From: a virus
Virus record (IMG/VR): IMGVR_UViG_3300015189_000002
Location: 1 to 64,000 of that record
Direction: 5' to 3' (one strand)
Length of the DNA stretch: 64,000 bases
Positions 1-64,000 of this stretch are shown here, piece by piece. Within the stretch, counting starts at the first letter, position 1; every line of letters starts with the position of its first letter. The notes under the pieces are model-generated. The model saw only the letters and a list, made by a program, of their open reading frames with translations, was not told the DNA's origin and did not search any database. The translations under genes were made by a program, and so were the position numbers.

Positions 1-614
1 CCATCAGCACCAACATGCACGTCACGCTGAATGGCCTTGACGTTGCTCGTCGTGTAGACCAGCGACTTAACAGGTGGCTTGACAGGCGGCTTGAAGGGAA
101 GTTTGTGGAAGGTGTCGTAGGCTTGCTGGGCTGCACGCATGATCGGACTCCACGATGCACGCACTGAGGGACCAGCGCAGTCGGTCGATGACCAGTGGCT
201 GTGGATGAAAAAGTTACTCGGACTCGGACGCACACCGATGACCTTTGCGAAAAGCCAGCCGGCGAGACGAGCAGCAGCCTGCCATGTGGTTGGAGTAACA
301 GTCCAGCCTGGAGAGGTTGTCGCGTTCGCCTGCTCAATGCTGATTGTACTCATGTTGCCAGCCGTGTTGCCGACTGCCCATGCGTACTCGTTCACCTTGA
401 CGTACTGAGCGACAGCGCCGGCTGCGTCCACGTCGAAGTGCGCTGATGCCGGGCGTGACTTCCAGACGCTGAGCACGCCTTCGTGCGACAGTCGCCCACC
501 ATTGTGATGCAGTGTGACCGATGTCTTTCGATAGGCAGTGTGAGTCACATGTCCGGTCTTACTCAGTGCGGCGACAAGGTCTTTGACTGGCCTGTCATAA
601 GCGATGGTAGTCAC
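1..614 (-). CDS. Endolysin, N-acetylmuramoyl-L-alanine amidase (3' end outside window)
   Basis: This reading frame starts at GTG 614 and stays open to the left edge, so the C-terminus is missing. The protein has an Amidase_2 fold signature: LHHNGG near residue 35 gives the first zinc histidine, and HSHWSSTDC supplies the second histidine and the cysteine ligand. Such enzymes cut the amide bond between N-acetylmuramic acid and L-alanine in peptidoglycan. A proline/lysine linker (KPPVKPPVK) follows, then VKAIQRDV, which looks like the start of a PG_binding_1 wall-binding domain. The start overlaps the stop of the 50-residue gene upstream (GTGA), and an AAAGGAGG ribosome site lies just before it. 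The amidase role is well supported; the wall-binding domain is inferred from a few residues. Confidence 0.9.
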   Translation of the reverse strand, partial: MTTIAYDRPVKDLVAALSKTGHVTHTAYRKTSVTLHHNGGRLSHEGVLSVWKSRPASAHFDVDAAGAVAQYVKVNEYAWAVGNTAGNMSTISIEQANATTSPGWTVTPTTWQAAARLAGWLFAKVIGVRPSPSNFFIHSHWSSTDCAGPSVRASWSPIMRAAQQAYDTFHKLPFKPPVKPPVKSLVYTTSNVKAIQRDVHVGAD

Positions 615-763
615 TTGTCATCCTCCTTTTCGACGTCAGCCGAATCGAAAGAGATGAAGTCACTCGGGGGAAGATCTTCTGGATCAGCAAACCCAGGTCC
701 ATCACTGGTCACCCTCAGGAGAGCTGCTACTACATCCTCGTCATCGAAATTCTGTTCTGTCAT
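611..763 (-). CDS. Small acidic protein in the lysis cassette (50 aa)
   Basis: ATG 763 to TGA 611 encodes a 50-residue, strongly acidic protein that begins MTEQNFDDEDVV and ends EKEDDK. It has no cysteines, membrane segment or recognisable domain. Its stop codon overlaps the GTG start of the endolysin, and its last codons contain the endolysin ribosome-binding site, so the two genes are probably translationally coupled. Position between the coiled-coil membrane protein and the endolysin suggests a lysis or expression-coupling role, but that is only context. I do not recognise the family. Confidence 0.7.
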   Translation of the reverse strand: MTEQNFDDEDVVAALLRVTSDGPGFADPEDLPPSDFISFDSADVEKEDDK

Positions 764-783
764 TTCCTACTCATTTCTGATTG

Positions 784-1530
784 CTACAGTCTTGCAATGA
801 CTGCAAGTGCCACCCCGAACAGTAAACCAAGTATTCCAACAAGCATGCCGACGTTGGCACGAGAGTCACCACGCTGAGCTGCTGCCCCGGTGTTGTTACC
901 TTCGCCACGGTCAATCCGCTCCTTCAGCTCGGTGATTCGTGCATCCAGAGCCTTTTCAAGCGTCTGAATAATCGTGCCGATCTGGTCGATCTGCTTGGTG
1001 AACGAAGTCTCGCTCTTGATGGCTGCCGCGGCGGACGCTTCACCCTGAGCACCAACGAGCTCTTTCGCAGCTTGCAGAGCAGCTGCCAGAGCCTCGGTAC
1101 TGGCCTTGCCGGCCTGCTCAGTTCTAATGTCACGTTCATTAAACTGCTGGGCGATAGAGGCGAATCGCTCTTTTTGCAGCTCTTCGTGATGACCGACTGC
1201 CTTGTTAATATCTTCAGGAACCTTGAGGATCGTGGCAAGTCGAAGCTCGGTTGCCGCATTGATGCCCGCGATCTGATGATCAAACGCTGCCTTGATCCCA
1301 TCCAACTTCATCTGAAAGAGCTGATTTTGAGCTTCCAACTCTCGCTGACGAGTCTCTTGGCGTGACTTCAGCTCGACCGCGAGGTTCTCACGAAGAATCT
1401 TCAGGTCGCTCTGGATACCATTGACCTCGCGATCCAGCGCCATCGTGGTCAAAGCAGTGGGGTCTGTTGTCAAAGGAGTGTTCTGGTGAGTATGCGACGA
1501 TGCATCTCGAGGATCTCCAACAGGAGACAT
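784..1530 (-). CDS. Coiled-coil protein with C-terminal membrane anchor, lysis cassette
   Basis: The 248-residue product has a long charged, alanine-rich central region with heptad character (roughly residues 35-215) and ends in a single hydrophobic segment of about 20 residues (NVGMLVGILGLLFGVALAVI) followed by ARL. It is therefore a tail-anchored membrane protein with a coiled-coil domain. It lies directly upstream of the small acidic gene and the endolysin, where actinophages keep holin-like or lysis-accessory proteins. A single transmembrane segment is fewer than most canonical holins have, so a holin call would be premature; a spanin-like or virion role is also possible. A conserved promoter-like leader precedes it at 1555-1650. 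Confidence 0.75.
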   Translation of the reverse strand: MSPVGDPRDASSHTHQNTPLTTDPTALTTMALDREVNGIQSDLKILRENLAVELKSRQETRQRELEAQNQLFQMKLDGIKAAFDHQIAGINAATELRLATILKVPEDINKAVGHHEELQKERFASIAQQFNERDIRTEQAGKASTEALAAALQAAKELVGAQGEASAAAAIKSETSFTKQIDQIGTIIQTLEKALDARITELKERIDRGEGNNTGAAAQRGDSRANVGMLVGILGLLFGVALAVIARL

Positions 1531-1544
1531 TAGAGAATTACTCT

Positions 1545-1650
1545 TTTGATAGTCTTTAGACTATACATCTTATGGGCCTCTCGTGTGTCCATTATCCTCT
1601 TGAGTATAATACTCACAAGACCCATACGTCTAGCATGACACTAATCACCA
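1545..1650 (-). promoter_or_regulatory. Promoter/leader element, copy 1
   Basis: This gap between the tail-tip gene and the lysis cassette carries, on the minus strand, an ATGCTAGACGTATGGG block (about 1635-1620), TATTATAC near 1615, CACACGAGAGGCCC (about 1589-1574) and a small hairpin TAGTCT-AA-AGACTA (1562-1549). The same blocks in the same order precede the tape measure at 14790-14880. The repetition plus the -10-like TATTAT argues for a late promoter with a structured leader. No good -35 hexamer is visible, so it may need a phage-encoded activator. GAGTATAATACTC at 1611-1623 is also a perfect short palindrome. Confidence 0.55.
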
Positions 1651-1677
1651 AAGAAGACGATACCTTTATTGACTGAA

Positions 1678-2682
1678 TTAAGTGCGAGAGAAGGAAACCT
1701 CTTCAAGGCTGAGATATCCGTTAGTCGCTCCAGACGGATAGTAAGCGCCAGTAACTGCTATGATACCTGATGTGTAAATATCAATTCTTACAGCACCTAG
1801 GTTTGCTTGGCAAACAAACATCTTTTGGGCCTTTGGTGCATACCCTGCCGAGAGAGTGGCAATAGTTCCAGTTCCAAGTTTGATTAAGCCTCGCAACTGT
1901 ACCTTATCGCCGCCGTCGGTCAACTTGAATCCAAAGAGATCGTATGGAGATCCATAGTTGACCCAGGTATTCTGAAGCGTCGCAGTGTGCCACCAGTCCT
2001 GTTTAACTCCATCGCCCCACCGAACAGTCTTGTCCTGACCATTTCGACTGCAAATTAAGATCCATGTAACTGGAACCTCAAAGGTAGCAGTTACGCTATA
2101 AGAAACGATACGCCAGTTTGCAGGCACTGAATAGTTAGCCTGTCCTGCTGGTACTTCATAATAGAGTGCTTCCCAATCCCCCAGTGGAACATAACCACCT
2201 GCAACCGTCGCAGCCAAGCCGCCAGAATACTTTTGAATCACAGTACCATCGGGAGGTAATGTGACATTAAAGAATCCTGAAGGAGCAAGTGAGTTATTCC
2301 CTACGTTCATCAGAAAAAAATCTGAACCCCAGGTAATACCAGTAGATGTTACCTGACGTAATCCTCCACCGTTCATTCCCTCACGAGAATGTGTCATAAG
2401 GTTATCTACTGATTGACCAAGAACTTCAGTGATATATCGGTCCCCCACCATTCCCTCGATACGGACCACCTGCCCATTCATGCTGGGCTGGACCGTTCCC
2501 ATGTTCACTGGAACAGCGGTGGAATCCCCCGAGTACTGCACCCAACACTTATGACCCTGTCGGTCAATAGACTGTACAATTCCATACTGAATACGAGGTC
2601 GCAGAATGTCTATCCGGTCAGTAACTATCCGCTGGATAACATCTCTGAACTGCATTGCAAAAGCGTACTCATTAAAACTCAT
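1678..2682 (-). CDS. Tail-tip / minor tail protein
   Basis: A 334-residue protein whose first 100 residues contain a beta-rich segment (IQYGIVQSIDRQGHKCWVQY, then VNMGTVQPSMNGQVVRIEG) that resembles the OB-fold of baseplate gp5/VgrG-like tail proteins. The rest is beta-rich with aromatic-rich strands, as in receptor-contact domains. It overlaps the preceding hub-like gene by four bases (ATGA) and is the last gene before the lysis cassette. I infer a tail-tip role from gene order and beta content; no catalytic motif is visible. Confidence 0.75.
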   Translation of the reverse strand: MSFNEYAFAMQFRDVIQRIVTDRIDILRPRIQYGIVQSIDRQGHKCWVQYSGDSTAVPVNMGTVQPSMNGQVVRIEGMVGDRYITEVLGQSVDNLMTHSREGMNGGGLRQVTSTGITWGSDFFLMNVGNNSLAPSGFFNVTLPPDGTVIQKYSGGLAATVAGGYVPLGDWEALYYEVPAGQANYSVPANWRIVSYSVTATFEVPVTWILICSRNGQDKTVRWGDGVKQDWWHTATLQNTWVNYGSPYDLFGFKLTDGGDKVQLRGLIKLGTGTIATLSAGYAPKAQKMFVCQANLGAVRIDIYTSGIIAVTGAYYPSGATNGYLSLEEVSFSRT

Positions 2683-4373
2683 ACTACGATCGCCACCCTC
2701 TTTGCGTTGCCAGACATAGGACTCAAACCACCACCGAAAGAGAGAGATGAAAGAAGAAATCTGATTGGATCAGTTGGTCCACCATCTGGATCAATGAACT
2801 CAATAATCTGCCCAACCTCAAGCCAAGGAAAAGAGATGCTTGAAAAGTTAATGTCATACTCTTCGAGAGCACCTATCTGCAGAAATGTATTTGCAAGTGA
2901 TTGCGCCTGTGCTACAGTTGTTATGAAACTGTTTGTTGTTATACTTACTCGATCACCTATGCGAGCAATTCTTGAAGGTGAAGACGCAAGTGTGTTCTTT
3001 GCTTCAGCCATTACTGGAACAACCGTAGAATCAGATGATTCTCCAGTTACAATGATGTGATTAAACAGTCTTGTATCATTAGTACTCTTGTCGTAAGAAA
3101 CAAGGTTACCAGAATCTGCTCCGATTCTAAGCGAGTACACTATCGGAGCTAGTATTGGATCATTGTACTTTGCCATGACAAGGAATCCTTGTGCACTAAA
3201 GTACAAATCATAAGAAAACGCAGTAGCAATAGCTTTCATCGCAGCCCAACGATCACTGCCCTGCTCGAAAAGATAAACTTTTCCAGTCAAACTTCCAGTA
3301 GCAGGCAAAAGAAACTTAACAATTCCAGCGTTGGTTGCGATTGCTCTGATAACATCTTCGATCTTTTGTGTCGCAGTAAACGAAGTAGAGTTTACAAACT
3401 TTGACAAAAGGCATCGCTTGGTGTAGTCGCGTCCTGACACCTTAATGATCGGAGGAAAGTTTGACTCATCCAAACGATCAATGCAGAACTCACCTAACTG
3501 TGTTTCCCATGTCCGCACAACAAGTGAAGATGCAAGACCTGTAACCGTCTGTACACTTGATGAAGCATTTGCAGCACCGGACCATGTGAAGATGATATTA
3601 GGAGTGTTTGTAAGATTTGCATCAAAGAACGCGCCGGGCAGAATTGCGACATCAGAAACATTCTCGTAAAGAACCTTTGTAACACTCAGTACTTCCCCAG
3701 CCAACCAGCCGGCCTGTGCGCCAACGTAGATACGAACTACTGTAGCAGTCGCTGCAAGTGTAGCACGCATTGTTACCTGCTGAGGCGATCCAGTAAGTAA
3801 AACAGTTTGGTCATCAGTTAAACGACCGACACCAGTGTCCATCACTACAGTAACTAATCGACCTGCTGGGCCCTTAACAATCACGCGTCCGGAGTAAAAC
3901 TTTCCGACGACACCAACACCCTGCGGTGCAATCAGGTTACCCATCGTCAGACCAACACCCGAAGCAGCCCATTCTCCGCTCTGTGCTATACGAGATACTC
4001 CTGTTCCATTCCATCCAGAAAGGTTGATGGCTACTGAAGCATTGGGACACAGGTTTGTTCTGACAGTAGTTGTTTTGACTGGAGTTGTATCTTCGTACTC
4101 AACTCCCTGATATACCTTCAGTACCTTGTCGTACCAAAAGCCATCAGGATTATGACGTAAAGCACCGTCAGAGTTATCTAAAGTCAACTCAAGACTTCTG
4201 CGTTCTTCTCTAGCATAGTCAGCCGTAACTGCCATGCTTATTAACCGAGGCGTGCTAGAACCAGAATCCCAAAGAGTTACTCCGTCTGCTTCATAAATAT
4301 CACAACGACGCTTGATCCTTGACGTGGCAGCGAGAATAGCTTTCTCTGCCTGCAGCGGCGGGGCCAGTCCCAT
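2679..4373 (-). CDS. Baseplate hub-like minor tail protein with inserted carbohydrate-binding-like domain
   Basis: The 564-residue product starts with a segment typical of siphophage tail-hub proteins (RLISMAVTADYAREERRSL, then LTLDNSDGALRHNP). It later has KVSGRDYTKRCLLSKF, then IRAIATNAGI and FSYDLYFSAQGFLVM, which fit the gp27/GpD-like hub fold. Residues about 105-275 look like an insertion with the signature of galactose-binding CBM folds (TNLCPNASVAINLSGWNG, alternating beta strands, W and D residues). The hub would cap the tail tube at the distal end and anchor the fibre. It lies between the large lyase-like protein and the smaller tip protein with four-base overlap downstream. Confidence 0.8.
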   Translation of the reverse strand: MGLAPPLQAEKAILAATSRIKRRCDIYEADGVTLWDSGSSTPRLISMAVTADYAREERRSLELTLDNSDGALRHNPDGFWYDKVLKVYQGVEYEDTTPVKTTTVRTNLCPNASVAINLSGWNGTGVSRIAQSGEWAASGVGLTMGNLIAPQGVGVVGKFYSGRVIVKGPAGRLVTVVMDTGVGRLTDDQTVLLTGSPQQVTMRATLAATATVVRIYVGAQAGWLAGEVLSVTKVLYENVSDVAILPGAFFDANLTNTPNIIFTWSGAANASSSVQTVTGLASSLVVRTWETQLGEFCIDRLDESNFPPIIKVSGRDYTKRCLLSKFVNSTSFTATQKIEDVIRAIATNAGIVKFLLPATGSLTGKVYLFEQGSDRWAAMKAIATAFSYDLYFSAQGFLVMAKYNDPILAPIVYSLRIGADSGNLVSYDKSTNDTRLFNHIIVTGESSDSTVVPVMAEAKNTLASSPSRIARIGDRVSITTNSFITTVAQAQSLANTFLQIGALEEYDINFSSISFPWLEVGQIIEFIDPDGGPTDPIRFLLSSLSFGGGLSPMSGNAKRVAIVV

Positions 4374-4395
4374 TACTTACTCTTCCTTAAGGCTA

Positions 4396-7300
4396 TCACA
4401 ACAGTACGTCCGCCCTGGTTGCTCCGCGCTTGGTTCCGGTGTAGTAGATGGTCTGTGGGCGAGCACTTACTCCTCGATAGATACCCTGCTTCAGGTATGC
4501 TGACTGGCCAGTGAACAGATTTTGACAGGCAAGGTTGTTAACAATGTTTACGCCATTCATCTCCACTGTAAGTCGACCAACACCTGCCGTAAGTCCCCAG
4601 GTTATCCCGACGTACATGTCAACCCAAGTATCGAGTGGAATAGGGTTGGCACTCATGTTGAAGGTTGACGATGTATCTCCCAGAGTTTCTACAACAAAGT
4701 AGGGATTGGCAGTACCCTTGGTCATACCAAAGTCAATATTTGGACCGTTGGGACCAGCGACAACATCATCTCCGTGCCACTGTGTAAAGACTATCCAGCC
4801 GTTACCGCCAATACTATCTGGGTCATCATCAACAGCCCATCCCCAACCGTACAGCGTCTGATAGGAAGCCAGATAGAATGAGTACCCCCACCACATCGTC
4901 TGACCATTAACAGGGTTTCCGGTGTCTGCAATACTGGCACGCAACTCAGCGCGCTCTGCGCTAGTGCCACCGTTCGTGTAATCACCATTAGCAACTATGT
5001 ATCTTGCAGTACTTGGGTATCCCGCACGAGCTGGAGTGGTAACGATTGCCAGCTGAGATGGACGTGAGTACTGTCCATTGTCGACTACCCAGCCTGTATT
5101 AAAGCCTGACTGATAGTTACCAGTCCAGAGTGCCGTTCCGCCTGTACCAGCAGCCACTGCGATTGCAATAGTAAACTGCTTAATTGAGCTTGGAGAGGTA
5201 GCGTTGCTGGCGGTGATAGAAATAGTTGAACTGCCTGCGACGGTTGGAGTGCCGGACAGTAAGCCCGTAGAACTCATTGTAAGGCCGGGAATTGATCCAG
5301 AAGAGATCGTGTATGTGACAGGTGCTGTTCCAGCCGAGACTGCCAGTTGAGTGCTATACGCAACCTGACAAGTTCCACCTGGTAGAGACACTGTTGAGAT
5401 TACTGGTGCGACTCCTGCGGCTACAACTGTCATCGTGCGTGCTACTGTTGCGTCAGGTGCTGTAGTGTTATGCGCCGCTACTGTGTAAGTAAAAGACCCT
5501 ACCGTCGTTAGAGTGCCAGACAGTAAACCAGTCGCAGCATTCAAAGTAAGTCCGGTTGGAAGCGCTCCTGCTGTGATTGAATACGTTGGAGCAGGAGTAC
5601 CTATTGAGGTAGTAAAGTTGTAAGAAATTACCGTACCGACTACGCCAGTCGAGGGTGGAGTAGAAGCGTTCAATACAGGTGCAACATTTACAGGACCAGT
5701 TCCAGAAGGTATGCTAACTGGAATAAGCTCAAGTTGTGAAGGAATGTTCCCACAGACCTCAGTGTATGGAATAGTCACATTACAGAACTCTGAACTTCCT
5801 ACTCCAGAAAGTCGCTCTACTCCGATATTCCCGACACCTACAAGTGACAAGTTGCCGAAGGGATCACGCATCTGGTAGGTACTTTTTGACTGCTGTAGTG
5901 CTATGAGGTTTATTCTCTGTTGGCGAGCAGAGATGTCAACCCTGTCACGCAGATGCACAGTAAGACTTCCACTCATTCCAAGTGAAGTGCCGTAGTTCTT
6001 TTTACGGCCTCGGTCAATAAGAATGAAAGACTCTTCTTCAATCTCTTCAGAGTAACTATCCGATACTACGGAGTACAGTAAGAGATTTTTCGTCTCGTCA
6101 TTCAGATTCAACAACCAGTAATCTGAACTAATAAGCGTCTGCTGGACGGCAAAAGGATTACCGTCAGACTCAAGTAGAATGCCAGAACGATATGCCTGTT
6201 GAACTACAGAGTATCCATACGTCTGTCCACTCGCTGCAGTCCAGTCATGGTAATTTGTTCTGTTGATGTCAGTTGTTTCAAAGATCTTTTCCCACTGGTA
6301 ACTTCCAGCGATAGCGCGATACACTCTCCATGTCAAGAAAGACGAGTCAGCAGGAGACTGACTCCAGTCTATGTTGACATAACCAAGAGTATCGTAAAGA
6401 TTTTCAGTAGTGTACAGGACTGGGTCAGGAGCAACATACGCTGTTCCAAAAGTATGGGTATCAGAACCCCAGAATCCATCAGAATCCTGAATCAGTACTA
6501 CTACCTGATAGGTATTAGAGTTTGACAAGATTGTAACTGGAGGCGCGTAAGACAGGTTAGTACCTTTAATCGTTCCGCTATTAAAAAGTACTTGTGACTT
6601 ATCTGCATTGTAAAAAACGACCATGTAGGCAACCGCTGGATTGATCGCGTCAACAGTCCAAGTAATCATAGGAGCGCCCGAGTCAACATTGCCACCTGCT
6701 GTTGGATAAGTAATCCCAACAACTGGAGGATCAGTAACTCTGAAAAGTCGATAGTTAGTAAAGTCTCCAGCGACATTCTCACTGTCCCAAACCTTTAGAG
6801 ACCAGCGTAAAACAATATCTTTCTCTACTGAAGGGATGGTAATAGAAACAGCATTACTTGTTGATACTACCTTTCCAGTGTCATAAATCAAGACACCGGA
6901 ATCATTCTCTTCAACAATTACCTGATATGCAGTCTGAGTATCTCCCGTCCAAGGATCAGTGAAGACCCACGAAAAGGGAATAGTTGGCGCGAAAAGAATG
7001 CCAATGTTTGCGCTAGGTGCCTGATTGTAAGCTGTTGGAGGATGTGTAACAGTAAAAAGATTTCCAGCACTGTAAGGACCAGCAACCCCGAAGAGGTCTA
7101 TGCCCCTGGCGCGCACATACCAAGTTCCACTCGACAACTTAAGTTGAGTAATGGTCGGAGAGTATGCAGTAACTCCCGATACCCTTCGGCCATCATTGGG
7201 TCCTCTCGACCCTGGAGGCTCGGTAACAACTTTTAATCCAGTTGTAAAACCAGCATCAGTAGCAAACTGCCATTCTGCTCGCTGAAGTTGCCCATCAGGT

Positions 7301-8049
7301 GAAACAAGAGTAGCAGTCAGAATTGGATTCGGAATATTCGTACTGCTAACTGGACCGACTGATGTAGGAGCAGCAACAGGTTTGTATGAAGTAATCTGCA
7401 CTACGCCATGACTGTTATACATATTCGACCCATAAGTCGGATACAAAGCCGTTGCGTCTGCGTGAGCTGATCCACCACCTGCTCCAGATGCATTAGCACC
7501 CGCAAAGCCGCCATACCAACCGCCACCGCCGCCTGGAGCACCGTAGCCGTAAGGTCCAACTACTGCAGAACCACCTATGCCACCAGCATACCCAGTCGTC
7601 TGTGTAGCACCAGTTCCTCCACCACCACTAGGTAGTCCACTCCCTCCCGCCTGGCCTACAAGCCCTCCGCCGCCGCCGCCCTTACCGCCACCAGTTGAAC
7701 CGCCACCGCCACCGCCGCCGATAACCTTTCGATTAACAAGTGCAGTTCCACCAATCCTGATATCTGACGCGCCGCCGCCGCCGCCTACTGCATGAGTTCC
7801 AGCAGCTGCTGCGCCTCCTCCGTTCCAGCCTCCAGCGGTACCTGTTGAGTATCCACCAGAGTTTACATAGATAACTGTGCCGGGAGTAACTGGAAGATAT
7901 GTTAGACAGTATCCACCATAACCTCGGTTGGCTGTAGCGGTTCCACCTGCTGCGCCTTGCGCTCTGACCATGATATTATACACACCAGCAGGCACAGTGT
8001 AAGTCTGCTGACCGCCACTGTATAGGAAGGTGGTAAGTACGCTTGTCAT
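4396..8049 (-). CDS. Large minor tail protein with glycine-rich head, Fn3/Ig-like repeats and polysaccharide-lyase-like C-terminus
   Basis: The 1217-residue protein has ordered parts. Residues 1-220 form a very glycine-rich segment with runs of G broken by S, T and K. Residues about 225-680 contain several fibronectin-III/Ig-like beta domains. Residues about 800-980 contain two putative-Ig repeats of the type PTGLTLNAATGLLSGTLTTV and PGLTMSSTGLLSGTPTVAG. The last 230 residues (SERAELR, then TMWWGYSFYL, FTQWHGDD, DTWVDMYVGI) resemble the heparin-lyase-like polysaccharide lyase fold (PF14099 type). It follows the tape measure with a TGATG overlap. It probably sits at the tail tip and binds or cleaves host surface glycan; the lyase assignment is by motif resemblance. 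Confidence 0.82.
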   Translation of the reverse strand: MTSVLTTFLYSGGQQTYTVPAGVYNIMVRAQGAAGGTATANRGYGGYCLTYLPVTPGTVIYVNSGGYSTGTAGGWNGGGAAAAGTHAVGGGGGASDIRIGGTALVNRKVIGGGGGGGSTGGGKGGGGGGLVGQAGGSGLPSGGGGTGATQTTGYAGGIGGSAVVGPYGYGAPGGGGGWYGGFAGANASGAGGGSAHADATALYPTYGSNMYNSHGVVQITSYKPVAAPTSVGPVSSTNIPNPILTATLVSPDGQLQRAEWQFATDAGFTTGLKVVTEPPGSRGPNDGRRVSGVTAYSPTITQLKLSSGTWYVRARGIDLFGVAGPYSAGNLFTVTHPPTAYNQAPSANIGILFAPTIPFSWVFTDPWTGDTQTAYQVIVEENDSGVLIYDTGKVVSTSNAVSITIPSVEKDIVLRWSLKVWDSENVAGDFTNYRLFRVTDPPVVGITYPTAGGNVDSGAPMITWTVDAINPAVAYMVVFYNADKSQVLFNSGTIKGTNLSYAPPVTILSNSNTYQVVVLIQDSDGFWGSDTHTFGTAYVAPDPVLYTTENLYDTLGYVNIDWSQSPADSSFLTWRVYRAIAGSYQWEKIFETTDINRTNYHDWTAASGQTYGYSVVQQAYRSGILLESDGNPFAVQQTLISSDYWLLNLNDETKNLLLYSVVSDSYSEEIEEESFILIDRGRKKNYGTSLGMSGSLTVHLRDRVDISARQQRINLIALQQSKSTYQMRDPFGNLSLVGVGNIGVERLSGVGSSEFCNVTIPYTEVCGNIPSQLELIPVSIPSGTGPVNVAPVLNASTPPSTGVVGTVISYNFTTSIGTPAPTYSITAGALPTGLTLNAATGLLSGTLTTVGSFTYTVAAHNTTAPDATVARTMTVVAAGVAPVISTVSLPGGTCQVAYSTQLAVSAGTAPVTYTISSGSIPGLTMSSTGLLSGTPTVAGSSTISITASNATSPSSIKQFTIAIAVAAGTGGTALWTGNYQSGFNTGWVVDNGQYSRPSQLAIVTTPARAGYPSTARYIVANGDYTNGGTSAERAELRASIADTGNPVNGQTMWWGYSFYLASYQTLYGWGWAVDDDPDSIGGNGWIVFTQWHGDDVVAGPNGPNIDFGMTKGTANPYFVVETLGDTSSTFNMSANPIPLDTWVDMYVGITWGLTAGVGRLTVEMNGVNIVNNLACQNLFTGQSAYLKQGIYRGVSARPQTIYYTGTKRGATRADVLL

Positions 8050-11000
8050 CAGCCTGCCAGACTCTCGAGGTTACGAATGAAGCTCTTGGCGTCGTCGCCG
8101 TTCTTAATGTTCGGGAAGGACAGATCACCGTGGAAGTGAATACTGCTTCTATTCGGCTTTACGGTCGTAGTAGACGAGTCGCTACTTCCGTTACCCATGC
8201 GGGTCTGTACGTTGACCAATGCCGCCCCACGGAGCCCTATTCCTAGGGCACCGTCGCCGGTTGTGAGGCTCTTTAGGACGTTTGTTGATACCGCGACTAG
8301 GGACGATAGAGTGACCCACTGTGACGCCGTGAATACCGGCTCAGGCTTGGTCGAGCCATTCATTCCGCTATCGCCGGGCTTCATCCAGCCACCCTCGTCA
8401 TACCAGTGTGGACTACGTGCAGACCACGCGCGGTACGCCGCAGCAGGACTGCCGTAGTCAGGGCGATTCTTGATGTACTTCAAACCCCAGTCCATCTGTG
8501 TGATGGGGTTGGTGCGCCAGTCAGCACCAGACGATGCCATTTTACTTCCAGGTAGAGACTGTGGAATACCGTAGGCACTTCCAGAATCAGGGCCACTGTT
8601 GCCGTTTGAAGCAAACTGATTCCAGCCAGACTCACCATTCCATAGTGGAATCAGCGAGTTCATCTGGCCTGGACCCCAGCCGTAAGCTCCAATCATCACT
8701 GCAGCAGCTCGCTGGTTGGCTGCGGCATTCGCAGTACCTGCACCCATGTTGCCACCAGTCGGAACAGGAGGCTCTTGTTTTGTGCCCCATGATCCAAACT
8801 TGTTACCAAGGTTATGCAGCATTCCCACCATAAATGACTCAATAAATGGCTTGCCTGGAATAACCGCCGCTACTCCAGTTGCAAGAGAATCCATTGTGAA
8901 CTTAAGTGCTTTACCTAGACCCTGCTTAATAAGGTCAAGTGGGTTGCCAGTTCCAAGCCATCCGCCAGTCGTACCAGCTCGTATTCCACCAGCCTTGCCA
9001 CCGACAGAAAGTGGGTTGCCATATATGTCAGTCGCACCACCAAGTATCGTTCCCCCACCGGCATATCCGCGCATTCCGGAAGCCTTGATGTAATCCGAAA
9101 TACCCTTGCCGTGAAGAGCAGCCGCATTCAATGCTGCGATACCTCGTGCGCCACCAAGCGCTCGCACAGCCTCGGGGACGACAATACCCTCGCCCCCTCG
9201 TACTGCAACAATCTGGTTGTCAGTCTTGGATGCCGGACCACCGACTACGCCACCCTTAGCAAACCTTGGAATCGTACCAAGACTGAAGTGGAATGGCTTG
9301 AGTAGTCCATTGATTCTGGCGATGCCATTCTTGTTCAACCAGTCAGCAACACCATTCCAGGCACTCTTCAGTGCTCCTGCGACAGTTCCACCGATAGCAC
9401 CAAGACCCTTAGCAACCTTACCAGGGATTCCAGTGATCCACGACATGAAGCCACCCTTACCCTCGACCATCGAAACGGCCTTATCCTTGAGGGCTTGAAA
9501 AGCTGAACCGGCAGCACTACTGAGCTTGCCGGCCAGACCACTAATCGCTGTCCATGCTTTCTGTGGCAGGCCAGTAACCCAGGTTGCAAAGGTGGTCCAT
9601 CCTGCGCTGGCCTTTGTTCCGAGTGCGGCAAACGCAGTCGTAGCAGCCGATCCAAGTTTTGCGGCGAGTCCACTGATTGCCGTCCAGGCTTTCTGAGGCA
9701 AGCCAGTAACCCAGGTTGCAAAGGTTGTCCAACCTGCGCTGGCCTTGGATGCCAGTGCAGCAAAAGCAGTTGTAGCAGATTCACCAAGTTTTGTAGCCAG
9801 TTTAGTAAGTGCAGTCCACGCCTTCTGTGGCAGGGAAGCAAACCAACTCACCACACTGGTTACCAAGGTTGTAACATGCGTGACTACCCAAGGGATCAGG
9901 TTCTTAAACCAGTTAACAATCCCATTAATCAGGTCAGGAATGATCGAGTGTCCAATAATTGTGTCATAGAGCCACTTAAAGAATCCTACGACTCCAACTA
10001 CAAGCCCGCTAACAAAGCCCCAAATAACCTTGACGGCACCTTCGAGGACACCAAATATTGCTTCCCATACGCCAGCGAAGATGTCCTGAACGCCCTGCCA
10101 CGCCTGTCGCCAGTCACCCGCGAAGACTCCGACGACTATCTCGATGACGCCCCGGATGACCTGAATGACGCCCTTAAATACATCAATGATGGTGTCAAGT
10201 ATGGGCTTCAGTACATTGGCAACCACGGACACGATGACTTTGATCGCGCCCAGCAACAGGCCGCCGATCAGGGCAACGAGTGGAGAGATTGCAGTCCACA
10301 GGTGCGTGATGATCGTCCAGATGTTCGTGAATGCCTGCTTCAGATTACCGAAGACTGGCCCGAACTTTTGGAGCTCAGGACCAATCTCGTTCCAGATCTT
10401 TTTGCCGGCTTCGACAATGACTGCAAAGATCTTGGTAATGTCTGGCTGGAACAACTTAAAGATTGCGACGACGCCATCCCACCAGCCCTTCAGTGTATCG
10501 CCGAGTCCACTAAACATCCCAAGGAAACCGTTTATCAGACTCGAGGGATCAAAGAAGCTCGCTCCGGCGACGATGCCACTCCATGCAGACTTGAGTAGGT
10601 TCCCAATAGGAGCCAGGACTGGACCGACGTTCGTCTCCATCCATTTCCAGCCCTTATTCCAAGCGTTCTTGATCGGCGCGAACATATCAATGTTGCCGAA
10701 CGCCTTACTCATGTCCTTGGTGTTCTGCTTTACCCACTCATCAATCGCTTTAGACTGATCCTTACCTAAGTCAGAAGGCTTCTGGCCTGGTAGGAGTTCT
10801 CGACCAATCTTTTTACCAGTACCACCGACGTCAGGGAAATTACCCAAAGCCGAATCAACAAAGTTCTGACCACCGGGAGTCAGAACGAGCTTTTTGGCCT
10901 TTTTGGCTTTCTTGGCTGTGTCCGCTGCGCTGGCTGCGCTTCCCATGTCATGCAGTGATGAGGTAATCTCATCTACCAAGTTTTTTGTCTGCTGATAGGT

Positions 11001-14000
11001 GTCATTGAGCGTCTTGAGCTTTGCGTTCTCTGTGTCGTAAGATGCACTAACTGCATCGCGGGCTGCGGTAAGCCTGTCAACAACAGTCTTTTGTGCATCG
11101 ACCGCAGCGGTCGCCGCGTCAATCGAAGGCTGCATGGCGTTCATAGCGCCCTGCTCCTTCTGTACTCCGGCGATAATCTCACTGAAGGGCAGTTCTTTCA
11201 TCGACCCAGTGAGATCCGTAACCTGCTTTTGCAGCGGGCCGAACTTCAATGCATTCTCGAGATCCAGCTTTTGAGCAGCGACTCCAAGCGCATCGAGCTG
11301 ATTCTGCAGTGCTTGCAATGGTGCAGCATTGTTATCAACCGCAACCTGCTGTGCCTGTAGTGCCTTAATCTGTGCGTCGATAGGTCCAGTGATGTCTGAC
11401 CCGGCACCAGCCATACGAAGATCAGTAGACTTTGCCGAGAGCATCTCGATATCACCTTGTAGAGCGGCATACTTAGCGCGCAGTTTATCAAGGTTCTGTG
11501 TTGATCCCATGTCAAGCATTCGCAGCTGCAGTGCTTTCTGTGCCTGGTCATTGGCCCAGATTGCGTCATTCATAGCCTTCATGCCTTGAATAGGAGCGTT
11601 CGCGTAACCCTCCATAGCAGCCTTGTGTGCATCATAGGCAGTAGTCAGAGAGTCAAGATGCTTCTGCAGTCCATCAAGTGTTTTGCTCTGTGTATCTAGG
11701 GCTTTGTTCGCCGCGTCGAGCTTAAGCTGCCAAGCGTCAACTACTCTTTGCTGACCATCGACAGCAGCCTTCTGTACGTTCAGCAGGCTGTTCATACGAC
11801 CAAGGTCACCAATAAGCGTGTTGAACATTGGCAACATGCTTGGCAAACTCTTGGTGACGTTAGCCAACTCGTCAGCAAATCCACCGCTTCCACCAGATGA
11901 TACAAGACCACCAGAGGCCGCCTTGTATGCGTCGAGGTGCTGCGTTGCCTTAGCAAGTGGATTAGTCTTACCTACAGCTTTGTGCTCAGCCTTAACAACC
12001 CTCATGCCACCCTTGACATTGTCAACCAGTGACGGACTGTGTCGCTGGAAGGGATTAAGATATGACATGAACTCGCGAACCTTCAGAGCTGCTGTCCGAA
12101 CAATATTGACAACTGACATAAAGGCGCTTGTAATACCCTGCGGCAATCTCCAGAAAGCCTTTTCAATGTTGTCAACAATGCTGTTAAAAAAGTCTACCAG
12201 TGGTCTGAAGGCTCCAGCGATGGCGACGACGTTACTGTTGAACCAATCAACAATACTGAACCAGACATCCTTGATCTGAGTGCGGAACGAGTACATCAGT
12301 CCAAGGATTATGCTGATTATCAATCCCCACAAGCCTAACGCCTTAAGACCAATCGCTCTGATCGCGGTCAGTATCCCCTCACCCATAAGCCTCCAGATAC
12401 CGAGGATCGTTCCACCCATCCACTGAAATGCCCTTGCGATTGCTGGTCCAATACCTCTTACGAAGGCGAGAATCTTTGGACCAATTCCAGCAAAGCCGGT
12501 AACAACTGCTGGGCCGACTGTTGCAATCTCTGCGCCTGCGAGTGCAACCGCGCCCGCCATCTCCTGTGTTGCTGCAGTTACTATAACTGCCATCTCGATC
12601 GCGCCGGCCTCTATGGCAGTTGTGGTGACCCACCACTCCCCCTCAAGTATAACCTCAGCGGCACCTGAAATAGCAGTCATCTCAGCCCACATTGCAGTCC
12701 ATGTGGTAACAAGTGCAGTACTGAGTCCAGTCTCTATCGCAAGCATCTGGCCGGAGAGTGTTGCCCAGAAAGTCATCAGGTATTCGTTTATCACCACAAG
12801 AGATGCAGCAGTAGCACCTTCGATGGCTGCCCACATAGCAACCCAAGATGTGAACAGTGCTACGCCTGCCGCATCCCATATCACCACCAGTTCAGTACTG
12901 TAACCTGTAGTAATTCCGAGAAGATTCGTATAAAGAACCGTCCAACCGGTCAGCCAGTATTCATGCAAAGCAATCAAAAAGGCTTCCAGCGTCGTTCCAG
13001 TGCCTGCCCATATCCTGACAAGATCAGTACTGAATACAGTCGTAACACCTAGAAGGTCAGTGTAAACTACACTCCAACCTGTTATCAGGTACTCGTGAAG
13101 TGCTGTCACGACTGTCTCGATACCGACTGTAACTTCTTCCCACGAACCGATCACTGCAGTCGTAGTAGCCTGTGTAGAGAGTACCAACTCTTTGCCGGTA
13201 GCATCTACTGTTGCAACCTCAACGGCAGACCCACTGAATAGGCTTGTGAAAAGAGCGCCAATACCTGCAATAGCAGCCTTGACTCCACTCCAAACCATAC
13301 TCGCCATTGACTTAACAGCATTGCCGATACCAGAAAGACCAATCCAAATCAACCTAAATGGAGCAGATGCGAGCTTCCAAAGTCCAGTCATCAGCCAGCC
13401 GATGACCTTAGTTGCATTACCTGCCCACTTAAAGATGAATCCAAGCATGGTCTTAAAAGATCCGAGGTAACGAAGCAGTGGACCAAGTACTGCAAGACCA
13501 AGTAATGAGACGCCGATAAACTTCTGAAGCGAAGGGTTGAGATTCTGGAACCACTTGAACAGATTGACCAGCTCTCCAGCCAGTCCTACGATGATCGGCA
13601 GTAGCGGCTGGATGACATCAGTCATCATGTTCTGCAGGTTTGTCTTGATGATTTCAAGTTTACGAGGGTTCGAGTCAAGAACCATATTAAGCTCTGCAGT
13701 TCTCTGCTTCAGGTTCAAAGAAGATTTGGCAGTGCTATCAAGTGACTTGTGGTAGTAGCCAGTCTTGTTATTCACGTCAGTCAAAAGAACAATCAACTTG
13801 TTCATCTGGAACCGGCTGCCAAGCGTCGTCGACACGACGATTTTTTGCTTGTCTGACAAGTTCTTGTACTTACCAGCAAGGAACTCGATCTGCTGAGAAC
13901 CATTCATAGCCTGCCAAGAGGCTGCCTTGACGTTGATTCCAAACAGACCCATGACCTGTGCAGCCTCCTTAGTGGGAGACATGAGGCGCGAGATGATCGT

Positions 14001-14885
14001 CTTGATTGCGTTACCTGCCATCGCAGCCCCGCCTGCTGCGGGAACGAGTGCCGCCATCATGGCAGCCAAGTGACGCACATCAATACCAGCAGCTCGGGCT
14101 ACGCCTGCAGCACGCTGAAAACCTTGCACCAGCCCCTGCATAGTGATACCAGTCTGGTTCTCTACCATATTCAAGACGTCGATAGTCTGCGACAACTCTT
14201 CGATCGACTGACCATACTGCGCCTGAATAGAAATCAGTGCGGTAGTAGCCTCAGCCTGACTCATCTCACCAAGGATCATCGTCTCCATAGTGAGTTTTGT
14301 AGCCTTGGCTAACGCAATACCTGATGATCCAGCGGCTGCCCAGTCTGCCGCGATGTTGGTTGTATCTGCCCTTGAGATACCAAACTGGTTTGACAGAGCT
14401 TCGAACGCCTTGCCGAGACTGACAATTTCTTTTTTGTAGAACGTTGCTCCGTTGGTTGAGTCACCGTAAACCTTTTTGACACGAACCATCGCGGCCTCGT
14501 TGTCAAGCGCCCACTTCGCTGCTAATCCACCTGCCAAGACAAGTGGGTAGGTAAAGTTCATCATCAGCATACGACCTGCATACTGAGTTGACATGCCCCA
14601 CTTGGTCATCGCAGAGCCCATAGTAGACAAGCGAGTCGACATCGCCTGACCTGCTTTATTGGCTGCGACAGAACCTGCTATTGAACCAGACGATACAGCT
14701 GCTTCAGCGGCCCTGAGTTTTGCGAGCTCCCCCATAGCCTGAGCAGTCATCACACGGACCTGAATGTTCAAGTAGGCGTTAATAACGATACCCCAGACTT
14801 TGTAGTCTAAACTGGGCCTCGCATGTGCCCGACACGTAAGACTGATTATACAGGAGTGCCCCCCATACGCAAGCATGAGAGGCAC
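8049..14885 (-). CDS. Tape measure protein with C-terminal lysozyme-like domain
   Basis: Up to 2278 residues, by far the longest gene. It has the expected make-up: alanine-rich N-terminus, hydrophobic membrane-like stretches, coiled coils around residues 1040-1300, and two families of internal repeats. Near residue 2085 (WNGESGWNQFASN, then SAYGIPQSLPGSKM) is a transglycosylase/lysozyme-like domain that may help DNA passage through peptidoglycan. At about 0.15 nm per residue the tail would be about 340 nm. The GTG at 14885 is the outermost start, but the first 40 codons cover a conserved promoter-like element, so the true start may be further in, for example GTG 14753 or ATG 14750. It follows the chaperone genes, as in other siphophages. 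Confidence 0.95.
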   Translation of the reverse strand: MPLMLAYGGHSCIISLTCRAHARPSLDYKVWGIVINAYLNIQVRVMTAQAMGELAKLRAAEAAVSSGSIAGSVAANKAGQAMSTRLSTMGSAMTKWGMSTQYAGRMLMMNFTYPLVLAGGLAAKWALDNEAAMVRVKKVYGDSTNGATFYKKEIVSLGKAFEALSNQFGISRADTTNIAADWAAAGSSGIALAKATKLTMETMILGEMSQAEATTALISIQAQYGQSIEELSQTIDVLNMVENQTGITMQGLVQGFQRAAGVARAAGIDVRHLAAMMAALVPAAGGAAMAGNAIKTIISRLMSPTKEAAQVMGLFGINVKAASWQAMNGSQQIEFLAGKYKNLSDKQKIVVSTTLGSRFQMNKLIVLLTDVNNKTGYYHKSLDSTAKSSLNLKQRTAELNMVLDSNPRKLEIIKTNLQNMMTDVIQPLLPIIVGLAGELVNLFKWFQNLNPSLQKFIGVSLLGLAVLGPLLRYLGSFKTMLGFIFKWAGNATKVIGWLMTGLWKLASAPFRLIWIGLSGIGNAVKSMASMVWSGVKAAIAGIGALFTSLFSGSAVEVATVDATGKELVLSTQATTTAVIGSWEEVTVGIETVVTALHEYLITGWSVVYTDLLGVTTVFSTDLVRIWAGTGTTLEAFLIALHEYWLTGWTVLYTNLLGITTGYSTELVVIWDAAGVALFTSWVAMWAAIEGATAASLVVINEYLMTFWATLSGQMLAIETGLSTALVTTWTAMWAEMTAISGAAEVILEGEWWVTTTAIEAGAIEMAVIVTAATQEMAGAVALAGAEIATVGPAVVTGFAGIGPKILAFVRGIGPAIARAFQWMGGTILGIWRLMGEGILTAIRAIGLKALGLWGLIISIILGLMYSFRTQIKDVWFSIVDWFNSNVVAIAGAFRPLVDFFNSIVDNIEKAFWRLPQGITSAFMSVVNIVRTAALKVREFMSYLNPFQRHSPSLVDNVKGGMRVVKAEHKAVGKTNPLAKATQHLDAYKAASGGLVSSGGSGGFADELANVTKSLPSMLPMFNTLIGDLGRMNSLLNVQKAAVDGQQRVVDAWQLKLDAANKALDTQSKTLDGLQKHLDSLTTAYDAHKAAMEGYANAPIQGMKAMNDAIWANDQAQKALQLRMLDMGSTQNLDKLRAKYAALQGDIEMLSAKSTDLRMAGAGSDITGPIDAQIKALQAQQVAVDNNAAPLQALQNQLDALGVAAQKLDLENALKFGPLQKQVTDLTGSMKELPFSEIIAGVQKEQGAMNAMQPSIDAATAAVDAQKTVVDRLTAARDAVSASYDTENAKLKTLNDTYQQTKNLVDEITSSLHDMGSAASAADTAKKAKKAKKLVLTPGGQNFVDSALGNFPDVGGTGKKIGRELLPGQKPSDLGKDQSKAIDEWVKQNTKDMSKAFGNIDMFAPIKNAWNKGWKWMETNVGPVLAPIGNLLKSAWSGIVAGASFFDPSSLINGFLGMFSGLGDTLKGWWDGVVAIFKLFQPDITKIFAVIVEAGKKIWNEIGPELQKFGPVFGNLKQAFTNIWTIITHLWTAISPLVALIGGLLLGAIKVIVSVVANVLKPILDTIIDVFKGVIQVIRGVIEIVVGVFAGDWRQAWQGVQDIFAGVWEAIFGVLEGAVKVIWGFVSGLVVGVVGFFKWLYDTIIGHSIIPDLINGIVNWFKNLIPWVVTHVTTLVTSVVSWFASLPQKAWTALTKLATKLGESATTAFAALASKASAGWTTFATWVTGLPQKAWTAISGLAAKLGSAATTAFAALGTKASAGWTTFATWVTGLPQKAWTAISGLAGKLSSAAGSAFQALKDKAVSMVEGKGGFMSWITGIPGKVAKGLGAIGGTVAGALKSAWNGVADWLNKNGIARINGLLKPFHFSLGTIPRFAKGGVVGGPASKTDNQIVAVRGGEGIVVPEAVRALGGARGIAALNAAALHGKGISDYIKASGMRGYAGGGTILGGATDIYGNPLSVGGKAGGIRAGTTGGWLGTGNPLDLIKQGLGKALKFTMDSLATGVAAVIPGKPFIESFMVGMLHNLGNKFGSWGTKQEPPVPTGGNMGAGTANAAANQRAAAVMIGAYGWGPGQMNSLIPLWNGESGWNQFASNGNSGPDSGSAYGIPQSLPGSKMASSGADWRTNPITQMDWGLKYIKNRPDYGSPAAAYRAWSARSPHWYDEGGWMKPGDSGMNGSTKPEPVFTASQWVTLSSLVAVSTNVLKSLTTGDGALGIGLRGAALVNVQTRMGNGSSDSSTTTVKPNRSSIHFHGDLSFPNIKNGDDAKSFIRNLESLAG
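9535..9850 (-). repeat. Tandem 44-residue repeats inside the tape measure gene
   Basis: The tape measure encodes about two and a half copies of a 132-base, 44-residue unit containing WTTFATWVTGLPQKAWTAIS. The block CCAGTAACCCAGGTTGC appears at 9571 and again at 9703 on the plus strand, exactly 132 bases apart. Regular repeats in tape measures alter tail length by unequal crossing-over, so this is a plausible length-variation point. Confidence 0.85.
12690..13115 (-). repeat. Degenerate ~50-residue repeats inside the tape measure gene
   Basis: Three related units are visible in the translation: LHEYLITGWSVVYTDLLGVT, LHEYWLTGWTVLYTNLLGIT and INEYLMTFWATLSGQM, each followed by a pattern like STDLVRIWA or STALVTTWT. 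They are hydrophobic and aromatic-rich and differ more from each other than the 44-residue repeats do, which implies an older duplication. Confidence 0.7.
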
Positions 14886-14893
14886 TCCGGTTA
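14790..14893 (-). promoter_or_regulatory. Promoter/leader element, copy 2, upstream of tape measure
   Basis: On the minus strand this stretch carries ATGCTTGCGTATGGG, then TATAAT (near 14845), then CACATGCGAGGCCC, then a small hairpin AGACT-ACAA-AGTCT. The same four blocks in order occur at 1545-1650. A possible -35 (TTGCGT) sits 17 bases before TATAAT. GGAGTGCC and GGCACTCC (14887-14852) can also pair around the upstream block. A promoter here would give the tape measure and downstream tail genes their own start independent of the capsid operon. Confidence 0.55.
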
Positions 14894-15660
14894 CCGATTG
14901 CGCGCTTGGTTCTTTGCTTTTCGAGCTTCTCGGTCCCTATCGGCTTCATCTTTCTCTTGCTTCGCGGCCTCATAAGAGTTTCGCGCTGAGAAAATCATCT
15001 GAAACCCGTCCAGCAAACGAGGGTCTTGGGCGTATATCCCACCCGGTTCTGGAAGGTGCGCCCACTTCATACTTTCACACAGGACGAACATTCTCAGGAT
15101 CGGATGGGCGTTCGTGACTGATCCGCCGCTAACGAACTCCTCTACTTGCTGGACGAACTCGCTTCCCCCGACTCACGCGCCTCTGCAGCCTTTCGCAACT
15201 CACCGAGGTTCTCGAGCTCACGGTCGATGTCCTCGACGCTCATGTCTGTCATCAGCCAAGGATTGGCCTTGCGGATTGCCACCTCGAGCTCTTCAATGAG
15301 CTTCGGGTTCGCGAGCTCCAGAAAGTCGGAAAGCGCCTTGTTGCCGAACGGGATTGGGTCGCCATTGCCGCCGCGAACGAGGTTCCAACCGCTTACACTC
15401 TGATTGATCAGAATGTGACGCTCGAGACTCGGGTCCACCTTCATTCGGGCGTTACCCGACTGACGCTCAAGAATGAGATCGCGCTGGGTGAGCTTCTGGA
15501 ACTTGGCTTTTTTGCCCTCATTCATCACCTCGAACTGAATGTAGGTGATGCCGTCGGGGAAGGTGAAGCGCTCACTGCTCGCGAAGCCGAAGTAGTCCAT
15601 CTGCATCGGTGCGACTGGAGTGTCAGATGCTGGTTTCATGGGGACGTCAAGTGATACCAT
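14891..15660 (-). CDS. Tail assembly chaperone, long -1 frameshifted product
   Basis: Translation begins at ATG 15660 and, after a -1 slip near 15169-15163, continues into a second frame to TAA 14891. After the slip the product reads EFVQQVEEFVSG, then MFVLCESMKWAHLPEPGG, and ends in a charged KQEKDEADRDREARKAK tail. Two overlapping genes with a frameshift just before the tape measure is the conserved lambda G/GT arrangement. The long product recruits the tape measure and tube subunits during tail assembly and is absent from the mature virion. The second frame has no good start of its own until residues inside this reading, which supports frameshifting. Confidence 0.85.
15142..15660 (-). CDS. 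Tail assembly chaperone, short product
   Basis: The unshifted product is 172 residues and ends REARESGEASSSSK by our frame (…GEASSSSK, TAG 15142). It includes YFGFASSERFTFPDGITYIQ and a long C-terminal helix, and matches the size and position of lambda gpG-like chaperones between tube protein and tape measure. It would coat the tape measure before tube polymerisation. The ratio of short to long product is set by the frameshift site about 20 bases before its stop. Confidence 0.87.
   Translation of the reverse strand: MVSLDVPMKPASDTPVAPMQMDYFGFASSERFTFPDGITYIQFEVMNEGKKAKFQKLTQRDLILERQSGNARMKVDPSLERHILINQSVSGWNLVRGGNGDPIPFGNKALSDFLELANPKLIEELEVAIRKANPWLMTDMSVEDIDRELENLGELRKAAEARESGEASSSSK
15163..15169 (-). 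promoter_or_regulatory. Programmed -1 frameshift site GGGGGAA
   Basis: The minus-strand heptamer G GGG GAA sits in the zero frame as codons GGG and GAA, seven codons before the TAG at 15142. A -1 slip keeps GGG pairing in the P site and places the ribosome in the frame that runs to 14891. The position, just before the end of the first chaperone frame, is where siphophages place this signal. The exact slip base is inferred. Confidence 0.75.
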
Positions 15661-15716
15661 TGTTGTAACCTGTGACCCTTTCTTAGGTCTATGGGTTCTC
15701 TCTGTGGGGGTGTTGC

Positions 15717-15756
15717 CGGTGGCCCATACCCACTAGAGAGTGGATACGGGCCACCG
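15717..15756 (-). terminator. Hairpin between tail tube gene and chaperone genes
   Basis: CGGTGGCCC and GGGCCACCG form a perfect 9-bp stem, with an inner CACT-AGAG-AGTG stem extending it. It directly follows the major tail protein gene on the minus strand. No clear U-run follows, so it may be a partial terminator or an RNA stabiliser that lets the tube protein be made in excess over the chaperones. Confidence 0.6.
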
Positions 15757-15767
15757 TGGAACGAGTG

Positions 15768-16793
15768 CTACATGATAGTTGCGCCGGTGACTCCCGTCTT
15801 GAGAACCGCCGTGATGATCGAAGTTCCGACTACTGGACGAACCGCTGTGCCAGCGACATCATCTTCGATGATGTCATCACCCGAGGGGCCGAAGCTGTAC
15901 GGCTTCAGGACGAAGTTCGGAATGGTGATCGTGAGGGTGTACTTGGTGCCAGTCGGAGTCGCACCGACCACATCCTCGTAGGTGGTCATGGTGATGACCA
16001 GTGGAGCGTGAGTCACGATTCCGCCGGGGGAGGTGGACGCCGCCAAGCCGTAGGTCGCCTGACGCCACAGGGCGCTGGAGATCTCACGAATGTTGAAGGT
16101 TGCGCCGATCTCACGGCGCTTAGCAGTCAGGTCACCGAGGTAGAACGATCCGAGTCGGAAGTCCTTGTCGTCGAAGTTGTTGTTGATGTCCAACGTGAAC
16201 TTTTTGGCAGGCAGTGCTACCGAGTTGTACGTCAGTGCAACGTTGGTGCCGACGAACATCGGAGTCTGATCCATCTTGACTGAAGCAACTGTCTTGGTTG
16301 CACCAGCGACCTGCTTGTCGGAGATGAGGCCGACCTTGCAAGTCAGGTAACCGTTCGCGTCCGACTCAAGGTGGAACGTATTGACAACTGCGTCGGTGTA
16401 GTTGTACGTCTCCAGCGTGCCACCGATGTTCTCCTCAATGGAGAGGTATGGCAGAACACCTGAGTCAAGCGGCGTGATGGTATGGGTCGTCAAACCAGTG
16501 AGAGTGACTGGCGCTGCAGCGACTCCGAGACATGCCTTCAGGAAGGTCGCCATCGCATCCGTGCGTGCGTAGAAGTCATAGTCCCCTGCCCAAGAGACGG
16601 CCCCGAGGTAGCCATCGACTACGTCTCGACCACCACCGATCTCGGGGTCTGCGATGAGCAGATCGCGGTTGCTCCCCATCGAACCAGACTTGATCTTGAC
16701 GCCAACACCAGCGGTTCCTGTGTCAGCATTGTACGTGCCTTGAATGGCCTGGCTGCGAACAATGATCTGGCCAGACTGCGAAGAAAATCCCAT
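15768..16793 (-). CDS. Major tail (tube) protein
   Basis: The 341-residue protein is beta-rich and starts MGFSSQSGQIIVRSQ, followed by a tube-like core (TFLKACLG, LTTHTITPLDSGVLPYLSIEE, FNIREISSALWRQ). It ends with a compact beta domain (YTLTITIPNFVLKPYSFG). Size, beta content and position just before the chaperone pair fit the tail tube subunit, which polymerises around the tape measure. A strong hairpin after the gene fits a highly expressed structural protein. Confidence 0.85.
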   Translation of the reverse strand: MGFSSQSGQIIVRSQAIQGTYNADTGTAGVGVKIKSGSMGSNRDLLIADPEIGGGRDVVDGYLGAVSWAGDYDFYARTDAMATFLKACLGVAAAPVTLTGLTTHTITPLDSGVLPYLSIEENIGGTLETYNYTDAVVNTFHLESDANGYLTCKVGLISDKQVAGATKTVASVKMDQTPMFVGTNVALTYNSVALPAKKFTLDINNNFDDKDFRLGSFYLGDLTAKRREIGATFNIREISSALWRQATYGLAASTSPGGIVTHAPLVITMTTYEDVVGATPTGTKYTLTITIPNFVLKPYSFGPSGDDIIEDDVAGTAVRPVVGTSIITAVLKTGVTGATIM

Positions 16794-16807
16794 GTCTCAG
16801 TTCCTCC

Positions 16808-17128
16808 TTACTTCGTCGAGTCGGAGCTGGCAGCCGTGGCTGCTTTCTCTGCAGCCTTCTGCTGCGCGACAGCAACCGCCATGTCGTCCTTTGCGGCCTG
16901 CAGGGGAGCATCTACTCCACCCTTGACTGCACTGACCTTGCTGTCGGCGAGGGCTGCAGCAAGCTGCATCTCCAGCCGAACTCGCTCCACGTCCAGCTGG
17001 GAGGCGACGATGTCGTTCTCCAGGGCCTTCTCGTGAATCTCTCGCTTCGTGTTGGCGTCAGCAACCTGCTGACGAAGCTCCACGACCTTGTCTTTCTTCT
17101 GCTGCAACTCTTCGTCAGTGGTGGGCAC
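16808..17128 (-). CDS. Small coiled-coil protein in the head-tail region
   Basis: A 106-residue, almost entirely helical protein, rich in A, E, K and Q (ELQQKKDKVVELRQQVADAN) with heptad spacing. GTG 17128 overlaps the stop of the tail-terminator-like gene (TAGTG). It has no cysteine or membrane segment. Location between the tail terminator and the tail tube suggests a virion or assembly-accessory protein. I do not recognise the family. Confidence 0.7.
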   Translation of the reverse strand: MPTTDEELQQKKDKVVELRQQVADANTKREIHEKALENDIVASQLDVERVRLEMQLAAALADSKVSAVKGGVDAPLQAAKDDMAVAVAQQKAAEKAATAASSDSTK

Positions 17129-17619
17129 TAGACAGTCTCCGTTTCAAGCCAGAACTCGAGTGTGGACAAATACAGAAAATCTCCAGCGATCTCGTTACTG
17201 AAGTAACGCTGGTTCGTGATTCCGAACCTCTGTGTCCGCTCAGTGCTGCCACTCAAAGTGACCGACAGCGCCTGTAATCCTACACGCAAGGGCGTGTCGC
17301 GGTACAGCGTAGCCCGAATCAGCTTGGAGAGGACCGAATGGATAGCCAGCCCTCTTTCTTCATCGGTATCCTTCACGAACGCTTGCACGCCGATAAGATA
17401 CTTTCCTACTGTTGGCTCGCTAGAACCAGAACCATTACCCATCTCTAACGAGTGCTCATCAGGCAACCAGTGTTGCGCGATTATGCCAAACGACTGTTGC
17501 GGGTCACTGGCACGAAGTGGGCGCTTGTAACCTCGCAGGTCTGAATCAATAAGACCAATGCGAGTAAACAACAAGTCGACCACATTATTTGGAAAGACCG
17601 CCGTGCTGGTGGTAATCAC
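17128..17619 (-). CDS. Putative tail terminator protein
   Basis: The 163-residue product has an alternating alpha/beta pattern and size like lambda gpU/HK97 gp10-region tail terminators: an N-terminal segment VVDLLFTRIGLIDSDL, a central YLIGVQAFVKDTDEERGLA, and a terminal strand FLYLSTLEFWLET. It overlaps the upstream gene by four bases (GTGA). Tail terminators cap the tube and join it to the head. The call rests on order (after the adaptor, before the tube) and size. Confidence 0.65.
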   Translation of the reverse strand: MITTSTAVFPNNVVDLLFTRIGLIDSDLRGYKRPLRASDPQQSFGIIAQHWLPDEHSLEMGNGSGSSEPTVGKYLIGVQAFVKDTDEERGLAIHSVLSKLIRATLYRDTPLRVGLQALSVTLSGSTERTQRFGITNQRYFSNEIAGDFLYLSTLEFWLETETV

Positions 17620-18119
17620 AGCATCATCGACTTAACAAAGAAGCCGGAGAGGGTCGCAAGAATATAAGTCAAGTCCTTTTCGTTCATGCCGAGGACTGGA
17701 CGTGGTAAAGTCTCAGGGTAATCCTTACCCTGCTGGGCTGTGGTAACCTTGGTCAACAGTGATCCAGTTGGCTCGTTACCCGGCAAAGTAAGGGTCGCAC
17801 CATTCGCTGGATCAACGAACATTGAGTTCGGAGAGTCTACAATGTACCTTTCAAGCGCGCCCGAGCGCACGTTAATTGGATGCGCTGGACTGTAACCCAT
17901 GTTCTGTCGAATGTCCTCGGTGTCTGGAGACAGGGGGAGCCACTGTCCAACGACATCGTCACCCTCGTTATCAAAGCGGGCTTTTGCTCTTCCACGAAGA
18001 TAAGGGTCAGTTGATTCAGTCAAAAAGCCTGCTATCGCACCGGGATTCAGTGCGGTATCGAGACGCATCATCATCGTCTGAACGTTTTGATCCTCGGCGA
18101 TGAACTGAAAGACTGCCAT
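17616..18119 (-). CDS. Head-tail joining / virion morphogenesis protein
   Basis: The 167-residue protein contains RGRAKARFDNEGDDVVGQW and, near the end, LPRPVLGMNEKDLTYI. A conserved R-P-hydrophobic-L-G segment followed by a terminal helix is characteristic of the Mu gpG / P2 gpS virion morphogenesis family. This fits the Mu-like portal in the same operon. It overlaps its neighbours at both ends (TGATG upstream, GTGA downstream), which suggests coupled translation. The likely role is tail completion or joining of tail to head. Confidence 0.75.
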   Translation of the reverse strand: MAVFQFIAEDQNVQTMMMRLDTALNPGAIAGFLTESTDPYLRGRAKARFDNEGDDVVGQWLPLSPDTEDIRQNMGYSPAHPINVRSGALERYIVDSPNSMFVDPANGATLTLPGNEPTGSLLTKVTTAQQGKDYPETLPRPVLGMNEKDLTYILATLSGFFVKSMML

Positions 18120-18652
18120 CAGCCCTCGTTACCCTGCGGGTTGTAATACGGGCCGATATACACGCTCTGACCTTGAGCTGGGTACTTATACATGGGGTTG
18201 ACGATGCGGTCGTAGAAAGCATCGACTGCAGACTCACTATCCTTGTTTGCTATAATTCCCAGTTTTACTGCGTCTGGACCAGGGCCGAGAGTATTTGTTG
18301 TCACACCAGCCAGAATGATGTTACCTTTGACGATTTCGGTTATCGCGTGCTGAGCGCCCTCTTCAAGCGATTGACCATAAGCATGAAGATTCTTACTTTC
18401 AACCGATAGGGTCGCGGCCATGATGAGCCGACCCGAGGCAAGATGAGAACAGATACGCTTGAGGAGGAGGGCGACAGGGCGCGGCGTTGGGAGATTGATA
18501 CTGACTGGCGTGTCATAGACAAAGCCAATCTTAGAGTCGATCTCATCGGATGCGTCATTCACGTACTTCAACGGATCAAGCAGCGCCGAAGTCGATATGT
18601 CGCCAAGTAGAAGGTCGGCTACTTCACAATACGTGTTCCCTACGCGAGCCAC
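18119..18652 (-). CDS. Head-tail connector (adaptor) protein
   Basis: The 177-residue protein begins VGNTYCEVADLLLGD and contains YVNDASDEIDSKIGFVYDTP, a helical pattern shared with gp6/gp15-like head-tail connectors in which an early helix is followed by a D/E-rich segment and a Y. A GTG start at 18652 is preceded by AGGAGGG. It would form a ring beneath the portal. A wide family makes the general role secure and the exact subfamily uncertain. Confidence 0.75.
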   Translation of the reverse strand: MARVGNTYCEVADLLLGDISTSALLDPLKYVNDASDEIDSKIGFVYDTPVSINLPTPRPVALLLKRICSHLASGRLIMAATLSVESKNLHAYGQSLEEGAQHAITEIVKGNIILAGVTTNTLGPGPDAVKLGIIANKDSESAVDAFYDRIVNPMYKYPAQGQSVYIGPYYNPQGNEG

Positions 18653-18690
18653 TGTCGCCCTCCTCTCTCAGTTGAACTGGTAATACAGAG

Positions 18691-18933
18691 CTACGGACGC
18701 TCGTTGTCGCCCGACCTGCCGGGAACGGGATCAACTCCCTGGTAGCCATCCTTGTCAGCCGAGTGATCCGGCTGCAGTACAACGGTACCTCGAAAGGCAC
18801 CGTAGCCTTCAGTCGACTCTTCCTGACTGATCTCTTCGACCTTGGCCTGCTTGCGACCGGCATCAGGAACTGCCAGCTTCGGCTCTTCGGTCTTCGACTC
18901 TTCCTTCTTCGGCTCTGCTGGTTTGTCGGTCAT
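18691..18933 (-). CDS. Small charged, low-complexity head protein
   Basis: The 80-residue protein is hydrophilic, with a KEESKTEEPK N-terminus, no cysteine and no membrane segment. It sits between the major capsid gene and the first connector, where many phages carry a small head protein or a minor connector. ATG 18933 follows an AGGAG site. Intrinsic disorder is likely. I do not recognise the family. Confidence 0.65.
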   Translation of the reverse strand: MTDKPAEPKKEESKTEEPKLAVPDAGRKQAKVEEISQEESTEGYGAFRGTVVLQPDHSADKDGYQGVDPVPGRSGDNERP

Positions 18934-18967
18934 GCCTACTCCTTCTCGTTGTTTTAGTACTTCCAGC

Positions 18968-19009
18968 CCCCGGTCGCTGAGGCGAGTTTCTGGACCTCAG
19001 CGACCGGGG
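18968..19009 (-). terminator. Strong hairpin after the major capsid gene
   Basis: CCCCGGTCGCTGAGG and CCTCAGCGACCGGGG form a perfect 15-bp stem with a 12-base loop just past the capsid stop codon. There is no U-run on the minus strand, so it may act as a 3' RNA stabiliser or a partial terminator that boosts capsid yield relative to connectors. Confidence 0.75.
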
Positions 19010-19019
19010 AGTGCAGGGA

Positions 19020-20210
19020 CTACATCGGGTAGAAGCCGCCGACTGTCGTGCCAGACGTGGCCAGAACGTCCATGACGTAGGAGTACTCCATGTACGGAAA
19101 GACCGGGAACGCCTTGATGCCTGAACCGCGAACAGTCATCCAGGGATCGCGCGTCTCGTTCTCCCACTCGTACCAGCCACTGGACCAGTTGCCCTCGGGG
19201 TGAGGTGCCGTGAGCACCTTACCGAAGCCGATCTGCGTGTCGTCCACGATGCCGAGGTCGTTCTCGTCCGGCAGGAAGATGACCTTGTCGTCGGCGGTGA
19301 ATCGAGTGTTTGCCCAGGTCGTTGCGCCGATGGCACGAGTACGGTAGTACCCGTCGTAGACGGTGAACTTGACGCCAGTCGCCCGCTCCACGATGGCCAG
19401 TGCGCCCTCGGGAGTGTAGCCCGACAGGCCCAGGTACATCGGGTCCAGCGGGATCGAGGTGGTTGCTCCAGCGAGGACCGGCATACCGACGGCTGCCAGG
19501 AACTTGTCCGACTTCCACAGGTTGTGAACCGCACGAAGCGAGATGATGGCACGCTTCGGCTTCACGCCGTAGCGGTCATACATCAAGAGCTGCATGGCGA
19601 TGATGTCACCGATGGGGTCTGACGCTGCAGTTCCCCACAAGCCGCCGGGAGGCGCAACGTCCTGCTGATCAACAGGACGACCGTAGTCGACGGCGAACTT
19701 GATCTTGCCGTCGTTGTAGGTGATCTTGCCGGTCTGGAGGGCGGACGTGATGAGCCATTCAATACGGTTGTCGAGCTTGCGCTTGCGAAGCGCATCGTGC
19801 CGAGCCAGACGACTCTGGAAGTCATCCACGGTGCGACCGACGAAGTTCAGCGGCAGGTTGCCACCGGAGATCGCGCCAGCAGTTGCCTGCTGAAGGAACA
19901 GACCCTCACGGTAGCGAGTGACATCAGAAGCGGTGTACTTGTCCTTGAGGGACCAGTCGATGACTGCGGCGCGACCCGTACCGAACAGCAGCTCGTCCTT
20001 CTGAGCAAGCTCAGCCTCTGCGTCCTCGGCGCGTGCCGGGGCCAGACCTTCCTGCAGGCCACCCTTGATGTACTCGAAGATCACATCGTCGGTGGCAACG
20101 TCGAGGAACGGCACCAGCTGCAGGCCGATGTGCGAGTTGGGCGGCAGCATCTCGCGGATTGCGCCGAGAGCCACCTCTTTGCGAACAAGGCGATCAAGTG
20201 AAACAGCCAT
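19020..20210 (-). CDS. Major capsid protein (lambda gpE-like)
   Basis: The 396-residue protein matches the phage major capsid protein E family in length and pattern. It has an N-terminal segment with LPPNSHIGLQLVPF, a central alanine-rich region and YDRYGVKPKRAIISLRAVHNL, and a C-terminal half with EGNWSSGWYEWENETRDPW. Genes in order are protease/scaffold, decoration, capsid. An AAAGGAG site precedes ATG 20210, and a 15-bp hairpin follows the stop. It would assemble into the HK97-fold shell. Confidence 0.92.
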   Translation of the reverse strand: MAVSLDRLVRKEVALGAIREMLPPNSHIGLQLVPFLDVATDDVIFEYIKGGLQEGLAPARAEDAEAELAQKDELLFGTGRAAVIDWSLKDKYTASDVTRYREGLFLQQATAGAISGGNLPLNFVGRTVDDFQSRLARHDALRKRKLDNRIEWLITSALQTGKITYNDGKIKFAVDYGRPVDQQDVAPPGGLWGTAASDPIGDIIAMQLLMYDRYGVKPKRAIISLRAVHNLWKSDKFLAAVGMPVLAGATTSIPLDPMYLGLSGYTPEGALAIVERATGVKFTVYDGYYRTRAIGATTWANTRFTADDKVIFLPDENDLGIVDDTQIGFGKVLTAPHPEGNWSSGWYEWENETRDPWMTVRGSGIKAFPVFPYMEYSYVMDVLATSGTTVGGFYPM

Positions 20211-20228
20211 TTGAGTGTTCGCTCCTTT

Positions 20229-20690
20229 CTACTTGAAGAGGATCTGCAGGGACTTGGTGCCGCGCATCGCGTCTGCGGTGGCGTTGGACAGTGGGACGAC
20301 TGCGCCGGCTGCGTTCGTCTCGAAACACCACGCCTGGACTGCAACGCAGCCATAGACAGCGGCGATCTCAACGTCGCGCTCAATGAGCTGCCACGGGAGG
20401 AAGGTGTCATTGATGCCGACGATATTGGCCGCGAGCTGGCGACCGTCGACGAGGCCAGTCAGAACCGAGTATGGGCCGACCTTGCCGATGTCGGCACCGG
20501 AGGTGATCTTGGCGAGAACAGTGCCAGGCTGCAAGATCTTTTGGTTTGCGAAGCCGTCGATGGTGACGCCAGGAACAGACGATGCGGCGAGCGTGTATGA
20601 GTCAGTGAGAGGCTTCGGGTTTGTGCTCCGAAGGTACTCGTTTCGACCAAACGGGGTACGGATGCCGCCGCCCTTGACGAAGGTGCTCAT
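20229..20690 (-). CDS. Head decoration protein
   Basis: The 153-residue product is beta-rich: PGTVLAKITSGADIGKVGPYS followed by VGINDTFLP and IERDVEIAAVYGCVAVQAWCFE. This resembles gpD/HDPD-like decoration proteins, which carry a T-V-hydrophobic-A-K motif and bind the mature shell at symmetry axes. It lies between protease/scaffold and major capsid, the standard lambda order. A 458-residue protease-scaffold gene ends 18 bases upstream. Confidence 0.82.
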   Translation of the reverse strand: MSTFVKGGGIRTPFGRNEYLRSTNPKPLTDSYTLAASSVPGVTIDGFANQKILQPGTVLAKITSGADIGKVGPYSVLTGLVDGRQLAANIVGINDTFLPWQLIERDVEIAAVYGCVAVQAWCFETNAAGAVVPLSNATADAMRGTKSLQILFK

Positions 20691-20708
20691 GCTTGTGTTC
20701 TCCTTGTC

Positions 20709-21332
20709 TTAGAGCTGGAAGGTTGTGTCGAGCTTCATGAGCTCGTTGTACGAGTCGGTCGCCTTGATCTGCTCGACCGGCATCCCGGAGCGCTTGTGCT
20801 GCCCCACGATGGCTCGAACGATGTCAAGTCGCTCGTCCTGCTGCCCGGCATCACCATTGAGGTTGGTGTTGCCGCCGGTGTGGTTGCCAAGCAGGGGAAG
20901 AGTGACTGCAACGTCCCACGTCGCCGTCCAGCCTTCGTACTGAGCGTCGGACAGGCTTGCGACGAACGTCTCAAGACCACCGATCTGTGCGGCACCGATC
21001 GTGTTACTGCTCGCCAGAGAAGCAACGAAGTTTTTGCGCGCTGCCGACTTGGTTTCCGTCTGGAAACCCTCCAGCGTTGCGATGTAGGTCTTGATGGCAG
21101 TTGCATCAGTCACCTGGACTCCGGCGATGTTCACAACAAGCTCACCAGCCTTGTTGCTGGGGGTGATGCCGAGCTTCGCAGCGGCAGACTCAGCTGCCTT
21201 GGCAGCCTCAATCGCCTCGCGCTCTGCCTTGTCGTCTGCGAGGGCCTTGGCGACTGCGTCGTCAACGACCTTTTTCGCGGCAGCTTCGGTCGCCAACTGC
21301 TCGGCGGCCAGCTCTTCGGGGGTCTTCGGCAT
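20709..21332 (-). CDS. Nested scaffold protein, internal start
   Basis: ATG 21332 is in frame with the protease gene and is preceded by AAGGAGG five bases upstream (21344-21338), the best ribosome site in the region. The 207-residue product begins MPKTPEELAAEQLATEA and contains only the helical, charged scaffold part. An internal start giving a free scaffold in excess over the protease is the lambda C/Nu3 arrangement. The sequence supports initiation; use of the start in vivo is inferred. Confidence 0.75.
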   Translation of the reverse strand: MPKTPEELAAEQLATEAAAKKVVDDAVAKALADDKAEREAIEAAKAAESAAAKLGITPSNKAGELVVNIAGVQVTDATAIKTYIATLEGFQTETKSAARKNFVASLASSNTIGAAQIGGLETFVASLSDAQYEGWTATWDVAVTLPLLGNHTGGNTNLNGDAGQQDERLDIVRAIVGQHKRSGMPVEQIKATDSYNELMKLDTTFQL

Positions 21333-22085
21333 GTGAGCCTCCTTGACTCTATTGGAAAGCACACGCTCACGGACTGATTCCGGAGATGGCGCGTCGCTTC
21401 TTCCAGCATGGTTGAAAATGGACAGGTCCCACTTGTTCTTCGCCTTGGTGCCTTCGCCGGAAACTGTGTCAGCCAGACCAGCGTCGACAGCCTCTTGTGC
21501 GGTGTACCAAGTTTCTTCTTGCATGAAGGCACGCCAGTCTTCGATCGTACCCCCAGCTCTTTGGGCGTAGATGTCAGCGATGTTGTTTGACAACTTGCCA
21601 AGCAGGTTTGCGGTGTCCAGCATGTCCTGCTGGTTCCCCATACAGATAGCACCTGCATCGTGGATCATCATGGTCGCATTACGAGACATGGCAACAGTGT
21701 CACCAGCCTGCGCAATGAAGGATGCAGCAGACGCCGCTAAAGAGTCGACAAACACATTGACTGTAGAGGGATGGGCCTTGAGCGCGTTGTAGATCGCTAC
21801 TGCATCAAAAACCTCACCACCGGGACTGTTCAAATGAAGGTCAATGTTGGCAGTATCAATCGCCATCATCTGCTTCACGAAGTCTTGCGCATTGGTTCCC
21901 CACATGCCGATCTCATCATAGATGAGAACTTCAGTGGTCGAGGTATCTTTGGCTTTATTACTGATCTTGAACCAGCTCTTGTCTTCTTCAACATGAGTCA
22001 TGAGGTCAGTCACAGCGCGCTGGTCGGGGAAAGCCTTGCGGTAGTCCTCCAGGGGGATACTGCCGCGTGCCTTTGGTCTTGTCAT
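20709..22085 (-). CDS. Prohead protease with fused scaffold domain
   Basis: The 458-residue product joins two parts. Residues 1-about 215 form a ClpP-fold serine protease: HLNSPGGEV around 84-92, catalytic Ser119 in SLAASAASF, and His142 in MMIHDAG. The likely Asp is near 170. Residues about 250-458 are alanine/lysine/glutamate-rich and helical, and fit a scaffold (AAEQLATEAAAKKVVDDAVAKALA). The protease processes scaffold and capsid during head maturation. An internal in-frame ATG at 21332 with a strong ribosome site lies at the domain boundary, which suggests separate production of the scaffold, as with lambda C/Nu3. Confidence 0.9.
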   Translation of the reverse strand: MTRPKARGSIPLEDYRKAFPDQRAVTDLMTHVEEDKSWFKISNKAKDTSTTEVLIYDEIGMWGTNAQDFVKQMMAIDTANIDLHLNSPGGEVFDAVAIYNALKAHPSTVNVFVDSLAASAASFIAQAGDTVAMSRNATMMIHDAGAICMGNQQDMLDTANLLGKLSNNIADIYAQRAGGTIEDWRAFMQEETWYTAQEAVDAGLADTVSGEGTKAKNKWDLSIFNHAGRSDAPSPESVRERVLSNRVKEAHMPKTPEELAAEQLATEAAAKKVVDDAVAKALADDKAEREAIEAAKAAESAAAKLGITPSNKAGELVVNIAGVQVTDATAIKTYIATLEGFQTETKSAARKNFVASLASSNTIGAAQIGGLETFVASLSDAQYEGWTATWDVAVTLPLLGNHTGGNTNLNGDAGQQDERLDIVRAIVGQHKRSGMPVEQIKATDSYNELMKLDTTFQL

Positions 22086-22136
22086 GTTGAGTGCACTTTA
22101 CCCTCTTTGTTGGGTACGAATCAAGCGTGAGCGATG

Positions 22137-22394
22137 CTATGCTTCTAACGTCAACGGAAGTGGGGACTCGTCTTCTTTCAATGTGGCTTTTCCCGGTGAT
22201 CTAATGATAACCGTATGCCAGCGCAGACATTCTCTACAATGCAGTTGCACGGTGCCATCCGTTACGAGCACCTCACCATATATTCTGCGCTGCTTAAAGA
22301 TGCGTACATGGACATACAGTTTTCCATCAGTAATACCGTAGATCGCAAGAAGTGGACCTCGACTACAGAAGCATCGAAGCTCATTCTTAGTCAT
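22137..22394 (-). CDS. Com-like zinc ribbon protein
   Basis: An 85-residue protein with two cysteine pairs: LRCFC near residue 8 and LHCRECLRWH in the C-terminal half. The spacing fits a small zinc ribbon and resembles the Mu Com regulator (C-x-C, then C-x-x-C). Com-type proteins bind RNA and are often found beside Mu-like portal genes; this gene lies directly after the portal gene. ATG 22394 is preferred to TTG 22403 because it gives a shorter and more typical N-terminus. The function is inferred from motif and position. Confidence 0.65.
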   Translation of the reverse strand: MTKNELRCFCSRGPLLAIYGITDGKLYVHVRIFKQRRIYGEVLVTDGTVQLHCRECLRWHTVIIRSPGKATLKEDESPLPLTLEA

Positions 22395-22407
22395 TGGCGA
22401 CAAGGAC

Positions 22408-24183
22408 TTAAACTTTTACTTCGAGATCAGAAACCTCATTATCAAGAACTCGCTCAAAAAGTCCCATGAATGAATCAACTGAACTGAACTCAGTTCTACC
22501 GAGCGCAACAACATCTTGCACCCAGTTGTCCATGCGCTCGTAGATCATGGTGGACACGTCAATAGGAGAATCGACTCCTTCTGCCGCTAAAGCTCTCTCG
22601 AACTTACGCTTGTAGCCCATATTCACCTTCAGATCACCGTCGAAACGGTTATCTCTGAACGCAGCCTCTATCTGGCCACGCACCCGGCTAGCGATTTCTT
22701 CAACCGTGGCATTGACCGTGGACATAGAGGCACGAGCGTTCCCCTTACCGGGCGACGCTGGGGCCTTGCCGGGGTCGGTTTTGGGCTTGCCCGGCGCTTT
22801 CTTCGCAGGGGCAGGAGCTGGCGCGTTCGGGTCTGCCGGAGGCGCGTTCGGGTCAGCCGGAGCCGCTGGCGGTGCCAGCGTCTGCTTGACTTCAGTCAGT
22901 GTCATTCCAACCATCTGACCAAGTTCGGTTGTGTCAACCTTGACCGTACCCTTATTGACCATCGCTGTCAGCATCGAGGAAAGCATCTCACCCGAGGTGT
23001 TCCCCATCTTGCGGAAGACAATTTTCGCACGAGGCGCGTTTGGTCCGAAGTTATAGTCAACCATCTTGGACAATACATACTTGTCAAGATATGTCTTGCG
23101 GTCATCGTTCATTGCGTTCAGCATCCACAGGTACATCTGCATGTGACCCTGGCCGAGGCTATATGAACCAACATCGGCAGTACGCAACAGAAGGATCGGC
23201 GTGAACAGACCAATCGAGATCTCTTCATCCAGCCGCGTCATGTACCTCTCGAAGTCAGCACCACGCATCTGAGACTCAAGATACTCGATACTGTAGTCGA
23301 AGCTCGGCTTGCCCGATCCATCGGACTGCTGACGATCGTTCGGCAGAACTACTGCTGACCTCGACCGCAACTGCTGAAGGAGATTGAGCATGAAGGTTGA
23401 TCCGTTGACTTGCTTGCCGTTGACTGCAACCTCTTCGTCGTAAGGAGCACGCCCAATAGGAGTGGGCTCACCGAAACGCTCGTAATACCTGTTTGCGAAC
23501 AGGTGAAGAAGAATGGAAAAGAACCAGCTCTGGAAAGCGGGACGAAGGAGCTTTCGTCCATAATGGTCTCCATTCTCCATAAGCATTGGATACCACAAGC
23601 TATTCTCTGGAGGTATCGGCCATCCGGCAAACCACTGCTTGATGCCGTCATATACCTTGAACTTGGGAGGCGTGCGACCTGGAGGTGCCCAGCCCGGAAC
23701 TTCTTTCCAATGGACTCGGCAATCCTCGGGAATTAGATCTTTGACCTTGCCAAGGATGATCTTCTGGTCGTGAATGTCATTGTCCCACTCAAGCGCACTT
23801 GGCGAGTACCCAGCCCAGTTTGCCGTACTCAAGGCACGATTGAGTCCAGTCCAGTTATTTTTGATCTGCTCTCCACAAAAATCTGCGATGGACTTGTTAT
23901 CGCACTCGATGTGAAAATCAGACTGGTGTTGCATGAAGCTCAGCACAGCCAATGATGCGTTCACCTGATAGTGGTCACGCATTCCACGAAAGTCAGCAAG
24001 GGTCAACTTACTGAGGTCAAACTGAACTACTCCCCCACCGGGTAGTGTTGCATACTGAATATCAGGTCCAGACCACTGACCGAACGACTCACCCAGCTTT
24101 GGAGGAGAAGCCTTCTTGTTGAAGTAAAAGTCTTGAATCGGCTGACCATCCGGTCCCAAAAGTCCACCTGCAAGAGCGCTCAC
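22408..24183 (-). CDS. Portal protein, Mu gp29-like (DUF935)
   Basis: A 591-residue portal of the DUF935/Mu gp29 type, with the expected segments LSTANWAGYSPSALEW, RPAFQSWFFSILLHLFANRYYE, LDEEISIGLFTPILL and SLGQGHMQMYLW. A proline/alanine linker (APPAAPADPNAPPADP) near residue 450-510 separates a C-terminal helical arm. The portal forms the dodecameric DNA gate at one capsid vertex and docks the terminase. GTG 24183 follows the terminase stop by two bases. The long C-terminal extension is unusual and may contact the neck. Confidence 0.9.
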   Translation of the reverse strand: MSALAGGLLGPDGQPIQDFYFNKKASPPKLGESFGQWSGPDIQYATLPGGGVVQFDLSKLTLADFRGMRDHYQVNASLAVLSFMQHQSDFHIECDNKSIADFCGEQIKNNWTGLNRALSTANWAGYSPSALEWDNDIHDQKIILGKVKDLIPEDCRVHWKEVPGWAPPGRTPPKFKVYDGIKQWFAGWPIPPENSLWYPMLMENGDHYGRKLLRPAFQSWFFSILLHLFANRYYERFGEPTPIGRAPYDEEVAVNGKQVNGSTFMLNLLQQLRSRSAVVLPNDRQQSDGSGKPSFDYSIEYLESQMRGADFERYMTRLDEEISIGLFTPILLLRTADVGSYSLGQGHMQMYLWMLNAMNDDRKTYLDKYVLSKMVDYNFGPNAPRAKIVFRKMGNTSGEMLSSMLTAMVNKGTVKVDTTELGQMVGMTLTEVKQTLAPPAAPADPNAPPADPNAPAPAPAKKAPGKPKTDPGKAPASPGKGNARASMSTVNATVEEIASRVRGQIEAAFRDNRFDGDLKVNMGYKRKFERALAAEGVDSPIDVSTMIYERMDNWVQDVVALGRTEFSSVDSFMGLFERVLDNEVSDLEVKV

Positions 24184-24185
24184 TA

Positions 24186-26084
24186 CTACCTCTGTTTCTT
24201 CGGTCGGAGGTGATTAGGAATAGCAAGTCCCATACTCCCACCGACGACAGGTGGCATCGGAGCCTGTAGTCCGAAACCTGTGCCAGGGAAAGGAATTACT
24301 GTGCCTTCTGTTCCGGTCGATTGAAATGACTCGCTGATATCAAAGTCTTCACTGACTGACGTTGCTCTGATAGATGTTACACCTCTGCGGTATGTCCTGT
24401 CACCCATGAGGGTCGAGCACACTCCGGCCATAGCGTCCGCTAAGTCTTTCGAGCCGCCTACTGGGTGGTCAATCTTCTTGCCGGTGTCAGTCAACTCCAT
24501 GAGCTCTTGAACGGCAACCTCAACTAGTTTGTCGTCACCCGACTTAATGTACGTCTTGTATGGAGGAAAATCTATCCGACGCTCATAGATCGCTTCGCGG
24601 AGGTCTTCGTAGGGAAGAGTACTCTTATCAACAGATAGATAGTCAACGCGATACTTTTTCTTACGAAGTTGCTGCATAGTATCTGTAGACTGAAATCCGT
24701 CCATCGTAACCGAGTAGATTCTAAAACCACGATCTTCTTTGAGCTCATAGAGTATGCGCCGCACATCGGAGAGGAGTATCTCAGTTCCAGGCCGTGCGCG
24801 AATTCGGACAAGACAGTCGATGACAATATGAGGCTTCTTCTCGCCATCAATCTCAATGACTGCATCAACATACCCCATCGCAAGTCCGAGTGCATCGCCA
24901 TCCCCAGAAGTCGCTATGTCAATATGACAGTGACGCTTGCGTGGATCGCCAGTTCCTTGAAACCAAGGTTGAAACTGTACTCGAGTTGGCGATTCCATAC
25001 ATGGTGACTGATCGCCATGTGTTTCTATCCAGCGCTCACGACACTCCTCAATGCGATCCACAAGGCTAATGAAAGGATCAGATACAGCAGGAGGAATACC
25101 AGCAAGGTCACGCAAAGCCTTTTCAGGAGCGTTCTGAAACTGAAGTTTATAAGCATTAGGAACCTCGATGAGGTTTTTATTGACCACCATGTCTGCAACC
25201 AGTGATGGTATAATCGACTTGCGTTTCGTGTCATACCAGAACGAATCACGAACACCTTTTCGAGTATAGCGATGCCAGCCTAAAGACTCCCAAATCGTCA
25301 TTCGCACAACGTAAGCCTTGGGGTCTTCTAAAAACTCTTTGTACTTGCGAGCCGCGAACCCGGTTCCCTTCTTCATCTGACCGATGCAGATAATGAGACC
25401 CTTATGTCCAGCCTCACTTCCGTCCTCTGCGAAGTCAGTAAATCGAGATGCGATACGAGAGTTGATCGTGTCGTAGCCGACGTCTGCATAGTCCTTATTA
25501 TCAGTGACTTGATGCGAGTCCATCTCATCAAGAATGCCGGCGAGGATATTGTAACCCTCAAAGGTTGTTTCAGAACTGTCGCCAGGAAGAATCCAAATGT
25601 CCTTGTTGAATCTGATCTGCTTTGTGTACTTCGGATCATGAGGGTAGTTATTGATGAACCAATCACTGTACTTAATGCGAGCAAAGATGTCACCGAATAC
25701 AACTTCGGATGCCTGCTTCGCGCTGGTCGACATCTGCATAAAAGCAATACGAGAGCCAGGAAGCAGATCAAAAAAGTCTTGGGGGTCGCGCAGGCACAAT
25801 ACCCAGTGCGCCATGTACGGCAATGCAATACTGGCAAAGGTGGTCTTGCCGATGCCGATACCACCAGTAACTAGCGCTCGCTCATAATTCCCGATGCGAG
25901 ATCCGTTTACCTCTTTACCGAAGATATCGACAAGCGCCTTTAGTAGACCCGGTCGTATCTTACTCTCGATGTCGAGATAACCCTCTCCAAGAAACTCTTT
26001 GATGGACGCGGGCTTCTCTTCAAAAGCTGGATGTGCAATCAGCCAGACTGCTTCTTCGGCAACCTTCTTTGCATCAAAACTCAT
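24186..26084 (-). CDS. Terminase large subunit
   Basis: The 632-residue protein carries the ATPase Walker A motif GGIGIGKTTF near residue 74-83 and the Walker B-like segment LAGILDEMDSH. A C-terminal nuclease region begins with CHIDIATSGDGDALG, which supplies the first catalytic aspartate. Terminases pump DNA into the prohead and cut the concatemer. ATG 26084 overlaps the upstream stop (ATGA), so the upstream TTG is not the start. The portal gene follows directly. Small-subunit identity is unclear. Confidence 0.92.
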   Translation of the reverse strand: MSFDAKKVAEEAVWLIAHPAFEEKPASIKEFLGEGYLDIESKIRPGLLKALVDIFGKEVNGSRIGNYERALVTGGIGIGKTTFASIALPYMAHWVLCLRDPQDFFDLLPGSRIAFMQMSTSAKQASEVVFGDIFARIKYSDWFINNYPHDPKYTKQIRFNKDIWILPGDSSETTFEGYNILAGILDEMDSHQVTDNKDYADVGYDTINSRIASRFTDFAEDGSEAGHKGLIICIGQMKKGTGFAARKYKEFLEDPKAYVVRMTIWESLGWHRYTRKGVRDSFWYDTKRKSIIPSLVADMVVNKNLIEVPNAYKLQFQNAPEKALRDLAGIPPAVSDPFISLVDRIEECRERWIETHGDQSPCMESPTRVQFQPWFQGTGDPRKRHCHIDIATSGDGDALGLAMGYVDAVIEIDGEKKPHIVIDCLVRIRARPGTEILLSDVRRILYELKEDRGFRIYSVTMDGFQSTDTMQQLRKKKYRVDYLSVDKSTLPYEDLREAIYERRIDFPPYKTYIKSGDDKLVEVAVQELMELTDTGKKIDHPVGGSKDLADAMAGVCSTLMGDRTYRRGVTSIRATSVSEDFDISESFQSTGTEGTVIPFPGTGFGLQAPMPPVVGGSMGLAIPNHLRPKKQR

Positions 26085-26326
26085 GCCGGAATCCACTGAC
26101 CCTGTCGAATGAATCCATGCGTCTTGCAACTATGACAGAGGATTGAAGGAGTGACAGTCAGAGGATCTGTCTGAGTAACTGCCCAGCCTATCGACGCATT
26201 GATAGGCAGTAACGTCTCAGTTCTATCTGGAATCAGTGCGCCATCTTCGCCAAGGTAACTGAAGCAGTCATGTATCCACCAGAAGTGAACTCCGTCTTCA
26301 TCCATACGAAACGTCGGAGCAGTCAT
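26081..26326 (-). CDS. Small DUF6527-like zinc protein
   Basis: The 81-residue protein begins MTAPTFRMDEDGVHFWW and ends with VTPSILCHSCKTHGFIRQGQW. The pattern DG-HFWW at the front and a T-PSILCHS-HGFI tail matches the DUF6527 family. It overlaps the terminase start by four bases and the upstream zinc protein stop by four (ATGA), so the three genes are translationally coupled. ATG 26326 is preferred over GTG 26350 on the coupling. The function is unknown. Confidence 0.7.
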   Translation of the reverse strand: MTAPTFRMDEDGVHFWWIHDCFSYLGEDGALIPDRTETLLPINASIGWAVTQTDPLTVTPSILCHSCKTHGFIRQGQWIPA

Positions 26327-26505
26327 TTCTTTTCCTTGATGCGTAGACACCTGTGAGTTACACCGCCGACACCCACCTGCGCAGTAAGGAATCCCTCACC
26401 ATTAGCATGAGTGTGAGTAAGTCTCGGAACACAAGTGAACTGAACTGTGTAGGCCGTTCCGCACAGTGGACACTTAATGTCTATTCGTGCCGGAGGAGCA
26501 GTCAT
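26323..26505 (-). CDS. Small zinc-ribbon protein
   Basis: A 60-residue protein with a CPLCGTAYTVQFTCVPRLTHTH motif: one C-x-x-C pair followed by a further cysteine and histidines, which is enough for one zinc site. ATG 26505 overlaps the stop of the 26502-27635 gene. Its neighbours on both sides are small or packaging-related, so a role in terminase regulation is possible but not shown. Confidence 0.65.
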   Translation of the reverse strand: MTAPPARIDIKCPLCGTAYTVQFTCVPRLTHTHANGEGFLTAQVGVGGVTHRCLRIKEKK

Positions 26506-27635
26506 TCGTTCACGACGGAACTTTGCACCGGGGGCTCAAGAGCCTTACGCTGCATCTCTGGACTGGCCATACCTTCCATGACGCCTTGAATCATCTCCGG
26601 TGTGATATTCTCACGCTTGATGCCCTGCATCTCCAGAGCACGAACAGCCTCCGCGACAAACTGACGCGGATTACCCGCTGAGATCTGTGCCGCACCATTG
26701 CCTCCGATCTGTACATTCAACTTCGGACTTGCGAACCGCATGGGGTCAATCATCTTTGCGAGCTTTACTGCCTGTTCGAAGACCTGATTCATCATCTTCG
26801 TAACCTCAGGATTCAGCTCGTCGAAGGTTTCCTCGTCCGACAATCCCCGCTCAAGTCGCTTGGTGTTCGCGGCCATGAGGACACCCATACCGTCGATGAT
26901 CGTATCCGCGTTACGGCTGCGGAAAAACTTAGACAACTCTACTGGCTCGGCTCCAGGCACAGAACACACCGCCCCGTCTCTGTAGTACTTGCATTGATTG
27001 GCGAGAGAACAGGTATTGCAGAGAAACTTGTCGCCCTCTTTTTTACCCTGAACTGCCTTAGTAAAAGGTGACACCGTTGTTGACGGTTTGTGATCTGTGT
27101 CACTCGAAGTGATGTCAGGCTTACTTCCGTCTGCTCGGGTTCGGAACTTATACAGCTCCATGTAATGCTCGCCAGCCCACACAGCAGACTTGATATTGAA
27201 CAAGCATCTGTTACGAGGTATCTCAAGTTCGACAGGCTTGAATCCCATCGAGCTTGCCCACTGAGGATGCTGGGCTACCTTGAGGTAGGTCTCTTCATTT
27301 CCAGACGGTAGATGAACTCTGCCACCTTTTGCAGCAGCGCGTGGCTCAACATCAGCAGACCTAAACCCCAGGCCGAAAGCAAACTTGTACGAATAGAGCC
27401 CGTGTACGTGGATGATGGCATCTGGATAGTCCTCCTGAAGTTCTTTGATCTTCTTGATGAAAGAACGTCCCGGTCCAGTGTTGCCATTTGGGAGCTCGGT
27501 AATGACGACTCGATGTTCTTGTCCAAAGACTGGACGCTCGTCGGTTGGTACTCTTTTATCAAGACATGCTTCATGCGACTCCCCCGCAGGATTCTGGAGC
27601 ATGTCTTCAAGAAGTTCTAAGTCTTCCCCGTACAT
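26502..27635 (-). CDS. Terminase-adjacent protein with cysteine cluster; 5' end disrupted
   Basis: The 377-residue product from ATG 27635 contains KFLCNTCSLANQCKYYRDGAVCSV around residues 215-240, a four-cysteine zinc or iron-sulfur candidate, and FRSRNADTIIDGMGVLMA. The same frame extends upstream of 27635 to about 27866 with coding-like sequence (NNYIRELVECGEYKIAWDRG, then SLYFGRTYPWRLLLV) but contains no ATG, GTG or TTG. A start with a good site, AGGAG before ATG 27888, lies in the next frame and stops after nine codons. It looks like a longer gene with a one-base shift near 27866. The function is unknown; position suggests packaging. Confidence 0.65.
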   Translation of the reverse strand: MYGEDLELLEDMLQNPAGESHEACLDKRVPTDERPVFGQEHRVVITELPNGNTGPGRSFIKKIKELQEDYPDAIIHVHGLYSYKFAFGLGFRSADVEPRAAAKGGRVHLPSGNEETYLKVAQHPQWASSMGFKPVELEIPRNRCLFNIKSAVWAGEHYMELYKFRTRADGSKPDITSSDTDHKPSTTVSPFTKAVQGKKEGDKFLCNTCSLANQCKYYRDGAVCSVPGAEPVELSKFFRSRNADTIIDGMGVLMAANTKRLERGLSDEETFDELNPEVTKMMNQVFEQAVKLAKMIDPMRFASPKLNVQIGGNGAAQISAGNPRQFVAEAVRALEMQGIKRENITPEMIQGVMEGMASPEMQRKALEPPVQSSVVNE

Positions 27636-27893
27636 CCATGTCGGGTAAACCGCTTTGGGACGGTCAATTCCGTGATCTGCATCAAGCTCTGCCGTGCCTT
27701 GATCCCCAACAAGAAGGAGACGCCAAGGATAAGTTCGTCCGAAGTATAGAGAGGCGTGCTTCTCGGGGTCGATATGCTTCTTAATAAGAAGCCCTCGATC
27801 CCAAGCAATTTTGTACTCACCACACTCAACCAGCTCGCGAATGTAATTGTTTGGATTTCTATAATCGGAACCATGTTTCAGTTGACATGGCTC

Positions 27894-28478
27894 CTAGATC
27901 ACCACCTTGAGTGGAAAGATTGGTGAAACACTAAACGGCCATTTTGCTGCTTTGCTGCAATTACAGTGAGTACAGGCCGGGCGTAAATTAGACAACATCT
28001 CTGGTCCACCCTTTGATATAGGTTTTACGTGATCCACTGCTTCAAAAGGTCGAACTTTACAGATCCAGCATAATCCACTCCACATGGACATGCGATCAGC
28101 AAATTGTTCCGCAGTGTAGAGAACTACCACTACAGCCTTTTCTGCAGCTCTTCTTTTTCGACGACGCTCGCCTGCTGTGACAGGACTACAAGGATATTCA
28201 GATGCAACTACTAAGTATTGAGCGTAATTCCACAGTCGCCATTCCGCACTACGAGCTTTTATTTCTTCCTTGTTTCTGATGTAATACTCAGCATCACGTT
28301 TCTTCATCGCCGCAGCGTTTTTAAGTTTGTATTCAGCATTGTAAACCTTTACACAATGCTTACATTTCGAGCTCAGGTTGTATCTTCTCGAACCATCAAA
28401 ATAAAAGTCAGAGTAAGGTTTAGACTCTTTACACCTGCTACATTTCTGCAACGCAGGAATCAACAGCTCAGTACTCAT
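27894..28478 (-). CDS. HNH homing-type endonuclease
   Basis: The 194-residue protein begins with CSRCKESKPYSDFYFD, a zinc pair, then a segment of coiled charge (KKRDAEYYIRNKEEIKARSAEW). It ends with WICKVRPFEAVDHVKPISKGGPEML and CTHCNCSKAA, the HNH signature with its D-H and downstream N-x-x-CxxC elements. GAGGAGGTGTAATG gives a clear start at ATG 28478. Such genes often insert beside packaging genes in phages and can move on their own. The gene next downstream shows a frame disruption, consistent with local insertion history. Confidence 0.85.
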   Translation of the reverse strand: MSTELLIPALQKCSRCKESKPYSDFYFDGSRRYNLSSKCKHCVKVYNAEYKLKNAAAMKKRDAEYYIRNKEEIKARSAEWRLWNYAQYLVVASEYPCSPVTAGERRRKRRAAEKAVVVVLYTAEQFADRMSMWSGLCWICKVRPFEAVDHVKPISKGGPEMLSNLRPACTHCNCSKAAKWPFSVSPIFPLKVVI

Positions 28479-28658
28479 TACACCTCCTCTATGCAAGATA
28501 CGTTACTAGGGTATGGAACGCAAGCAAGGACCATGTCTTCAAAATGACACAGGATTCATTCTACTGGTGCTGTCTTCTGCTTTTGCAAACTAGGCTAAAG
28601 AACAAATTACCTCACCGCGCCGATAACGTTTTGGGCGCTATCGGCATGGAGGCCATGC

Positions 28659-28687
28659 TTGACACCCCTACAGGGATGGGATAAAGT
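28659..28687 (+). promoter_or_regulatory. Promoter for the replication operon
   Basis: TTGACA at 28659-28664 and TAAAGT at 28682-28687 are separated by exactly 17 bases, and the -35 is a perfect primary-sigma hexamer. Transcription would begin near 28694 and reach the AEP-like primase start at 28751. A GCCGATA...TATCGGC inverted repeat just upstream (about 28618-28645) could be an operator. Confidence 0.75.
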
Positions 28688-28750
28688 TACCACTAGCGTC
28701 TTCAGGCCGCCGACTACGGCCACACACTCCCGAGTACAACTGGAGCCTTC

Positions 28751-29611
28751 TTGTCCGACAACGCTCTCGCTGATCAAATTGCCAAACGCTATATAGCGCG
28801 GCGAGACGTGAAAGCTGTACAACACAAAGACGGATCTTGGAGCCCGCACACCAAGTCGGGCAAGCATGATGGGGAACGGATACCCTGGGGAAGAGCTGAC
28901 CTCAACGCTCACCTTGCTGGATCAAGTACGTTCGGTCATTACCTGCTGGATACAGACTCAACGACCAAACTGTTCGCCTTTGATATCGACCTCGAACAGT
29001 GGAAGCCAACTGAACCTGACCGCAAGTTCTACTACCCCGAAGGCTGGGGGAAAGACCCTCTAGAAGAAAAGGATAGTCCAGACTATCCTTCTTATGCCCC
29101 GCTTTTGTTCGATCCAAGATTAGCCTGGCAAGATAGACGCCACCCGAGCCGCTCATGGCTGAAGTATCAGATGAAGATGATTGCCCATGAGCTTACGGTA
29201 GTCATCGAGCGTGACCTTGAGTTGCCCTGTGCGGTCGCATATAGCGGCGGCAAGGGCGTGCATGTGTATGGCTTTTGCGGCAAGGTCCCAGCTGCCGAAG
29301 CAATCGAAGGTGCTCACATTGTCCTCGACACTCTCGGTCACTGGCGAGCATCGCGGGGAACAAACTTCTATAAGGACACCAACGAGGACGTTCTGCGTGG
29401 TTTCCAAAACTTCTGCATTGAGGTATTCCCGAAGCAAACGACAATGACCGATGATTCACTAGGGAACTTGATGCGCTTACCTCTAGGACGCAATATGAAA
29501 AGCACCGACCCGACCTTCTTTATCGACATGACCTCGCCGATGGGAGTTATGGCCCCCGTTGACCCCATGCACGCGCTTGCTGGTAACCCTTGGAAGCGTT
29601 ACGGAGAATGA
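28751..29611 (+). CDS. AEP-family primase-polymerase
   Basis: The 286-residue protein carries the archaeo-eukaryotic primase triad: FDIDLE (about residue 78, first two metal aspartates), AYSGGKGVHVYGF (the S-x-H-like loop, about residue 163) and LGNLMRLPLGRN (conserved basic C-terminal motif). It would make primers for phage DNA synthesis. The TTG start at 28751 follows TGGAG; no ATG occurs in this frame until residue 141. Its stop overlaps the start of the next gene (ATGA), so the two proteins are coupled and likely work as a primase-helicase unit. A related role in repair by gap filling cannot be excluded. Confidence 0.85.
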   Translation: MSDNALADQIAKRYIARRDVKAVQHKDGSWSPHTKSGKHDGERIPWGRADLNAHLAGSSTFGHYLLDTDSTTKLFAFDIDLEQWKPTEPDRKFYYPEGWGKDPLEEKDSPDYPSYAPLLFDPRLAWQDRRHPSRSWLKYQMKMIAHELTVVIERDLELPCAVAYSGGKGVHVYGFCGKVPAAEAIEGAHIVLDTLGHWRASRGTNFYKDTNEDVLRGFQNFCIEVFPKQTTMTDDSLGNLMRLPLGRNMKSTDPTFFIDMTSPMGVMAPVDPMHALAGNPWKRYGE

Positions 29612-31575
29612 GTGCCGAGGGGGGCACTAATACAACCTTCAAGCGCAAGTTGGCCGAGCGAAAGGCCGCTGCGCAGGCAGAACTTGCCCGAATACTGAAA
29701 GAAAGAGGCGCAGACCCCGCCGTAGTACTCGAAAAGCATGACGACGACCTAGTCCCTGATGAACCTTTCTCTCTTACGGATACAGACCGTGAGATGGATA
29801 GAATTGTCGGGGGCATTGACATTCTCGACGCTTATTCGCGCTGGTGCGGAAAGATGACACCGAAAGTCAAGAATGGCCAGCGCGAATCCATTATGATCAG
29901 TTGCCCCAAGCCCTCGCATCCAGACAAGAAGCCGAGCGCTTGGATCAACCTTGACGATCAAGTATGGTTCTGTGGAGGCTGCCAGGAAGGCGGCGACGCC
30001 CACGACATCGCTGCATACCACTTCGGATTCTCAGCACCGGAGTACAAATCAGGAGCAAAGTTCCATGAACTCAGACGCGAAATGGCAAAAGACTTTGGAT
30101 TCACCTTCACAACACTCCCTGGAGGTGTTATCGTTGTTGAGCCTCCTTCAACAGAGTCAGAAGAGGAGGGAGAAGAAGATGCGGAGGCAAGTACTGGTGT
30201 TTCGACTGCAGGTAGCACTGTTCCTGCTGGTACTGTTTCTACTCCCGAGCCTGGGACTGATGCTGACGTAATCAAGATGTTCGAGAGTGACATGGATAGC
30301 AATATCCTCATTCCAACTCTCGATTGGCAGTCGATCGTCCCAAAGGATACCTTCCTCGACACCTATATGAGGGTAACTTCACTCGATGATGTCGCAGAAG
30401 AGTATCACTTCTTCAATGGACTTCTCGCCTTGGGCTTCGCCCTGGGGCGAGATGTTCGTCTTGATGACACTCTTCCGGTCTATGCTAACCTGTTCGTCTG
30501 TACATTGGGCCATTCGGGATCAGGTAAGTCAAAAGCGCGTTACCATCTCGACTCATTGCTTACCGACGCGCTTCCTCACGTCTGGAGTGACGAGAACAGT
30601 AAGGGTGTTCGGAAAATCTCGTCACCCGGCTCAGCAGAAGTACTGATCCACAACTTCCAGAAGCCAGTTACTGACCCAGCGAACCCGAAGGTGGTTCTGT
30701 ACAATGCACCTGTTCGTGGAATCGTTGACTTCAGTGAGCTCAGTGCGCTAACTGGTCGATCAGGACGTATTGGAAACGTCATCGTTCCAACCTTAATGCA
30801 GTTCTATGACATGGAGAACCTTATCTCCACCAGTTCAATGTCAACCGGCATTAAAGAAGCTGCACTGCCGTTTGCCAGCGCACTTACGACGACCCAGCCG
30901 CGTGCATTGAAAGATCTACTTAGCAAGTCCGACGTGGCTAACGGCTTCTTGAACAGATGGATCTTCGTATCTGGAAACGACAAGCGCAAAGTCGCTGTCG
31001 GGGCCGCGAGGATCGACATTACACCGGCGATTGCTCCACTTCAGAAAGTCTTTGCGTGGGCTGGTGCGTTTGGCCCGGACGAGTTTATGACATGGAGCCA
31101 AGAAGCAGTAATGCGCTTCACGGAGTTCTTCCATTCAACTATCTGGCCGGCACAGCGCGAAGACACAAGCACTGACCTACTGACACGTACCGACCTGCTG
31201 ATGAAAAAGCTGATCCTACTCTTCACTGCGAACCTCAAACTCAAAGAGGTTCCAATCGAGTGTGTTGAGCAGGCGATTGCCTGTTGGGATTACATCATCG
31301 GCTCGTATGCAATACCTGCTGACGAGATTGGCAACACACTTGGCAGTGAGATCAGCGAGGCAGTTATGAACGTTGCCCGCAAGCAGTACAAGCTCAACAA
31401 AAAGGGCGTGACACTTAATCAGGTGGCGCGATCTCTGGCGAAGCGAAAGTATCCCCACGAGATGCTACTCAAAACCTGCGAAAGTCTTGTTAAACTTGAC
31501 TACCTTGTGGTTGTCAAGTCGCCAGCTGGCATGAGGGGTCGTCCGACAGTCCGATACAAGATAGTGGGGGCATGA
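29608..31575 (+). CDS. CHC2-type zinc finger plus P-loop ATPase (primase/helicase-like, DUF3987 type)
   Basis: The 655-residue protein is a fusion. Residues about 95-145 carry a CHC2-like zinc finger (ISCPKPSHPDKKPSAW, then VWFCGGCQEGGDAHD), as in DnaG and phage primases that read template DNA. An acidic linker follows (SEEEGEEDAEAS). Residues about 290-500 form a P-loop ATPase with Walker A GHSGSGKSKA and DFSELSALTG. A winged-helix-like C-terminus follows. The fold resembles DUF3987 helicase/primase proteins. ATG 29608 overlaps the AEP gene, so zinc sensing and unwinding are likely split from the catalytic subunit. Confidence 0.8.
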   Translation: MSAEGGTNTTFKRKLAERKAAAQAELARILKERGADPAVVLEKHDDDLVPDEPFSLTDTDREMDRIVGGIDILDAYSRWCGKMTPKVKNGQRESIMISCPKPSHPDKKPSAWINLDDQVWFCGGCQEGGDAHDIAAYHFGFSAPEYKSGAKFHELRREMAKDFGFTFTTLPGGVIVVEPPSTESEEEGEEDAEASTGVSTAGSTVPAGTVSTPEPGTDADVIKMFESDMDSNILIPTLDWQSIVPKDTFLDTYMRVTSLDDVAEEYHFFNGLLALGFALGRDVRLDDTLPVYANLFVCTLGHSGSGKSKARYHLDSLLTDALPHVWSDENSKGVRKISSPGSAEVLIHNFQKPVTDPANPKVVLYNAPVRGIVDFSELSALTGRSGRIGNVIVPTLMQFYDMENLISTSSMSTGIKEAALPFASALTTTQPRALKDLLSKSDVANGFLNRWIFVSGNDKRKVAVGAARIDITPAIAPLQKVFAWAGAFGPDEFMTWSQEAVMRFTEFFHSTIWPAQREDTSTDLLTRTDLLMKKLILLFTANLKLKEVPIECVEQAIACWDYIIGSYAIPADEIGNTLGSEISEAVMNVARKQYKLNKKGVTLNQVARSLAKRKYPHEMLLKTCESLVKLDYLVVVKSPAGMRGRPTVRYKIVGA

Positions 31576-31578
31576 CAG

Positions 31579-31896
31579 ATGAAGTTCTCAGACCTACCGA
31601 AGGATGTACAGGATGAACTCCTCAGTCCCAAGTACTGGCAAAGAAAACACTACTCCCGTGGGACTTACGCATTTGGTTGCCACGGGCCGCTCTGTCGTAA
31701 GGCTGAAAGGGACCGTTCTCACGGACGCTACGAAGACAGAGTTCGAGCAAATGGCAAAGGATACACAGCCGTCCTCAATGCCCGCATCTCGGCGGAAGAA
31801 GAGCAAGCCCTCCAAGAAATCATCGACTGGTACCAAGGAGAGCGAGTAGATAGGACAGCCTGGCTGCGAAAACTGATCACAATGGCGGTCACATAA
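31579..31896 (+). CDS. Small protein with cysteine pair and helical C-terminus
   Basis: The 105-residue protein has YAFGCHGPLCRKAERDRSHG near residue 32, a C-H-C-H-like cluster that could bind zinc, and a C-terminal helix-turn-helix-like segment (ISAEEEQALQEIIDWYQGERVDRTAWLR). It is the last gene of the short plus-strand operon, three bases after the zinc/ATPase gene, which suggests an accessory replication or regulatory role. The family is not recognised. Confidence 0.65.
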   Translation: MKFSDLPKDVQDELLSPKYWQRKHYSRGTYAFGCHGPLCRKAERDRSHGRYEDRVRANGKGYTAVLNARISAEEEQALQEIIDWYQGERVDRTAWLRKLITMAVT

Positions 31897-32013
31897 CCCT
31901 CTCTCTAATCCGTTTGCGGTGGTTGTGTCTAGTGAATCAAGAGCAACGCTAGCGCCGGGCGCATGGGTCGCCAAGGGGGCGTCTAGCCACCCGATCCCCC
32001 AGCGATTGCTTGA

Positions 32014-32355
32014 CTATCCGGTGTAAGTGGAAAGATGAGACAAAAGACCCCATTGTGCAGACATCGCGGCCAAGAGTATGGGCTGAAAGGTATCGCTGGT
32101 AGTGTTCGCAGGAAGAACGTACACTGTCGGATCAGACGCCATCAGCCATGCCGCTGAATCTTGCCACGCAACTGCGTTGCGAATAATACCCTTAGCGAAA
32201 GCAACCTGCATGACGAGGTCGGGAGTTCCAGGGGTTAGATTGGCGGTAATTACTCCACGCGCCTGATAAACCAGTGCAGCTAGACACTGATCCCTAAACC
32301 CTCCAGGCAAATGATCGTTGGCGAAGCCACTTGCAGTTACGAGAACACTTGCCAT
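32014..32355 (-). CDS. Small tail-associated protein
   Basis: A 113-residue protein, last of the fibre operon. It is hydrophobic with aromatic residues spread through beta-like strands (GVITANLTPGTPDLVMQ, DSAAWLMASDPTVYVL). It has no catalytic motif, and no signal peptide is obvious. Position after the tail-fibre group suggests a fibre-tip or adsorption protein. The convergent replication operon ends about 120 bases away. Confidence 0.55.
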   Translation of the reverse strand: MASVLVTASGFANDHLPGGFRDQCLAALVYQARGVITANLTPGTPDLVMQVAFAKGIIRNAVAWQDSAAWLMASDPTVYVLPANTTSDTFQPILLAAMSAQWGLLSHLSTYTG

Positions 32356-32384
32356 TTACTTCTTCTCTCTCTTTAGATAGATCA

Positions 32385-33077
32385 TTAGGCCGCTTGACCC
32401 CAGCCTGTAAACCCAGCAGGTGCTGCCACGCCTGGAAGAACCTCTACAAAACAGTAACCATCAGAGTCGGATGGCATTGCACAGACAAAGGATTGAGTTG
32501 TCAGTGCAGCTGCTGGTGTTGTCTGATGTGACTGACGTAACTGAACAGTGGCACTGAATGAGTTATCAGAGGTTGTATTGGCACCAAATGAAATCAAAGG
32601 AGACGCTCCTCCGTCACTCGAGCCAAAGAACCCAATCGACCCAATAGCAGTTGCAACGTAAGTCAAAGTCTGTGTTGTCTGTCCACTGAACCACTGACCA
32701 CCAGTAGGAAGACCTGGCGTGATTTGACCAATCGGAGCGGCATTGTTAGCGCCAGTAAGAACATATACTTTCAGACCACAGGGACCAGTAGATGACCAAG
32801 TTGATCTAATAGTGGTACTGATGCTACTTGTTACAGTAGCCCAAAAGAATCCACTTTCACATGTGCTTCCGTAACTCTGTTCTGCTGCCTTTGTCCAAGC
32901 TGACGTAGAACCTGTAACGGTAGTAATAGCAGCAGTTTTTGCAGAACTGTCATATCCACTGTTCACGCTCACCAAAAGCAGTGAACCTACTGGCGGAGTA
33001 AAAGCCACAGTTGTAAGAGTAGCAACAGCAGCAGTAGAAGTTACGCCTGCTGGCGAGGTGGCTATTGCAAGTACCAT
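32385..33077 (-). CDS. Minor tail / adsorption protein
   Basis: The 230-residue protein is rich in Ser, Thr, Gly and Val, with regular beta strands (VAFTPPVGSLLLVSVNSG, QTLTYVATAIGSIGFFGS). This composition is typical of bead-on-string receptor-binding proteins. Its stop region and next gene lie in the same operon, and it overlaps its upstream neighbour by one base (TAATG). No enzymatic motif is visible. The role is inferred from composition and context. Confidence 0.65.
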   Translation of the reverse strand: MVLAIATSPAGVTSTAAVATLTTVAFTPPVGSLLLVSVNSGYDSSAKTAAITTVTGSTSAWTKAAEQSYGSTCESGFFWATVTSSISTTIRSTWSSTGPCGLKVYVLTGANNAAPIGQITPGLPTGGQWFSGQTTQTLTYVATAIGSIGFFGSSDGGASPLISFGANTTSDNSFSATVQLRQSHQTTPAAALTTQSFVCAMPSDSDGYCFVEVLPGVAAPAGFTGWGQAA

Positions 33078-33502
33078 TATGCAAACACAACTGTAGCAGT
33101 CATCTCAGCACCTGCAACAACAGATCCAACCTGATCAATATTGATCGTCACATAGTGACCAGGAGCAACTGCTGTCACGTTTGGTGCAACAGACAAAATA
33201 GTTGTCGTACTGACTGCAACTGTTGGACGGTTCGCCTGTGTCGTAAAAGCTGTAGTGCCGTCAATATTGCAGTCCACGATCAGTGGAAGACCTGTCGGTG
33301 CAGTAATGACAGAGATTCTAACTTTGGCGATATTGACAGTTACGTTACTGTCGTTGTACCACTTGTTTGCAACCGCGTCAGTCGTAACGGCAAGAGTACC
33401 AGACTTCGTAAAGGTCTGTGCTGGAGCCTGTAAAATAACCGGGTCAGCACCACCGGGAGCATGTCTGCTGGCGTGAGTACTTAAAGCAACAGTTATAGCC
33501 AT
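33077..33502 (-). CDS. Tail fibre-associated protein with HASRHAPGG motif
   Basis: A 141-residue beta-rich protein beginning MAITVALSTHASRHAPGGADPV. The HASRHAPGGxDP segment recurs in tail-fibre and tail-tip proteins of many actinophages and bacilli phages, where it may help subunit attachment. The remainder is strand-rich (KVRISVITAPTGLPLIVDCNIDG). It lies within the tail-fibre operon between two small structural genes. A fibre or fibre-adaptor role is likely. Confidence 0.7.
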   Translation of the reverse strand: MAITVALSTHASRHAPGGADPVILQAPAQTFTKSGTLAVTTDAVANKWYNDSNVTVNIAKVRISVITAPTGLPLIVDCNIDGTTAFTTQANRPTVAVSTTTILSVAPNVTAVAPGHYVTINIDQVGSVVAGAEMTATVVFA

Positions 33503-33510
33503 CTCTACTC

Positions 33511-33699
33511 CTAACTGACGGTAATAGTTCCGGTGCCGTCGAGGTTGTCAACAGTTGTAACTGCAGAACTGCCGGTGATTGTAGCCGTGCCGTTTCCGTT
33601 ATCAGTTAGAATGACGCCAGCTCCAGCACTAAGACGTGAGTCAGTAGTAAGTACAACAGGAACAGTATTGACTGTTAAAGTATTCTTAAAATCCGTCAT
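33511..33699 (-). CDS. Short tail protein (62 aa)
   Basis: ATG 33699 overlaps the stop of the large fibre gene (TGATG), and the 62-residue product is beta-like (NTLTVNTVPVVLTTDSRLS, GTATITGSSAVTTVDNLDG). It has the repetitive T/V/G make-up of trimeric fibre shafts. It is probably a fibre accessory or a piece of the tip. The function is not determined. Confidence 0.6.
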   Translation of the reverse strand: MTDFKNTLTVNTVPVVLTTDSRLSAGAGVILTDNGNGTATITGSSAVTTVDNLDGTGTITVS

Positions 33700-35228
33700 C
33701 AGCCAATCACCACCACACGAAGCGCATTCAGAGCAGGTGCAACAGAGAACACAAAGGTCATGGTATTGACTGTCGCATGAGCAGGATTGGCTCCCATGAC
33801 CACGGCACCGCCAGTGTTCTCCCACATCTCGTGAGTCACGTCGAGCGTGGCAAGGTTGTGAGTGACTGTGATCGAAGTAGCGGCACCATTACCGATATCG
33901 ACTGAATATTTCTTTAGTCCAGAGCCGGCTGATGCAGTCAAGTCTGCCTTGGTGGCAGCGTCCTGCGGATTGACACTGTTCGCTAGTCCAGTGATCTTCT
34001 TGGCGTTCATTGCAACATCGGCAGTCGGAACTGCCATTGCACTCAACGAGTTGGCAGTAACGCCTGCATCGAAGTCCGAGATTGTGGTGCGAAACTGCGT
34101 ACCGGTGTGATTGGCTCGAGCCTTGTCGGCAGTGTTCGCTGCTGCCTGCGCTATCGAGACAGGCTTGTTAGCATCGCTCGTGTCGTCAGCGCTAGTCAAG
34201 CCAATGTTGCTCTTGCCGAGAACAACTGTCCCTGTCTGTCCGTTGACACTGACGACTGCATCAGTTGGACTATTCAACAGGGTCCAGTTGCCAAGAATTG
34301 AAGGATCAGTCGCTGTAAGCATGAAGGTACCAGCGCCATCACTACGAGTAGCGAGGTCGCCAGGCTGTACCTGGCCAGTTGTCAGCGCAAGCATTGCTGC
34401 CTGAGATGCGACAACCACTGTTGTTGATAGCGACAGTGCGGGAATCTGTGACGACGGAACGAATCCGCCAACAAGGTCTGCTTTCAGTGCTAAGGCACTA
34501 GCTTCTGCTGTTGAGATTGGCTTAGCGGCGTCACTGGTATTGTTGACTGACCCAAGTCCAACCATCGTCGGCGTAATACCTCCGACAGTGCCAGTGAAGG
34601 TCGGAGAGGCGATATTGGCTTTTGCTACAATCCCGGCCACGACGCGCAGGTCGGCAGCCGCTGCAAAGTCTGATACAGTTGCTGCGAGCTGGGTTCCAGT
34701 GTGGTTACCGCGAGCCTTGGCTGCAGTGTCTGCAGTGGCCTGTGCAGTCGATACTGGCTTTGCAACGTCACTGGTGTTGTCAACACTTCCAAGTCCGACG
34801 GTTGCCGACGTCAAACCAGTAACGGTGCCACTGAAAGTCTTATTTCCGGTGAACGTCTCGTTGCCAGCAAGATGCGCCAAGGGGGTATCGTTGGCCGACG
34901 TCCAGGCTAGCGCCAGCTTGCTGAAGTCAGCCGCGCTCATTGTGCCGGGTACTGCGCCAGTCGCTGCAGCAATGCTGATAGCCTGACTCAGGCCCACAAC
35001 TCCAGCAACATTGATCGCACCGACTCCTGTGACAGATTCGATGATGTTCGTCAGACAAGCAGGTATTGCCGTACCATTACCGTGAAAGACCTTGTGGCTT
35101 GCTGTGTTGATCCAAACAAGTCCTTCGTCGCCAGCTGCAACTGTTGGGTTTACTGCTAGGTTCTGCAGTCTGATATTCAGCAGCTCGTTCTTGTTAAGGT
35201 CCCAACTGTTCAGAAACTTCATAGCCAT
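33699..35228 (-). CDS. Tail fibre protein with repeated shaft units
   Basis: The 509-residue protein has an N-terminal structural domain (FLNSWDLNKNELLNIRLQNL) followed by repeats: VGLGSVDNTSDVAKPVSTAQ, VGLGSVNNTSDAAKPISTAE and IGLTSADDTSDANKPVSIAQ. Each repeat is followed by a NHTGTQ segment or its equivalent. Such repeats form the trimeric shaft of side or tail fibres. The C-terminal strand-rich domain (KKYSVDIGNGAATSITVTHNL) probably makes the head. Nearly identical 34-residue units at DNA level make recombinational length change likely. Confidence 0.85.
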   Translation of the reverse strand: MAMKFLNSWDLNKNELLNIRLQNLAVNPTVAAGDEGLVWINTASHKVFHGNGTAIPACLTNIIESVTGVGAINVAGVVGLSQAISIAAATGAVPGTMSAADFSKLALAWTSANDTPLAHLAGNETFTGNKTFSGTVTGLTSATVGLGSVDNTSDVAKPVSTAQATADTAAKARGNHTGTQLAATVSDFAAAADLRVVAGIVAKANIASPTFTGTVGGITPTMVGLGSVNNTSDAAKPISTAEASALALKADLVGGFVPSSQIPALSLSTTVVVASQAAMLALTTGQVQPGDLATRSDGAGTFMLTATDPSILGNWTLLNSPTDAVVSVNGQTGTVVLGKSNIGLTSADDTSDANKPVSIAQAAANTADKARANHTGTQFRTTISDFDAGVTANSLSAMAVPTADVAMNAKKITGLANSVNPQDAATKADLTASAGSGLKKYSVDIGNGAATSITVTHNLATLDVTHEMWENTGGAVVMGANPAHATVNTMTFVFSVAPALNALRVVVIG

Positions 35229-35234
35229 TCTCCT

Positions 35235-35510
35235 CTAAGAAAGGTACGCGGAACCGGAGAACGGAGCCGTGAAATGCAGTTGATAATGCCCTGGTCCAAC
35301 AATAAGTATATCTCCACCGACGACACTTCCAGCTGAATCAACAATCGTAACGCTCGGCATGTAAGGAAGATCAAAGATTACATCCCAAACACTCGCCGGA
35401 ACAGTCTGAATGTGAGTGTAATAGGTAACATGAGTATGCTCACCCAGAGCTGTATCACCTAAGAGATCAACCCACCCAGTTCCATCCCACTGACGAAGTA
35501 CCCCAGACAT
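35235..35510 (-). CDS. Small beta-rich tail protein
   Basis: A 91-residue protein with TALGEHTHVTYYTHIQ and DLPYMPSVTIVDSAGSVVGG. The H-T-H-rich front and beta strands are typical of tip or receptor-contact modules. It starts four bases after the stop of the propeller-like gene. No enzymatic motif is seen; it is placed as a fibre-accessory protein by context. Confidence 0.65.
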   Translation of the reverse strand: MSGVLRQWDGTGWVDLLGDTALGEHTHVTYYTHIQTVPASVWDVIFDLPYMPSVTIVDSAGSVVGGDILIVGPGHYQLHFTAPFSGSAYLS

Positions 35511-35513
35511 TTC

Positions 35514-36974
35514 TTACATCCACTCAATCGGAACGCGATAGAACTCCTGGCCACCAGCTCGCAAAAGGTAGATCCACTCGACACCATCAGGCGTCCTAAC
35601 AAACCTTGCACGCTTGCCGTCGTAGGCTCCAGGGCTGGCGTATGGCATGACACCTGCCGGCTCAAGCATTCCAGTCAGAAGGTCGAACACGTAGCAACGA
35701 CTCTGGCCTTCTTTCTGAACAAACATCTTACGCTTGCCGTGCATCATGCAAGCATTATTGCCAGTAGTAAATGTTTCAGCGCCAGCGAACGTCGGCACTG
35801 TCGTCCATACTTTCGTGCCGATATTGTACAGATAAATTGTTGCAGTTATTGCACCACGGAGGCACATGATATATCCTGGCGAGTATGATCCAGGAAAGAA
35901 CGTGTTACTGCCTGGCCCAATCGCCGCAGGTGCAGTAGCAAGACTGGCAGACCAAGCTGCACCAGTCGTCTGTGCGACATCAATCCTATACAGCGCAGTA
36001 TTGCCATTGCCTGGCTGGTAGTACAGGAAGTCAGCCGAGGGCACTATCTTGTAAACTGTGGTCGCATCCGGTGCAATAACAAATGGGCCGGTACGAGTGT
36101 TTCCAACAGTAGCCACAGCCAGAGTAAGCACAGTCGCAGTATTAGAGGCTATTCTCTTTCGATCTCCAATGCCAGTGCCAGCAGTAATCAAAAGGTCATG
36201 GTCAGCGTACTGATTCACAATCCAACTTGACGTACTGTCGGTCAGTGCAAGAGTCGTGCCAGAAGTACCGATGTCGGCAACAGGCTCAATCACGAACGTA
36301 TCAGTACTAGCCAGTGCGCCCACTAGGACCGGAGAGACTGTAACAGTGTTCTTATCAGCCACTGCGCTGATAGTACGTTTGGAGCCTATCTGCGTTCCCG
36401 AGGTAACTCGCAGTTGCAATCCGATCATCCCAGCACCAAAGGTGCCTGTGGCGTTGATTGCTTTCACGATCGAAACTGTATTGCCAGTTACATCAGCAAT
36501 ACCACTGTCAATCTGAACTGGAAGGTCCAGATCATTCGGCATCGTCAAGCTGGCACCATAACTGGCCAAGATTGGAAGAATGGCAGTTATTGTCGTTACT
36601 CCCCACGCCGCACACGACTGGTTGGCAATTGTGACTGCAGTCGTGTTCAGGTTGAATACCTGCCAAGAAGTCAACGCTGCACCGTGTATCATATACAGCA
36701 CATTACGCTGCGCATCATACTCGATATCGCAGCCATAGCCACCAGCGGTTGTGGTAGCGAGGTACTGCCAGCCGTTGTTCCAAGTATCAAACCTGTACAA
36801 CTGGGTAGTGCTCGCCACTGCTGACACTGTTCCGAACTGAATAATCCAGTACATGTAACGCTTGCCGTCGTAGGCGCACGACGTGCCCGAGTACGAAACG
36901 CCTCCCGGAAAGAACGACAGCCACTGCCACGAGGGAAGGTCGACACCTACGCGATACTTGTAGTCAACTGGCAT
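35514..36974 (-). CDS. Propeller-like tail protein with repeated beta units
   Basis: The 486-residue protein has kelch-like segments at both ends: SCAYDGKRYMYWI near the start, and GAYDGKRARFVRTPDGVEWI and NNACMMHGKRKMFVQ near the end. Between them lie two copies of a beta-sandwich unit: QIGSKRTISAVADKNTVTVS with TDTFVIEP, then GIGDRKRIASNTATVLTLAV with GPFVIAP. ATG 36974 overlaps the stop of the upstream gene (TGATG), so the upstream GTG is not needed. The fold suggests a glycan- or protein-binding adsorption module. Confidence 0.75.
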   Translation of the reverse strand: MPVDYKYRVGVDLPSWQWLSFFPGGVSYSGTSCAYDGKRYMYWIIQFGTVSAVASTTQLYRFDTWNNGWQYLATTTAGGYGCDIEYDAQRNVLYMIHGAALTSWQVFNLNTTAVTIANQSCAAWGVTTITAILPILASYGASLTMPNDLDLPVQIDSGIADVTGNTVSIVKAINATGTFGAGMIGLQLRVTSGTQIGSKRTISAVADKNTVTVSPVLVGALASTDTFVIEPVADIGTSGTTLALTDSTSSWIVNQYADHDLLITAGTGIGDRKRIASNTATVLTLAVATVGNTRTGPFVIAPDATTVYKIVPSADFLYYQPGNGNTALYRIDVAQTTGAAWSASLATAPAAIGPGSNTFFPGSYSPGYIMCLRGAITATIYLYNIGTKVWTTVPTFAGAETFTTGNNACMMHGKRKMFVQKEGQSRCYVFDLLTGMLEPAGVMPYASPGAYDGKRARFVRTPDGVEWIYLLRAGGQEFYRVPIEWM

Positions 36975-37324
36975 CAGGAGAACACCCACCTATTCACTCG
37001 AACTTGATTAAAGGTTTGCATTGACTGTTCGCTCTGTTGCCACCGTTCATCCACTGTGAAAACTCCTTGCGGCGAACCCCAGATAGAAGAGTATGCGCCA
37101 CCGTTTGTGCTTCCTGCTGTGGCGTGAGCATAAACATACACCTGCTGAACATTCTCAACATTGACCCGCAACTGGTCACTGACCGTTCGTGCATACTGTA
37201 GACTGCGCGGCTGCTCCATGATGGCTTGTCGCGCTTGCCGAGCGTCGATCCGAACGATAGCAGCTTCGACAGCTCCGGCAATCGTCTCGGTAATCAGTTT
37301 CTCAAAAGCATTCCTAAGAGCCAT
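36974..37324 (-). CDS. Tail-associated helical protein
   Basis: A 116-residue protein with a helical front half (FEKLITETIAGAVEAAIVRIDARQARQA) and a beta-leaning back half ending RWVFS. It sits between two structural genes and overlaps both (TAATG upstream, TGATG downstream), so it is likely translated as part of the same assembly module. The helical front may trimerise with the next protein. I do not recognise the family. Confidence 0.6.
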   Translation of the reverse strand: MALRNAFEKLITETIAGAVEAAIVRIDARQARQAIMEQPRSLQYARTVSDQLRVNVENVQQVYVYAHATAGSTNGGAYSSIWGSPQGVFTVDERWQQSEQSMQTFNQVRVNRWVFS

Positions 37325-37842
37325 TACCGTCCGTCCTCAATCCAGAATGTAAAGTCAGTCGCAGTATCTCCGAGTCCAGTCTGAATCCACATTCCAGTAC
37401 CGATCATACTGACTGGTTGATCTGACACTGTGAAACTACTGCTAATCATAATCGGCTTAACACTCTTTGCGAACCACAGATCACCGATGATAGGATTCAG
37501 AGGAGGTGTTACATCGGCGCGCAGCGGAGGACCAGACACTCCACGCTGGGCAGTCTCGATCTCAACTATCTCAATCTCAGGCAGATCAGCAGTTGAGTAC
37601 ACGCCAGAAACTTCGACCTGAATATCAAGACTACCACTCGCAGTAAGAAGGTTCCCGACCTCTCCAAGTGTGACTTCGATACTGGGACTGTCCAGCGTCA
37701 GCTCGATCTCCATATCGGGACCGTCAGTAGCACTTGTAATTACAGCAACATCATCGGTAATCAGCTCAACAGTACTGTTTCCAGAACTGGAGGTAACGCT
37801 GACCGTATCCCCGGCCAGTACTTCAAGGGCTAGATCAGCCAC
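37324..37842 (-). CDS. Minor tail protein
   Basis: The 172-residue product from GTG 37842 is dominated by short beta strands of S, T, V and D/E (VSVTSSSGNSTVELITDDV, PSIEVTLGEVGNLLTASGS) and ends with a compact WIQTGLGDTATDFTFWIED unit. Actinophage operons place such proteins near the tail-tip. It overlaps the downstream gene by one base (TAATG) and lies four bases after the first fibre-operon gene. The role is inferred from composition. Confidence 0.65.
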   Translation of the reverse strand: MADLALEVLAGDTVSVTSSSGNSTVELITDDVAVITSATDGPDMEIELTLDSPSIEVTLGEVGNLLTASGSLDIQVEVSGVYSTADLPEIEIVEIETAQRGVSGPPLRADVTPPLNPIIGDLWFAKSVKPIMISSSFTVSDQPVSMIGTGMWIQTGLGDTATDFTFWIEDGR

Positions 37843-37846
37843 ATGC

Positions 37847-38206
37847 TCACCTCGTTACACCAGGCTGCATGGTGACCGGCCCAGCGAGCACAGTCTTCTT
37901 CTCTCCGTTGGGATACAGTATTTCACAGTCCCAAACGCCGGTCACCAGTGTCATCGCCTCGGTAACACTAGCGGCGAGCGTAAGCAGTACCCCACCCTTG
38001 ATGGTGACTTGATCAGTAATCGTTGCGACGAACTCAGCAACTACAGTAGCACTGATGACCGTTGCGCGTATCTGACTCTTCGGCGTGCAGCCAGTCAGAT
38101 CCGAGTAGTCCATGCCACCGACGTTGTTTCGAGCTTTGACTCTGATCAGCATACTGAACGAGTCACCCTGATACAGCGCGATCGACTGAGGTGCTGGTAT
38201 GGTCAT
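37847..38206 (-). CDS. Ig-like minor tail protein, first gene of the fibre operon (LtfC-like fold candidate)
   Basis: The 119-residue protein reads QSIALYQGDSFSMLIRVKAR, then DLTGCTPKSQIRAT, VLLTLAASVTEAM and VWDCEILYPNGEKKTVLAGP, ending with a VTR tail. The pattern of a leading GDSF-strand, DLTG turn and closing VTR is that of the LtfC-like beta-sandwich found in tail and virion surface proteins. Its start region is embedded in a 14-bp tandem repeat. It is the first gene in the minus-strand fibre block. Confidence 0.7.
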   Translation of the reverse strand: MTIPAPQSIALYQGDSFSMLIRVKARNNVGGMDYSDLTGCTPKSQIRATVISATVVAEFVATITDQVTIKGGVLLTLAASVTEAMTLVTGVWDCEILYPNGEKKTVLAGPVTMQPGVTR

Positions 38207-38245
38207 ACTGTCACACTCATACTGTCACACTCATACTGAAACACT
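38204..38245 (+). repeat. Three 14-bp tandem repeats covering the start of the fibre operon
   Basis: The unit CATACTGTCACACT occurs at 38204 and 38218, and a changed copy (CATACTGAAACACT) at 38232. On the minus strand each copy contains an ATG, and the last is the predicted start of the 37847-38206 gene. Because 14 is not a multiple of 3, copy-number change would move upstream ATGs between frames. No good ribosome site is visible in front of the start. Confidence 0.8.
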
Positions 38246-38334
38246 CCAGTCAGGTACAGGGCATATAGGCACGCGGCGAGTTCTCACAATACCAGTCACA
38301 CACTCCACAACGCAAGCATGACCGCTCCGCGTAC

Positions 38335-38532
38335 CCCACATCAACCCACATAACGAGTCTAAAAACCAGTACTAGTTTATCCCTCTTTAAAGCAAACCCT
38401 ATCCCTCCGTATAACAAATCTTTTATACGAAAATCGGCTTGTTTACGCGGCCAAAACACAAGGGATTGCCCATTATCGCTACCCATAAAGTCTCTTTTGT
38501 GGGTCACTTGCAAACGTGTGGGTTGATGTGGG
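38335..38532. repeat. Perfect 16-bp inverted repeat with a 166-bp spacer
   Basis: CCCACATCAACCCACA at 38335-38350 and TGTGGGTTGATGTGGG at 38517-38532 are perfect complements. The right copy opens a G/T-rich run, and the spacer contains a smaller CGTATAA...TTATACG repeat at 38408-38429. The region could form a cruciform or bind a dimeric protein at two sites. Confidence 0.85.
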
Positions 38533-38870
38533 TTTGTGTTAAGCTGTGTGGGTTTGTATTGGAATCACTAAAGCACTATTGTTTATCCCATTTGATGCGT
38601 TATATACGACTCGTTTCTGTATGTGTGCGTGTGGGTGGGTGTGTGTTTGTATTAAGTTGAGGGTATTTGAGCATTTTTATTATCGGCAACCGCTTAAGCA
38701 AACAAAAACACGCAAAAATAGGAAGACTGTAAAACACAAAGGAAGGGATAATGTCCTGAATCCCCAAAGCCAGAACGGGATGCACATAATGTCAGTACCA
38801 CACAAAACCACATACCAAACCCCACACAAACACACATACACACACATACTTACTACTATATATATATGAC
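38500..38870. other. Strand-asymmetric G/T-rich to A/C-rich switch
   Basis: The plus strand is rich in GTGTGGGT-like runs at 38510-38655 and in CACACAAACACAC-like runs at 38795-38855. The second is close to the reverse complement of the first, so the two runs can pair across a gap of about 150 bases. AT-rich DNA (ACTATATATATATGAC) follows. Such asymmetry is a common origin or unwinding feature. I see no gene in it. Confidence 0.6.
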
Positions 38871-39075
38871 ATCTATATAAGCATCTAATAGGCATCTAAT
38901 GTGTGAACTATGAGCATCTGCGGTCAGAGCTGGTCGTTTGTCATTCTTTCGTCATGGATGGGGGATACTATATGAGCTAGACTCTTTAAAATATACTGCT
39001 GTCAACCTAAAGATACTGCTTCTTCAGGTGAAGCAGAGTGCTTTCTTGATAATTGGACGCGTTCCTAGACCAGTC

Positions 39076-39104
39076 TTGACCGTTCTTATAGGGTGATTTA
39101 GCAT
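39076..39104 (+). promoter_or_regulatory. Promoter in the gene-free region
   Basis: TTGACC at 39076-39081 and TAGCAT at 39099-39104 are 17 bases apart. Downstream there is no gene for over a kilobase; a very GC-rich block ending in a T-run lies at 39134-39168. It could therefore produce a short non-coding transcript or a replication primer. Confidence 0.45.
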
Positions 39105-39133
39105 CTTAAAAAAGTTCATCTGTGCAACGAGTG

Positions 39134-39168
39134 CCAAGAGCGGGCGCGGCGCGGCGGGGGTTCGGATT
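39134..39168 (+). terminator. GC-rich block followed by a T-run
   Basis: GCGGGCGCGGCGCGGCGG is followed within 15 bases by TTTTTTT. The block has poor self-complementarity, so it is not a classical hairpin terminator. It is a candidate end for transcripts from the promoter at 39076, or a packaging or cohesive-end region. Confidence 0.3.
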
Positions 39169-39233
39169 TTTTTACCGGGGGCGTACTTGGGTTGAGGTCA
39201 AAGTCGTCGACTTGCCTACGCCAAATTGGGAAA

Positions 39234-39323
39234 GGTCAGACCAAAGTATGGTCCGATAGTGCGCGCTATCGGGCCACCTGCCACGACAGGTCTATGGTCT
39301 GACCATACCAAGGTGCCACCTTG
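39234..39323. repeat. Cluster of five palindromes
   Basis: Within 90 bases lie GGTCAGACC (39234-39242), an almost perfect 20-base palindrome (39253-39272: CCGATAGTGC with GCGCTATCGG), ACCTG-CCACGA-CAGGT (39276-39291), TATGGTC-T-GACCATA (39293-39307) and CAAGGTG-C-CACCTTG (39309-39323). GGTCAGACCA and TGGTCTGACC also pair with each other over the whole cluster, giving a possible three-way junction. They could be operator sites or a structured replication or partition site. Confidence 0.8.
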
Positions 39324-39372
39324 CTAGGCGATCCGATGGCGACCTGCTACAAGCCTTAATACAAACCGCGTA

Positions 39373-39407
39373 TAAGACTGTATAAGCAGTATCGTTATAC
39401 AGTCTTA
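39373..39407. repeat. Perfect 13-bp inverted repeat with 9-base loop
   Basis: TAAGACTGTATAA at 39373-39385 and TTATACAGTCTTA at 39395-39407 are exact complements around GCAGTATCG. It is followed by further repeats and lies 170 bases upstream of the first DnaA-box-like site. It could be a protein-binding dyad or an extruded hairpin. Confidence 0.85.
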
Positions 39408-39575
39408 ACGAGTCCGATTCCCCTCTGTTGTACCCTGTCATGTAGCAATACAAGCCTCAATACAGTCACCATCCCGGCTTTCCCCGTTTGTATCAGCCAT
39501 CGTATCAGACGATGCGATCACGAGCGATTAGGGTTATTAGATCACACTCGTATGAGGTAATAGAACAGATGTACC

Positions 39576-39584
39576 TGTGGATAA
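39576..39584 (+). promoter_or_regulatory. DnaA-box-like site 1
   Basis: TGTGGATAA is the exact complement of the consensus DnaA box TTATCCACA. It sits in CCTGTGGATAACCC, a context repeated with one change at 39740. Its position in a gene-free, palindrome-rich region supports a role in replication initiation. Confidence 0.6.
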
Positions 39585-39741
39585 CCCAATTATCTCATAT
39601 ATGCTATATGGCCGTAAAGGCACCTAGGAGCCCGCCTAACGCTACAGACCCCCATACTGGCACTATCACCCAGCCTCGTTGCGTTCGTTCGTTAGGCGAC
39701 ATACCTGCAGGTCATACGCTTGCGTAACCAGCCGTTTGGCC

Positions 39742-39750
39742 TGTGGAAAA
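39742..39750 (+). promoter_or_regulatory. DnaA-box-like site 2
   Basis: TGTGGAAAA differs from the box at 39576 by one base and shares its flanks (CCTGTGGAAAACCC). Further weaker TGTGG matches occur at 39997 and 40159. All four lie in the same orientation. Confidence 0.5.
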
Positions 39751-39758
39751 CCCGATCT

Positions 39759-39886
39759 CTAGACCTCTAGTAGAGGTCTAGGACTGCATACCCCTAGGGG
39801 TACAGGTCATACCCCTTAGGGGTATCGTTAGATCGTTAGCTCTGCTAACAAGAGCGATACGGGTATGGGTATGCAGATACCCATAC
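39759..39886. repeat. Array of five perfect palindromes
   Basis: In order: a 23-base palindrome at 39759-39781 (CTAGACCTCTA and TAGAGGTCTAG around one G), TACCCCTAGGGGTA (39789-39802), ATACCCCTTAGGGGTAT (39809-39825), GTTAGC-TCT-GCTAAC (39835-39849) and GTATGGGTAT-GCAG-ATACCCATAC (39863-39886). Spacing is nearly regular at about 20-28 bases. It could bind a phage initiator or repressor cooperatively, or extrude multiple small cruciforms. Confidence 0.85.
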
Positions 39887-40053
39887 GGGTAAGGGTATCT
39901 GGCTGGGAGCCATCCTAAGCGGCCTCGTGCCTGCTACAATACTTGGTACAATCACCTATTTGACCTGCAAAGCAGTTTGTGAAACAAACTCGCAGCTGTG
40001 GAATATGTTGTTTCAGCTCACATAACAATCATGTAACGCTACGTGATTACCTG

Positions 40054-40083
40054 TTGACAGTTAGGTCAGCCTTGGTGTATCAC
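40054..40083 (+). promoter_or_regulatory. Promoter candidate upstream of the first right-arm gene
   Basis: TTGACA at 40054-40059 and TATCAC at 40078-40083 are 18 bases apart. The 14-base palindrome GCAGGCGCGCCTGC lies just past the -10. A second TTGACA at 40196 has only a weak -10 partner. Either could drive the gene at 40287. Confidence 0.5.
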
Positions 40084-40286
40084 GCGCAGGCGCGCCTGCA
40101 CACGGGCACAGTGTTATGGCAAAACAATACTTGCTACAAACAGCGCGTCGCGTTGGCTGTGGGATGTGATCTACGTCACACTATGGCCTCCTAGGTTGAC
40201 ATGGCCTAGCGCTAGCCCCCATTCTGATCAAACGGCCAGCCGCTCGGCTAGCCGTTACAGCGCAACCGTTCTAGGAGACGATCATC

Positions 40287-41042
40287 ATGGCCTCATCCGT
40301 TACCTCCACCAGTACCTCCTTCGCCACCGTTACCCCTGCCACCGTCCCGGCGGGATGCGTCAACGTCGACGCAGTCAACCTGTACCGGGCGGCCGATGCC
40401 AAGGGCAAGGCCAACCTTCGGAGCGCGTTCACCAGCCAGATCAAGGCAACCATCATGCAGGCCATGACTGGCGACGCGAGCGCCAACCAGCGGGGTCTCG
40501 ACCTGATCGCCACCGAGGCTGCCTGCCTGACCAAGGCCCCGAAGGCCCCGAAGACGGTCAACGCTGGCCTCGTGATCGCCAATCGGATCGCAGCCCTTCG
40601 CATGGCTGCGGACCTGTTGGAGCGTGGCGAGTTCGCGCCGAAAGACCTGACCCTGCCCGTCGGCTTCATCGGGCCAAACGCGTTCGACTTCGCCGAGGTC
40701 GACGCCACCGAGGTCTGGGAAGCCGCCTCGGCGATCGCCGGATCGAAGATCACGAAGTCCAGCGAGCGTCGCGTCGTTCAGTCCGTCGTCGATCGTGCCT
40801 TCGCGGACCTGCCCGAGGGTGCCTTCCTGACCAGCGCCGAGATCGCGGAGGCCGGAAAGATCGAAGGCTACAAGTGCAGCGGTGGTGCCATCTCGGCGCG
40901 ACTGGTCCCGATGACCTACACCGATGGCAAGGGGACCGTGTCCGGCAAGTCGTGCACCTTTACCGGGGTCAGGGTCCAGTCCGCCGGTACGGCTGGCCTC
41001 GGTGCGATCAAGGACAGCACCGTGACCGGCGACGAGGAGTAG
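40287..41042 (+). CDS. GC-rich paralog A, possible DNA-binding protein
   Basis: The 251-residue protein is GC-biased in codon use, alanine-rich and without cysteine clusters, apart from a few cysteines. Its C-terminal part (RRVVQSVVDRAFADLPEGAF, then KCSGGAISARLVP) matches the same region of the protein encoded at 49591 (GTFLTVAQIRKHHSDE, SAGAVSARLFP), and its N-terminal helices also correspond (KGKANLRSAF vs KGKNAAKAF). A winged-helix-like C-terminus is plausible. CTAGGAG precedes ATG 40287 and a 13-bp hairpin follows the stop, so it is a self-contained unit likely expressed at a high level. The function is unknown. Confidence 0.75.
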   Translation: MASSVTSTSTSFATVTPATVPAGCVNVDAVNLYRAADAKGKANLRSAFTSQIKATIMQAMTGDASANQRGLDLIATEAACLTKAPKAPKTVNAGLVIANRIAALRMAADLLERGEFAPKDLTLPVGFIGPNAFDFAEVDATEVWEAASAIAGSKITKSSERRVVQSVVDRAFADLPEGAFLTSAEIAEAGKIEGYKCSGGAISARLVPMTYTDGKGTVSGKSCTFTGVRVQSAGTAGLGAIKDSTVTGDEE

Positions 41043-41050
41043 CCAACCCA

Positions 41051-41082
41051 GACCCTAGCCAGCGATCACGCTGGCTAGGGTC
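41051..41082 (+). terminator. Terminator after paralog A
   Basis: GACCCTAGCCAGC and GCTGGCTAGGGTC form a perfect 13-bp stem with the six-base loop GATCAC. It is the first of a series of strong intergenic hairpins in this arm. Part of the left arm (GACCCTAGCC) is repeated at 41119. Confidence 0.8.
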
Positions 41083-41206
41083 AGTTGGCCTTCCGGCCTC
41101 ACCTCCGGCAGGCCAGTTGACCCTAGCCTTTGTCAAGTCGACGCCTCGCCTCGTTTGGTTGAGGTCGAAAAGTCCCCAAAAAGTCCGAAGCCCTAGGAGG
41201 CTCAAG

Positions 41207-41851
41207 ATGTCCACTTCCACCCTCCCCGTCGCGGCACCAGTCGCGCCTTACGACATGATGGCTGGCCTGCTCGCTGCTATGACCAGCGCCGAGGCGGCTG
41301 AGGTCACCAAGCCGCGCATTAGGAAGCCATCCAGAAAAGCCGGGAAAGTTGCGCGCAAGGTCACCGAGCCCCGCGTGCTCGTGTTTGAGCCAGTGTTGCT
41401 GTCCGAGGACCTGCCCGAGCTACTGTTAAACGTAGCTCGCCTCGACCGAGCGCCTCGACCTCGTGGGGTCCGGTCACACTCGCTGACCCGCGAGATCAGC
41501 CCGCTAACCCTGCCGGAGATCAAGGTCCAGTCGGAGGTCCGGTGCCACGAGGCGCACGAAGTCCGGCACGTCTGCCTGACCGTCCTGGACGAGGACGGCA
41601 CCTGCCCCGCCATCAAGCAGCACGATGCCTGCTGGAAGCACCTCCGGCCCACCTTGCGCCAGATGGAGTCGGTGGTCCGGGTTCCAGTCGTTCACTCCCC
41701 CATTCGGTTCAACGTGGAAAAGCCCGAAACTTTTGCCCCGACCGCTCGCCTGATGACCGGCCTAACGACGACCAGCAAGTTGGATGACGAGTATGACCCC
41801 TGCAAGTCGCACCGATTCGCCGGGCAGTTCTGGTGCGAGTTGTGCATCTGA
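41207..41851 (+). CDS. Basic protein with C-terminal cysteine/histidine cluster
   Basis: The 214-residue product is basic in the middle (KPRIRKPSRKAGKVARK) and has many H/C residues in the second half: VRCHEAHEVRHVCLTVL, CPAIKQHDACWKH, and CKSHRFAGQFWCELC at the end. A treble-clef or HNH-like zinc site is possible, but the full catalytic pattern is not seen. CTAGGAGG followed by CTCAAG before ATG 41207 matches the start-associated motif of this arm. I do not recognise the family. Confidence 0.7.
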   Translation: MSTSTLPVAAPVAPYDMMAGLLAAMTSAEAAEVTKPRIRKPSRKAGKVARKVTEPRVLVFEPVLLSEDLPELLLNVARLDRAPRPRGVRSHSLTREISPLTLPEIKVQSEVRCHEAHEVRHVCLTVLDEDGTCPAIKQHDACWKHLRPTLRQMESVVRVPVVHSPIRFNVEKPETFAPTARLMTGLTTTSKLDDEYDPCKSHRFAGQFWCELCI

Positions 41852-41965
41852 TCGCAGTGTGCATCTGATCGCATGAGGATGAGGCTGGGTAAGTGGGGAC
41901 CTTCCCCAGCCGCGTCTGCACGCTATCAGGTTTCATCCGAGTTACACCGATCCTAGGAGATCAAG

Positions 41966-42286
41966 ATGTTGAACAAGACCCAGCGCGATTCACTGGCAGC
42001 GTTTGTTGCAGATCGTGCGGAAAGTCGGAAAGAGTCGTTCCGGTACGGCAGCGGCGAAGTTCGCTTCCAGATGCTGGACGACGCCGAGCGTCAGATGCGG
42101 AACTACCTGCGGGCCGGGGACCTCGGCTCCAGTCAGATGGCCCGCATTGAGCTCGCCTTCATCGACTGGACAGTCGACTACCTGAAAGGCGTCACCTGCA
42201 TTCACCCTGACTGCTTCACACAGGGAGTCGGAGTCGACGTGTGGTGCCAGTCCTGCAAGACCCTCGTGTCATGGCGGGAACTGTAA
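41966..42286 (+). CDS. Small protein with C-terminal cysteine pairs
   Basis: The 106-residue product is mostly helical (KTQRDSLAAFVADRAESRKE, DDAERQMRNYLRAG) and ends with TCIHPDCFTQGVGVDVWCQSCKTLVSW, which has two C-x-n-C pairs that fit a zinc ribbon. CCTAGGAGATCAAG directly precedes ATG 41966. Its stop overlaps the next start (TAATG), giving a coupled pair. The function is unknown. Confidence 0.7.
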   Translation: MLNKTQRDSLAAFVADRAESRKESFRYGSGEVRFQMLDDAERQMRNYLRAGDLGSSQMARIELAFIDWTVDYLKGVTCIHPDCFTQGVGVDVWCQSCKTLVSWREL

Positions 42287-42447
42287 TGGCTCCCCGCGAC
42301 CACGACGAGTTCGACTGCGAGTGCCACGAGACGTGTGGCTGGTGTTGCGCCCCTTGGCCGATCGGCCAGTTATGGTCCATCACCGTAGCTGGCGAGCAGT
42401 CAGACGGTATCTGCCCACCGTGCCGGAAAGAGGCACGCAAGTCCTGA
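42286..42447 (+). CDS. Cysteine-rich micro-protein (53 aa)
   Basis: ATG 42286 overlaps the preceding stop. The 53-residue product has FDCECHETCGWCCAPW and ICPPCRKEA, with seven cysteines in total, enough for one or two zinc or metal sites. Other in-frame starts upstream (for example 42271) are less likely because of the overlap. Such small zinc proteins often modify host complexes in phage early regions. The function is unknown. Confidence 0.65.
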   Translation: MAPRDHDEFDCECHETCGWCCAPWPIGQLWSITVAGEQSDGICPPCRKEARKS

Positions 42448-42459
42448 TCGGTTGACGGT

Positions 42460-42510
42460 CCTAACCAGTCCACAGTCCAGACTGGTTAGGTCCACCGGCG
42501 ATCAGACCGG
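42460..42510 (+). terminator. Terminator plus conserved tail
   Basis: CCTAACCAGT and ACTGGTTAGG form a perfect 10-bp stem (42460-42469 with 42481-42490), followed by CCACCGGCGATCAGACCGG (42492-42510). That tail recurs in the gaps at 45252 and 45934. It precedes the start motif CCTAGGAGATCAAG at 42529. Confidence 0.8.
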
Positions 42511-42542
42511 AAATCAGATGTAAACGATCCTAGGAGATCAAG

Positions 42543-42830
42543 ATGTCTGTTCAACTGCGCGTCACCCGCAACATGGCGAACAAGACCCTGGCTGCCATCC
42601 AGACCGCATTCAAGCCCTTCATCCAGGAGGGGTACGGCCCGAAGCTCATGGAGGACTGGGACGGTCACGACTTCTGCATCCTCTGGGAGGAGGGTTCCCC
42701 GTTCGAGTGGGTCCACATGATGTACGGTGGCCAGGACGAGTGGGGCAACAAGGTCCCACCGGCGAACATCCCAGCTACTGTCTGGACCGAGCCGGTCAAC
42801 AGCTGTGTGTTGGCTCTCTACCGCAACTGA
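42543..42830 (+). CDS. Small protein, conserved-start cassette
   Basis: A 95-residue protein with no cysteine cluster: it contains TLAAIQTAFKPFIQEGYG, DWDGHDFCILWEEGS and AWTEPV-like aromatic segments. It is preceded by CCTAGGAGATCAAG and followed by a short 13-base gap and the next gene, whose GTG start also follows CTAGGAGATCAA. Gene order and shared starts suggest regulated co-expression. The function is unknown. Confidence 0.65.
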   Translation: MSVQLRVTRNMANKTLAAIQTAFKPFIQEGYGPKLMEDWDGHDFCILWEEGSPFEWVHMMYGGQDEWGNKVPPANIPATVWTEPVNSCVLALYRN

Positions 42831-42843
42831 CTAGGAGATCAAA

Positions 42844-43122
42844 GTGTGCAACTCAGATCCGTCCATCCCCTGCTCGCAGGCTCATCACGTTCCGGTCATG
42901 CTGGAAGTGTGGTCAAACCGGCTCACCGAGGACGGTGGCAAGCCGTGGGGCCTCGGCAACGACCTGTTGATCGCAACGCGCACCGACCTCGACAGCGCGC
43001 TCGCCACGGTCGAGGAGACGTATGTCGAGGGTGGAGTCACCGCCATTGTCCGCGACTGGTTCACCGGCGAGGAGACATGGCTGACCGGCGCACACAAGCG
43101 CCGCCAGTCACGCAAGTCTTGA
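42844..43122 (+). CDS. Small acidic protein, GTG start
   Basis: The 92-residue product starts MCNSDPSIPCSQAHHVPVM and includes WSNRLTEDGGKPWGLGNDLL and DSALATVEETYVEGGVTAIV. The GTG at 42844 is placed by the CTAGGAGATCAA motif. It has two cysteines and two histidines near the start. A strong hairpin follows the stop. The function is unknown. Confidence 0.65.
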   Translation: MCNSDPSIPCSQAHHVPVMLEVWSNRLTEDGGKPWGLGNDLLIATRTDLDSALATVEETYVEGGVTAIVRDWFTGEETWLTGAHKRRQSRKS

Positions 43123-43140
43123 CCTGATCGGATGAGTGGG

Positions 43141-43172
43141 TGGCTAGTCAGTAATCCAACACTGACTAGCCA
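43141..43172 (+). terminator. Terminator, 12-bp stem
   Basis: TGGCTAGTCAGT and ACTGACTAGCCA pair perfectly over 12 bases with the 8-base loop AATCCAAC. A variant of the conserved tail (CATCCGGCAATCAGTTCC) follows, then the start motif of the next gene at 43209. Confidence 0.8.
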
Positions 43173-43224
43173 GCCATCCGGCAATCAGTTCCAATCCAGT
43201 GTTACCGATCCTAGGAGATCTGCT

Positions 43225-43518
43225 ATGCCTCTTCACCACATTGTCACTTGGACCGACGATGACATCAGAAAGACTCACGTCCGCGTCTTCCATAACGAGG
43301 TCGTGGCCGAGAACTACTACAGGGCTCAGATCAGGGATGACGAGCAGGCGACACTCGTTAGCGTCGAGGTCGACTGCTTGGACGCGACCGAGTCGCTCGT
43401 CGGCATCTTCGAGAAGTCGTGGACTGTCTACGGCATCCCGGTCGAGAGCTGCGCCTATGAGGAGTTGGACGGCGGCGACCGTCTTCACCCCAACTGGTTC
43501 GCGCCGATCCGACACTGA
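43225..43518 (+). CDS. Small acidic protein
   Basis: ATG 43225, just after CCTAGGAGATCTGCT, encodes 97 residues with a beta-alpha pattern: HHIVTWTDDDIRKTHVRVF, ATLVSVEVDCLDATESLVG, and SWTVYGIPVESCAYEELDG. It is acidic (about one residue in five) and has three cysteines. Upstream GTG codons are out of the conserved-start pattern. The function is unknown. Confidence 0.65.
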   Translation: MPLHHIVTWTDDDIRKTHVRVFHNEVVAENYYRAQIRDDEQATLVSVEVDCLDATESLVGIFEKSWTVYGIPVESCAYEELDGGDRLHPNWFAPIRH

Positions 43519-43562
43519 ACTTTCGACTTTTCCCCCACGTAGCGCCACGATCTAAGTCGTGC

Positions 43563-43600
43563 TATAGTGGGACTTCGGCCACACCGCTGGCCGAAACCAG
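43563..43600 (+). promoter_or_regulatory. Promoter/leader element with hairpin
   Basis: TATAGTGGG at 43563 is followed by a leader with TTCGGCC and GGCCGAA pairing (43574-43580 with 43589-43595). A near-identical TATAGTGGG element with a shared TCG-CCAC segment occurs at 49357 upstream of paralog B. A CACGA-TCTAAG-TCGTG dyad lies upstream. A -35 hexamer is not clear, so an activator may be needed. Confidence 0.5.
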
Positions 43601-43647
43601 TTGCCACCTTGTTATCCGCATCTCAACCGAGTAGAAAGAAGTCCATC

Positions 43648-44325
43648 ATGCTGAACTGCGTTCAGTGCAACAAGTCGTTCGACGCCCAGTACGCCCTCGA
43701 CAATCACGTCGCGCAGACTCACACCACCGTTAAGTCCGCCGACGGTCACAACCTGCATAACGGCTTGGCTGTGTGGGACTACGACCTGAAGCTCGGCACT
43801 GTCAACCTGAACAACGCGCACTTCGACGGAACCAGTCACGACCCCGAGCGCGTCTGGTTCGACGTTGAGCACCCGAAGATGCCGGGTGATCTCAGCAGCC
43901 ACCCTCACTCGAGCCTGATGAACGGCGAGCGGGTCGTCCTTCGTCACCCGACCACCCGCCAGTTGGCAGACGAGGCACTGAACGAGTTGAAGGCCAAGAT
44001 GGACACCCGGCCCAATCAGCGCGACGAGCCCTACGCCTGCCCCGACTGCGGCGAGATGGTTTCTGAACGCATCGTCGAGATCGACATGGACCACTTCTGC
44101 GGCTGTATCGCCGAGATCTTCAGTGGTAGCCGAGAGGAGCAGGCCAGCTTCTGTGAGGCACCTGTCGTGCCCGGCACGAAGTATTGCGAGAACCACGTCG
44201 AGCCGGTCGAGGACGAGTTCGAGGAGCCGGCTGACGAGGATGAGGTGTCCGAGGTTCCCAAGTCGACCAAGCAGACCTTCACCAAGGTCGGTGCCGAGAA
44301 CGCACTCAAAGGCCTGTTCAGCTGA
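43648..44325 (+). CDS. Multi-zinc-finger protein
   Basis: The 225-residue protein has a C2H2 finger at the start (LNCVQCNKSFDAQYALDNHVAQTH, first residues 1-25), a central CPDCGEMV pair with HFCGC (about residues 130-155), and a third cysteine-histidine set CEAPVVPGTKYCENH. It has a glutamate/aspartate-rich tail. This architecture suggests nucleic acid or protein binding, possibly redirecting host regulation. The C2H2 finger is clear; its target is unknown. It overlaps the next gene (TGATG). Confidence 0.75.
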   Translation: MLNCVQCNKSFDAQYALDNHVAQTHTTVKSADGHNLHNGLAVWDYDLKLGTVNLNNAHFDGTSHDPERVWFDVEHPKMPGDLSSHPHSSLMNGERVVLRHPTTRQLADEALNELKAKMDTRPNQRDEPYACPDCGEMVSERIVEIDMDHFCGCIAEIFSGSREEQASFCEAPVVPGTKYCENHVEPVEDEFEEPADEDEVSEVPKSTKQTFTKVGAENALKGLFS

Positions 44326-44474
44326 TGTGGGTTCAGGTATGGGTCAACGGATCGACGCGAGGCACTCGTAAGGTGTCGGGCATCGACTTCATCAGGCGGA
44401 TCAACAACTACGCCATCAAGCACAAACTGGACATAGTCGTGACCGACTCACACACCGGCCAGATCATCTACTGA
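44325..44474 (+). CDS. Micro-protein (49 aa)
   Basis: ATG 44325 overlaps the stop of the zinc-finger gene (TGATG) and the 49-residue frame ends at TGA 44472-44474. It reads VWVNGSTRGTRKVSGIDFI and ends VVTDSHTGQIIY, with a beta-strand, helix, beta-strand pattern. The overlap, the gap behind and the next terminator argue that it is translated. The function is unknown. Confidence 0.6.
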   Translation: MWVQVWVNGSTRGTRKVSGIDFIRRINNYAIKHKLDIVVTDSHTGQIIY

Positions 44475-44487
44475 TCGCGAGATGGTG

Positions 44488-44518
44488 CCCACCAGTCAGT
44501 CCAGCACTGACTGGTGGG
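44488..44518 (+). terminator. Terminator, 13-bp stem
   Basis: CCCACCAGTCAGT and ACTGACTGGTGGG pair perfectly over 13 bases with a five-base CCAGC loop. The tail GCCACCGGCAATCAGTT follows, then the start motif CCTAGGAGATCAAG just before ATG 44570. Confidence 0.82.
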
Positions 44519-44569
44519 TAGCCACCGGCAATCAGTTCTAACCAGTGTTACCGATCCTAGGAGATCAAG

Positions 44570-45112
44570 ATGACAAGCAAGATGGAACGTGTGCTCGACA
44601 GCCTCAACTGCTTCCAGATTCACTCGGTTGAGGTCTACCTGCACGGCGGTACGCTGGTTGGTGGAACTGCCATCAATCCTGCCAACCAGCGACACTACTC
44701 ACACACCTGGGTCAGGCGGTTCGGCAAGGTAATCGACCTCATGGGGTGGACTGGCCACGAGCCGGGGGACGACATCTTCGGGCCGATGTATCAGCGCGAC
44801 ATTGCCATTGAGGTCATCGAGTGGCTCGAGTCCGAGAACCTGCTGAACGGCTGGCCCGAGCCTGTTCCTGCCCTCTGCGAGGGTGTCGACTACGACGAGG
44901 GTCCGCACTCAGGCTGTTCCGAGTTCGCACCGGCAGTCGAGATTCGCTGCCACGACAAGGCGACCTTCGTCACCACGTTCCACGAGGTCGACTGGAGTCC
45001 CGACAGCGAAACGACCGAGAATACCTGCGACGCGCACCACGACTTGCTGATCGAGTGGCTCAACGACGTGGGCCTCAAAGGGGTCGATGAGGTCATTCCC
45101 GCCACAGACTGA
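44570..45112 (+). CDS. Acidic protein of unknown function
   Basis: The 180-residue product begins TSKMERVLDSLNCFQIHSVE, with hydrophobic and acidic sections: WTGHEPGDDIFGPMYQRDIA and CEGVDYDEGPHSGCSEF. Several cysteines and histidines occur in the second half (ENTCDAHHDLLIEW) but no recognised motif. CCTAGGAGATCAAG precedes its ATG. It resembles other small host-interaction proteins of the arm only in general character. The function is unknown. Confidence 0.68.
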   Translation: MTSKMERVLDSLNCFQIHSVEVYLHGGTLVGGTAINPANQRHYSHTWVRRFGKVIDLMGWTGHEPGDDIFGPMYQRDIAIEVIEWLESENLLNGWPEPVPALCEGVDYDEGPHSGCSEFAPAVEIRCHDKATFVTTFHEVDWSPDSETTENTCDAHHDLLIEWLNDVGLKGVDEVIPATD

Positions 45113-45138
45113 TTCATCAGTCGCACCGATAGAGATTT

Positions 45139-45248
45139 GGCCGGTCATAGGCTATCGTTAGGTTGGCACCTGTGATAGTCTATGACTCGGCCTGATCCCC
45201 GCTACGCCCCCTCAGTTAGTCCGGCGATTAAGTTGCTAACTGAAGGGG
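45139..45248 (+). terminator. Double-hairpin intergenic element
   Basis: The first arm pair is GGCCGGTCATAGGCTATC (45139-45156) with GATAGTCTATGACTCGGCC (45174-45192), nearly perfect. The second pair is CCCCTCAGTTAG with CTAACTGAAGGGG (45208-45248). The tail CTACCGGCGATCAGACCGG then follows. TAGGCTATCG inside the first hairpin is repeated at 59208, where it is the -10 of a promoter. Confidence 0.75.
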
Positions 45249-45307
45249 TCTACCGGCGATCAGACCGGAAACAGAACACCTGACCCGACAGTCACTAGGA
45301 GAATGAT

Positions 45308-45490
45308 ATGTCTGAACGCGCACTGAATCTCGTTCCACCAGTTGCGATCAAGTTTGACACTCGCGCCGCCCATCTGAAGGCCCTTGCGAGGGCCAAGGTG
45401 TTCGCTCGCCGTCGCATGTTCGTGCTGACCATCTTCGCGGGGATCGTGGCAGGCTTCATCTTGCCCCTGCATCCGTTCATCAACATCTGA
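45308..45490 (+). CDS. Small membrane protein
   Basis: A 60-residue protein with a basic front (KALARAKVFARRRM) followed by one hydrophobic segment FVLTIFAGIVAGFILPLH near the C-terminus. Positive residues before the helix predict an N-in topology. The start follows CACTAGGAGAATGAT. Its TGA overlaps the next ATG. It may recruit phage or host factors to the membrane. The function is unknown. Confidence 0.7.
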   Translation: MSERALNLVPPVAIKFDTRAAHLKALARAKVFARRRMFVLTIFAGIVAGFILPLHPFINI

Positions 45491-45891
45491 TGGGCACCGA
45501 CGGACCTGCGGCTCGCCGCGCACAGGAGCGGTTCGGTCAGATACAGGCGACACTGATCGAAGTGTCCCATATTCTGGCAGCGCAGTCAGCACTGTCCCCA
45601 CAGGAAGCCTTCATTCAGGTTACCAAGGGGCGTGACTGGTCAGACGAAGAGTTCAGGGCCGTCTCGATGACGGACTGGACGCCTGAACTGACGAAGGCTC
45701 GCAACGACATGGTCATGTGCCAGCGTTGTCGCGAGGTGTTCGCCAACGAATACGACTGTCTCTGGCACAAGTGCCAGATCGCCGAAGAACAGCGACAGGA
45801 CGCCGAACGTCAAGAGCGTGTCTTGCGACAGGTCGAGCGTCGTCAGAGCAACTTCGATGACTATGGCGGCATTGACGAAGACGACCACTGA
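45490..45891 (+). CDS. Helical protein with C2H2-like cysteine/histidine site
   Basis: The 133-residue product overlaps the membrane protein gene. It has a long helix in the N-terminal half, a CQRCREVFANEYDCLWHKC site near residues 78-96 (C-x-x-C plus later C, H and C), and a charged EEQRQDAERQERVLRQVERR helix near the end. The cysteine-histidine site probably binds zinc; the charged helix could dimerise. The function is unknown. Confidence 0.7.
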   Translation: MGTDGPAARRAQERFGQIQATLIEVSHILAAQSALSPQEAFIQVTKGRDWSDEEFRAVSMTDWTPELTKARNDMVMCQRCREVFANEYDCLWHKCQIAEEQRQDAERQERVLRQVERRQSNFDDYGGIDEDDH

Positions 45892-45904
45892 TCGTGTGAT
45901 GGTG

Positions 45905-45931
45905 CTAGCCAGTTGAATACTGACTGGCTAG
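45905..45931 (+). terminator. Terminator with conserved tail
   Basis: CTAGCCAGT and ACTGGCTAG pair perfectly over 9 bases around TGAATACTG. The conserved CCACCGGCGATCAGACCGG tail follows at 45934, then CTAGGAAGG before ATG 45982. Confidence 0.75.
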
Positions 45932-45981
45932 TGCCACCGGCGATCAGACCGGACACAACTCCTATCTAGGAAGGTTTCACT

Positions 45982-46245
45982 ATGGCTGACCAGATCAACA
46001 CCCAGACCGTCACCGTGCAGGTTATGCCTGCTGTGCCAGTCGTCAGGCCTCGAGTTCATCACGGCTTCTGGTACTGGACCTTGTTTGGCTGGTGGTGGAC
46101 ACTGCTGAAGATCGTGTGGTGGCTGCTCATGCTCGCCTTTCGGGTCACCCTGTGGCTGGTCTTTTTCCCGGCTGGCATGTGGGCGTCTTATGTTCACTTC
46201 CAGAACCAGCGCGACAAGCGCGCTCGTCGTCAGGCAGGTCTGTGA
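45982..46245 (+). CDS. Membrane protein rich in tryptophan
   Basis: An 87-residue protein with a soluble front (QTVTVQVMPAVPVVRPRV), then a long hydrophobic tract rich in tryptophan (HGFWYWTLFGWWWTLL) and a second one (VTLWLVFFPAGMWASYV), ending in a basic RRQAGL tail. Two membrane segments are likely. The gene start follows CTAGGAAGG. The stop overlaps the next start by one frame (GTGA). The function is unknown; membrane localisation is well supported. Confidence 0.75.
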   Translation: MADQINTQTVTVQVMPAVPVVRPRVHHGFWYWTLFGWWWTLLKIVWWLLMLAFRVTLWLVFFPAGMWASYVHFQNQRDKRARRQAGL

Positions 46246-46676
46246 CTGATCCGACGATTCGCCTGCTTGCCGAGTTCAAGCGTCTGACTGGCATGGTCTA
46301 TCAGATGCGTGAGTTCGAGTCCATCCAAAAGGTTAGCGTCGAAGGCAACACTGCTAACCTCCTACTGACCACATACTCGCTCGAGACGGCCGCATCCAGA
46401 ACGATTAAGAAGCGTCGTGGATTGCGGCTGATCACTTGGCAGCGTAACACCGCTCATGGTAACTGGTACGAGACTGGTCGTCTGACGATGTGGGACGAGG
46501 ATTTCGCCGCTGAGACGATCCTGAAGTTCGGGGCTGTCAAGACGGCGACTGAGATCATCGACAAGCGCGAGTTCGAGAAGCAGTGCTACCGTCCCGGCAC
46601 CTCTAAACAACCGCTTGACAACTACGAGCGCACGCTCGAGAGTTACACGACAGCTGACATGGAAAGGTACTGGTAA
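46242..46676 (+). CDS. Small protein, GTG start
   Basis: GTG 46242 overlaps the preceding stop (GTGA). The 144-residue product is mixed alpha/beta with LLAEFKRLTGMVYQMREFES and RRGLRLITWQRNTAHGNWYE. No cysteine cluster or membrane segment is present; residues TRAASR/KK-rich stretches give it a basic middle. It overlaps the next gene by one base (TAATG). The function is unknown. Confidence 0.65.
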   Translation: MTDPTIRLLAEFKRLTGMVYQMREFESIQKVSVEGNTANLLLTTYSLETAASRTIKKRRGLRLITWQRNTAHGNWYETGRLTMWDEDFAAETILKFGAVKTATEIIDKREFEKQCYRPGTSKQPLDNYERTLESYTTADMERYW

Positions 46677-46993
46677 TGCCAATCAACCGCGCAGAAGAAC
46701 TGGCGCTCAATCTGATTCGGGAGCACTCGCCCATTGTTCATCACGAAGAGGATGACGAGACTGTCGCCCTCAATGAGTTCGAAGAGCTGATGAGCTCATA
46801 CGAGATGGCGGCTGACCTGCTCATCGAGATGGCCGGGTTCGACGGCGACGACAGCGACAGTCTTGGTGTTGCGATGGGCGAGACTGTCAAGGATCTGATG
46901 GTCGTCCTATTCATGCGCTGCCCGCAACTTGCCGAGCGGATCAGTGGCACGGCAGATGACGATGTCGTGATCGAGGCTCTCACTCACTACTGA
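46676..46993 (+). CDS. Acidic helical protein
   Basis: The 105-residue product is helical and acidic (INRAEELALNLIREHSPIVH, EFEELMSSYEMAADLLIEMAG, SDSLGVAMGETVKDLMVVLF). No cysteine cluster except one near the end (RCPQLAERIS). It is the last gene before an inverted-repeat terminator. The function is unknown. Confidence 0.65.
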   Translation: MPINRAEELALNLIREHSPIVHHEEDDETVALNEFEELMSSYEMAADLLIEMAGFDGDDSDSLGVAMGETVKDLMVVLFMRCPQLAERISGTADDDVVIEALTHY

Positions 46994-47004
46994 CCGAACA
47001 ACGG

Positions 47005-47038
47005 CAGCGCCTGATGTGTCCTAGCACAACAGGCGCTG
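47005..47038 (+). terminator. Terminator, 9-bp stem with T-rich tail
   Basis: CAGCGCCTG and CAGGCGCTG pair perfectly over 9 bases. GGTTTTAT follows within seven bases, which gives a partial U-run. It separates the GTG-start pair from the 47080 gene. Confidence 0.65.
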
Positions 47039-47079
47039 TCGTGGTTTTATCAGTCACACTCCACACAGGAAGGTTCCAC

Positions 47080-47361
47080 ATGAAAGATCTCGTCGTCAAG
47101 GGTCGCACTTTGAAGGAGGGTGACATCATCCTCGAGTCGTTCAAGCAGTCGCCACCGATCTCGTCACACATCGCACTCGGGCGCAAGTTCGTCTCGTTCG
47201 TCGCTGGTGACACAGACTATCGTGTCCCCCTCGACCATGAGCTCTGGGTGCGTCGCAAGAATCCCGGCGTCTGTGGCGTCTGTGGTCAGACATTCGAGGA
47301 TCGCAACCAAGAGGACGTCTGCCCCAAGTGTTGGGTCGAACTCGAAGACGCGCCTGAATGA
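47080..47361 (+). CDS. Zinc-ribbon protein
   Basis: ATG 47080 after AGGAAGG encodes 93 residues with a beta-barrel-like front half and a zinc ribbon at the end: CGVCGQTFEDRNQEDVCPKCW, with two C-x-x-C pairs. Such ribbons bind RNA, DNA or RNA polymerase. It overlaps a 36-residue zinc peptide. The function is unknown. Confidence 0.7.
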   Translation: MKDLVVKGRTLKEGDIILESFKQSPPISSHIALGRKFVSFVAGDTDYRVPLDHELWVRRKNPGVCGVCGQTFEDRNQEDVCPKCWVELEDAPE

Positions 47362-47468
47362 ACGCCGGTATCTGCTTCAGGTGCAACTGCCCAGCAACAC
47401 GTCGCACTGTTCACAACATCTGCCTGTCCTGTATCAACGAAGAAAGAATGAGGTCCAATCATGCGTAA
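47358..47468 (+). CDS. Zinc micro-protein (36 aa)
   Basis: ATG 47358 overlaps the stop of the previous gene (ATGA) and the frame ends at TAA 47466, overlapping the next gene by eight bases. The 36-residue product reads GICFRCNCPATRRTVHNICLSC, with two cysteine pairs that can hold one zinc. The overlap at both ends argues for real, coupled expression. The function is unknown. Confidence 0.6.
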   Translation: MNAGICFRCNCPATRRTVHNICLSCINEERMRSNHA

Positions 47469-48078
47469 AAAGATTGCCATCAGCGAGTTGAGGCGAGACA
47501 TGATTCTCGTGCTCGCCAATGACAAGACTTCCAAGGTTCTGAACATCTATGTCCACGGCGGCGACCGCGTACAGATTCAGACCGAAGAGTCGTCGTCGAC
47601 CACCACTGAGCCTGAGGTCTGGATCGAGGTGCCTGACGCGCCTGTTCCCGACGAAAACACGGTCAACAGGTATCGCCAGTCGGATCATCAACTTCGAGTC
47701 GAGATGGTGCAGGAGTTGAAGATCAACCTGCGTCAGACGATGAAGGACAGTGATATCAATGGAGCCTATCAGGTCATGGTGACGATGGATGCCTGCCTTG
47801 CCATCGAAGATGTCGATGGCGTTGTCGAAGAGATCAAGGTCTACGAGAGGACTGACTACATCATTCGGGCGGGTGACGAGTCAATGGTCATCTCAGTGCC
47901 CGAGGGAGATCACACGATGATTCAGATCTTCGACAGCAGCATGAAGGCACTCGTCGGCATTGACCTCATCGACACCGAGGATCAGCCCGACACTCTCGAG
48001 ATGGGCTACTGGCCTGACGGCGAAGAGTGGAAGGTCGTTCTGTCGGTCGTTCCTGCTGACCTGCCCGACGCACCCTGA
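47461..48078 (+). CDS. Acidic beta-rich protein of unknown function
   Basis: The 205-residue product is acidic and beta-rich in the middle: VLNIYVHGGDRVQIQTEESS, EVWIEVPDAPVPDENTVN, and TMIQIFDSSMKALVGIDLID. It has one cysteine (DACLAIED). Repeating VxVxxD strands suggest a beta-sandwich. It overlaps the next gene by one base. The function is unknown. Confidence 0.68.
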   Translation: MRKKIAISELRRDMILVLANDKTSKVLNIYVHGGDRVQIQTEESSSTTTEPEVWIEVPDAPVPDENTVNRYRQSDHQLRVEMVQELKINLRQTMKDSDINGAYQVMVTMDACLAIEDVDGVVEEIKVYERTDYIIRAGDESMVISVPEGDHTMIQIFDSSMKALVGIDLIDTEDQPDTLEMGYWPDGEEWKVVLSVVPADLPDAP

Positions 48079-48278
48079 TGGCTACGGTAGTGTTCTGCTT
48101 TGTCAGTGATGATCTGGATATCTACATCAGTCCAGAAGATCTACGCAAGGCAGCCGACACCCTTGAGAAGGGCGAGATGTTCCGCGCCGATGCAGATGAT
48201 GTCGAGGGCAGCTGTGCAGCCACGATCTCGTTCACCAACCGATCTCAGTGGAACGATGAAGAGGAGAATGAAGAGTAA
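48078..48278 (+). CDS. Small acidic protein
   Basis: A 66-residue, very acidic protein (SDDLDIYISPEDLRKAADTL, DADDVEGSCAATISF), ending in EEENEE. Its ATG overlaps the previous stop (TGATG). Acid clusters suggest nucleic acid mimicry or protein inhibition as a possibility only. The function is unknown. Confidence 0.65.
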   Translation: MATVVFCFVSDDLDIYISPEDLRKAADTLEKGEMFRADADDVEGSCAATISFTNRSQWNDEEENEE

Positions 48279-48289
48279 CAAGCAGTAAG

Positions 48290-48322
48290 GGCTCCCCGCC
48301 GACTGTGAATCGACGGGGAGCC
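48290..48322 (+). terminator. Terminator, 9-bp GC-rich stem
   Basis: GGCTCCCCG and CGGGGAGCC pair perfectly, with inner CGA and TCG adding bases around one mismatch. It is followed by TGTCAAACC, without a U-run. It separates the acidic-protein genes from the membrane/SLT pair. Confidence 0.75.
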
Positions 48323-48360
48323 TGTCAAACCTTCAGTCCATTACAGCGAAAGGTTTAACA

Positions 48361-48669
48361 ATGGCGATCATATCATCACCTGTCAACCGTTTCAATGGGT
48401 CGGTCAGTTCTCCGTCTGATTCCAAGAAAAGTCACCTCGGCCTTAAGCTGAAGGTCGGAAGCTACTTCGTCACCCTGTTGTTCGGAGTTGGCATCTCAAA
48501 CGTGACTCTGGCGAACCACCCCGAGTGGCAGCCTTGCTGTGCCACTGCAACCAAGGCTGAGATTGCCAAGAACCTCAGTGACGCAGCAGTCGCCACCAAG
48601 CTCGAAGGTGCAGCAGCGGCAGCCCGCCTCATTGAGCTGAAGACCGAAGCAGCGAAGGTCAACAAGTGA
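48361..48669 (+). CDS. Small membrane protein beside a transglycosylase
   Basis: A 102-residue product with one hydrophobic segment (KVGSYFVTLLFGVGISNVTLA, near residues 31-51), a CC pair just after it, and a helical alanine-rich C-terminus. Its stop overlaps the next GTG start. Being next to a transglycosylase gene, it may help position it or protect the host envelope. The function is unknown. Confidence 0.65.
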   Translation: MAIISSPVNRFNGSVSSPSDSKKSHLGLKLKVGSYFVTLLFGVGISNVTLANHPEWQPCCATATKAEIAKNLSDAAVATKLEGAAAAARLIELKTEAAKVNK

Positions 48670-49289
48670 AGCTCAATGGTCCCATGATTATCGGGACTGT
48701 CATCGGAGTTGGCCTAGCAATACCTTACTCGAAAGGTGTTCTAGAGGGCATCCAGTGTGGCGTGCCCAGCAACAACAAGCCTGCCATGTGTGACTCTTCG
48801 AGCGCCGCCAGTGCGCTCACCAAGGCTGCTGATCGAGTTTCCAACAGTGGCAACAACTCTGCTATCCCGAGACTGAAGACTGGTCCTAACAAGTGGCCTG
48901 TTGGGACGCTCAAGTATTACATGGTCAAAACTGGCTTCAAGGGACAAAAGCTCAACGACATGGCTGCCATCCTTGTCGGCGAGAGTGGTATCGGCAAAGG
49001 CAAGATCAACGCTATGGCTCACAACTGCAACACCAAGACCTTGGATGACAGTTACGGGCTTGGTCAGATCAATCTGCTGGGTGACCTGATTGTCCGACTC
49101 AACACGTACAATCTCAAGAACGCCGAGGCTTTGTACGAGCCGGTTCGGAACTTGCAGATCACCTACGAGTTGGCCCAGTCGTCCACTGGCTACAAGCACT
49201 GGGGGTCTTTCAACCAGAAGACCTACCTCAGGTTCTATGGACTCAATCCGGTGGTGGTGAGGGTTCGCAACACTCACTGTCCAAACTGA
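48666..49289 (+). CDS. Membrane-anchored transglycosylase-like protein
   Basis: GTG 48666 overlaps the previous stop (GTGA). The 207-residue product starts with one hydrophobic segment (PMIIGTVIGVGLAIPYSKGV) and then a lysozyme/SLT-like region: ILVGESGIGKGKINAMAHN gives the catalytic Glu106, and DSYGLGQINL the SxGxxQ-like motif near 129-137. Such enzymes cut peptidoglycan glycan strands. This second muralytic gene is far from the lysis operon, so it may act early in infection or in superinfection control. Paired cysteines may form a disulfide outside the membrane. Confidence 0.75.
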   Translation: MKLNGPMIIGTVIGVGLAIPYSKGVLEGIQCGVPSNNKPAMCDSSSAASALTKAADRVSNSGNNSAIPRLKTGPNKWPVGTLKYYMVKTGFKGQKLNDMAAILVGESGIGKGKINAMAHNCNTKTLDDSYGLGQINLLGDLIVRLNTYNLKNAEALYEPVRNLQITYELAQSSTGYKHWGSFNQKTYLRFYGLNPVVVRVRNTHCPN

Positions 49290-49356
49290 TCTGGTGATAA
49301 CTTACACCTGACATTTTGACTGGCGTTTCGATTAGGTAGCGAGGTACCAGTCATGT

Positions 49357-49362
49357 TATAGT
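49357..49362 (+). promoter_or_regulatory. Promoter element, copy shared with 43563
   Basis: TATAGTGGGG at 49357 with TAGCG 20 bases before it and ATCGCCACCGCT after it matches the element at 43563. The transcript would hit a strong hairpin at 49413-49447 within about 80 bases, so a short RNA is possible before reaching paralog B. Confidence 0.5.
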
Positions 49363-49412
49363 GGGGTTATCGCCACCGCTTTAGTCTTTCCGTCGTATCT
49401 CGTGGCGTGCGC

Positions 49413-49447
49413 GTTGCCAGCCAGCTCACATCGAGCTGGCTGGCAAC
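49413..49447 (+). terminator. Strong hairpin in the leader of paralog B
   Basis: GTTGCCAGCCAGCTC and GAGCTGGCTGGCAAC pair perfectly over 15 bases with an ACATC loop, and a further GCGCG stem with one bulge extends it. No U-run follows. A second promoter (49489) lies beyond it, which suggests that the hairpin stops or attenuates the transcript from 49357. Confidence 0.8.
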
Positions 49448-49488
49448 CGCGCCGATAGTGCTCGTTAGGGAACTAAGCAATCAAGGGC

Positions 49489-49518
49489 TTGACACCGTGC
49501 AATCCAGATGGGTACGTT
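49489..49518 (+). promoter_or_regulatory. Promoter for paralog B
   Basis: TTGACA at 49489-49494 and TACGTT at 49513-49518 are 18 bases apart. The -35 is a perfect hexamer. It lies about 70 bases upstream of ATG 49591, past the leader hairpin. Confidence 0.6.
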
Positions 49519-49590
49519 GTACTCGTATGGATCGCAGGATGGCAATTCCGTCATCTAGCAAGAGCCGACCCGACACCGGAGGTTTTTATC

Positions 49591-50643
49591 ATGGCTCGCA
49601 GGAACCGTAACACCGAGTCCAGTCCCACCACCGAGAACGACATCAACACCGAAGAGGAGTCCACCGTGAGCACTTACACCGAGACGGACGAGCCCACCGA
49701 GGCTCCCGCCTACGAGTCCACCGAAGAGGCCGCACCCGAGTCCGAGTCCAGCGACGAGGCTGCGTCCGAGTCCGGCGACGAGGCTGCCGTCACCGTCGAG
49801 CCCACCGAGTCGGAGCCTGTCGCCCCGAAGCCGGAGGCTGACCTGACCGAGTTCAAGGCCCGCGTCGCAGAGGCCGTCGAGGGCAAGGACTCCTCCACCG
49901 GCGAGGTCGCCCCTGGCCTGTTTGAGCCTGTCTCGGCTGCCTACCGCGCCATCGACGGGGTGAAGGGCAAGAACGCCGCCAAGGCGTTCGTCTCCGATCA
50001 GATGCGCGACGCCATGAACTCGACCGATATCCAGTCGGCTCGGGCCTACATGAACCTCGGCGATCACCTGACCGCTGCGACGCCGCACGCTGGTTCGGCG
50101 CGAGTCCCCACCGACCCGACCGAGGCGTTCATCCACCTCATCGTCGGCCTCCGTCTGGCACAGGCGCTCGCCGCCGAGAACGTGCCCGAAGGTGTGGCCG
50201 AGGACTGGTCCGGCAAGGCCGACGCCCTGCTCACCTCGTCCGAGGGCCCGGCCCGCGAGTACCTCGCGTGGACCAAGTCCGAAGACGAGAACAAGGGTGA
50301 CGAGCCCATCGTCGAGTCGGTCGTGAAGGCGGCTGTCAAGCTGTCGGTCGGCAAGTCGGCCAAGGTCGGTTCCGCCGCTCGCTCCACCTCGACGCCCTTC
50401 ACCGGGACGCGTCGAGACATCGGCAAGCACATCGCCGCCGCCTTCGAGGGTATCGAGTCCGGCACCTTCCTGACCGTCGCTCAGATTCGCAAGCACCACA
50501 GCGACGAGTACGGCGACGAGCTGCCGAGCGCCGGTGCCGTCAGTGCCCGTCTGTTCCCGCGGAACAACGGAAAGTGCACGATCGAGGGCATCACCCCCGG
50601 CCAGCTCGACGGCAAGGGCAACAAAGGGGCCTACAAGGACTAG
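49591..50643 (+). CDS. GC-rich paralog B with acidic N-terminus
   Basis: The 350-residue product has an acidic, proline- and glutamate-rich N-terminus (about residues 1-85), a helical middle (VKGKNAAKAFVSDQMRDAMN) and a conserved C-terminus (GTRRDIGKHIAAAFEGIESG, SAGAVSARLFPRNNGK). The middle and C-terminus correspond to the smaller protein at 40287. GGAGG with TTTTTATC precedes ATG 49591. Codon use is more GC-biased than that of its neighbours, a sign of high expression. A long hairpin follows. The shared C-terminus may bind DNA. The function is unknown. Confidence 0.75.
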   Translation: MARRNRNTESSPTTENDINTEEESTVSTYTETDEPTEAPAYESTEEAAPESESSDEAASESGDEAAVTVEPTESEPVAPKPEADLTEFKARVAEAVEGKDSSTGEVAPGLFEPVSAAYRAIDGVKGKNAAKAFVSDQMRDAMNSTDIQSARAYMNLGDHLTAATPHAGSARVPTDPTEAFIHLIVGLRLAQALAAENVPEGVAEDWSGKADALLTSSEGPAREYLAWTKSEDENKGDEPIVESVVKAAVKLSVGKSAKVGSAARSTSTPFTGTRRDIGKHIAAAFEGIESGTFLTVAQIRKHHSDEYGDELPSAGAVSARLFPRNNGKCTIEGITPGQLDGKGNKGAYKD

Positions 50644-50708
50644 GCGCCCCCTGAATCACCGGCTGGACCGGGCTGGCTAGGGAGTCCTAGCGAACTAATC
50701 AGTCCGGT

Positions 50709-50773
50709 CCAGTCGGACACCGAACTGCCTGTCACTTAGGTCATGAGTGACAGGCAGTTCTGCGTCCGACTGG
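50709..50773 (+). terminator. Very strong two-tier hairpin after paralog B
   Basis: The inner stem GAACTGCCTGTCACT with AGTGACAGGCAGTTC is perfect over 15 bases (50722-50736 with 50746-50760). The outer stem CCAGTCGGAC with GTCCGACTGG adds 10 (50709-50718 with 50764-50773). It is the longest stem in the window. Confidence 0.85.
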
Positions 50774-50807
50774 GCGAATACCCTGATTCACAACAGGAGG
50801 TAACGTA

Positions 50808-51188
50808 ATGGACCAGCAACAGTTAATCGACTCGAAGTATGACAATCTGTTTAAGCTGATTGTCATAGCAGAGTGGTGTGTCAAGTCCGACGGCAACGTC
50901 GAGTCTGATCCCGGCTACTTCAGTCTGACCGAGATTCCATCCTTGCCCGCAGAGCGCGACCAGATGTGGGATGCTGTCATCGAAGAGCCCAACGAGTTTG
51001 ACGAGGATGACCTCGACAAGTTGCCGGCTGGCTGGTACATCACGATCCAGCTGAATAGCGGCCTGATCTTCGTTTACAGCGTCGCCAGCAAAGTCATCGC
51101 GGAGCGTGAGTACGCTGAGCTCGAGCAGGTCTACACGAACTGGTGCGGGACCGATGACGACGAGGGACAGGACGAGTCGAATCATTGA
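50808..51188 (+). CDS. Acidic protein of unknown function
   Basis: The 126-residue product has KYDNLFKLIVIAEWCVKSDG, then MWDAVIEEPNEFDEDDLDKL and WYITIQLNSGLIFVYSVASK. It is acidic and mixed alpha/beta, with three cysteines. AGGAGGTAACGTA gives a strong ribosome site. The -35 of the next promoter overlaps its stop codon. The function is unknown. Confidence 0.68.
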   Translation: MDQQQLIDSKYDNLFKLIVIAEWCVKSDGNVESDPGYFSLTEIPSLPAERDQMWDAVIEEPNEFDEDDLDKLPAGWYITIQLNSGLIFVYSVASKVIAEREYAELEQVYTNWCGTDDDEGQDESNH

Positions 51189-51214
51189 CACGCCTGTACA
51201 GGCTAGGGTAGAAT
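51185..51214 (+). promoter_or_regulatory. Promoter overlapping an upstream stop codon
   Basis: TTGACA at 51185-51190 and TAGAAT at 51209-51214 are 18 bases apart. TTGACA includes the TGA of the upstream gene. It would drive the 51261 gene. The same stop/-35 overlap is used at 59185. Confidence 0.75.
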
Positions 51215-51260
51215 ATGTCCTAGCGCCACCCTCGCCCGAGCTCGTTCGGAGGTTTTCAGA

Positions 51261-51692
51261 ATGGTCACAGATACGCGAGTGGCTATGGTTCTCGGTCTGC
51301 TTGACGGCGTGCCTGATGGGTACTATGCCACGCAGCTTGATGCGGAGTCGAAGATTGACTTCATACGAATCAGCCGCCCCAAGAATGGCAGGTATGCTGG
51401 GACTGTCAAGATTCAGTCTCAGCACGCAGAACGACTCGATACAGATGCCGTCGTTTGGTCAGATGGCACCTGTTCGATTTACAGCACAACAATCATCGAC
51501 ATCTTGATGTTGCTGGTCGCGGACTACAGAACATGCACCTTGCGCTACGCCAAAGAGATCGGACACTGCTGTCGTTGCAATACCGAGCTGACAGACATGA
51601 CTTCGATTCATTACGGTATCGGTCCTGAGTGCGTTAAGTATTGGCCTTGGGTGATTGAGGTCGTTGACGAACAGGCTGAGCAAGATGCTTGA
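51261..51692 (+). CDS. Zinc-binding protein, DUF6011-like
   Basis: The 143-residue product has a beta-rich front and a C-terminal segment GHCCRCNTELTDMTSIHYG followed by IGPECVKYW. The pattern CxxCxxxL-T-D...GIGPxC is typical of DUF6011-like zinc domains found in phage proteins. It has its own promoter at 51185 and GGAGG ribosome site. It overlaps the next gene by eight bases. The function is unknown. Confidence 0.72.
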   Translation: MVTDTRVAMVLGLLDGVPDGYYATQLDAESKIDFIRISRPKNGRYAGTVKIQSQHAERLDTDAVVWSDGTCSIYSTTIIDILMLLVADYRTCTLRYAKEIGHCCRCNTELTDMTSIHYGIGPECVKYWPWVIEVVDEQAEQDA

Positions 51693-52143
51693 CAGGTGGG
51701 TCAACTGGAAATACGTCGGAGTAGGAGCAGTCTTGCTTGCGACGTTCGCTGCTGGTTCAGCAGCACAGGGTCAACAACCTGACCCTGTTGTTCAGTACAA
51801 GTACCTGAGTATTCCAACTGTTAAGTATCAAGACAGACCGCAGCCTGTCAAGACGATCACTGTCTACGCCGGCCTGCCGGACTCGTGTATTGAGGCGAAA
51901 AAAGTCTTAACAGAGATGCACGCGCAAGACAAGAACATTTCTGATCAGGCGGGAATGCTGGTCGAGAAGCTGAATGAGGGTGGTGGTATGATCTTTGCCA
52001 AAGACCAGCCAGCACTAAACGGCTTAATCGGCTATGCACGACTTACGTCACAGGCAATCAACACCGCTCACCTTGCGAACGAGCAGCAAGTCCCATACCT
52101 CAACACGGTTATGGCAAAGTGTGCCGCTACACCGGCCCATTGA
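51685..52143 (+). CDS. Membrane-anchored protein of unknown function
   Basis: ATG 51685 overlaps the previous gene. The 152-residue product has an N-terminal hydrophobic segment (KYVGVGAVLLATFAAGSAA) and a periplasmic-like or extracellular helical domain with two cysteines (LPDSCIEAKKVLTEMHAQD, MAKCAATPAH). Without a typical lipobox, a signal-anchor is more likely than a lipoprotein. The function is unknown. Confidence 0.68.
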   Translation: MLDRWVNWKYVGVGAVLLATFAAGSAAQGQQPDPVVQYKYLSIPTVKYQDRPQPVKTITVYAGLPDSCIEAKKVLTEMHAQDKNISDQAGMLVEKLNEGGGMIFAKDQPALNGLIGYARLTSQAINTAHLANEQQVPYLNTVMAKCAATPAH

Positions 52144-52313
52144 GCCATCCTCTACACGTCGGGGTCCACCGCGACCTAATGGCATAAAGAGGACCGTGGT
52201 ACCCCGCGCACGGTCGGCCACAGCCCCGCTAGCGCACCGTCCCTTGGAATCCATCAAGGGTTAGGATGGTCCAGTACGACTCGTGATTCACAACCCGCAA
52301 GGAGGTTTTACCA

Positions 52314-52535
52314 ATGAGTGACATGAGTGTCATTCCAGTGACAAACGACGCGACAAAGCTGCCACCGTGCAAGTGGTATGTCTCTGTCGATCAGCCCGAG
52401 TGTGGCAAGCCAGCACCCTTCAAGTTGAAGGTGAAAGGCAAGGTCACGCAAGCCGTGGTCGATGTCTGCGAAGACCACAAGGCGCTCCATGACAGAGAAT
52501 TTGCGAGGCTTCGTACCTCTGGCCGCGCATCCTGA
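52314..52535 (+). CDS. Small protein upstream of the ATPase module
   Basis: The 73-residue product has PPCKWYVSVDQPECGKPAPF and TQAVVDVCEDHKALHD, with cysteine/histidine residues that could bind zinc. AAGGAGGTTTTACCA precedes its ATG. It ends 50 bases upstream of the MoxR-like gene and may be part of the same transcript. The 160 bases in front have a CCCTTG...CAAGGG hairpin but no clear promoter. Confidence 0.65.
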   Translation: MSDMSVIPVTNDATKLPPCKWYVSVDQPECGKPAPFKLKVKGKVTQAVVDVCEDHKALHDREFARLRTSGRAS

Positions 52536-52586
52536 TGCAGCTTGACCCGACAATCCCTCTACCACCTTGAAAGGTGAGGTTTTACT

Positions 52587-54152
52587 ATGGCTGAAATGAA
52601 GTCGGCGTCGTCGACTGATCTTAACAAGTCTTGCAACAACTGTCCATCGTTTTGCCCTCCCTCGGAAAACGTCACCAAGTTCAAAAAGTCGCTTGGTACA
52701 AGTCTGTGTGGAAGGTATGGCATCGTTCTCGGCAAGCCCGGCCTGCCATCCAAGCAACTGGATCGACTGGCTCGGTACAACGCAAACAGGTGCCCCTCTT
52801 ACGGCGACCCGATGCCGCCAGTTCCTGTCGAGAAGCGCTTTCTCGTCACGATGCCTGACATGGAAGCTCGTGTCAGTACCGAGGGTTCTGATGGTGCGGC
52901 AGCGTGCAGCAGTTGTGCGATGTGCAAGAACTTCGTCAACGAGCAGACGGTGGCACAAGAGCTCGGCTGGACAGCCGGCCTGTGCGCGGCCAAAGGCAAG
53001 TTGATCCTGTCCACCGAACAGGTCTACGAAGCTCGCGACTGCGAGTACCGTTTCTACGGGCGAGTTCGCAACAGCACGATGGGGATGCCTCTTCTGCCCG
53101 AGTACGAAGACGCGTTCAACCTTAACGTCGACCCGATCAGAGCGTACTTCAAAAACAAGGGTCACTTGATCGAGCCGGGAGACTACCCGACTGATCGTGA
53201 AGTCCAGCCCGACGAGGCGAAGGGTGGTATCAAGGCTTGGAGGCGCGTTCTCGATCCTGACGGTTCGGGCAACGAGGTTCACCTTCCGATCTACGATGAC
53301 ATGTTCTTCGACGAAGACGAGCGTTCCAAGATTCCTCGAACAGGGGACGACGAGCACCCCGAGTCTTACATCGACCACTTCGGCGGTACCTACTTGGCCG
53401 CGGTTGCTTGGACTGAACTGGACGAGACTCCTGCGGTTTGGGGCGAGGCCGGCTGTGGAAAGACCGAACTGTTCCGCTACCTTGCGTGGCTCATGCAGAT
53501 TCCGTTTGAGCGCATCAGTATCACGGCTCAGACCGAGCTGGATGACCTCGCTGGGAAGACGCACTACAGTCAGGACGTTGGGACGTACTTCACTGAAGGT
53601 CGCCTGCCGAAGGCTTGGCAGAAGCCTTGCGTCATCGTCATCGACGAACCGAACGTGGGCTCGCCTGAGGTCTGGCAGTTTCTTCGGCCCCTGACTGACA
53701 ACAGCAAGCAGTTGGTGCTGGACATGGATCGAGGTCAGCGCATCCCTCGTCATGCCGACTGTTACATGGGTATGGCGATGAACCCAGCTTGGGACCCAAA
53801 GAACGTCGGAGCAGCTGTGATAGCAGATGCAGACGCTAGTCGTCTGTTCCACGTCTACATCGAGCAGCCCCCGGCAACACTGGAGCGTGAGATCATCACG
53901 AACAGAGTTCACCTAGATGGGTGGGACATGACCAGCGATCAGCTGGACATGCTCATGCACGTCGCGGAGGAAGTGCGCGCCTTGTGCAAGGACGGCAGTC
54001 TCGGTATCACCTGGGGTATCCGTCCACAGATCAAGGTGGCGCGTGCCCTTCGATGGTTCGACACAGTCACCTCGTACAGACGTGCGGTTGGCGACTACCT
54101 TGAGCCAGAGCAGTCCGAAGCACTACTCGCAGTTGTCCGAGCACACGCCTAG
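52587..54152 (+). CDS. MoxR-type AAA+ ATPase with cysteine-rich N-terminus
   Basis: The 521-residue protein has a cysteine-rich front (SCNNCPSFC at about 15-23, CSSCAMCKNF near 109-118, and further Cys), then an AAA+ core: Walker A GEAGCGKTE at 286-294, Walker B VIVIDEPNVG at 349-358, and RIPRHADCYMGMAMNPAWDP as the sensor region. MoxR-family ATPases remodel or mature metalloproteins with a VWA partner, as in CobST and RavA-ViaA. The VWA partner is encoded at 54789. The cysteine clusters could hold iron-sulfur or zinc and are not usual for MoxR. The substrate is unknown. Confidence 0.85.
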   Translation: MAEMKSASSTDLNKSCNNCPSFCPPSENVTKFKKSLGTSLCGRYGIVLGKPGLPSKQLDRLARYNANRCPSYGDPMPPVPVEKRFLVTMPDMEARVSTEGSDGAAACSSCAMCKNFVNEQTVAQELGWTAGLCAAKGKLILSTEQVYEARDCEYRFYGRVRNSTMGMPLLPEYEDAFNLNVDPIRAYFKNKGHLIEPGDYPTDREVQPDEAKGGIKAWRRVLDPDGSGNEVHLPIYDDMFFDEDERSKIPRTGDDEHPESYIDHFGGTYLAAVAWTELDETPAVWGEAGCGKTELFRYLAWLMQIPFERISITAQTELDDLAGKTHYSQDVGTYFTEGRLPKAWQKPCVIVIDEPNVGSPEVWQFLRPLTDNSKQLVLDMDRGQRIPRHADCYMGMAMNPAWDPKNVGAAVIADADASRLFHVYIEQPPATLEREIITNRVHLDGWDMTSDQLDMLMHVAEEVRALCKDGSLGITWGIRPQIKVARALRWFDTVTSYRRAVGDYLEPEQSEALLAVVRAHA

Positions 54153-54170
54153 AAAGGGCAGGTACAAAAA

Positions 54171-54701
54171 ATGGGTATTATCGCACCACGGTCAGATCAA
54201 GAGGCACTCAGTTGGCTGGTGGTCCGGTTCTTCCGGCCTTCTGGCCCGCTGATGTCCGGCACGAAGAAGGCTGGCGAGCTGGCAGCAGCCGAACTGAACG
54301 GCCTGCGTGATGGCCTCAGTGAGGCCATCGCGGCCTTTCTGTCAGTGAGGCGGGTCGACCTGTATCCGCACATCAAAGACACCAATCGCTTTATCGAGGC
54401 GATTGGAGGCTATGAGGTCAAGAAGCTCTTGATGGACCTTAAAGCCGGATGGGAGCTTGCCGGTACCACTCCCGAGCGCGACATCGCCATCAGCGAAGCC
54501 GTCGACTGGCTGTGGTCCCTCATGGGGGACAAGAATCTCGCCGAGTGGAACGAGGACGTTCGCCGCGACAAGGTGCGCGCTGGTCGCCTCAAGCCGGTCG
54601 AGTCTGATCGCGAGTGGCTGGAGGCTGAGGTTTCCGAAGCTCGCTCAAGCCTCGATGCTATCGCAGACATCTTGAATGGCACCGAGGCCCTGCCGAAGTA
54701 G
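54171..54701 (+). CDS. Helical protein between ATPase and VWA genes
   Basis: The 176-residue product is helical and charged (AAELNGLRDGLSEAIAAFLS, DWLWSLMGDKNLAEWNED). It has no cysteine or membrane segment. ATG 54171 is in an AAAAAATGG context; ATG 54252 is an alternative start. Position between two likely partner proteins suggests an adaptor or substrate of the MoxR/VWA complex, but no motif shows this. The function is unknown. Confidence 0.65.
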   Translation: MGIIAPRSDQEALSWLVVRFFRPSGPLMSGTKKAGELAAAELNGLRDGLSEAIAAFLSVRRVDLYPHIKDTNRFIEAIGGYEVKKLLMDLKAGWELAGTTPERDIAISEAVDWLWSLMGDKNLAEWNEDVRRDKVRAGRLKPVESDREWLEAEVSEARSSLDAIADILNGTEALPK

Positions 54702-54788
54702 AAGTAGTATTCCCAAGTTCGCCGTCCAGTCACGATACACGCTCCGTGACTGGACGGCCCCCACCCAATCCTATTGGAGGTTTCACAG

Positions 54789-57599
54789 ATGTCCATTGAC
54801 ACTGCAATGTTCGCCAAGGCTGGCGTCGACAATCAGAAGGACGAGCAGGCGCGTCGCGCCGTTGCCGTCTTCCGTCAGCTGCAACCCCTACTGACTTCCT
54901 ACGCCCGCATCCTGACCAAGAGGTCTGATGTCCGTGTAGAGATGGCCGCGCTGGACAACGGCTCGACCGACGGCAAGCGTATCTTCTTTCGCCCGCCTAT
55001 CTCGCTGGGTGACACGACGCCTCACGAGCGCAGGCTGTGCGACAAACGAGACGCTGACAAGCAGTTGCTGTGTCGTGCGTGCCAGATTCGTGAAAGTGTG
55101 CTGGTCACGATTTACCACGAGGTCGCTCACATCTGCTACAACTCGTTCGACAATCCGACCGACGAAGAGCGCGCTGAACTGATCGCCAAGGCTGTTCGTG
55201 AAGCTGACGGTAAGTTCGCAGAAGAGATCGCGTCCAAGATCGAGTCTGCCCCATACTTTACCAAGAACACTTACATGGGCATGGCGAGTCTTGTTAGCCC
55301 ATTCTTGCCGCTGATTATCAATGGGCTGGAGGATGCCCGAGTCAACGCCGAGATGCACAAGTCCCGCAAGGGAACTAAGGTCATGTTCGAGGCAGATGCA
55401 CACAAGATCTTCACCTTGGGTGTTGAGCAGAAAGACCCGGCTGGCAACATCATCGTCAAGCCGTGGAACGAGTACCCGCAGAATATGCAGATGATTGTCG
55501 GCCTGTACGTCAAGGCGTCCGGCTACGACTACAGGGGCTGGTTCATTCCGCCAGTCGAAGAAGCACTCAATGACGCCATGCTGCAGCGCTACTGCAACAT
55601 GGTTAAGACGGCACGTTCGGTATCTGGCATCTACAACTTGTCATTCCCCGTTCTCGAGCAGCTTCGTGAGTTGGGATTCTGCAAGCCGCCGGAGCCGAAG
55701 CCTGAACCTGAGCCCGAGCCCGAACCGGAGCCCGAGCCCGACAAAAAAGATGGGGAAGAAGAAGATGACAACGATTCAGCCGCTCCTTCCGATGGGGAAG
55801 ACGGAGAGTCTGAAGACACAGCCGGAGAGTCCGAAGGCGATGAGCCTGAAGACAGTTCTGACGGTGAAGGTGCTACCGGAGGTGAGCCATGCGACAACGG
55901 CGAGCCCGACGACTCGAATTCTAGTGGTGGGGATGATGAGTCGGACTCCGAAGGGGGAGACGGTGACGATCCAGTGGACGGACAAGGAGACGACGATGAC
56001 TCTTCACAGTCCGAGGGGGGTTCTGATGAGGGCCTTTCAGGTGAGGAGGATTCCGATAGTGAGTCCGGCGAGGCCAATCAGTCAGGCAATGACGCTGATG
56101 CTGAGAATTCTGGCAGCTCCGACGGATCTGGTGGATCAGACGGCGAACCATCTGACGAGTCTTCTTCAGATGGCTCAGAATCAGGTGACACAGAGGGGGA
56201 TGGTGTAGATGAAGAGGGTACAGATGAGTCTAGCCAGACTGGTGAAGGCGACATTGACTCTTCTGACGAGGGTGATGGAACAGGTGCTGGAGAGTCCGAT
56301 TCCAGTGGTCTTGGTTTCGGTGAGTCCGACGGAAGTCTTGAGTCAGGTCGTTCCGACGACACTGAAAAAGGCGACGAAGAAGGCGACGCCGACGACGACC
56401 ACGCCGGAGATGCTGGAGAAGCAGCGACTTCGACTGGAGATGACAGAGTACTGAAGCCACCGACAGCCGATCCAGTACTGTCTGACGAGCCGATAGACAC
56501 TGGCGCTGATGATGGCACAGGCGGAATCGAGCTCATCGAAGACGAGAAGTACGATCATGTCCCAATGGGCGAGGCCAAGGACTGCGAAGAGGGCGTTCAC
56601 GTCTGGACGCACCACGAGGGCGACGAGAAGCCGAAGACGCTCAACGAAACTGACTGTGAGAACGCAGTCGACCGTGCGGTTGTCCAAGGCATCTACTTCG
56701 AGACGCCATCCAAGAACATCTTTGGAGTCCGTGAGCACCACTACGGCCAGCCGGTCATTGTGGACGGGTACGACGTGTCAGGTGCCTGGAGCGACACTCG
56801 CTACACAAGGAGTGGCTTCACTCGGTACGACTTGGGAGTCGAGGGTGACTTCACGACGCCGCCGAAGGTTATCGGTGACGCACTTGTTCAGATGAGGGTT
56901 ACCTTCTCTGACAACAAACGCGGCCATGACCAAAACAACCTCAAGTCAGGCAAGGTCAACGCTCGGGTTCTCGGCAAGCGTGCGTGGCGTGGAGATGATC
57001 GTATCTTCAAGCGTCGCATCCTGCCGGGCAAGCGTGACTACTTTGTCATCCTTGCTGTGGATCTGTCTGGTTCACAGGTCGGACGGAACATCGTCCTTAC
57101 AAAGCGAGCTGTGTTCGCTCAGGCGACTCTGTTGAGTCGTATGGGTATCCCGTTCGCTATCTACGGCCACTCGGGCAACTACCACACGCCTAGCAAGGGT
57201 CGTTCTGAAGGTCTTGATCTCGACATCTACCTCATCAAAGAGGGTGGCGAGATGTGGGACAAGAATACACAGGAGCGGCTGCAGCAGGCTGGTCCTGACA
57301 GTGCGAACCTCGATGGTCACTCGGTAGAGTACTACCGCAAGCTGATGCAAAAGTCCACTGCGACTGATCGCATCATCATGTACTACACCGATGGCAAAAT
57401 GCCAGCAGAAAATCACGACGAAGAGCTGGAGATCCTGCAGCGTGAGATCAAGCGGTGTAAGCAGCTCGGCATCACACTGATGGGCGTCGGTATCCGAACC
57501 GACTCGCCTGTCAGACACGGCCTGGACACCGTTCAGGTCGACACCGAGGAAGACATTGTCAAGGTGGTGAGACACCTAGAAAAGAGGTTGCTCAAGTAG
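54789..57599 (+). CDS. CobT-like VWA protein with N-terminal HExxH metallopeptidase-like domain and giant acidic linker
   Basis: The 936-residue protein has three parts. Residues about 1-300 contain YHEVAHICYN (H110-E111-x-x-H114) and LEDARVNAEMH (E181/D182), a zinc-metallopeptidase-like set as in DUF2201/COG3864 proteins. Residues about 300-580 are almost all D, E, S, G, P: a PEP repeat and then acidic SG/DE runs. Residues about 745-936 form a VWA domain with a MIDAS DLSGS (758-762) and YTDGK (T867). CobT-type proteins pair with MoxR ATPases; the partner is at 52587. GGAGG precedes ATG 54789. Peptidase activity is inferred only. Confidence 0.88.
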   Translation: MSIDTAMFAKAGVDNQKDEQARRAVAVFRQLQPLLTSYARILTKRSDVRVEMAALDNGSTDGKRIFFRPPISLGDTTPHERRLCDKRDADKQLLCRACQIRESVLVTIYHEVAHICYNSFDNPTDEERAELIAKAVREADGKFAEEIASKIESAPYFTKNTYMGMASLVSPFLPLIINGLEDARVNAEMHKSRKGTKVMFEADAHKIFTLGVEQKDPAGNIIVKPWNEYPQNMQMIVGLYVKASGYDYRGWFIPPVEEALNDAMLQRYCNMVKTARSVSGIYNLSFPVLEQLRELGFCKPPEPKPEPEPEPEPEPEPDKKDGEEEDDNDSAAPSDGEDGESEDTAGESEGDEPEDSSDGEGATGGEPCDNGEPDDSNSSGGDDESDSEGGDGDDPVDGQGDDDDSSQSEGGSDEGLSGEEDSDSESGEANQSGNDADAENSGSSDGSGGSDGEPSDESSSDGSESGDTEGDGVDEEGTDESSQTGEGDIDSSDEGDGTGAGESDSSGLGFGESDGSLESGRSDDTEKGDEEGDADDDHAGDAGEAATSTGDDRVLKPPTADPVLSDEPIDTGADDGTGGIELIEDEKYDHVPMGEAKDCEEGVHVWTHHEGDEKPKTLNETDCENAVDRAVVQGIYFETPSKNIFGVREHHYGQPVIVDGYDVSGAWSDTRYTRSGFTRYDLGVEGDFTTPPKVIGDALVQMRVTFSDNKRGHDQNNLKSGKVNARVLGKRAWRGDDRIFKRRILPGKRDYFVILAVDLSGSQVGRNIVLTKRAVFAQATLLSRMGIPFAIYGHSGNYHTPSKGRSEGLDLDIYLIKEGGEMWDKNTQERLQQAGPDSANLDGHSVEYYRKLMQKSTATDRIIMYYTDGKMPAENHDEELEILQREIKRCKQLGITLMGVGIRTDSPVRHGLDTVQVDTEEDIVKVVRHLEKRLLK

Positions 57600-57617
57600 A
57601 ACCTGAACAGTTAGATT

Positions 57618-57641
57618 GACTCAGGGATTCGTCCCTGGGTC
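57618..57641 (+). terminator. Rho-independent terminator after the VWA gene
   Basis: GACTCAGGGA and TCCCTGGGTC pair (one G-T pair) around a TTCG tetraloop, and CTTTCT follows. The tetraloop and U-rich tail make it a good classical terminator. It ends the MoxR/VWA operon. Confidence 0.8.
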
Positions 57642-57806
57642 TTTCTAACCAGTCAGATTAGGAAACGACTGGCTTGTGTAATTGAGTCCCCATCGTAAAC
57701 CGATAGCAATATCCTTGGGTCGGGGCTTGCAACGGTCCAAGCGACCGTGTAACGTCGCCTACTACAGCACTTCACCGCACGACCCGACATGAAAGGGAGG
57801 CGCATC

Positions 57807-58238
57807 ATGGCCGCCGATTACAGCCAGTTCCAGGGAAAGAAAGTCGTCATCGTCCGCAACGAGCCGGGCAAAGCCGAGGCCGAAGAGATCGAGGGCACTG
57901 TCGAAGCGAGCAACGAGATGGGCGTGCTGATCAAGCCCAAGGGCAAGAGCCAGCTTCTGCTCATCGAGGTCGCAGAGATCGACCACATCGACTTCGTGGA
58001 ATCCAAACTGAAAGAGCTCACCCGGAAGGTCCTCAAGCCGGTCGAGTTCGGTCAGGCACGAAACCACCTGCTCGAGCGCCATGCCTACTCGCTGGCCTCG
58101 GTCAACAAGCTGACCGAGAAGGAGGCGTTCGAGTTCCACGCGACCATCGACCACGAGGGCGATGACCTCGGTCACACTCACGAGGACAAGGATGCCACCG
58201 AGCGCGCACAGGCCGTCGCCGCCGCTGAGGTTGCCTGA
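57807..58238 (+). CDS. Acidic helical protein
   Basis: ATG 57807 follows AAAGGGAGG; ATG 57789 is less well placed. The 143-residue product starts MAADYSQFQGKKVVIVRNEP and has IEVAEIDHIDFVESKLKELT and a charged tail with HEGDDLGHTHEDKDATERA. The beta-alpha front and acidic tail give little to identify it. The function is unknown. Confidence 0.65.
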   Translation: MAADYSQFQGKKVVIVRNEPGKAEAEEIEGTVEASNEMGVLIKPKGKSQLLLIEVAEIDHIDFVESKLKELTRKVLKPVEFGQARNHLLERHAYSLASVNKLTEKEAFEFHATIDHEGDDLGHTHEDKDATERAQAVAAAEVA

Positions 58239-58356
58239 TCCATCCTGAGGCCGGTGCTACGGTAAACCCTCCTGTCGGCTCCGCTACCGACACCGCGAGG
58301 TAAGGCTCGTACAGCGCTGCGCGGTCCACATGGAACCGATCAGTCAGCCCTCCGGA

Positions 58357-58398
58357 GATCAACCCCTTCGTCTCCCCGAATGGACGAGGGGGTTGATC
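58357..58398 (+). terminator. Terminator, 16-bp stem
   Basis: GATCAACCCCTTCGTC and GACGAGGGGGTTGATC pair over 16 bases with one mismatch around a 10-base loop. The right arm contains TTGATC, which is also the -35 of the promoter that follows. Stop and start signals are thus overlapped. Confidence 0.8.
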
Positions 58399-58422
58399 TT
58401 AACGCTAGCCTATCGTTAGGCT
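58393..58422 (+). promoter_or_regulatory. Promoter for the 58457 gene
   Basis: TTGATC at 58393-58398 and TAGGCT at 58417-58422 are 18 bases apart. TAGGCT is also the -10 at 59208. GCTAGC repeats flank the -10. Confidence 0.6.
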
Positions 58423-58456
58423 CGCTAGCACTAGGCGAAAACAAAAGGAGAGTAAT

Positions 58457-59188
58457 ATGGCAGTAGGTTGGAAAGGAGTCAGCTTACGTGATCCAAACGA
58501 GCCCGGCTACGAGGCTAAGCATCCGTGGTCTTTTGGATGCGAAGTTGAGCTGTGCTACTACCGAGTGTGTGCGGACTCAGAAGCCGCCGCACTTGAGATT
58601 CAGAATAACCACGGATGCCCTCACTCGGGCACCACAAAGATTGGATGGACCGTGACTAGGACACTGGTAGAACAGATGTGGGACAAGCTCGATGAAGCGA
58701 TGGTTGAGATTCAGAACGGAGTTGCCGCTCTTCATGTCTTAGATGTTAGTGAACATAGCAGTACAAGCAAGGCTTTACATGACGCAAAGGTGCGCGCTAG
58801 AGCGTTTGCTGAGTGCATAGCGATCTTCATGCCTCCACATTTCACTACTGCCGACGATGTAGCTCGTGAGGCGAAGATGCGTTACAACGCAAAGCAAGCT
58901 GGCGACGAGCATCAGACAGCCGGCCTCGGTCAGCGCCGCTACGAGGGTGCTGAAGAGTGGACCAAGGCTCAGGGCGGCTGGACTAGTGACCCAGCACAGG
59001 GTATGCGTGGAACTGGCACGTCGAAGCGCTCCACTCCCAAGACGACTCAGATTCCTCCTAGCCTTGGCGAGAAGGAGCAGGCGGCAATCAAGTTCGCTTT
59101 TGAGTCAGGAATGTTCACGGAGGCAGTACTGTCCACGACCTACAAGGTTCCTGTGCAGGTGATTCGACAAATCGTCTCACCCGTTTGA
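58457..59188 (+). CDS. Protein with cysteine/histidine front and helical C-terminus
   Basis: The 243-residue product has FGCEVELCYYRVCADSEAAA and NNHGCPHSGTTKIG in the first 60 residues, a helical middle (VEIQNGVAALHVLDVSEH), and a C-terminal helix-turn-helix-like segment IKFAFESGMFTEAVLSTTYK. AAAGGAGAGTAAT gives its start. The stop codon lies inside the -35 of the promoter at 59185. It may be a regulator; the family is not recognised. Confidence 0.68.
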   Translation: MAVGWKGVSLRDPNEPGYEAKHPWSFGCEVELCYYRVCADSEAAALEIQNNHGCPHSGTTKIGWTVTRTLVEQMWDKLDEAMVEIQNGVAALHVLDVSEHSSTSKALHDAKVRARAFAECIAIFMPPHFTTADDVAREAKMRYNAKQAGDEHQTAGLGQRRYEGAEEWTKAQGGWTSDPAQGMRGTGTSKRSTPKTTQIPPSLGEKEQAAIKFAFESGMFTEAVLSTTYKVPVQVIRQIVSPV

Positions 59189-59213
59189 CAAACCTATGAG
59201 GGGGGAGTAGGCT
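59185..59213 (+). promoter_or_regulatory. Promoter for the 59288 gene
   Basis: TTGACA at 59185-59190 and TAGGCT at 59208-59213 are exactly 17 bases apart. TTGACA contains the TGA of the upstream gene. TAGGCTATCG repeats a 10-mer from the double hairpin at 45148. Confidence 0.72.
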
Positions 59214-59287
59214 ATCGCTAGATGCATGTATGACCCGACGATCCAGTGGTCTAGAAACTGCCACTGTACGCGAAAGCAGCTTATTCA

Positions 59288-59728
59288 ATGATAACGTTCT
59301 TGCCATACCCCGATTTTGCAAAGACCGCACACGTTCTCGACAGTTACCGTTTGAACAAGCAGATGGCTGATGTGGCTGCAATAATCGACCTCCTTCACGG
59401 AGAGGTTACAGACAGTACTGAGTACCGCCACTCGGTCGTGCAGAGCTGGAATGGTTTTGAAGTTCAGCTCATTCAGTATGGCATCACTTTGTGTGAAGAA
59501 TGGGCGAGCCGTGGTTTTGACTCGCTCAGAATAATGGAGAAGTTTCTCTGGCAGATGGGTTGCGCCTCCAGCACTACTTACACAATGGACTTACCACCGT
59601 GGTTCGGTAAGAAAGAGTTTCACCTGTTCCACCGATCGCTGCTGATCAGTATGGACTACAATCACTACAGTCTGTTCTTCGACGCCGACACACCTCCTGT
59701 TCTGCCATTTCTTTGGCCGGTTGAGTAG
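59288..59728 (+). CDS. MSMEG_6728-like / pyrimidine-dimer-glycosylase-like protein
   Basis: The 146-residue product begins MITFLPYPDFAKTAHVLDSYRLNKQM, which matches the MSMEG_6728 family start (TFLPYPDF, then LD-x-x-RL-x-KQ) and is distantly related to T4 endonuclease V. It continues with HSVVQSWNGFEVQLIQYGITL and CEEWASRG. Such proteins may act on damaged DNA bases, but the catalytic proof is missing here. It has its own promoter. It ends two bases before the next gene. Confidence 0.75.
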   Translation: MITFLPYPDFAKTAHVLDSYRLNKQMADVAAIIDLLHGEVTDSTEYRHSVVQSWNGFEVQLIQYGITLCEEWASRGFDSLRIMEKFLWQMGCASSTTYTMDLPPWFGKKEFHLFHRSLLISMDYNHYSLFFDADTPPVLPFLWPVE

Positions 59729-59730
59729 TC

Positions 59731-60123
59731 ATGGCCCGCGTATCGAAAGTTGAAGCCTGCATGATCTGTGGGGCTGTGCCTTGCGAATGCGGGAAGCGAT
59801 CGAAGTCAGTTGTTACCAAGAAGGTTAGGCCGGAGCCTCGACCTGTAGTGAATGTCGAGGCTCCGGCTCTTCAGAGCAAGTCTATGCGAGACGCTATGAA
59901 GGCTCATGCGATTGCAAAGCCTGTTATTAAGTCGTCTCCACCAAAGAAGCCAATGTTTCACAAGCCAGAGACTCCGATCAACGAGTTACTGTTTGCTGAT
60001 GCAGTCCGTAATCTGGCTTCGATCTTGCATCCAGATGAGATAGTAAGGTACAAGATCTTGATTACATCTACACCGACCGTCAGTGAACGATCTGCTATAT
60101 GGAGGGCGCGAAGATCAAGATGA
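59731..60123 (+). CDS. Zinc-finger protein with proline-rich linker
   Basis: The 130-residue product begins VEACMICGAVPCECGKRSKS, with cysteines spaced C-x-x-C...C-x-C that can hold zinc. A basic, proline-rich stretch (KKVRPEPRPVV) and helix-forming C-terminus (LLFADAVRNLASILH) follow. It overlaps the next gene by four bases. The function is unknown. Confidence 0.68.
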   Translation: MARVSKVEACMICGAVPCECGKRSKSVVTKKVRPEPRPVVNVEAPALQSKSMRDAMKAHAIAKPVIKSSPPKKPMFHKPETPINELLFADAVRNLASILHPDEIVRYKILITSTPTVSERSAIWRARRSR

Positions 60124-60764
60124 AAAAGTTTGAGCAGATTGCTACGGTTACTGGCTCGGTGCTCACTTGGCAGCCAAACGGCCACATTAAGTGCGAGACA
60201 GATCAAAAGTACTGGTGCAAGCACATCAGTATAGCCCTCAAAGAAAACCTCGACGCAGAAAGTCTGTGGAATGAGTTTATATCCGATCAAGATGGATTGC
60301 CATTCCAGATCGAGATTCCAGTCAATCCAGATAAGAACTTGTGGGCGACCGTAATTCTCAACAACGCAAAGCTGGCTTACCCCGGAATGACAGTCATCTA
60401 CTATGAGACAGGTAGAGAAAGAAAGTCACCGATACTTCATACCAGTCTTGTTGGCTCAGAGAGTGAGCACTTCGTCGGGTACATACACCCAGGCGATGGA
60501 AGAATGATTGTCCGCACAATGCTGATCAACTGGTTCAAGGGCAACGTGCCGGTTAAGAACTTGCACTGCACTTCAGGAAGCCACAAGTACTCACAAGAGA
60601 TGATATGGGAGGCAGATGTAGCAGACGAGAGCAAAAAGTGGTTCCAGTACTGGTGCTGCTATACGACCGGCCACTGCATTAGCTGTGCGAGTGGTCAATC
60701 AAGTAAGACAGATTGGCCCGAGGATCTCATTCCCGGCGACGACAAGAAAGTGAGTGTGTGGTAA
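60120..60764 (+). CDS. SWIM-like zinc protein
   Basis: ATG 60120 overlaps the preceding stop and follows a GGAGG site 16 bases away. The 214-residue product has GHIKCETDQKYWCKHISIAL near residues 22-41, resembling the C...WCKHI end of SWIM zinc fingers, plus later cysteines (WFQYWCCYTTGHCISCASG). The middle is alpha/beta with a conserved YIHPGDGRMIVRTML stretch. SWIM fingers bind DNA or proteins. The function is unknown. Confidence 0.68.
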   Translation: MKKFEQIATVTGSVLTWQPNGHIKCETDQKYWCKHISIALKENLDAESLWNEFISDQDGLPFQIEIPVNPDKNLWATVILNNAKLAYPGMTVIYYETGRERKSPILHTSLVGSESEHFVGYIHPGDGRMIVRTMLINWFKGNVPVKNLHCTSGSHKYSQEMIWEADVADESKKWFQYWCCYTTGHCISCASGQSSKTDWPEDLIPGDDKKVSVW

Positions 60765-60766
60765 AG

Positions 60767-61009
60767 ATGGCAAACGCATCTACAGTATTGTACAGGTGCC
60801 AAAACTCAAAGTGCCTGAATCCTGATGTCGGACGTGCTCTTCTGACAGTCAAGAAGGTCGTCTTCTTGGAGATGGGTCCAGGCGGTCGAACCGTTCGGAG
60901 TAGGGTAACCGCCTGGCTGTGCCCGGTGTGTACTGCGGAAGATAACGACTGGAATCGTGAGAAGTTCGCTCCTCTAGTCGGCGCTGGTTCTGAGCCTGTT
61001 CGTGGCTAA
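60767..61009 (+). CDS. Small zinc-ribbon protein
   Basis: The 80-residue product has LYRCQNSKCLNPDVGRALLT and WLCPVCTAED, giving two cysteine pairs in a classic ribbon. ATG 60767 is chosen over upstream TTG/GTG starts because it follows the previous gene by two bases. It overlaps the next gene's GTG by eight bases. The function is unknown. Confidence 0.7.
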   Translation: MANASTVLYRCQNSKCLNPDVGRALLTVKKVVFLEMGPGGRTVRSRVTAWLCPVCTAEDNDWNREKFAPLVGAGSEPVRG

Positions 61010-61595
61010 GGGCCAATACCGTCCCGGTTCTCGCAATCCAAAGTTTCGATCCGATGGCAAGATGTCAGAGAATCGGATCGCCTGGATGCGTACTGTACTT
61101 GGTACGTCAGTCATCATGTTCTATCCTCCTGGAGTGAATGACGAAGATGATGATGAGTATGAGATCGCAAACAACAAAGAGCTTGGCCCGACAGTCAGAC
61201 TCGTATTGCCTCGACCCAATGGTCGAGCTGTAACCATGAACCTTACTGCGATGACAGGTCCAGAGTTACAGATGATGCGAGAGTTCTACGACCTGCTATT
61301 TGATCTAGCAGAGCCCGTTGTACGGGAGAGAGACAAGGTGGCGCAAGATGCCTTCAACTCAGGTGATGACGCTTTCGCAAGAATCTATCGACAGGTTCCG
61401 CAACTGGTTATCCGTTCGGGGCAAGTCCCCGAAGACTACCAAAGCATACGGGACCGACTTGGGGATCTTGCTAACCGAGTTGGAAGAGACGGAGATCTCG
61501 AAGGAAGACTTCGCGGAGACGGCCATGAACTGGCTCCAAGCGAACCGGAAGAGAATCGCTCCAAAGACGACGACACGCCGGTTGACAAGCCTTAA
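61002..61595 (+). CDS. Conserved-looking protein, long overlap with the integrase
   Basis: The GTG at 61002 begins a 197-residue product: RIAWMRTVLGTSVIMFYPPG, PTVRLVLPRPNGRAVTMN, then MMREFYDLLFDLAEPVVRER. After residue 116 its frame overlaps the recombinase gene by about 250 bases, ending with a proline- and acid-rich tail. Its body resembles actinophage proteins found near integrases, with no known function. The second half may be retained because it codes in both frames. The function is unknown. Confidence 0.7.
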   Translation: MAKGQYRPGSRNPKFRSDGKMSENRIAWMRTVLGTSVIMFYPPGVNDEDDDEYEIANNKELGPTVRLVLPRPNGRAVTMNLTAMTGPELQMMREFYDLLFDLAEPVVRERDKVAQDAFNSGDDAFARIYRQVPQLVIRSGQVPEDYQSIRDRLGDLANRVGRDGDLEGRLRGDGHELAPSEPEENRSKDDDTPVDKP

Positions 61596-62178
61596 AGCGT
61601 TCTCAAAGTGGGCCGGATGGGGCGACTCGTTGGCTGACTACAGTGCTCCTTTCGTAGCCAAGGGAATACCTCATCCGATGCCGGAAGGTGTCGATGGAGT
61701 GTATCGCCTGATCGCGGCCACCGAGTACGAGAACCGCAAGGCGTTAGTTGCCTTGTGTGGGCTGTGCGGTTGCAGGATCGGCGAAGCTCTGGCCATCAAG
61801 CCGTGTGATTTCGATCTTCAGAACATGATGCTGACCATCCGCGGTAAGGCTGACAAAACTCGAGTCGTCCCGGTCGGCACCAGGGCTTGGAAGATTCTTC
61901 AGATGCCTGTCACGCGAGCGTTCGTCAGTGGCGGAGGAGAGGTGGTGGGTCTGAAGGATCGGTTTGCCCGGCGGATCATCAGTGACCTTGGACTCAAAGC
62001 CGGCCTGATTCGACCGATCAGAAGTCACGATCTTCGTGCCACCTTCGCCACGGCGATCTATGACTCGACCTTGGATATCAGGGTCGTACAGGAGTTGCTC
62101 GGCCACGCCTCGGTTGAGACGACTCAGCTCTACACTGGCATCACCCTCGACACCATGCGAAAGGCGGTTGAACTGTGA
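61348..62178 (+). CDS. Tyrosine recombinase (integrase/XerC-like)
   Basis: The 276-residue protein has a SAM-like N-terminal core-binding domain (SIDRFRNWLSVRGKSPKTTK) and a catalytic domain with all key residues: Arg143 in CGCRIGEAL, Lys170 in GKADKTRV, His227/Arg230 in SHDLRATF, His253 in LLGHAS, and nucleophile Tyr262 in LYTGI. It would cut and join DNA at a target site. ATG 61348 lies within the upstream gene in another frame. No repressor or attachment core is recognised nearby, so a role in genome dimer resolution is as likely as lysogenic integration. Confidence 0.9.
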   Translation: MPSTQVMTLSQESIDRFRNWLSVRGKSPKTTKAYGTDLGILLTELEETEISKEDFAETAMNWLQANRKRIAPKTTTRRLTSLKAFSKWAGWGDSLADYSAPFVAKGIPHPMPEGVDGVYRLIAATEYENRKALVALCGLCGCRIGEALAIKPCDFDLQNMMLTIRGKADKTRVVPVGTRAWKILQMPVTRAFVSGGGEVVGLKDRFARRIISDLGLKAGLIRPIRSHDLRATFATAIYDSTLDIRVVQELLGHASVETTQLYTGITLDTMRKAVEL

Positions 62179-63161
62179 CTGACATTGAGATCATCAAAAC
62201 GAGGGAGCCTGACCGTCTCGGTGATCAAGCCTTTCTGCTCGACAAGGCGAGAAAGGTGAAAGCAGCAGCGACTCGTGCGAAGTCGCTGTACGTCAAAGAA
62301 AGTCCCGACCCGACAGAGGAGAGTACCGTGGGAATCACCATGAAACTTGAAGAGGTCACCCCCGAGAAAGCTGGTCGGTGGCTTGAGAAGAATGAGGGCA
62401 ACCGCAACTTCAATCAGGGCACCGCCAACGCTCTGGCCCGCCAGATGCTGGAAGGCTTCTGGACCAACAACGGCGAGACGATCAAGTTCTACGAAGATGG
62501 CAACTTGATGGACGGCCAACACCGCCTCGATGCTGTACGAACCTCTGGCGTAACGATCAAGATGTACGTGGTGCGCGGCCTGCCAGTCAAGGCCCGAGCG
62601 ACCATCGACCAGCAGCGCAAGCGGACTGCCGGTGATATTCTCAAGATGGAGGGCATTCCCAACGGCAACCGACTTGCAGCGATTGTCCGCATGGTGAACC
62701 TGTGGGACACAGGTGTTCGCAACGTCAAGGGCTTCAGGAGTTCCGCGAACTTCAGTCCTTCCGAGATTGTTGAAGCACTCGGTACCAAGGACGGTGCGCT
62801 GTGCATCCAGGCTATCAAGATGACACAGACCAAAGAGATTCTCACGATGGCCCCCCCGCGTGCTGCTGGGCTCTTGGCTGTGCTCGCTTTGCGGTCGAAC
62901 AAGAAACTCGCCATCACATTCTTCGAGCAGCTCGAGTCGGGAATCGACATGCACGAAGGCGATCCAGTCTTGACACTGCGACGCTACTGGTCCAACCTCA
63001 AAGCTCGTGGTAAGGGACAAGCAATCGGCAACTACCTGATGGCAGGAGTTCGCGCTTGGAACGCCTACGTCGAAGGTCGCAAGATCACTCAGATCTACTA
63101 CAAGTCGCAAGAGATTCCCGAGGTGTCACGACCGGGTCACCCTGCAGAGCAGGACGACTGA
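62175..63161 (+). CDS. ParB-like nuclease-domain protein
   Basis: The 328-residue product has RNFNQGTANALARQMLEGFW followed by GDGNLMDGQHRLDAV-like sequence (FYEDGNLMDGQHRLDAVRTS, about residues 108-128), the DGQHRL motif of the ParB/Srx-like fold. An alpha-helical C-terminus follows (MAPPRAAGLLAVLALRSNKK). ParB-like phage proteins often bind DNA or act as NTP-linked nucleases. GTG 62175 overlaps the integrase stop. It is next to a tyrosine recombinase, so a DNA-processing role is plausible. Confidence 0.78.
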   Translation: MTDIEIIKTREPDRLGDQAFLLDKARKVKAAATRAKSLYVKESPDPTEESTVGITMKLEEVTPEKAGRWLEKNEGNRNFNQGTANALARQMLEGFWTNNGETIKFYEDGNLMDGQHRLDAVRTSGVTIKMYVVRGLPVKARATIDQQRKRTAGDILKMEGIPNGNRLAAIVRMVNLWDTGVRNVKGFRSSANFSPSEIVEALGTKDGALCIQAIKMTQTKEILTMAPPRAAGLLAVLALRSNKKLAITFFEQLESGIDMHEGDPVLTLRRYWSNLKARGKGQAIGNYLMAGVRAWNAYVEGRKITQIYYKSQEIPEVSRPGHPAEQDD

Positions 63162-63304
63162 TGGCAACTTCAGTACGAATCTTCTACCGGGGTAGCGAGG
63201 GGCCTGTTGCGTATGAGGTAACACTTGACGAGCAGGCGCTCGCTGAACTGATCGAGAAGGCTGATCGCCTTCAAGAAGAAACCGAAGACAGGATGAGTGA
63301 GTAA
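63161..63304 (+). CDS. Small acidic protein
   Basis: A 47-residue product with VRIFYRGSEGPVAYEVTLDE and a helical acidic tail (LAELIEKADRLQEETEDRM). The beta-alpha pattern is shared by many phage micro-proteins. It overlaps the previous stop (TGATG) and the next start (TAATG). The function is unknown. Confidence 0.65.
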   Translation: MATSVRIFYRGSEGPVAYEVTLDEQALAELIEKADRLQEETEDRMSE

Positions 63305-63486
63305 TGAACGTTGACGCGCTGGGCACAAAGAATGGTGAGGTCAAGATTCAGATGACCCTGACCAAAGAGACGAAGGGAACTTATGTCTACGGCAATCCTG
63401 AGAGTGTTGTGCCGACTCTATACATCAAGAAGGAAGCCTTCGACAGCTCGGCACCGAAGGTCATCACCCTCATCGTAACCTCCTGA
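63304..63486 (+). CDS. Small beta-rich protein
   Basis: The 60-residue product (KNGEVKIQMTLTKETKGTYV, VVPTLYIKKEAFDSSAPKVI) looks like a small beta-sandwich with alternating V/I/T strands. It is linked to both neighbours by overlapping stops and starts. It resembles other phage small beta proteins only in pattern. The function is unknown. Confidence 0.65.
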   Translation: MNVDALGTKNGEVKIQMTLTKETKGTYVYGNPESVVPTLYIKKEAFDSSAPKVITLIVTS

Positions 63487-63866
63487 TGAGACTTCTCGTG
63501 TGTGGATCGCGGACATACTCTGATCGAGAGTTTATGTTCGGAGTCCTTGACGGCTTTCTCGATGCTCACCACATTGAGGTTGTCATCGAAGGCGAGGCTC
63601 CCGGTGCAGATACGCTCGGCAGGATATGGGCTGAGTTGCATGGGATTCCAGTCGAACAGTTCCCCGCAGACTGGACGCGATATGGACGAGAGGCTGGCCC
63701 GAAGCGTAACAAGCAGATGCTTGACGAGGGTAAGCCAGATTTCGTGGTCGGCTTCATTGACAAGCCAAAAGCAGAGTCGAGAGGTACAAACAACATGATC
63801 TCGCAAGCGGGTAAGCGCGATGTGCCATACGAGTGGTACAGTCGTAACAAAGAGTTCCTGTTGTGA
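63486..63866 (+). CDS. SLOG-superfamily protein, DUF2493 (YspA-like)
   Basis: The 126-residue product begins RLLVCGSRTYSDREFMFGVL and contains VVIEGEAPGADTLGRIWAEL, FPADWTRYGREAGPKRNKQM and ESRGTNNMI. These are the signature segments of the DUF2493/SLOG family, Rossmann-like nucleotide-binding proteins. SLOG proteins sense nucleotides in several defence and stress systems. It is coupled by overlap to the next gene (GTGA). The ligand is not known. Confidence 0.82.
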   Translation: MRLLVCGSRTYSDREFMFGVLDGFLDAHHIEVVIEGEAPGADTLGRIWAELHGIPVEQFPADWTRYGREAGPKRNKQMLDEGKPDFVVGFIDKPKAESRGTNNMISQAGKRDVPYEWYSRNKEFLL

Positions 63867-64000
63867 CGAACCAGCAGCGCGCAGCTTATCTGAAGCGTAA
63901 GACGCACCGTGTCAGGAAGAGCAGTCTTGATCGTACTGAAATACTGATTGCAAAAGAAATCTTGACCTTGCAGATGTACTTAACTGCAGAGCGTTCTCAG
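63863..64000 (+). CDS. Basic protein, truncated by the window edge
   Basis: GTG 63863 overlaps the previous stop. The 46 codons to the window end read TNQQRAAYLKRKTHRVRKSS, followed by LDRTEILIAKEILTLQMYL. A basic front and long helix are visible. The rest is outside the window, so neither length nor function can be judged. Confidence 0.55.
   Translation, partial: MTNQQRAAYLKRKTHRVRKSSLDRTEILIAKEILTLQMYLTAERSQ

Follow-up and report, generated by a model that had tools for sequence, protein, structure and literature searches.

A coupled MoxR-type ATPase and metallopeptidase-like VWA protein encoded by tailed phages of actinobacteria

In a family of tailed phages, the gene for a MoxR-type AAA+ ATPase is always accompanied by that of a CobT-like protein in which a metallopeptidase-like domain is joined to a VWA domain, and the ATPase gene always comes first. 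By sequence comparison and structure models, we demonstrate that the two genes are coupled, assign each to its family, identify invariant residues of metal-ligand type, and place the pair outside the structural genes of the genome analyzed. The window (the whole stretch of DNA that was analyzed, 64,000 bases) comprises bases 1 to 64000 of a 71,403-base virus record, a tailed-phage contig of 71.4 kb. New here, besides the constant pairing and gene order in relatives, are the invariant residues of the Cys units and of the HExxH domain, the contrast between viral and cellular CobT at the HExxH position, and a survey for ribonucleotide reductase (RNR) and CobN. We think that the pair is best explained as a two-component machine, driven by ATP, that remodels and cleaves proteins as part of the non-structural programme, an explanation to which we give roughly even chances. 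It draws support from the coupling of the genes, the matches to NorQ/NorD and CobT, the invariance of HExxH and D187, and the antiparallel, non-structural position of the pair.

More than 100 sequenced actinophages carry this pair under a "cobalamin biosynthesis" label that the evidence presented here does not support. If the pair is a remodelling protease, phages would possess a compact machine for ATP-driven proteolysis that differs from Clp, Lon, and FtsH, and, through the invariant Cys units, the control of this machine could be tested directly in laboratory Gordonia strains. In the branch without a phage-encoded RNR, the B12 idea could also be disentangled from whatever else viral CobST does.

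The ATPase, its partner, and their distribution

The features of the region, with the evidence for each, are as follows.

52587..54152, + strand: MoxR-clade AAA+ ATPase, 521 aa, with an 8-Cys N-terminal extension (ORF, family matches, Foldseek, CobS profile match)
52632..53042, + strand: Cys domain; unit 1 is C16, C19, C41, C69 and unit 2 is C110, C113, C133, C152 (invariance, hhalign)
53442..53654, + strand: Walker A (G286-T293) to Walker B (V349-N356) of the AAA+ core (invariant residues in ATPase alignments A1 and A3)
54171..54701, + strand: small helical gene, 176 aa, between the pair and probably outside the module
54789..57599, + strand: CobT-like metallopeptidase-linker-VWA protein, 936 aa from the ATG (ORF, Pfam, PHROG)
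55038..55082, + strand: C89, C100, and C103, probable structural metal site (just N-terminal of HExxH; conservation)
55116..55130, + strand: HEVAH zincin-type motif, H115, E116, H119 (41/41 sequences)
55329..55334, + strand: E186-D187, candidate third metal ligand (D187 in 41/41; E186 in 39/41, with D in the other 2)
55698..56633, + strand: acidic D/E/G/S linker, about 310 aa (composition)
57036..57596, + strand: CobT-type VWA domain with MIDAS residues D763xS765xS767, D847, and D873 (Pfam CobT_C at 754-933; profile matches)

Residues of the partner are numbered from the TTG at 54774, which opens the frame (941 aa); counted from the ATG at 54789, which is preceded by GGAGG and yields 936 aa, HEVAH lies at 110-114 and the E-D pair is E181/D182.

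The first-pass annotation had described the ATPase with its Walker motifs and N-terminal Cys clusters, and the 936-residue protein with HEVAH, the E181/D182 pair, an acidic linker, and a MIDAS VWA domain; all of these features are present. Walker A reads GEAGCGKT and Walker B VIVIDEPN. The ATPase belongs to PHROG 5424 (E 3e-176) and scores 48.6 bits with Pfam AAA_5, over the curated cut-off. Its AlphaFold model (mean pLDDT 87) finds CbbQ2 as the best Foldseek match (E 7e-17) and also NorQ, including the NorQ solved with the NorD VWA domain. Taken with its AAA+ core motifs, the AAA_5 score and these MoxR-like fold matches place the protein in the MoxR clade. A profile alignment to the solved CobS also covers nearly all of that protein. 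One scan of genome contigs returned no bacterial homologues of the ATPase.

The partner belongs to PHROG 5298 ("cobalamin biosynthesis protein"; E 6e-147) and scores 27.9 bits with Pfam CobT_C (PF11775; cut-off, 21). No NCBIfam CobT model appeared among its matches at E 0.1. The C-terminal domain is a predicted MIDAS VWA domain on the basis of CobT_C, of profile matches to the solved CobT and NorD, and of the conserved MIDAS residues (D763-L-S-G-S and T872-D-G). The linker (residues 309 to 620) contains 116 D/E but only 10 K/R in 312 residues. Profile searches thus bore out the proposed relationships to MoxR, CobT, and VWA proteins (AAA_5, CobT_C, and the CobT/NorD profiles), but the suggested membership of COG3864/DUF2201 did not hold: no DUF2201 was found among the families listed (25 of 27) when the 34 members were scanned with Pfam at E 1, and the fold of the HExxH domain, which matched only other viral CobT-like proteins, also speaks against it.

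A tblastn search of phage records returned 117 with the ATPase and 116 with the HExxH domain, the host counts being the same for both genes (Gordonia, 105; Tsukamurella, 6; Rhodococcus, 5); IMG/VR scans yielded further members. Apart from fragments of the window and both ends of a single contig, every relative locus with enough flanking sequence has both genes on one strand with the ATPase first. Along with the profile matches, this confirms the tight linkage that had been proposed between a MoxR ATPase and a VWA partner with a metallopeptidase-like domain. The linkage, and the fusion of an HExxH domain (motif in 41/41 sequences, viral CobT-like fold) to a vWA domain, identify a viral MoxR/metallopeptidase-vWA (CobST-like) pair.

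The view that such a function is uncommon in phages has to be abandoned. Besides the roughly 116 actinophage records, related pairs occur in phages of Vibrio, Rhizobium, Pseudomonas, Klebsiella, Escherichia, Salmonella, and Roseobacter and in haloarchaeal viruses (PMC8651126). In more than 100 phages of soil actinobacteria the genes are already annotated ("AAA-ATPase" and "CobT-like"), and we found no functional study of the pair from Gordonia or Rhodococcus phages in the open-access literature, outside which most subscription papers lie. Three phage contigs of 27 to 42 kb (L061, L062, and L065) have the two genes overlapping or nearly so, an ATPase without Cys units, and no RNR. The CobT of RHEph10 matches 995 plasmid records, mostly from Klebsiella, Escherichia, and Acinetobacter; among the matches listed, the Acinetobacter plasmids are mostly about 111 kb, and these may be phage-plasmids.

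The small gene between the pair had been listed along with the two. No homologue was found in any of 50,697 phage records, nor did the gene give a Pfam match, a PADLOC match, or a significant PHROG match. In the relatives examined, zero to ten genes lie between the ATPase and its partner, with spacing that ranges from an overlap to several kilobases. Given the absence of phage homologues and the variable gap, we reject the small gene as a module component and regard the unit as a pair rather than a trio. A vWA-MoxR ternary conflict system was likewise rejected, as there is no conserved third component (the small gene lacks phage homologues) and no PADLOC hit; nor did PADLOC match any defence system. 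A 12-pair hairpin lies within the small gene (54306-54332, + strand).

Invariant residues of metal-ligand type

The eight cysteines are the sole invariant residues of the ATPase N-terminus (33 rows, 25% mean identity) and are all present in the 36/36 sequences that bear the extension, which is absent from three divergent marine-type homologues. They form two four-Cys units, which hhalign aligns as homologues (E 3e-9). All matches to this domain among those listed from the phage collection belong to this ATPase family, and no earlier description of the units was found in the open-access literature (most subscription papers fall outside it). Zinc and [4Fe-4S] are both candidate cofactors. Pfam HIPIP matched the Cys region in 3/33 ATPase members, weakly (best E, 0.0067). 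When a HiPIP reference sequence (which matches PDB 1cku/1hip) was used for comparison, 33/3000 Cys-fixed shuffles reached the HiPIP score, in an alignment that spans the CxxC part only, and the PDB sequences gave no HiPIP matches to the units. These HiPIP signals are not convincingly above the Cys-fixed control. It is highly doubtful, in our estimation, that the ATPase forms an AAA+ ring with two tandem HiPIP-like [4Fe-4S] units per subunit, through which the host's redox or iron state during infection would gate a viral unfoldase-metallopeptidase.

In the partner, HExxH and D187 are retained in all sequences of a wide alignment despite pairwise identity that falls to 14%. In the same alignment, C89 and C100 are found in 41/41 sequences and C103 in 37/41; in alignment A4, C89 and C103 are invariant. 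These three cysteines probably constitute a structural metal site. Over 34 rows of the HExxH domain only seven positions are invariant (C89, C103, H115, E116, H119, D187, and Q239), six of them of a metal-ligand or catalytic type. The domain could be modelled as a confident fold (AlphaFold mean pLDDT, 90; pTM, 0.86). Foldseek matched it only to viral CobT-like proteins (from Gordonia phages, haloarchaeal viruses, and other Caudoviricetes) and found no solved relative and no solved peptidase; the closest Pfam matches, WLM, M48, and SprT-like, are all weak. The lack of a solved-peptidase match and the weakness of these family matches count against a cleavage machine, as does the loss of HExxH from two outgroup homologues, described below.

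An alternative is that the pair is a MoxR-VWA activator or cofactor inserter, like NorQD and CbbQO, in which the HExxH domain binds metal or substrate without cutting it. NorQ and CbbQ are the closest solved ATPases, HExxH is missing in 2/9 outgroup homologues, and the N-domain of NorD is thought to set target specificity (PMC9976466). However, E116 is a residue of catalytic type and is no less invariant than the two His residues, and metal binding alone needs no such Glu. We therefore rate a non-cutting activator as improbable.

Genome position, virion assembly, and the B12 question

The head and tail genes of the source phage (terminase, portal, protease, capsid, tape measure, and tail genes) occupy the - strand from about 1 to 28 kb, and primase and helicase are encoded on the + strand at 28.7 to 31.6 kb. 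The pair lies within a + strand block beyond 40 kb, i.e., it is non-structural and antiparallel to the head and tail genes, and in Rhodococcus phage Perlina it is likewise oriented against the structural genes. Other phage CobST pairs lie near genes for DNA polymerase III alpha, primase, helicase, or ligase. This non-structural block and these replication-gene neighbors favor, by genome position only, an early or middle action of the pair.

A different role has been proposed in print for the same architecture (PMC7824862): that of a virion-assembly chaperone and processing protease, comparable to the MoxR-vWA pairs of group 2.2 jumbo phages and Acidianus two-tailed virus. By analogy, the actinophage pair might serve a very long tail. 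Several carriers do have very long tails, of about 540 nm (PMC4982279) or, in GMA7, 474 nm (PMC4524720), and the tape measure protein of the source phage is 2278 aa. Against this, the pair stands outside the structural block and is transcribed in the opposite direction, the phage already encodes a dedicated head maturation protease, and marine-type relatives of 40 to 42 kb keep the pair under a different gene layout. We consider a role in virion assembly possible but doubtful, and the earlier suggestion of action on a virion metalloprotein is similarly disfavored by the location.

Several other features of the region may be recorded. A promoter scan found no + strand site there, with a scan total that was itself at chance level; a terminator scan found 10 terminator-like sites (5.4 expected). 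A tyrosine-integrase domain protein (61318-62178, +; Pfam Phage_integrase E 7e-25), of which 17 related loci have a homologue close to the pair, suggests that the source phage may be temperate, although Rhodococcus/Gordonia cluster CR relatives are described as lytic (PMC13313380). A YspA/SLOG-family protein is encoded at 63486-63866 (+; Pfam YAcAr E 5e-17), and 51261-51692 (+) encodes a protein with a Cys-rich DUF6011 motif at its C-terminus (E 2e-9), of which 23 related loci have a homologue close to the pair. Directly 3′ of the pair are two genes with no assigned function, 57789-58238 (+; PHROG 6646) and 58457-59188 (+; PHROG 5406), whose homologues occur in 25 and 21 related loci, respectively. 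It is possible that their products are functional partners of the pair.

The cellular cobaltochelatase proteins CobS and CobT work with CobN. Accordingly annotated in GenBank and in PHROG 5298, the phage pair could be a chelatase helper, in which viral CobS/CobT and host CobN raise cobalamin levels and so feed B12 enzymes such as class II RNR. Tailed viruses, haloarchaeal ones among them, have been proposed to use the pair in this way (PMC8651126); the coverage of nearly all of CobS by the ATPase profile is in keeping with it, and RNR (of any class) is encoded by 7/9 outgroup CobST phages. In the actinophage branch, however, RNR was found in 0/37 records (36 relatives and the window's own record, some of them fragments and all related, so that they do not represent 37 independent events). 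CobN was found in 0/41 records. An E. coli control genome also lacked CobN in the same search, yet Escherichia phage Cyrano carries the pair. With the CobS equivalog model (NCBIfam TIGR01650), the ATPase scores 23.2 bits, far short of the cut-off of 558.55.

The HExxH position is also informative. None of four cellular CobTs has the motif, the equivalent stretch being HDxxxH in three and HDxxxS in one, whereas 7/9 outgroup phage CobTs have it (the two without it are hairong and BUCTxx99). The actinophage N-domain profile matches other viral CobT at E 2.6e-6 but cellular CobT only marginally, over 34 residues at a probability of 3.5%. Retention of HExxH therefore follows viral rather than chelatase use, although, to judge by the hairong and BUCTxx99 proteins, function in the wider family does not always require it. 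A viral chelatase helper could still be of use to an RNR or another B12 enzyme encoded by the host. Nevertheless, the absence of RNR from the branch and of CobN makes a vitamin B12 role for the pair unlikely, and we hold out little prospect for the helper model.

Returning to the remodelling and cleavage machine, we envisage that the ATPase would form a MoxR-type ring, onto which the partner's VWA domain would dock. The long acidic linker would then tether the N-terminal, zincin-like zinc domain (HExxH and probably D187), which may clip a protein that the ring pulls or reshapes. The four-Cys units of the ATPase might bind metal and select substrates, as an adaptor or a sensor. The machine would presumably act early or in the middle of infection, and its target would probably be a host or replication protein rather than cobalamin synthesis.

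Relation to known systems

Like cellular CobS-CobT, the phage pair combines AAA+ and VWA domains with an acidic linker, and the cellular E-x-A-R resembles the phage E-D-A-R. The two differ in that the cellular proteins have HDxxx(H/S) at the HExxH position, the phages lack CobN, and the phage ATPase misses the CobS equivalog cut-off. With NorQ-NorD and CbbQ-CbbO, the pair shares the ATPase fold (TM-score of about 0.8 over the target) and a VWA partner with a disordered linker; in the part of PMC9976466 that we consulted, the N-domains of NorD and CbbO are called mutually unrelated and a metallopeptidase domain is not mentioned.

Jumbo phages carry a MoxR AAA+ and metallopeptidase-vWA pair, described by Iyer et al. 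(2021; PMC7824862), who proposed that it acts in virion assembly with peptidolytic processing. As in their group 2.2 pair, likened here by description only, a MoxR ATPase adjoins a vWA protein with an N-terminal metallopeptidase domain; unlike it, the pair studied here is found mostly in 70- to 85-kb actinophages, has the 8-Cys extension, and lies outside the structural genes. Liu et al. (2021; PMC8651126) found viral CobST to be widespread and proposed that it hijacks host CobN. Their viral CobS/CobT and the actinophage pair are both two-gene modules with a CobT-type VWA domain and an N-domain fold common to haloarchaeal HHTV-2 and other Caudoviricetes, but the actinophage branch is without RNR and its ATPase bears the Cys extension. 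The kind of system is thus a known one, and the actinophage pair belongs with the MoxR-vWA pairs of jumbo phages and with viral CobST.
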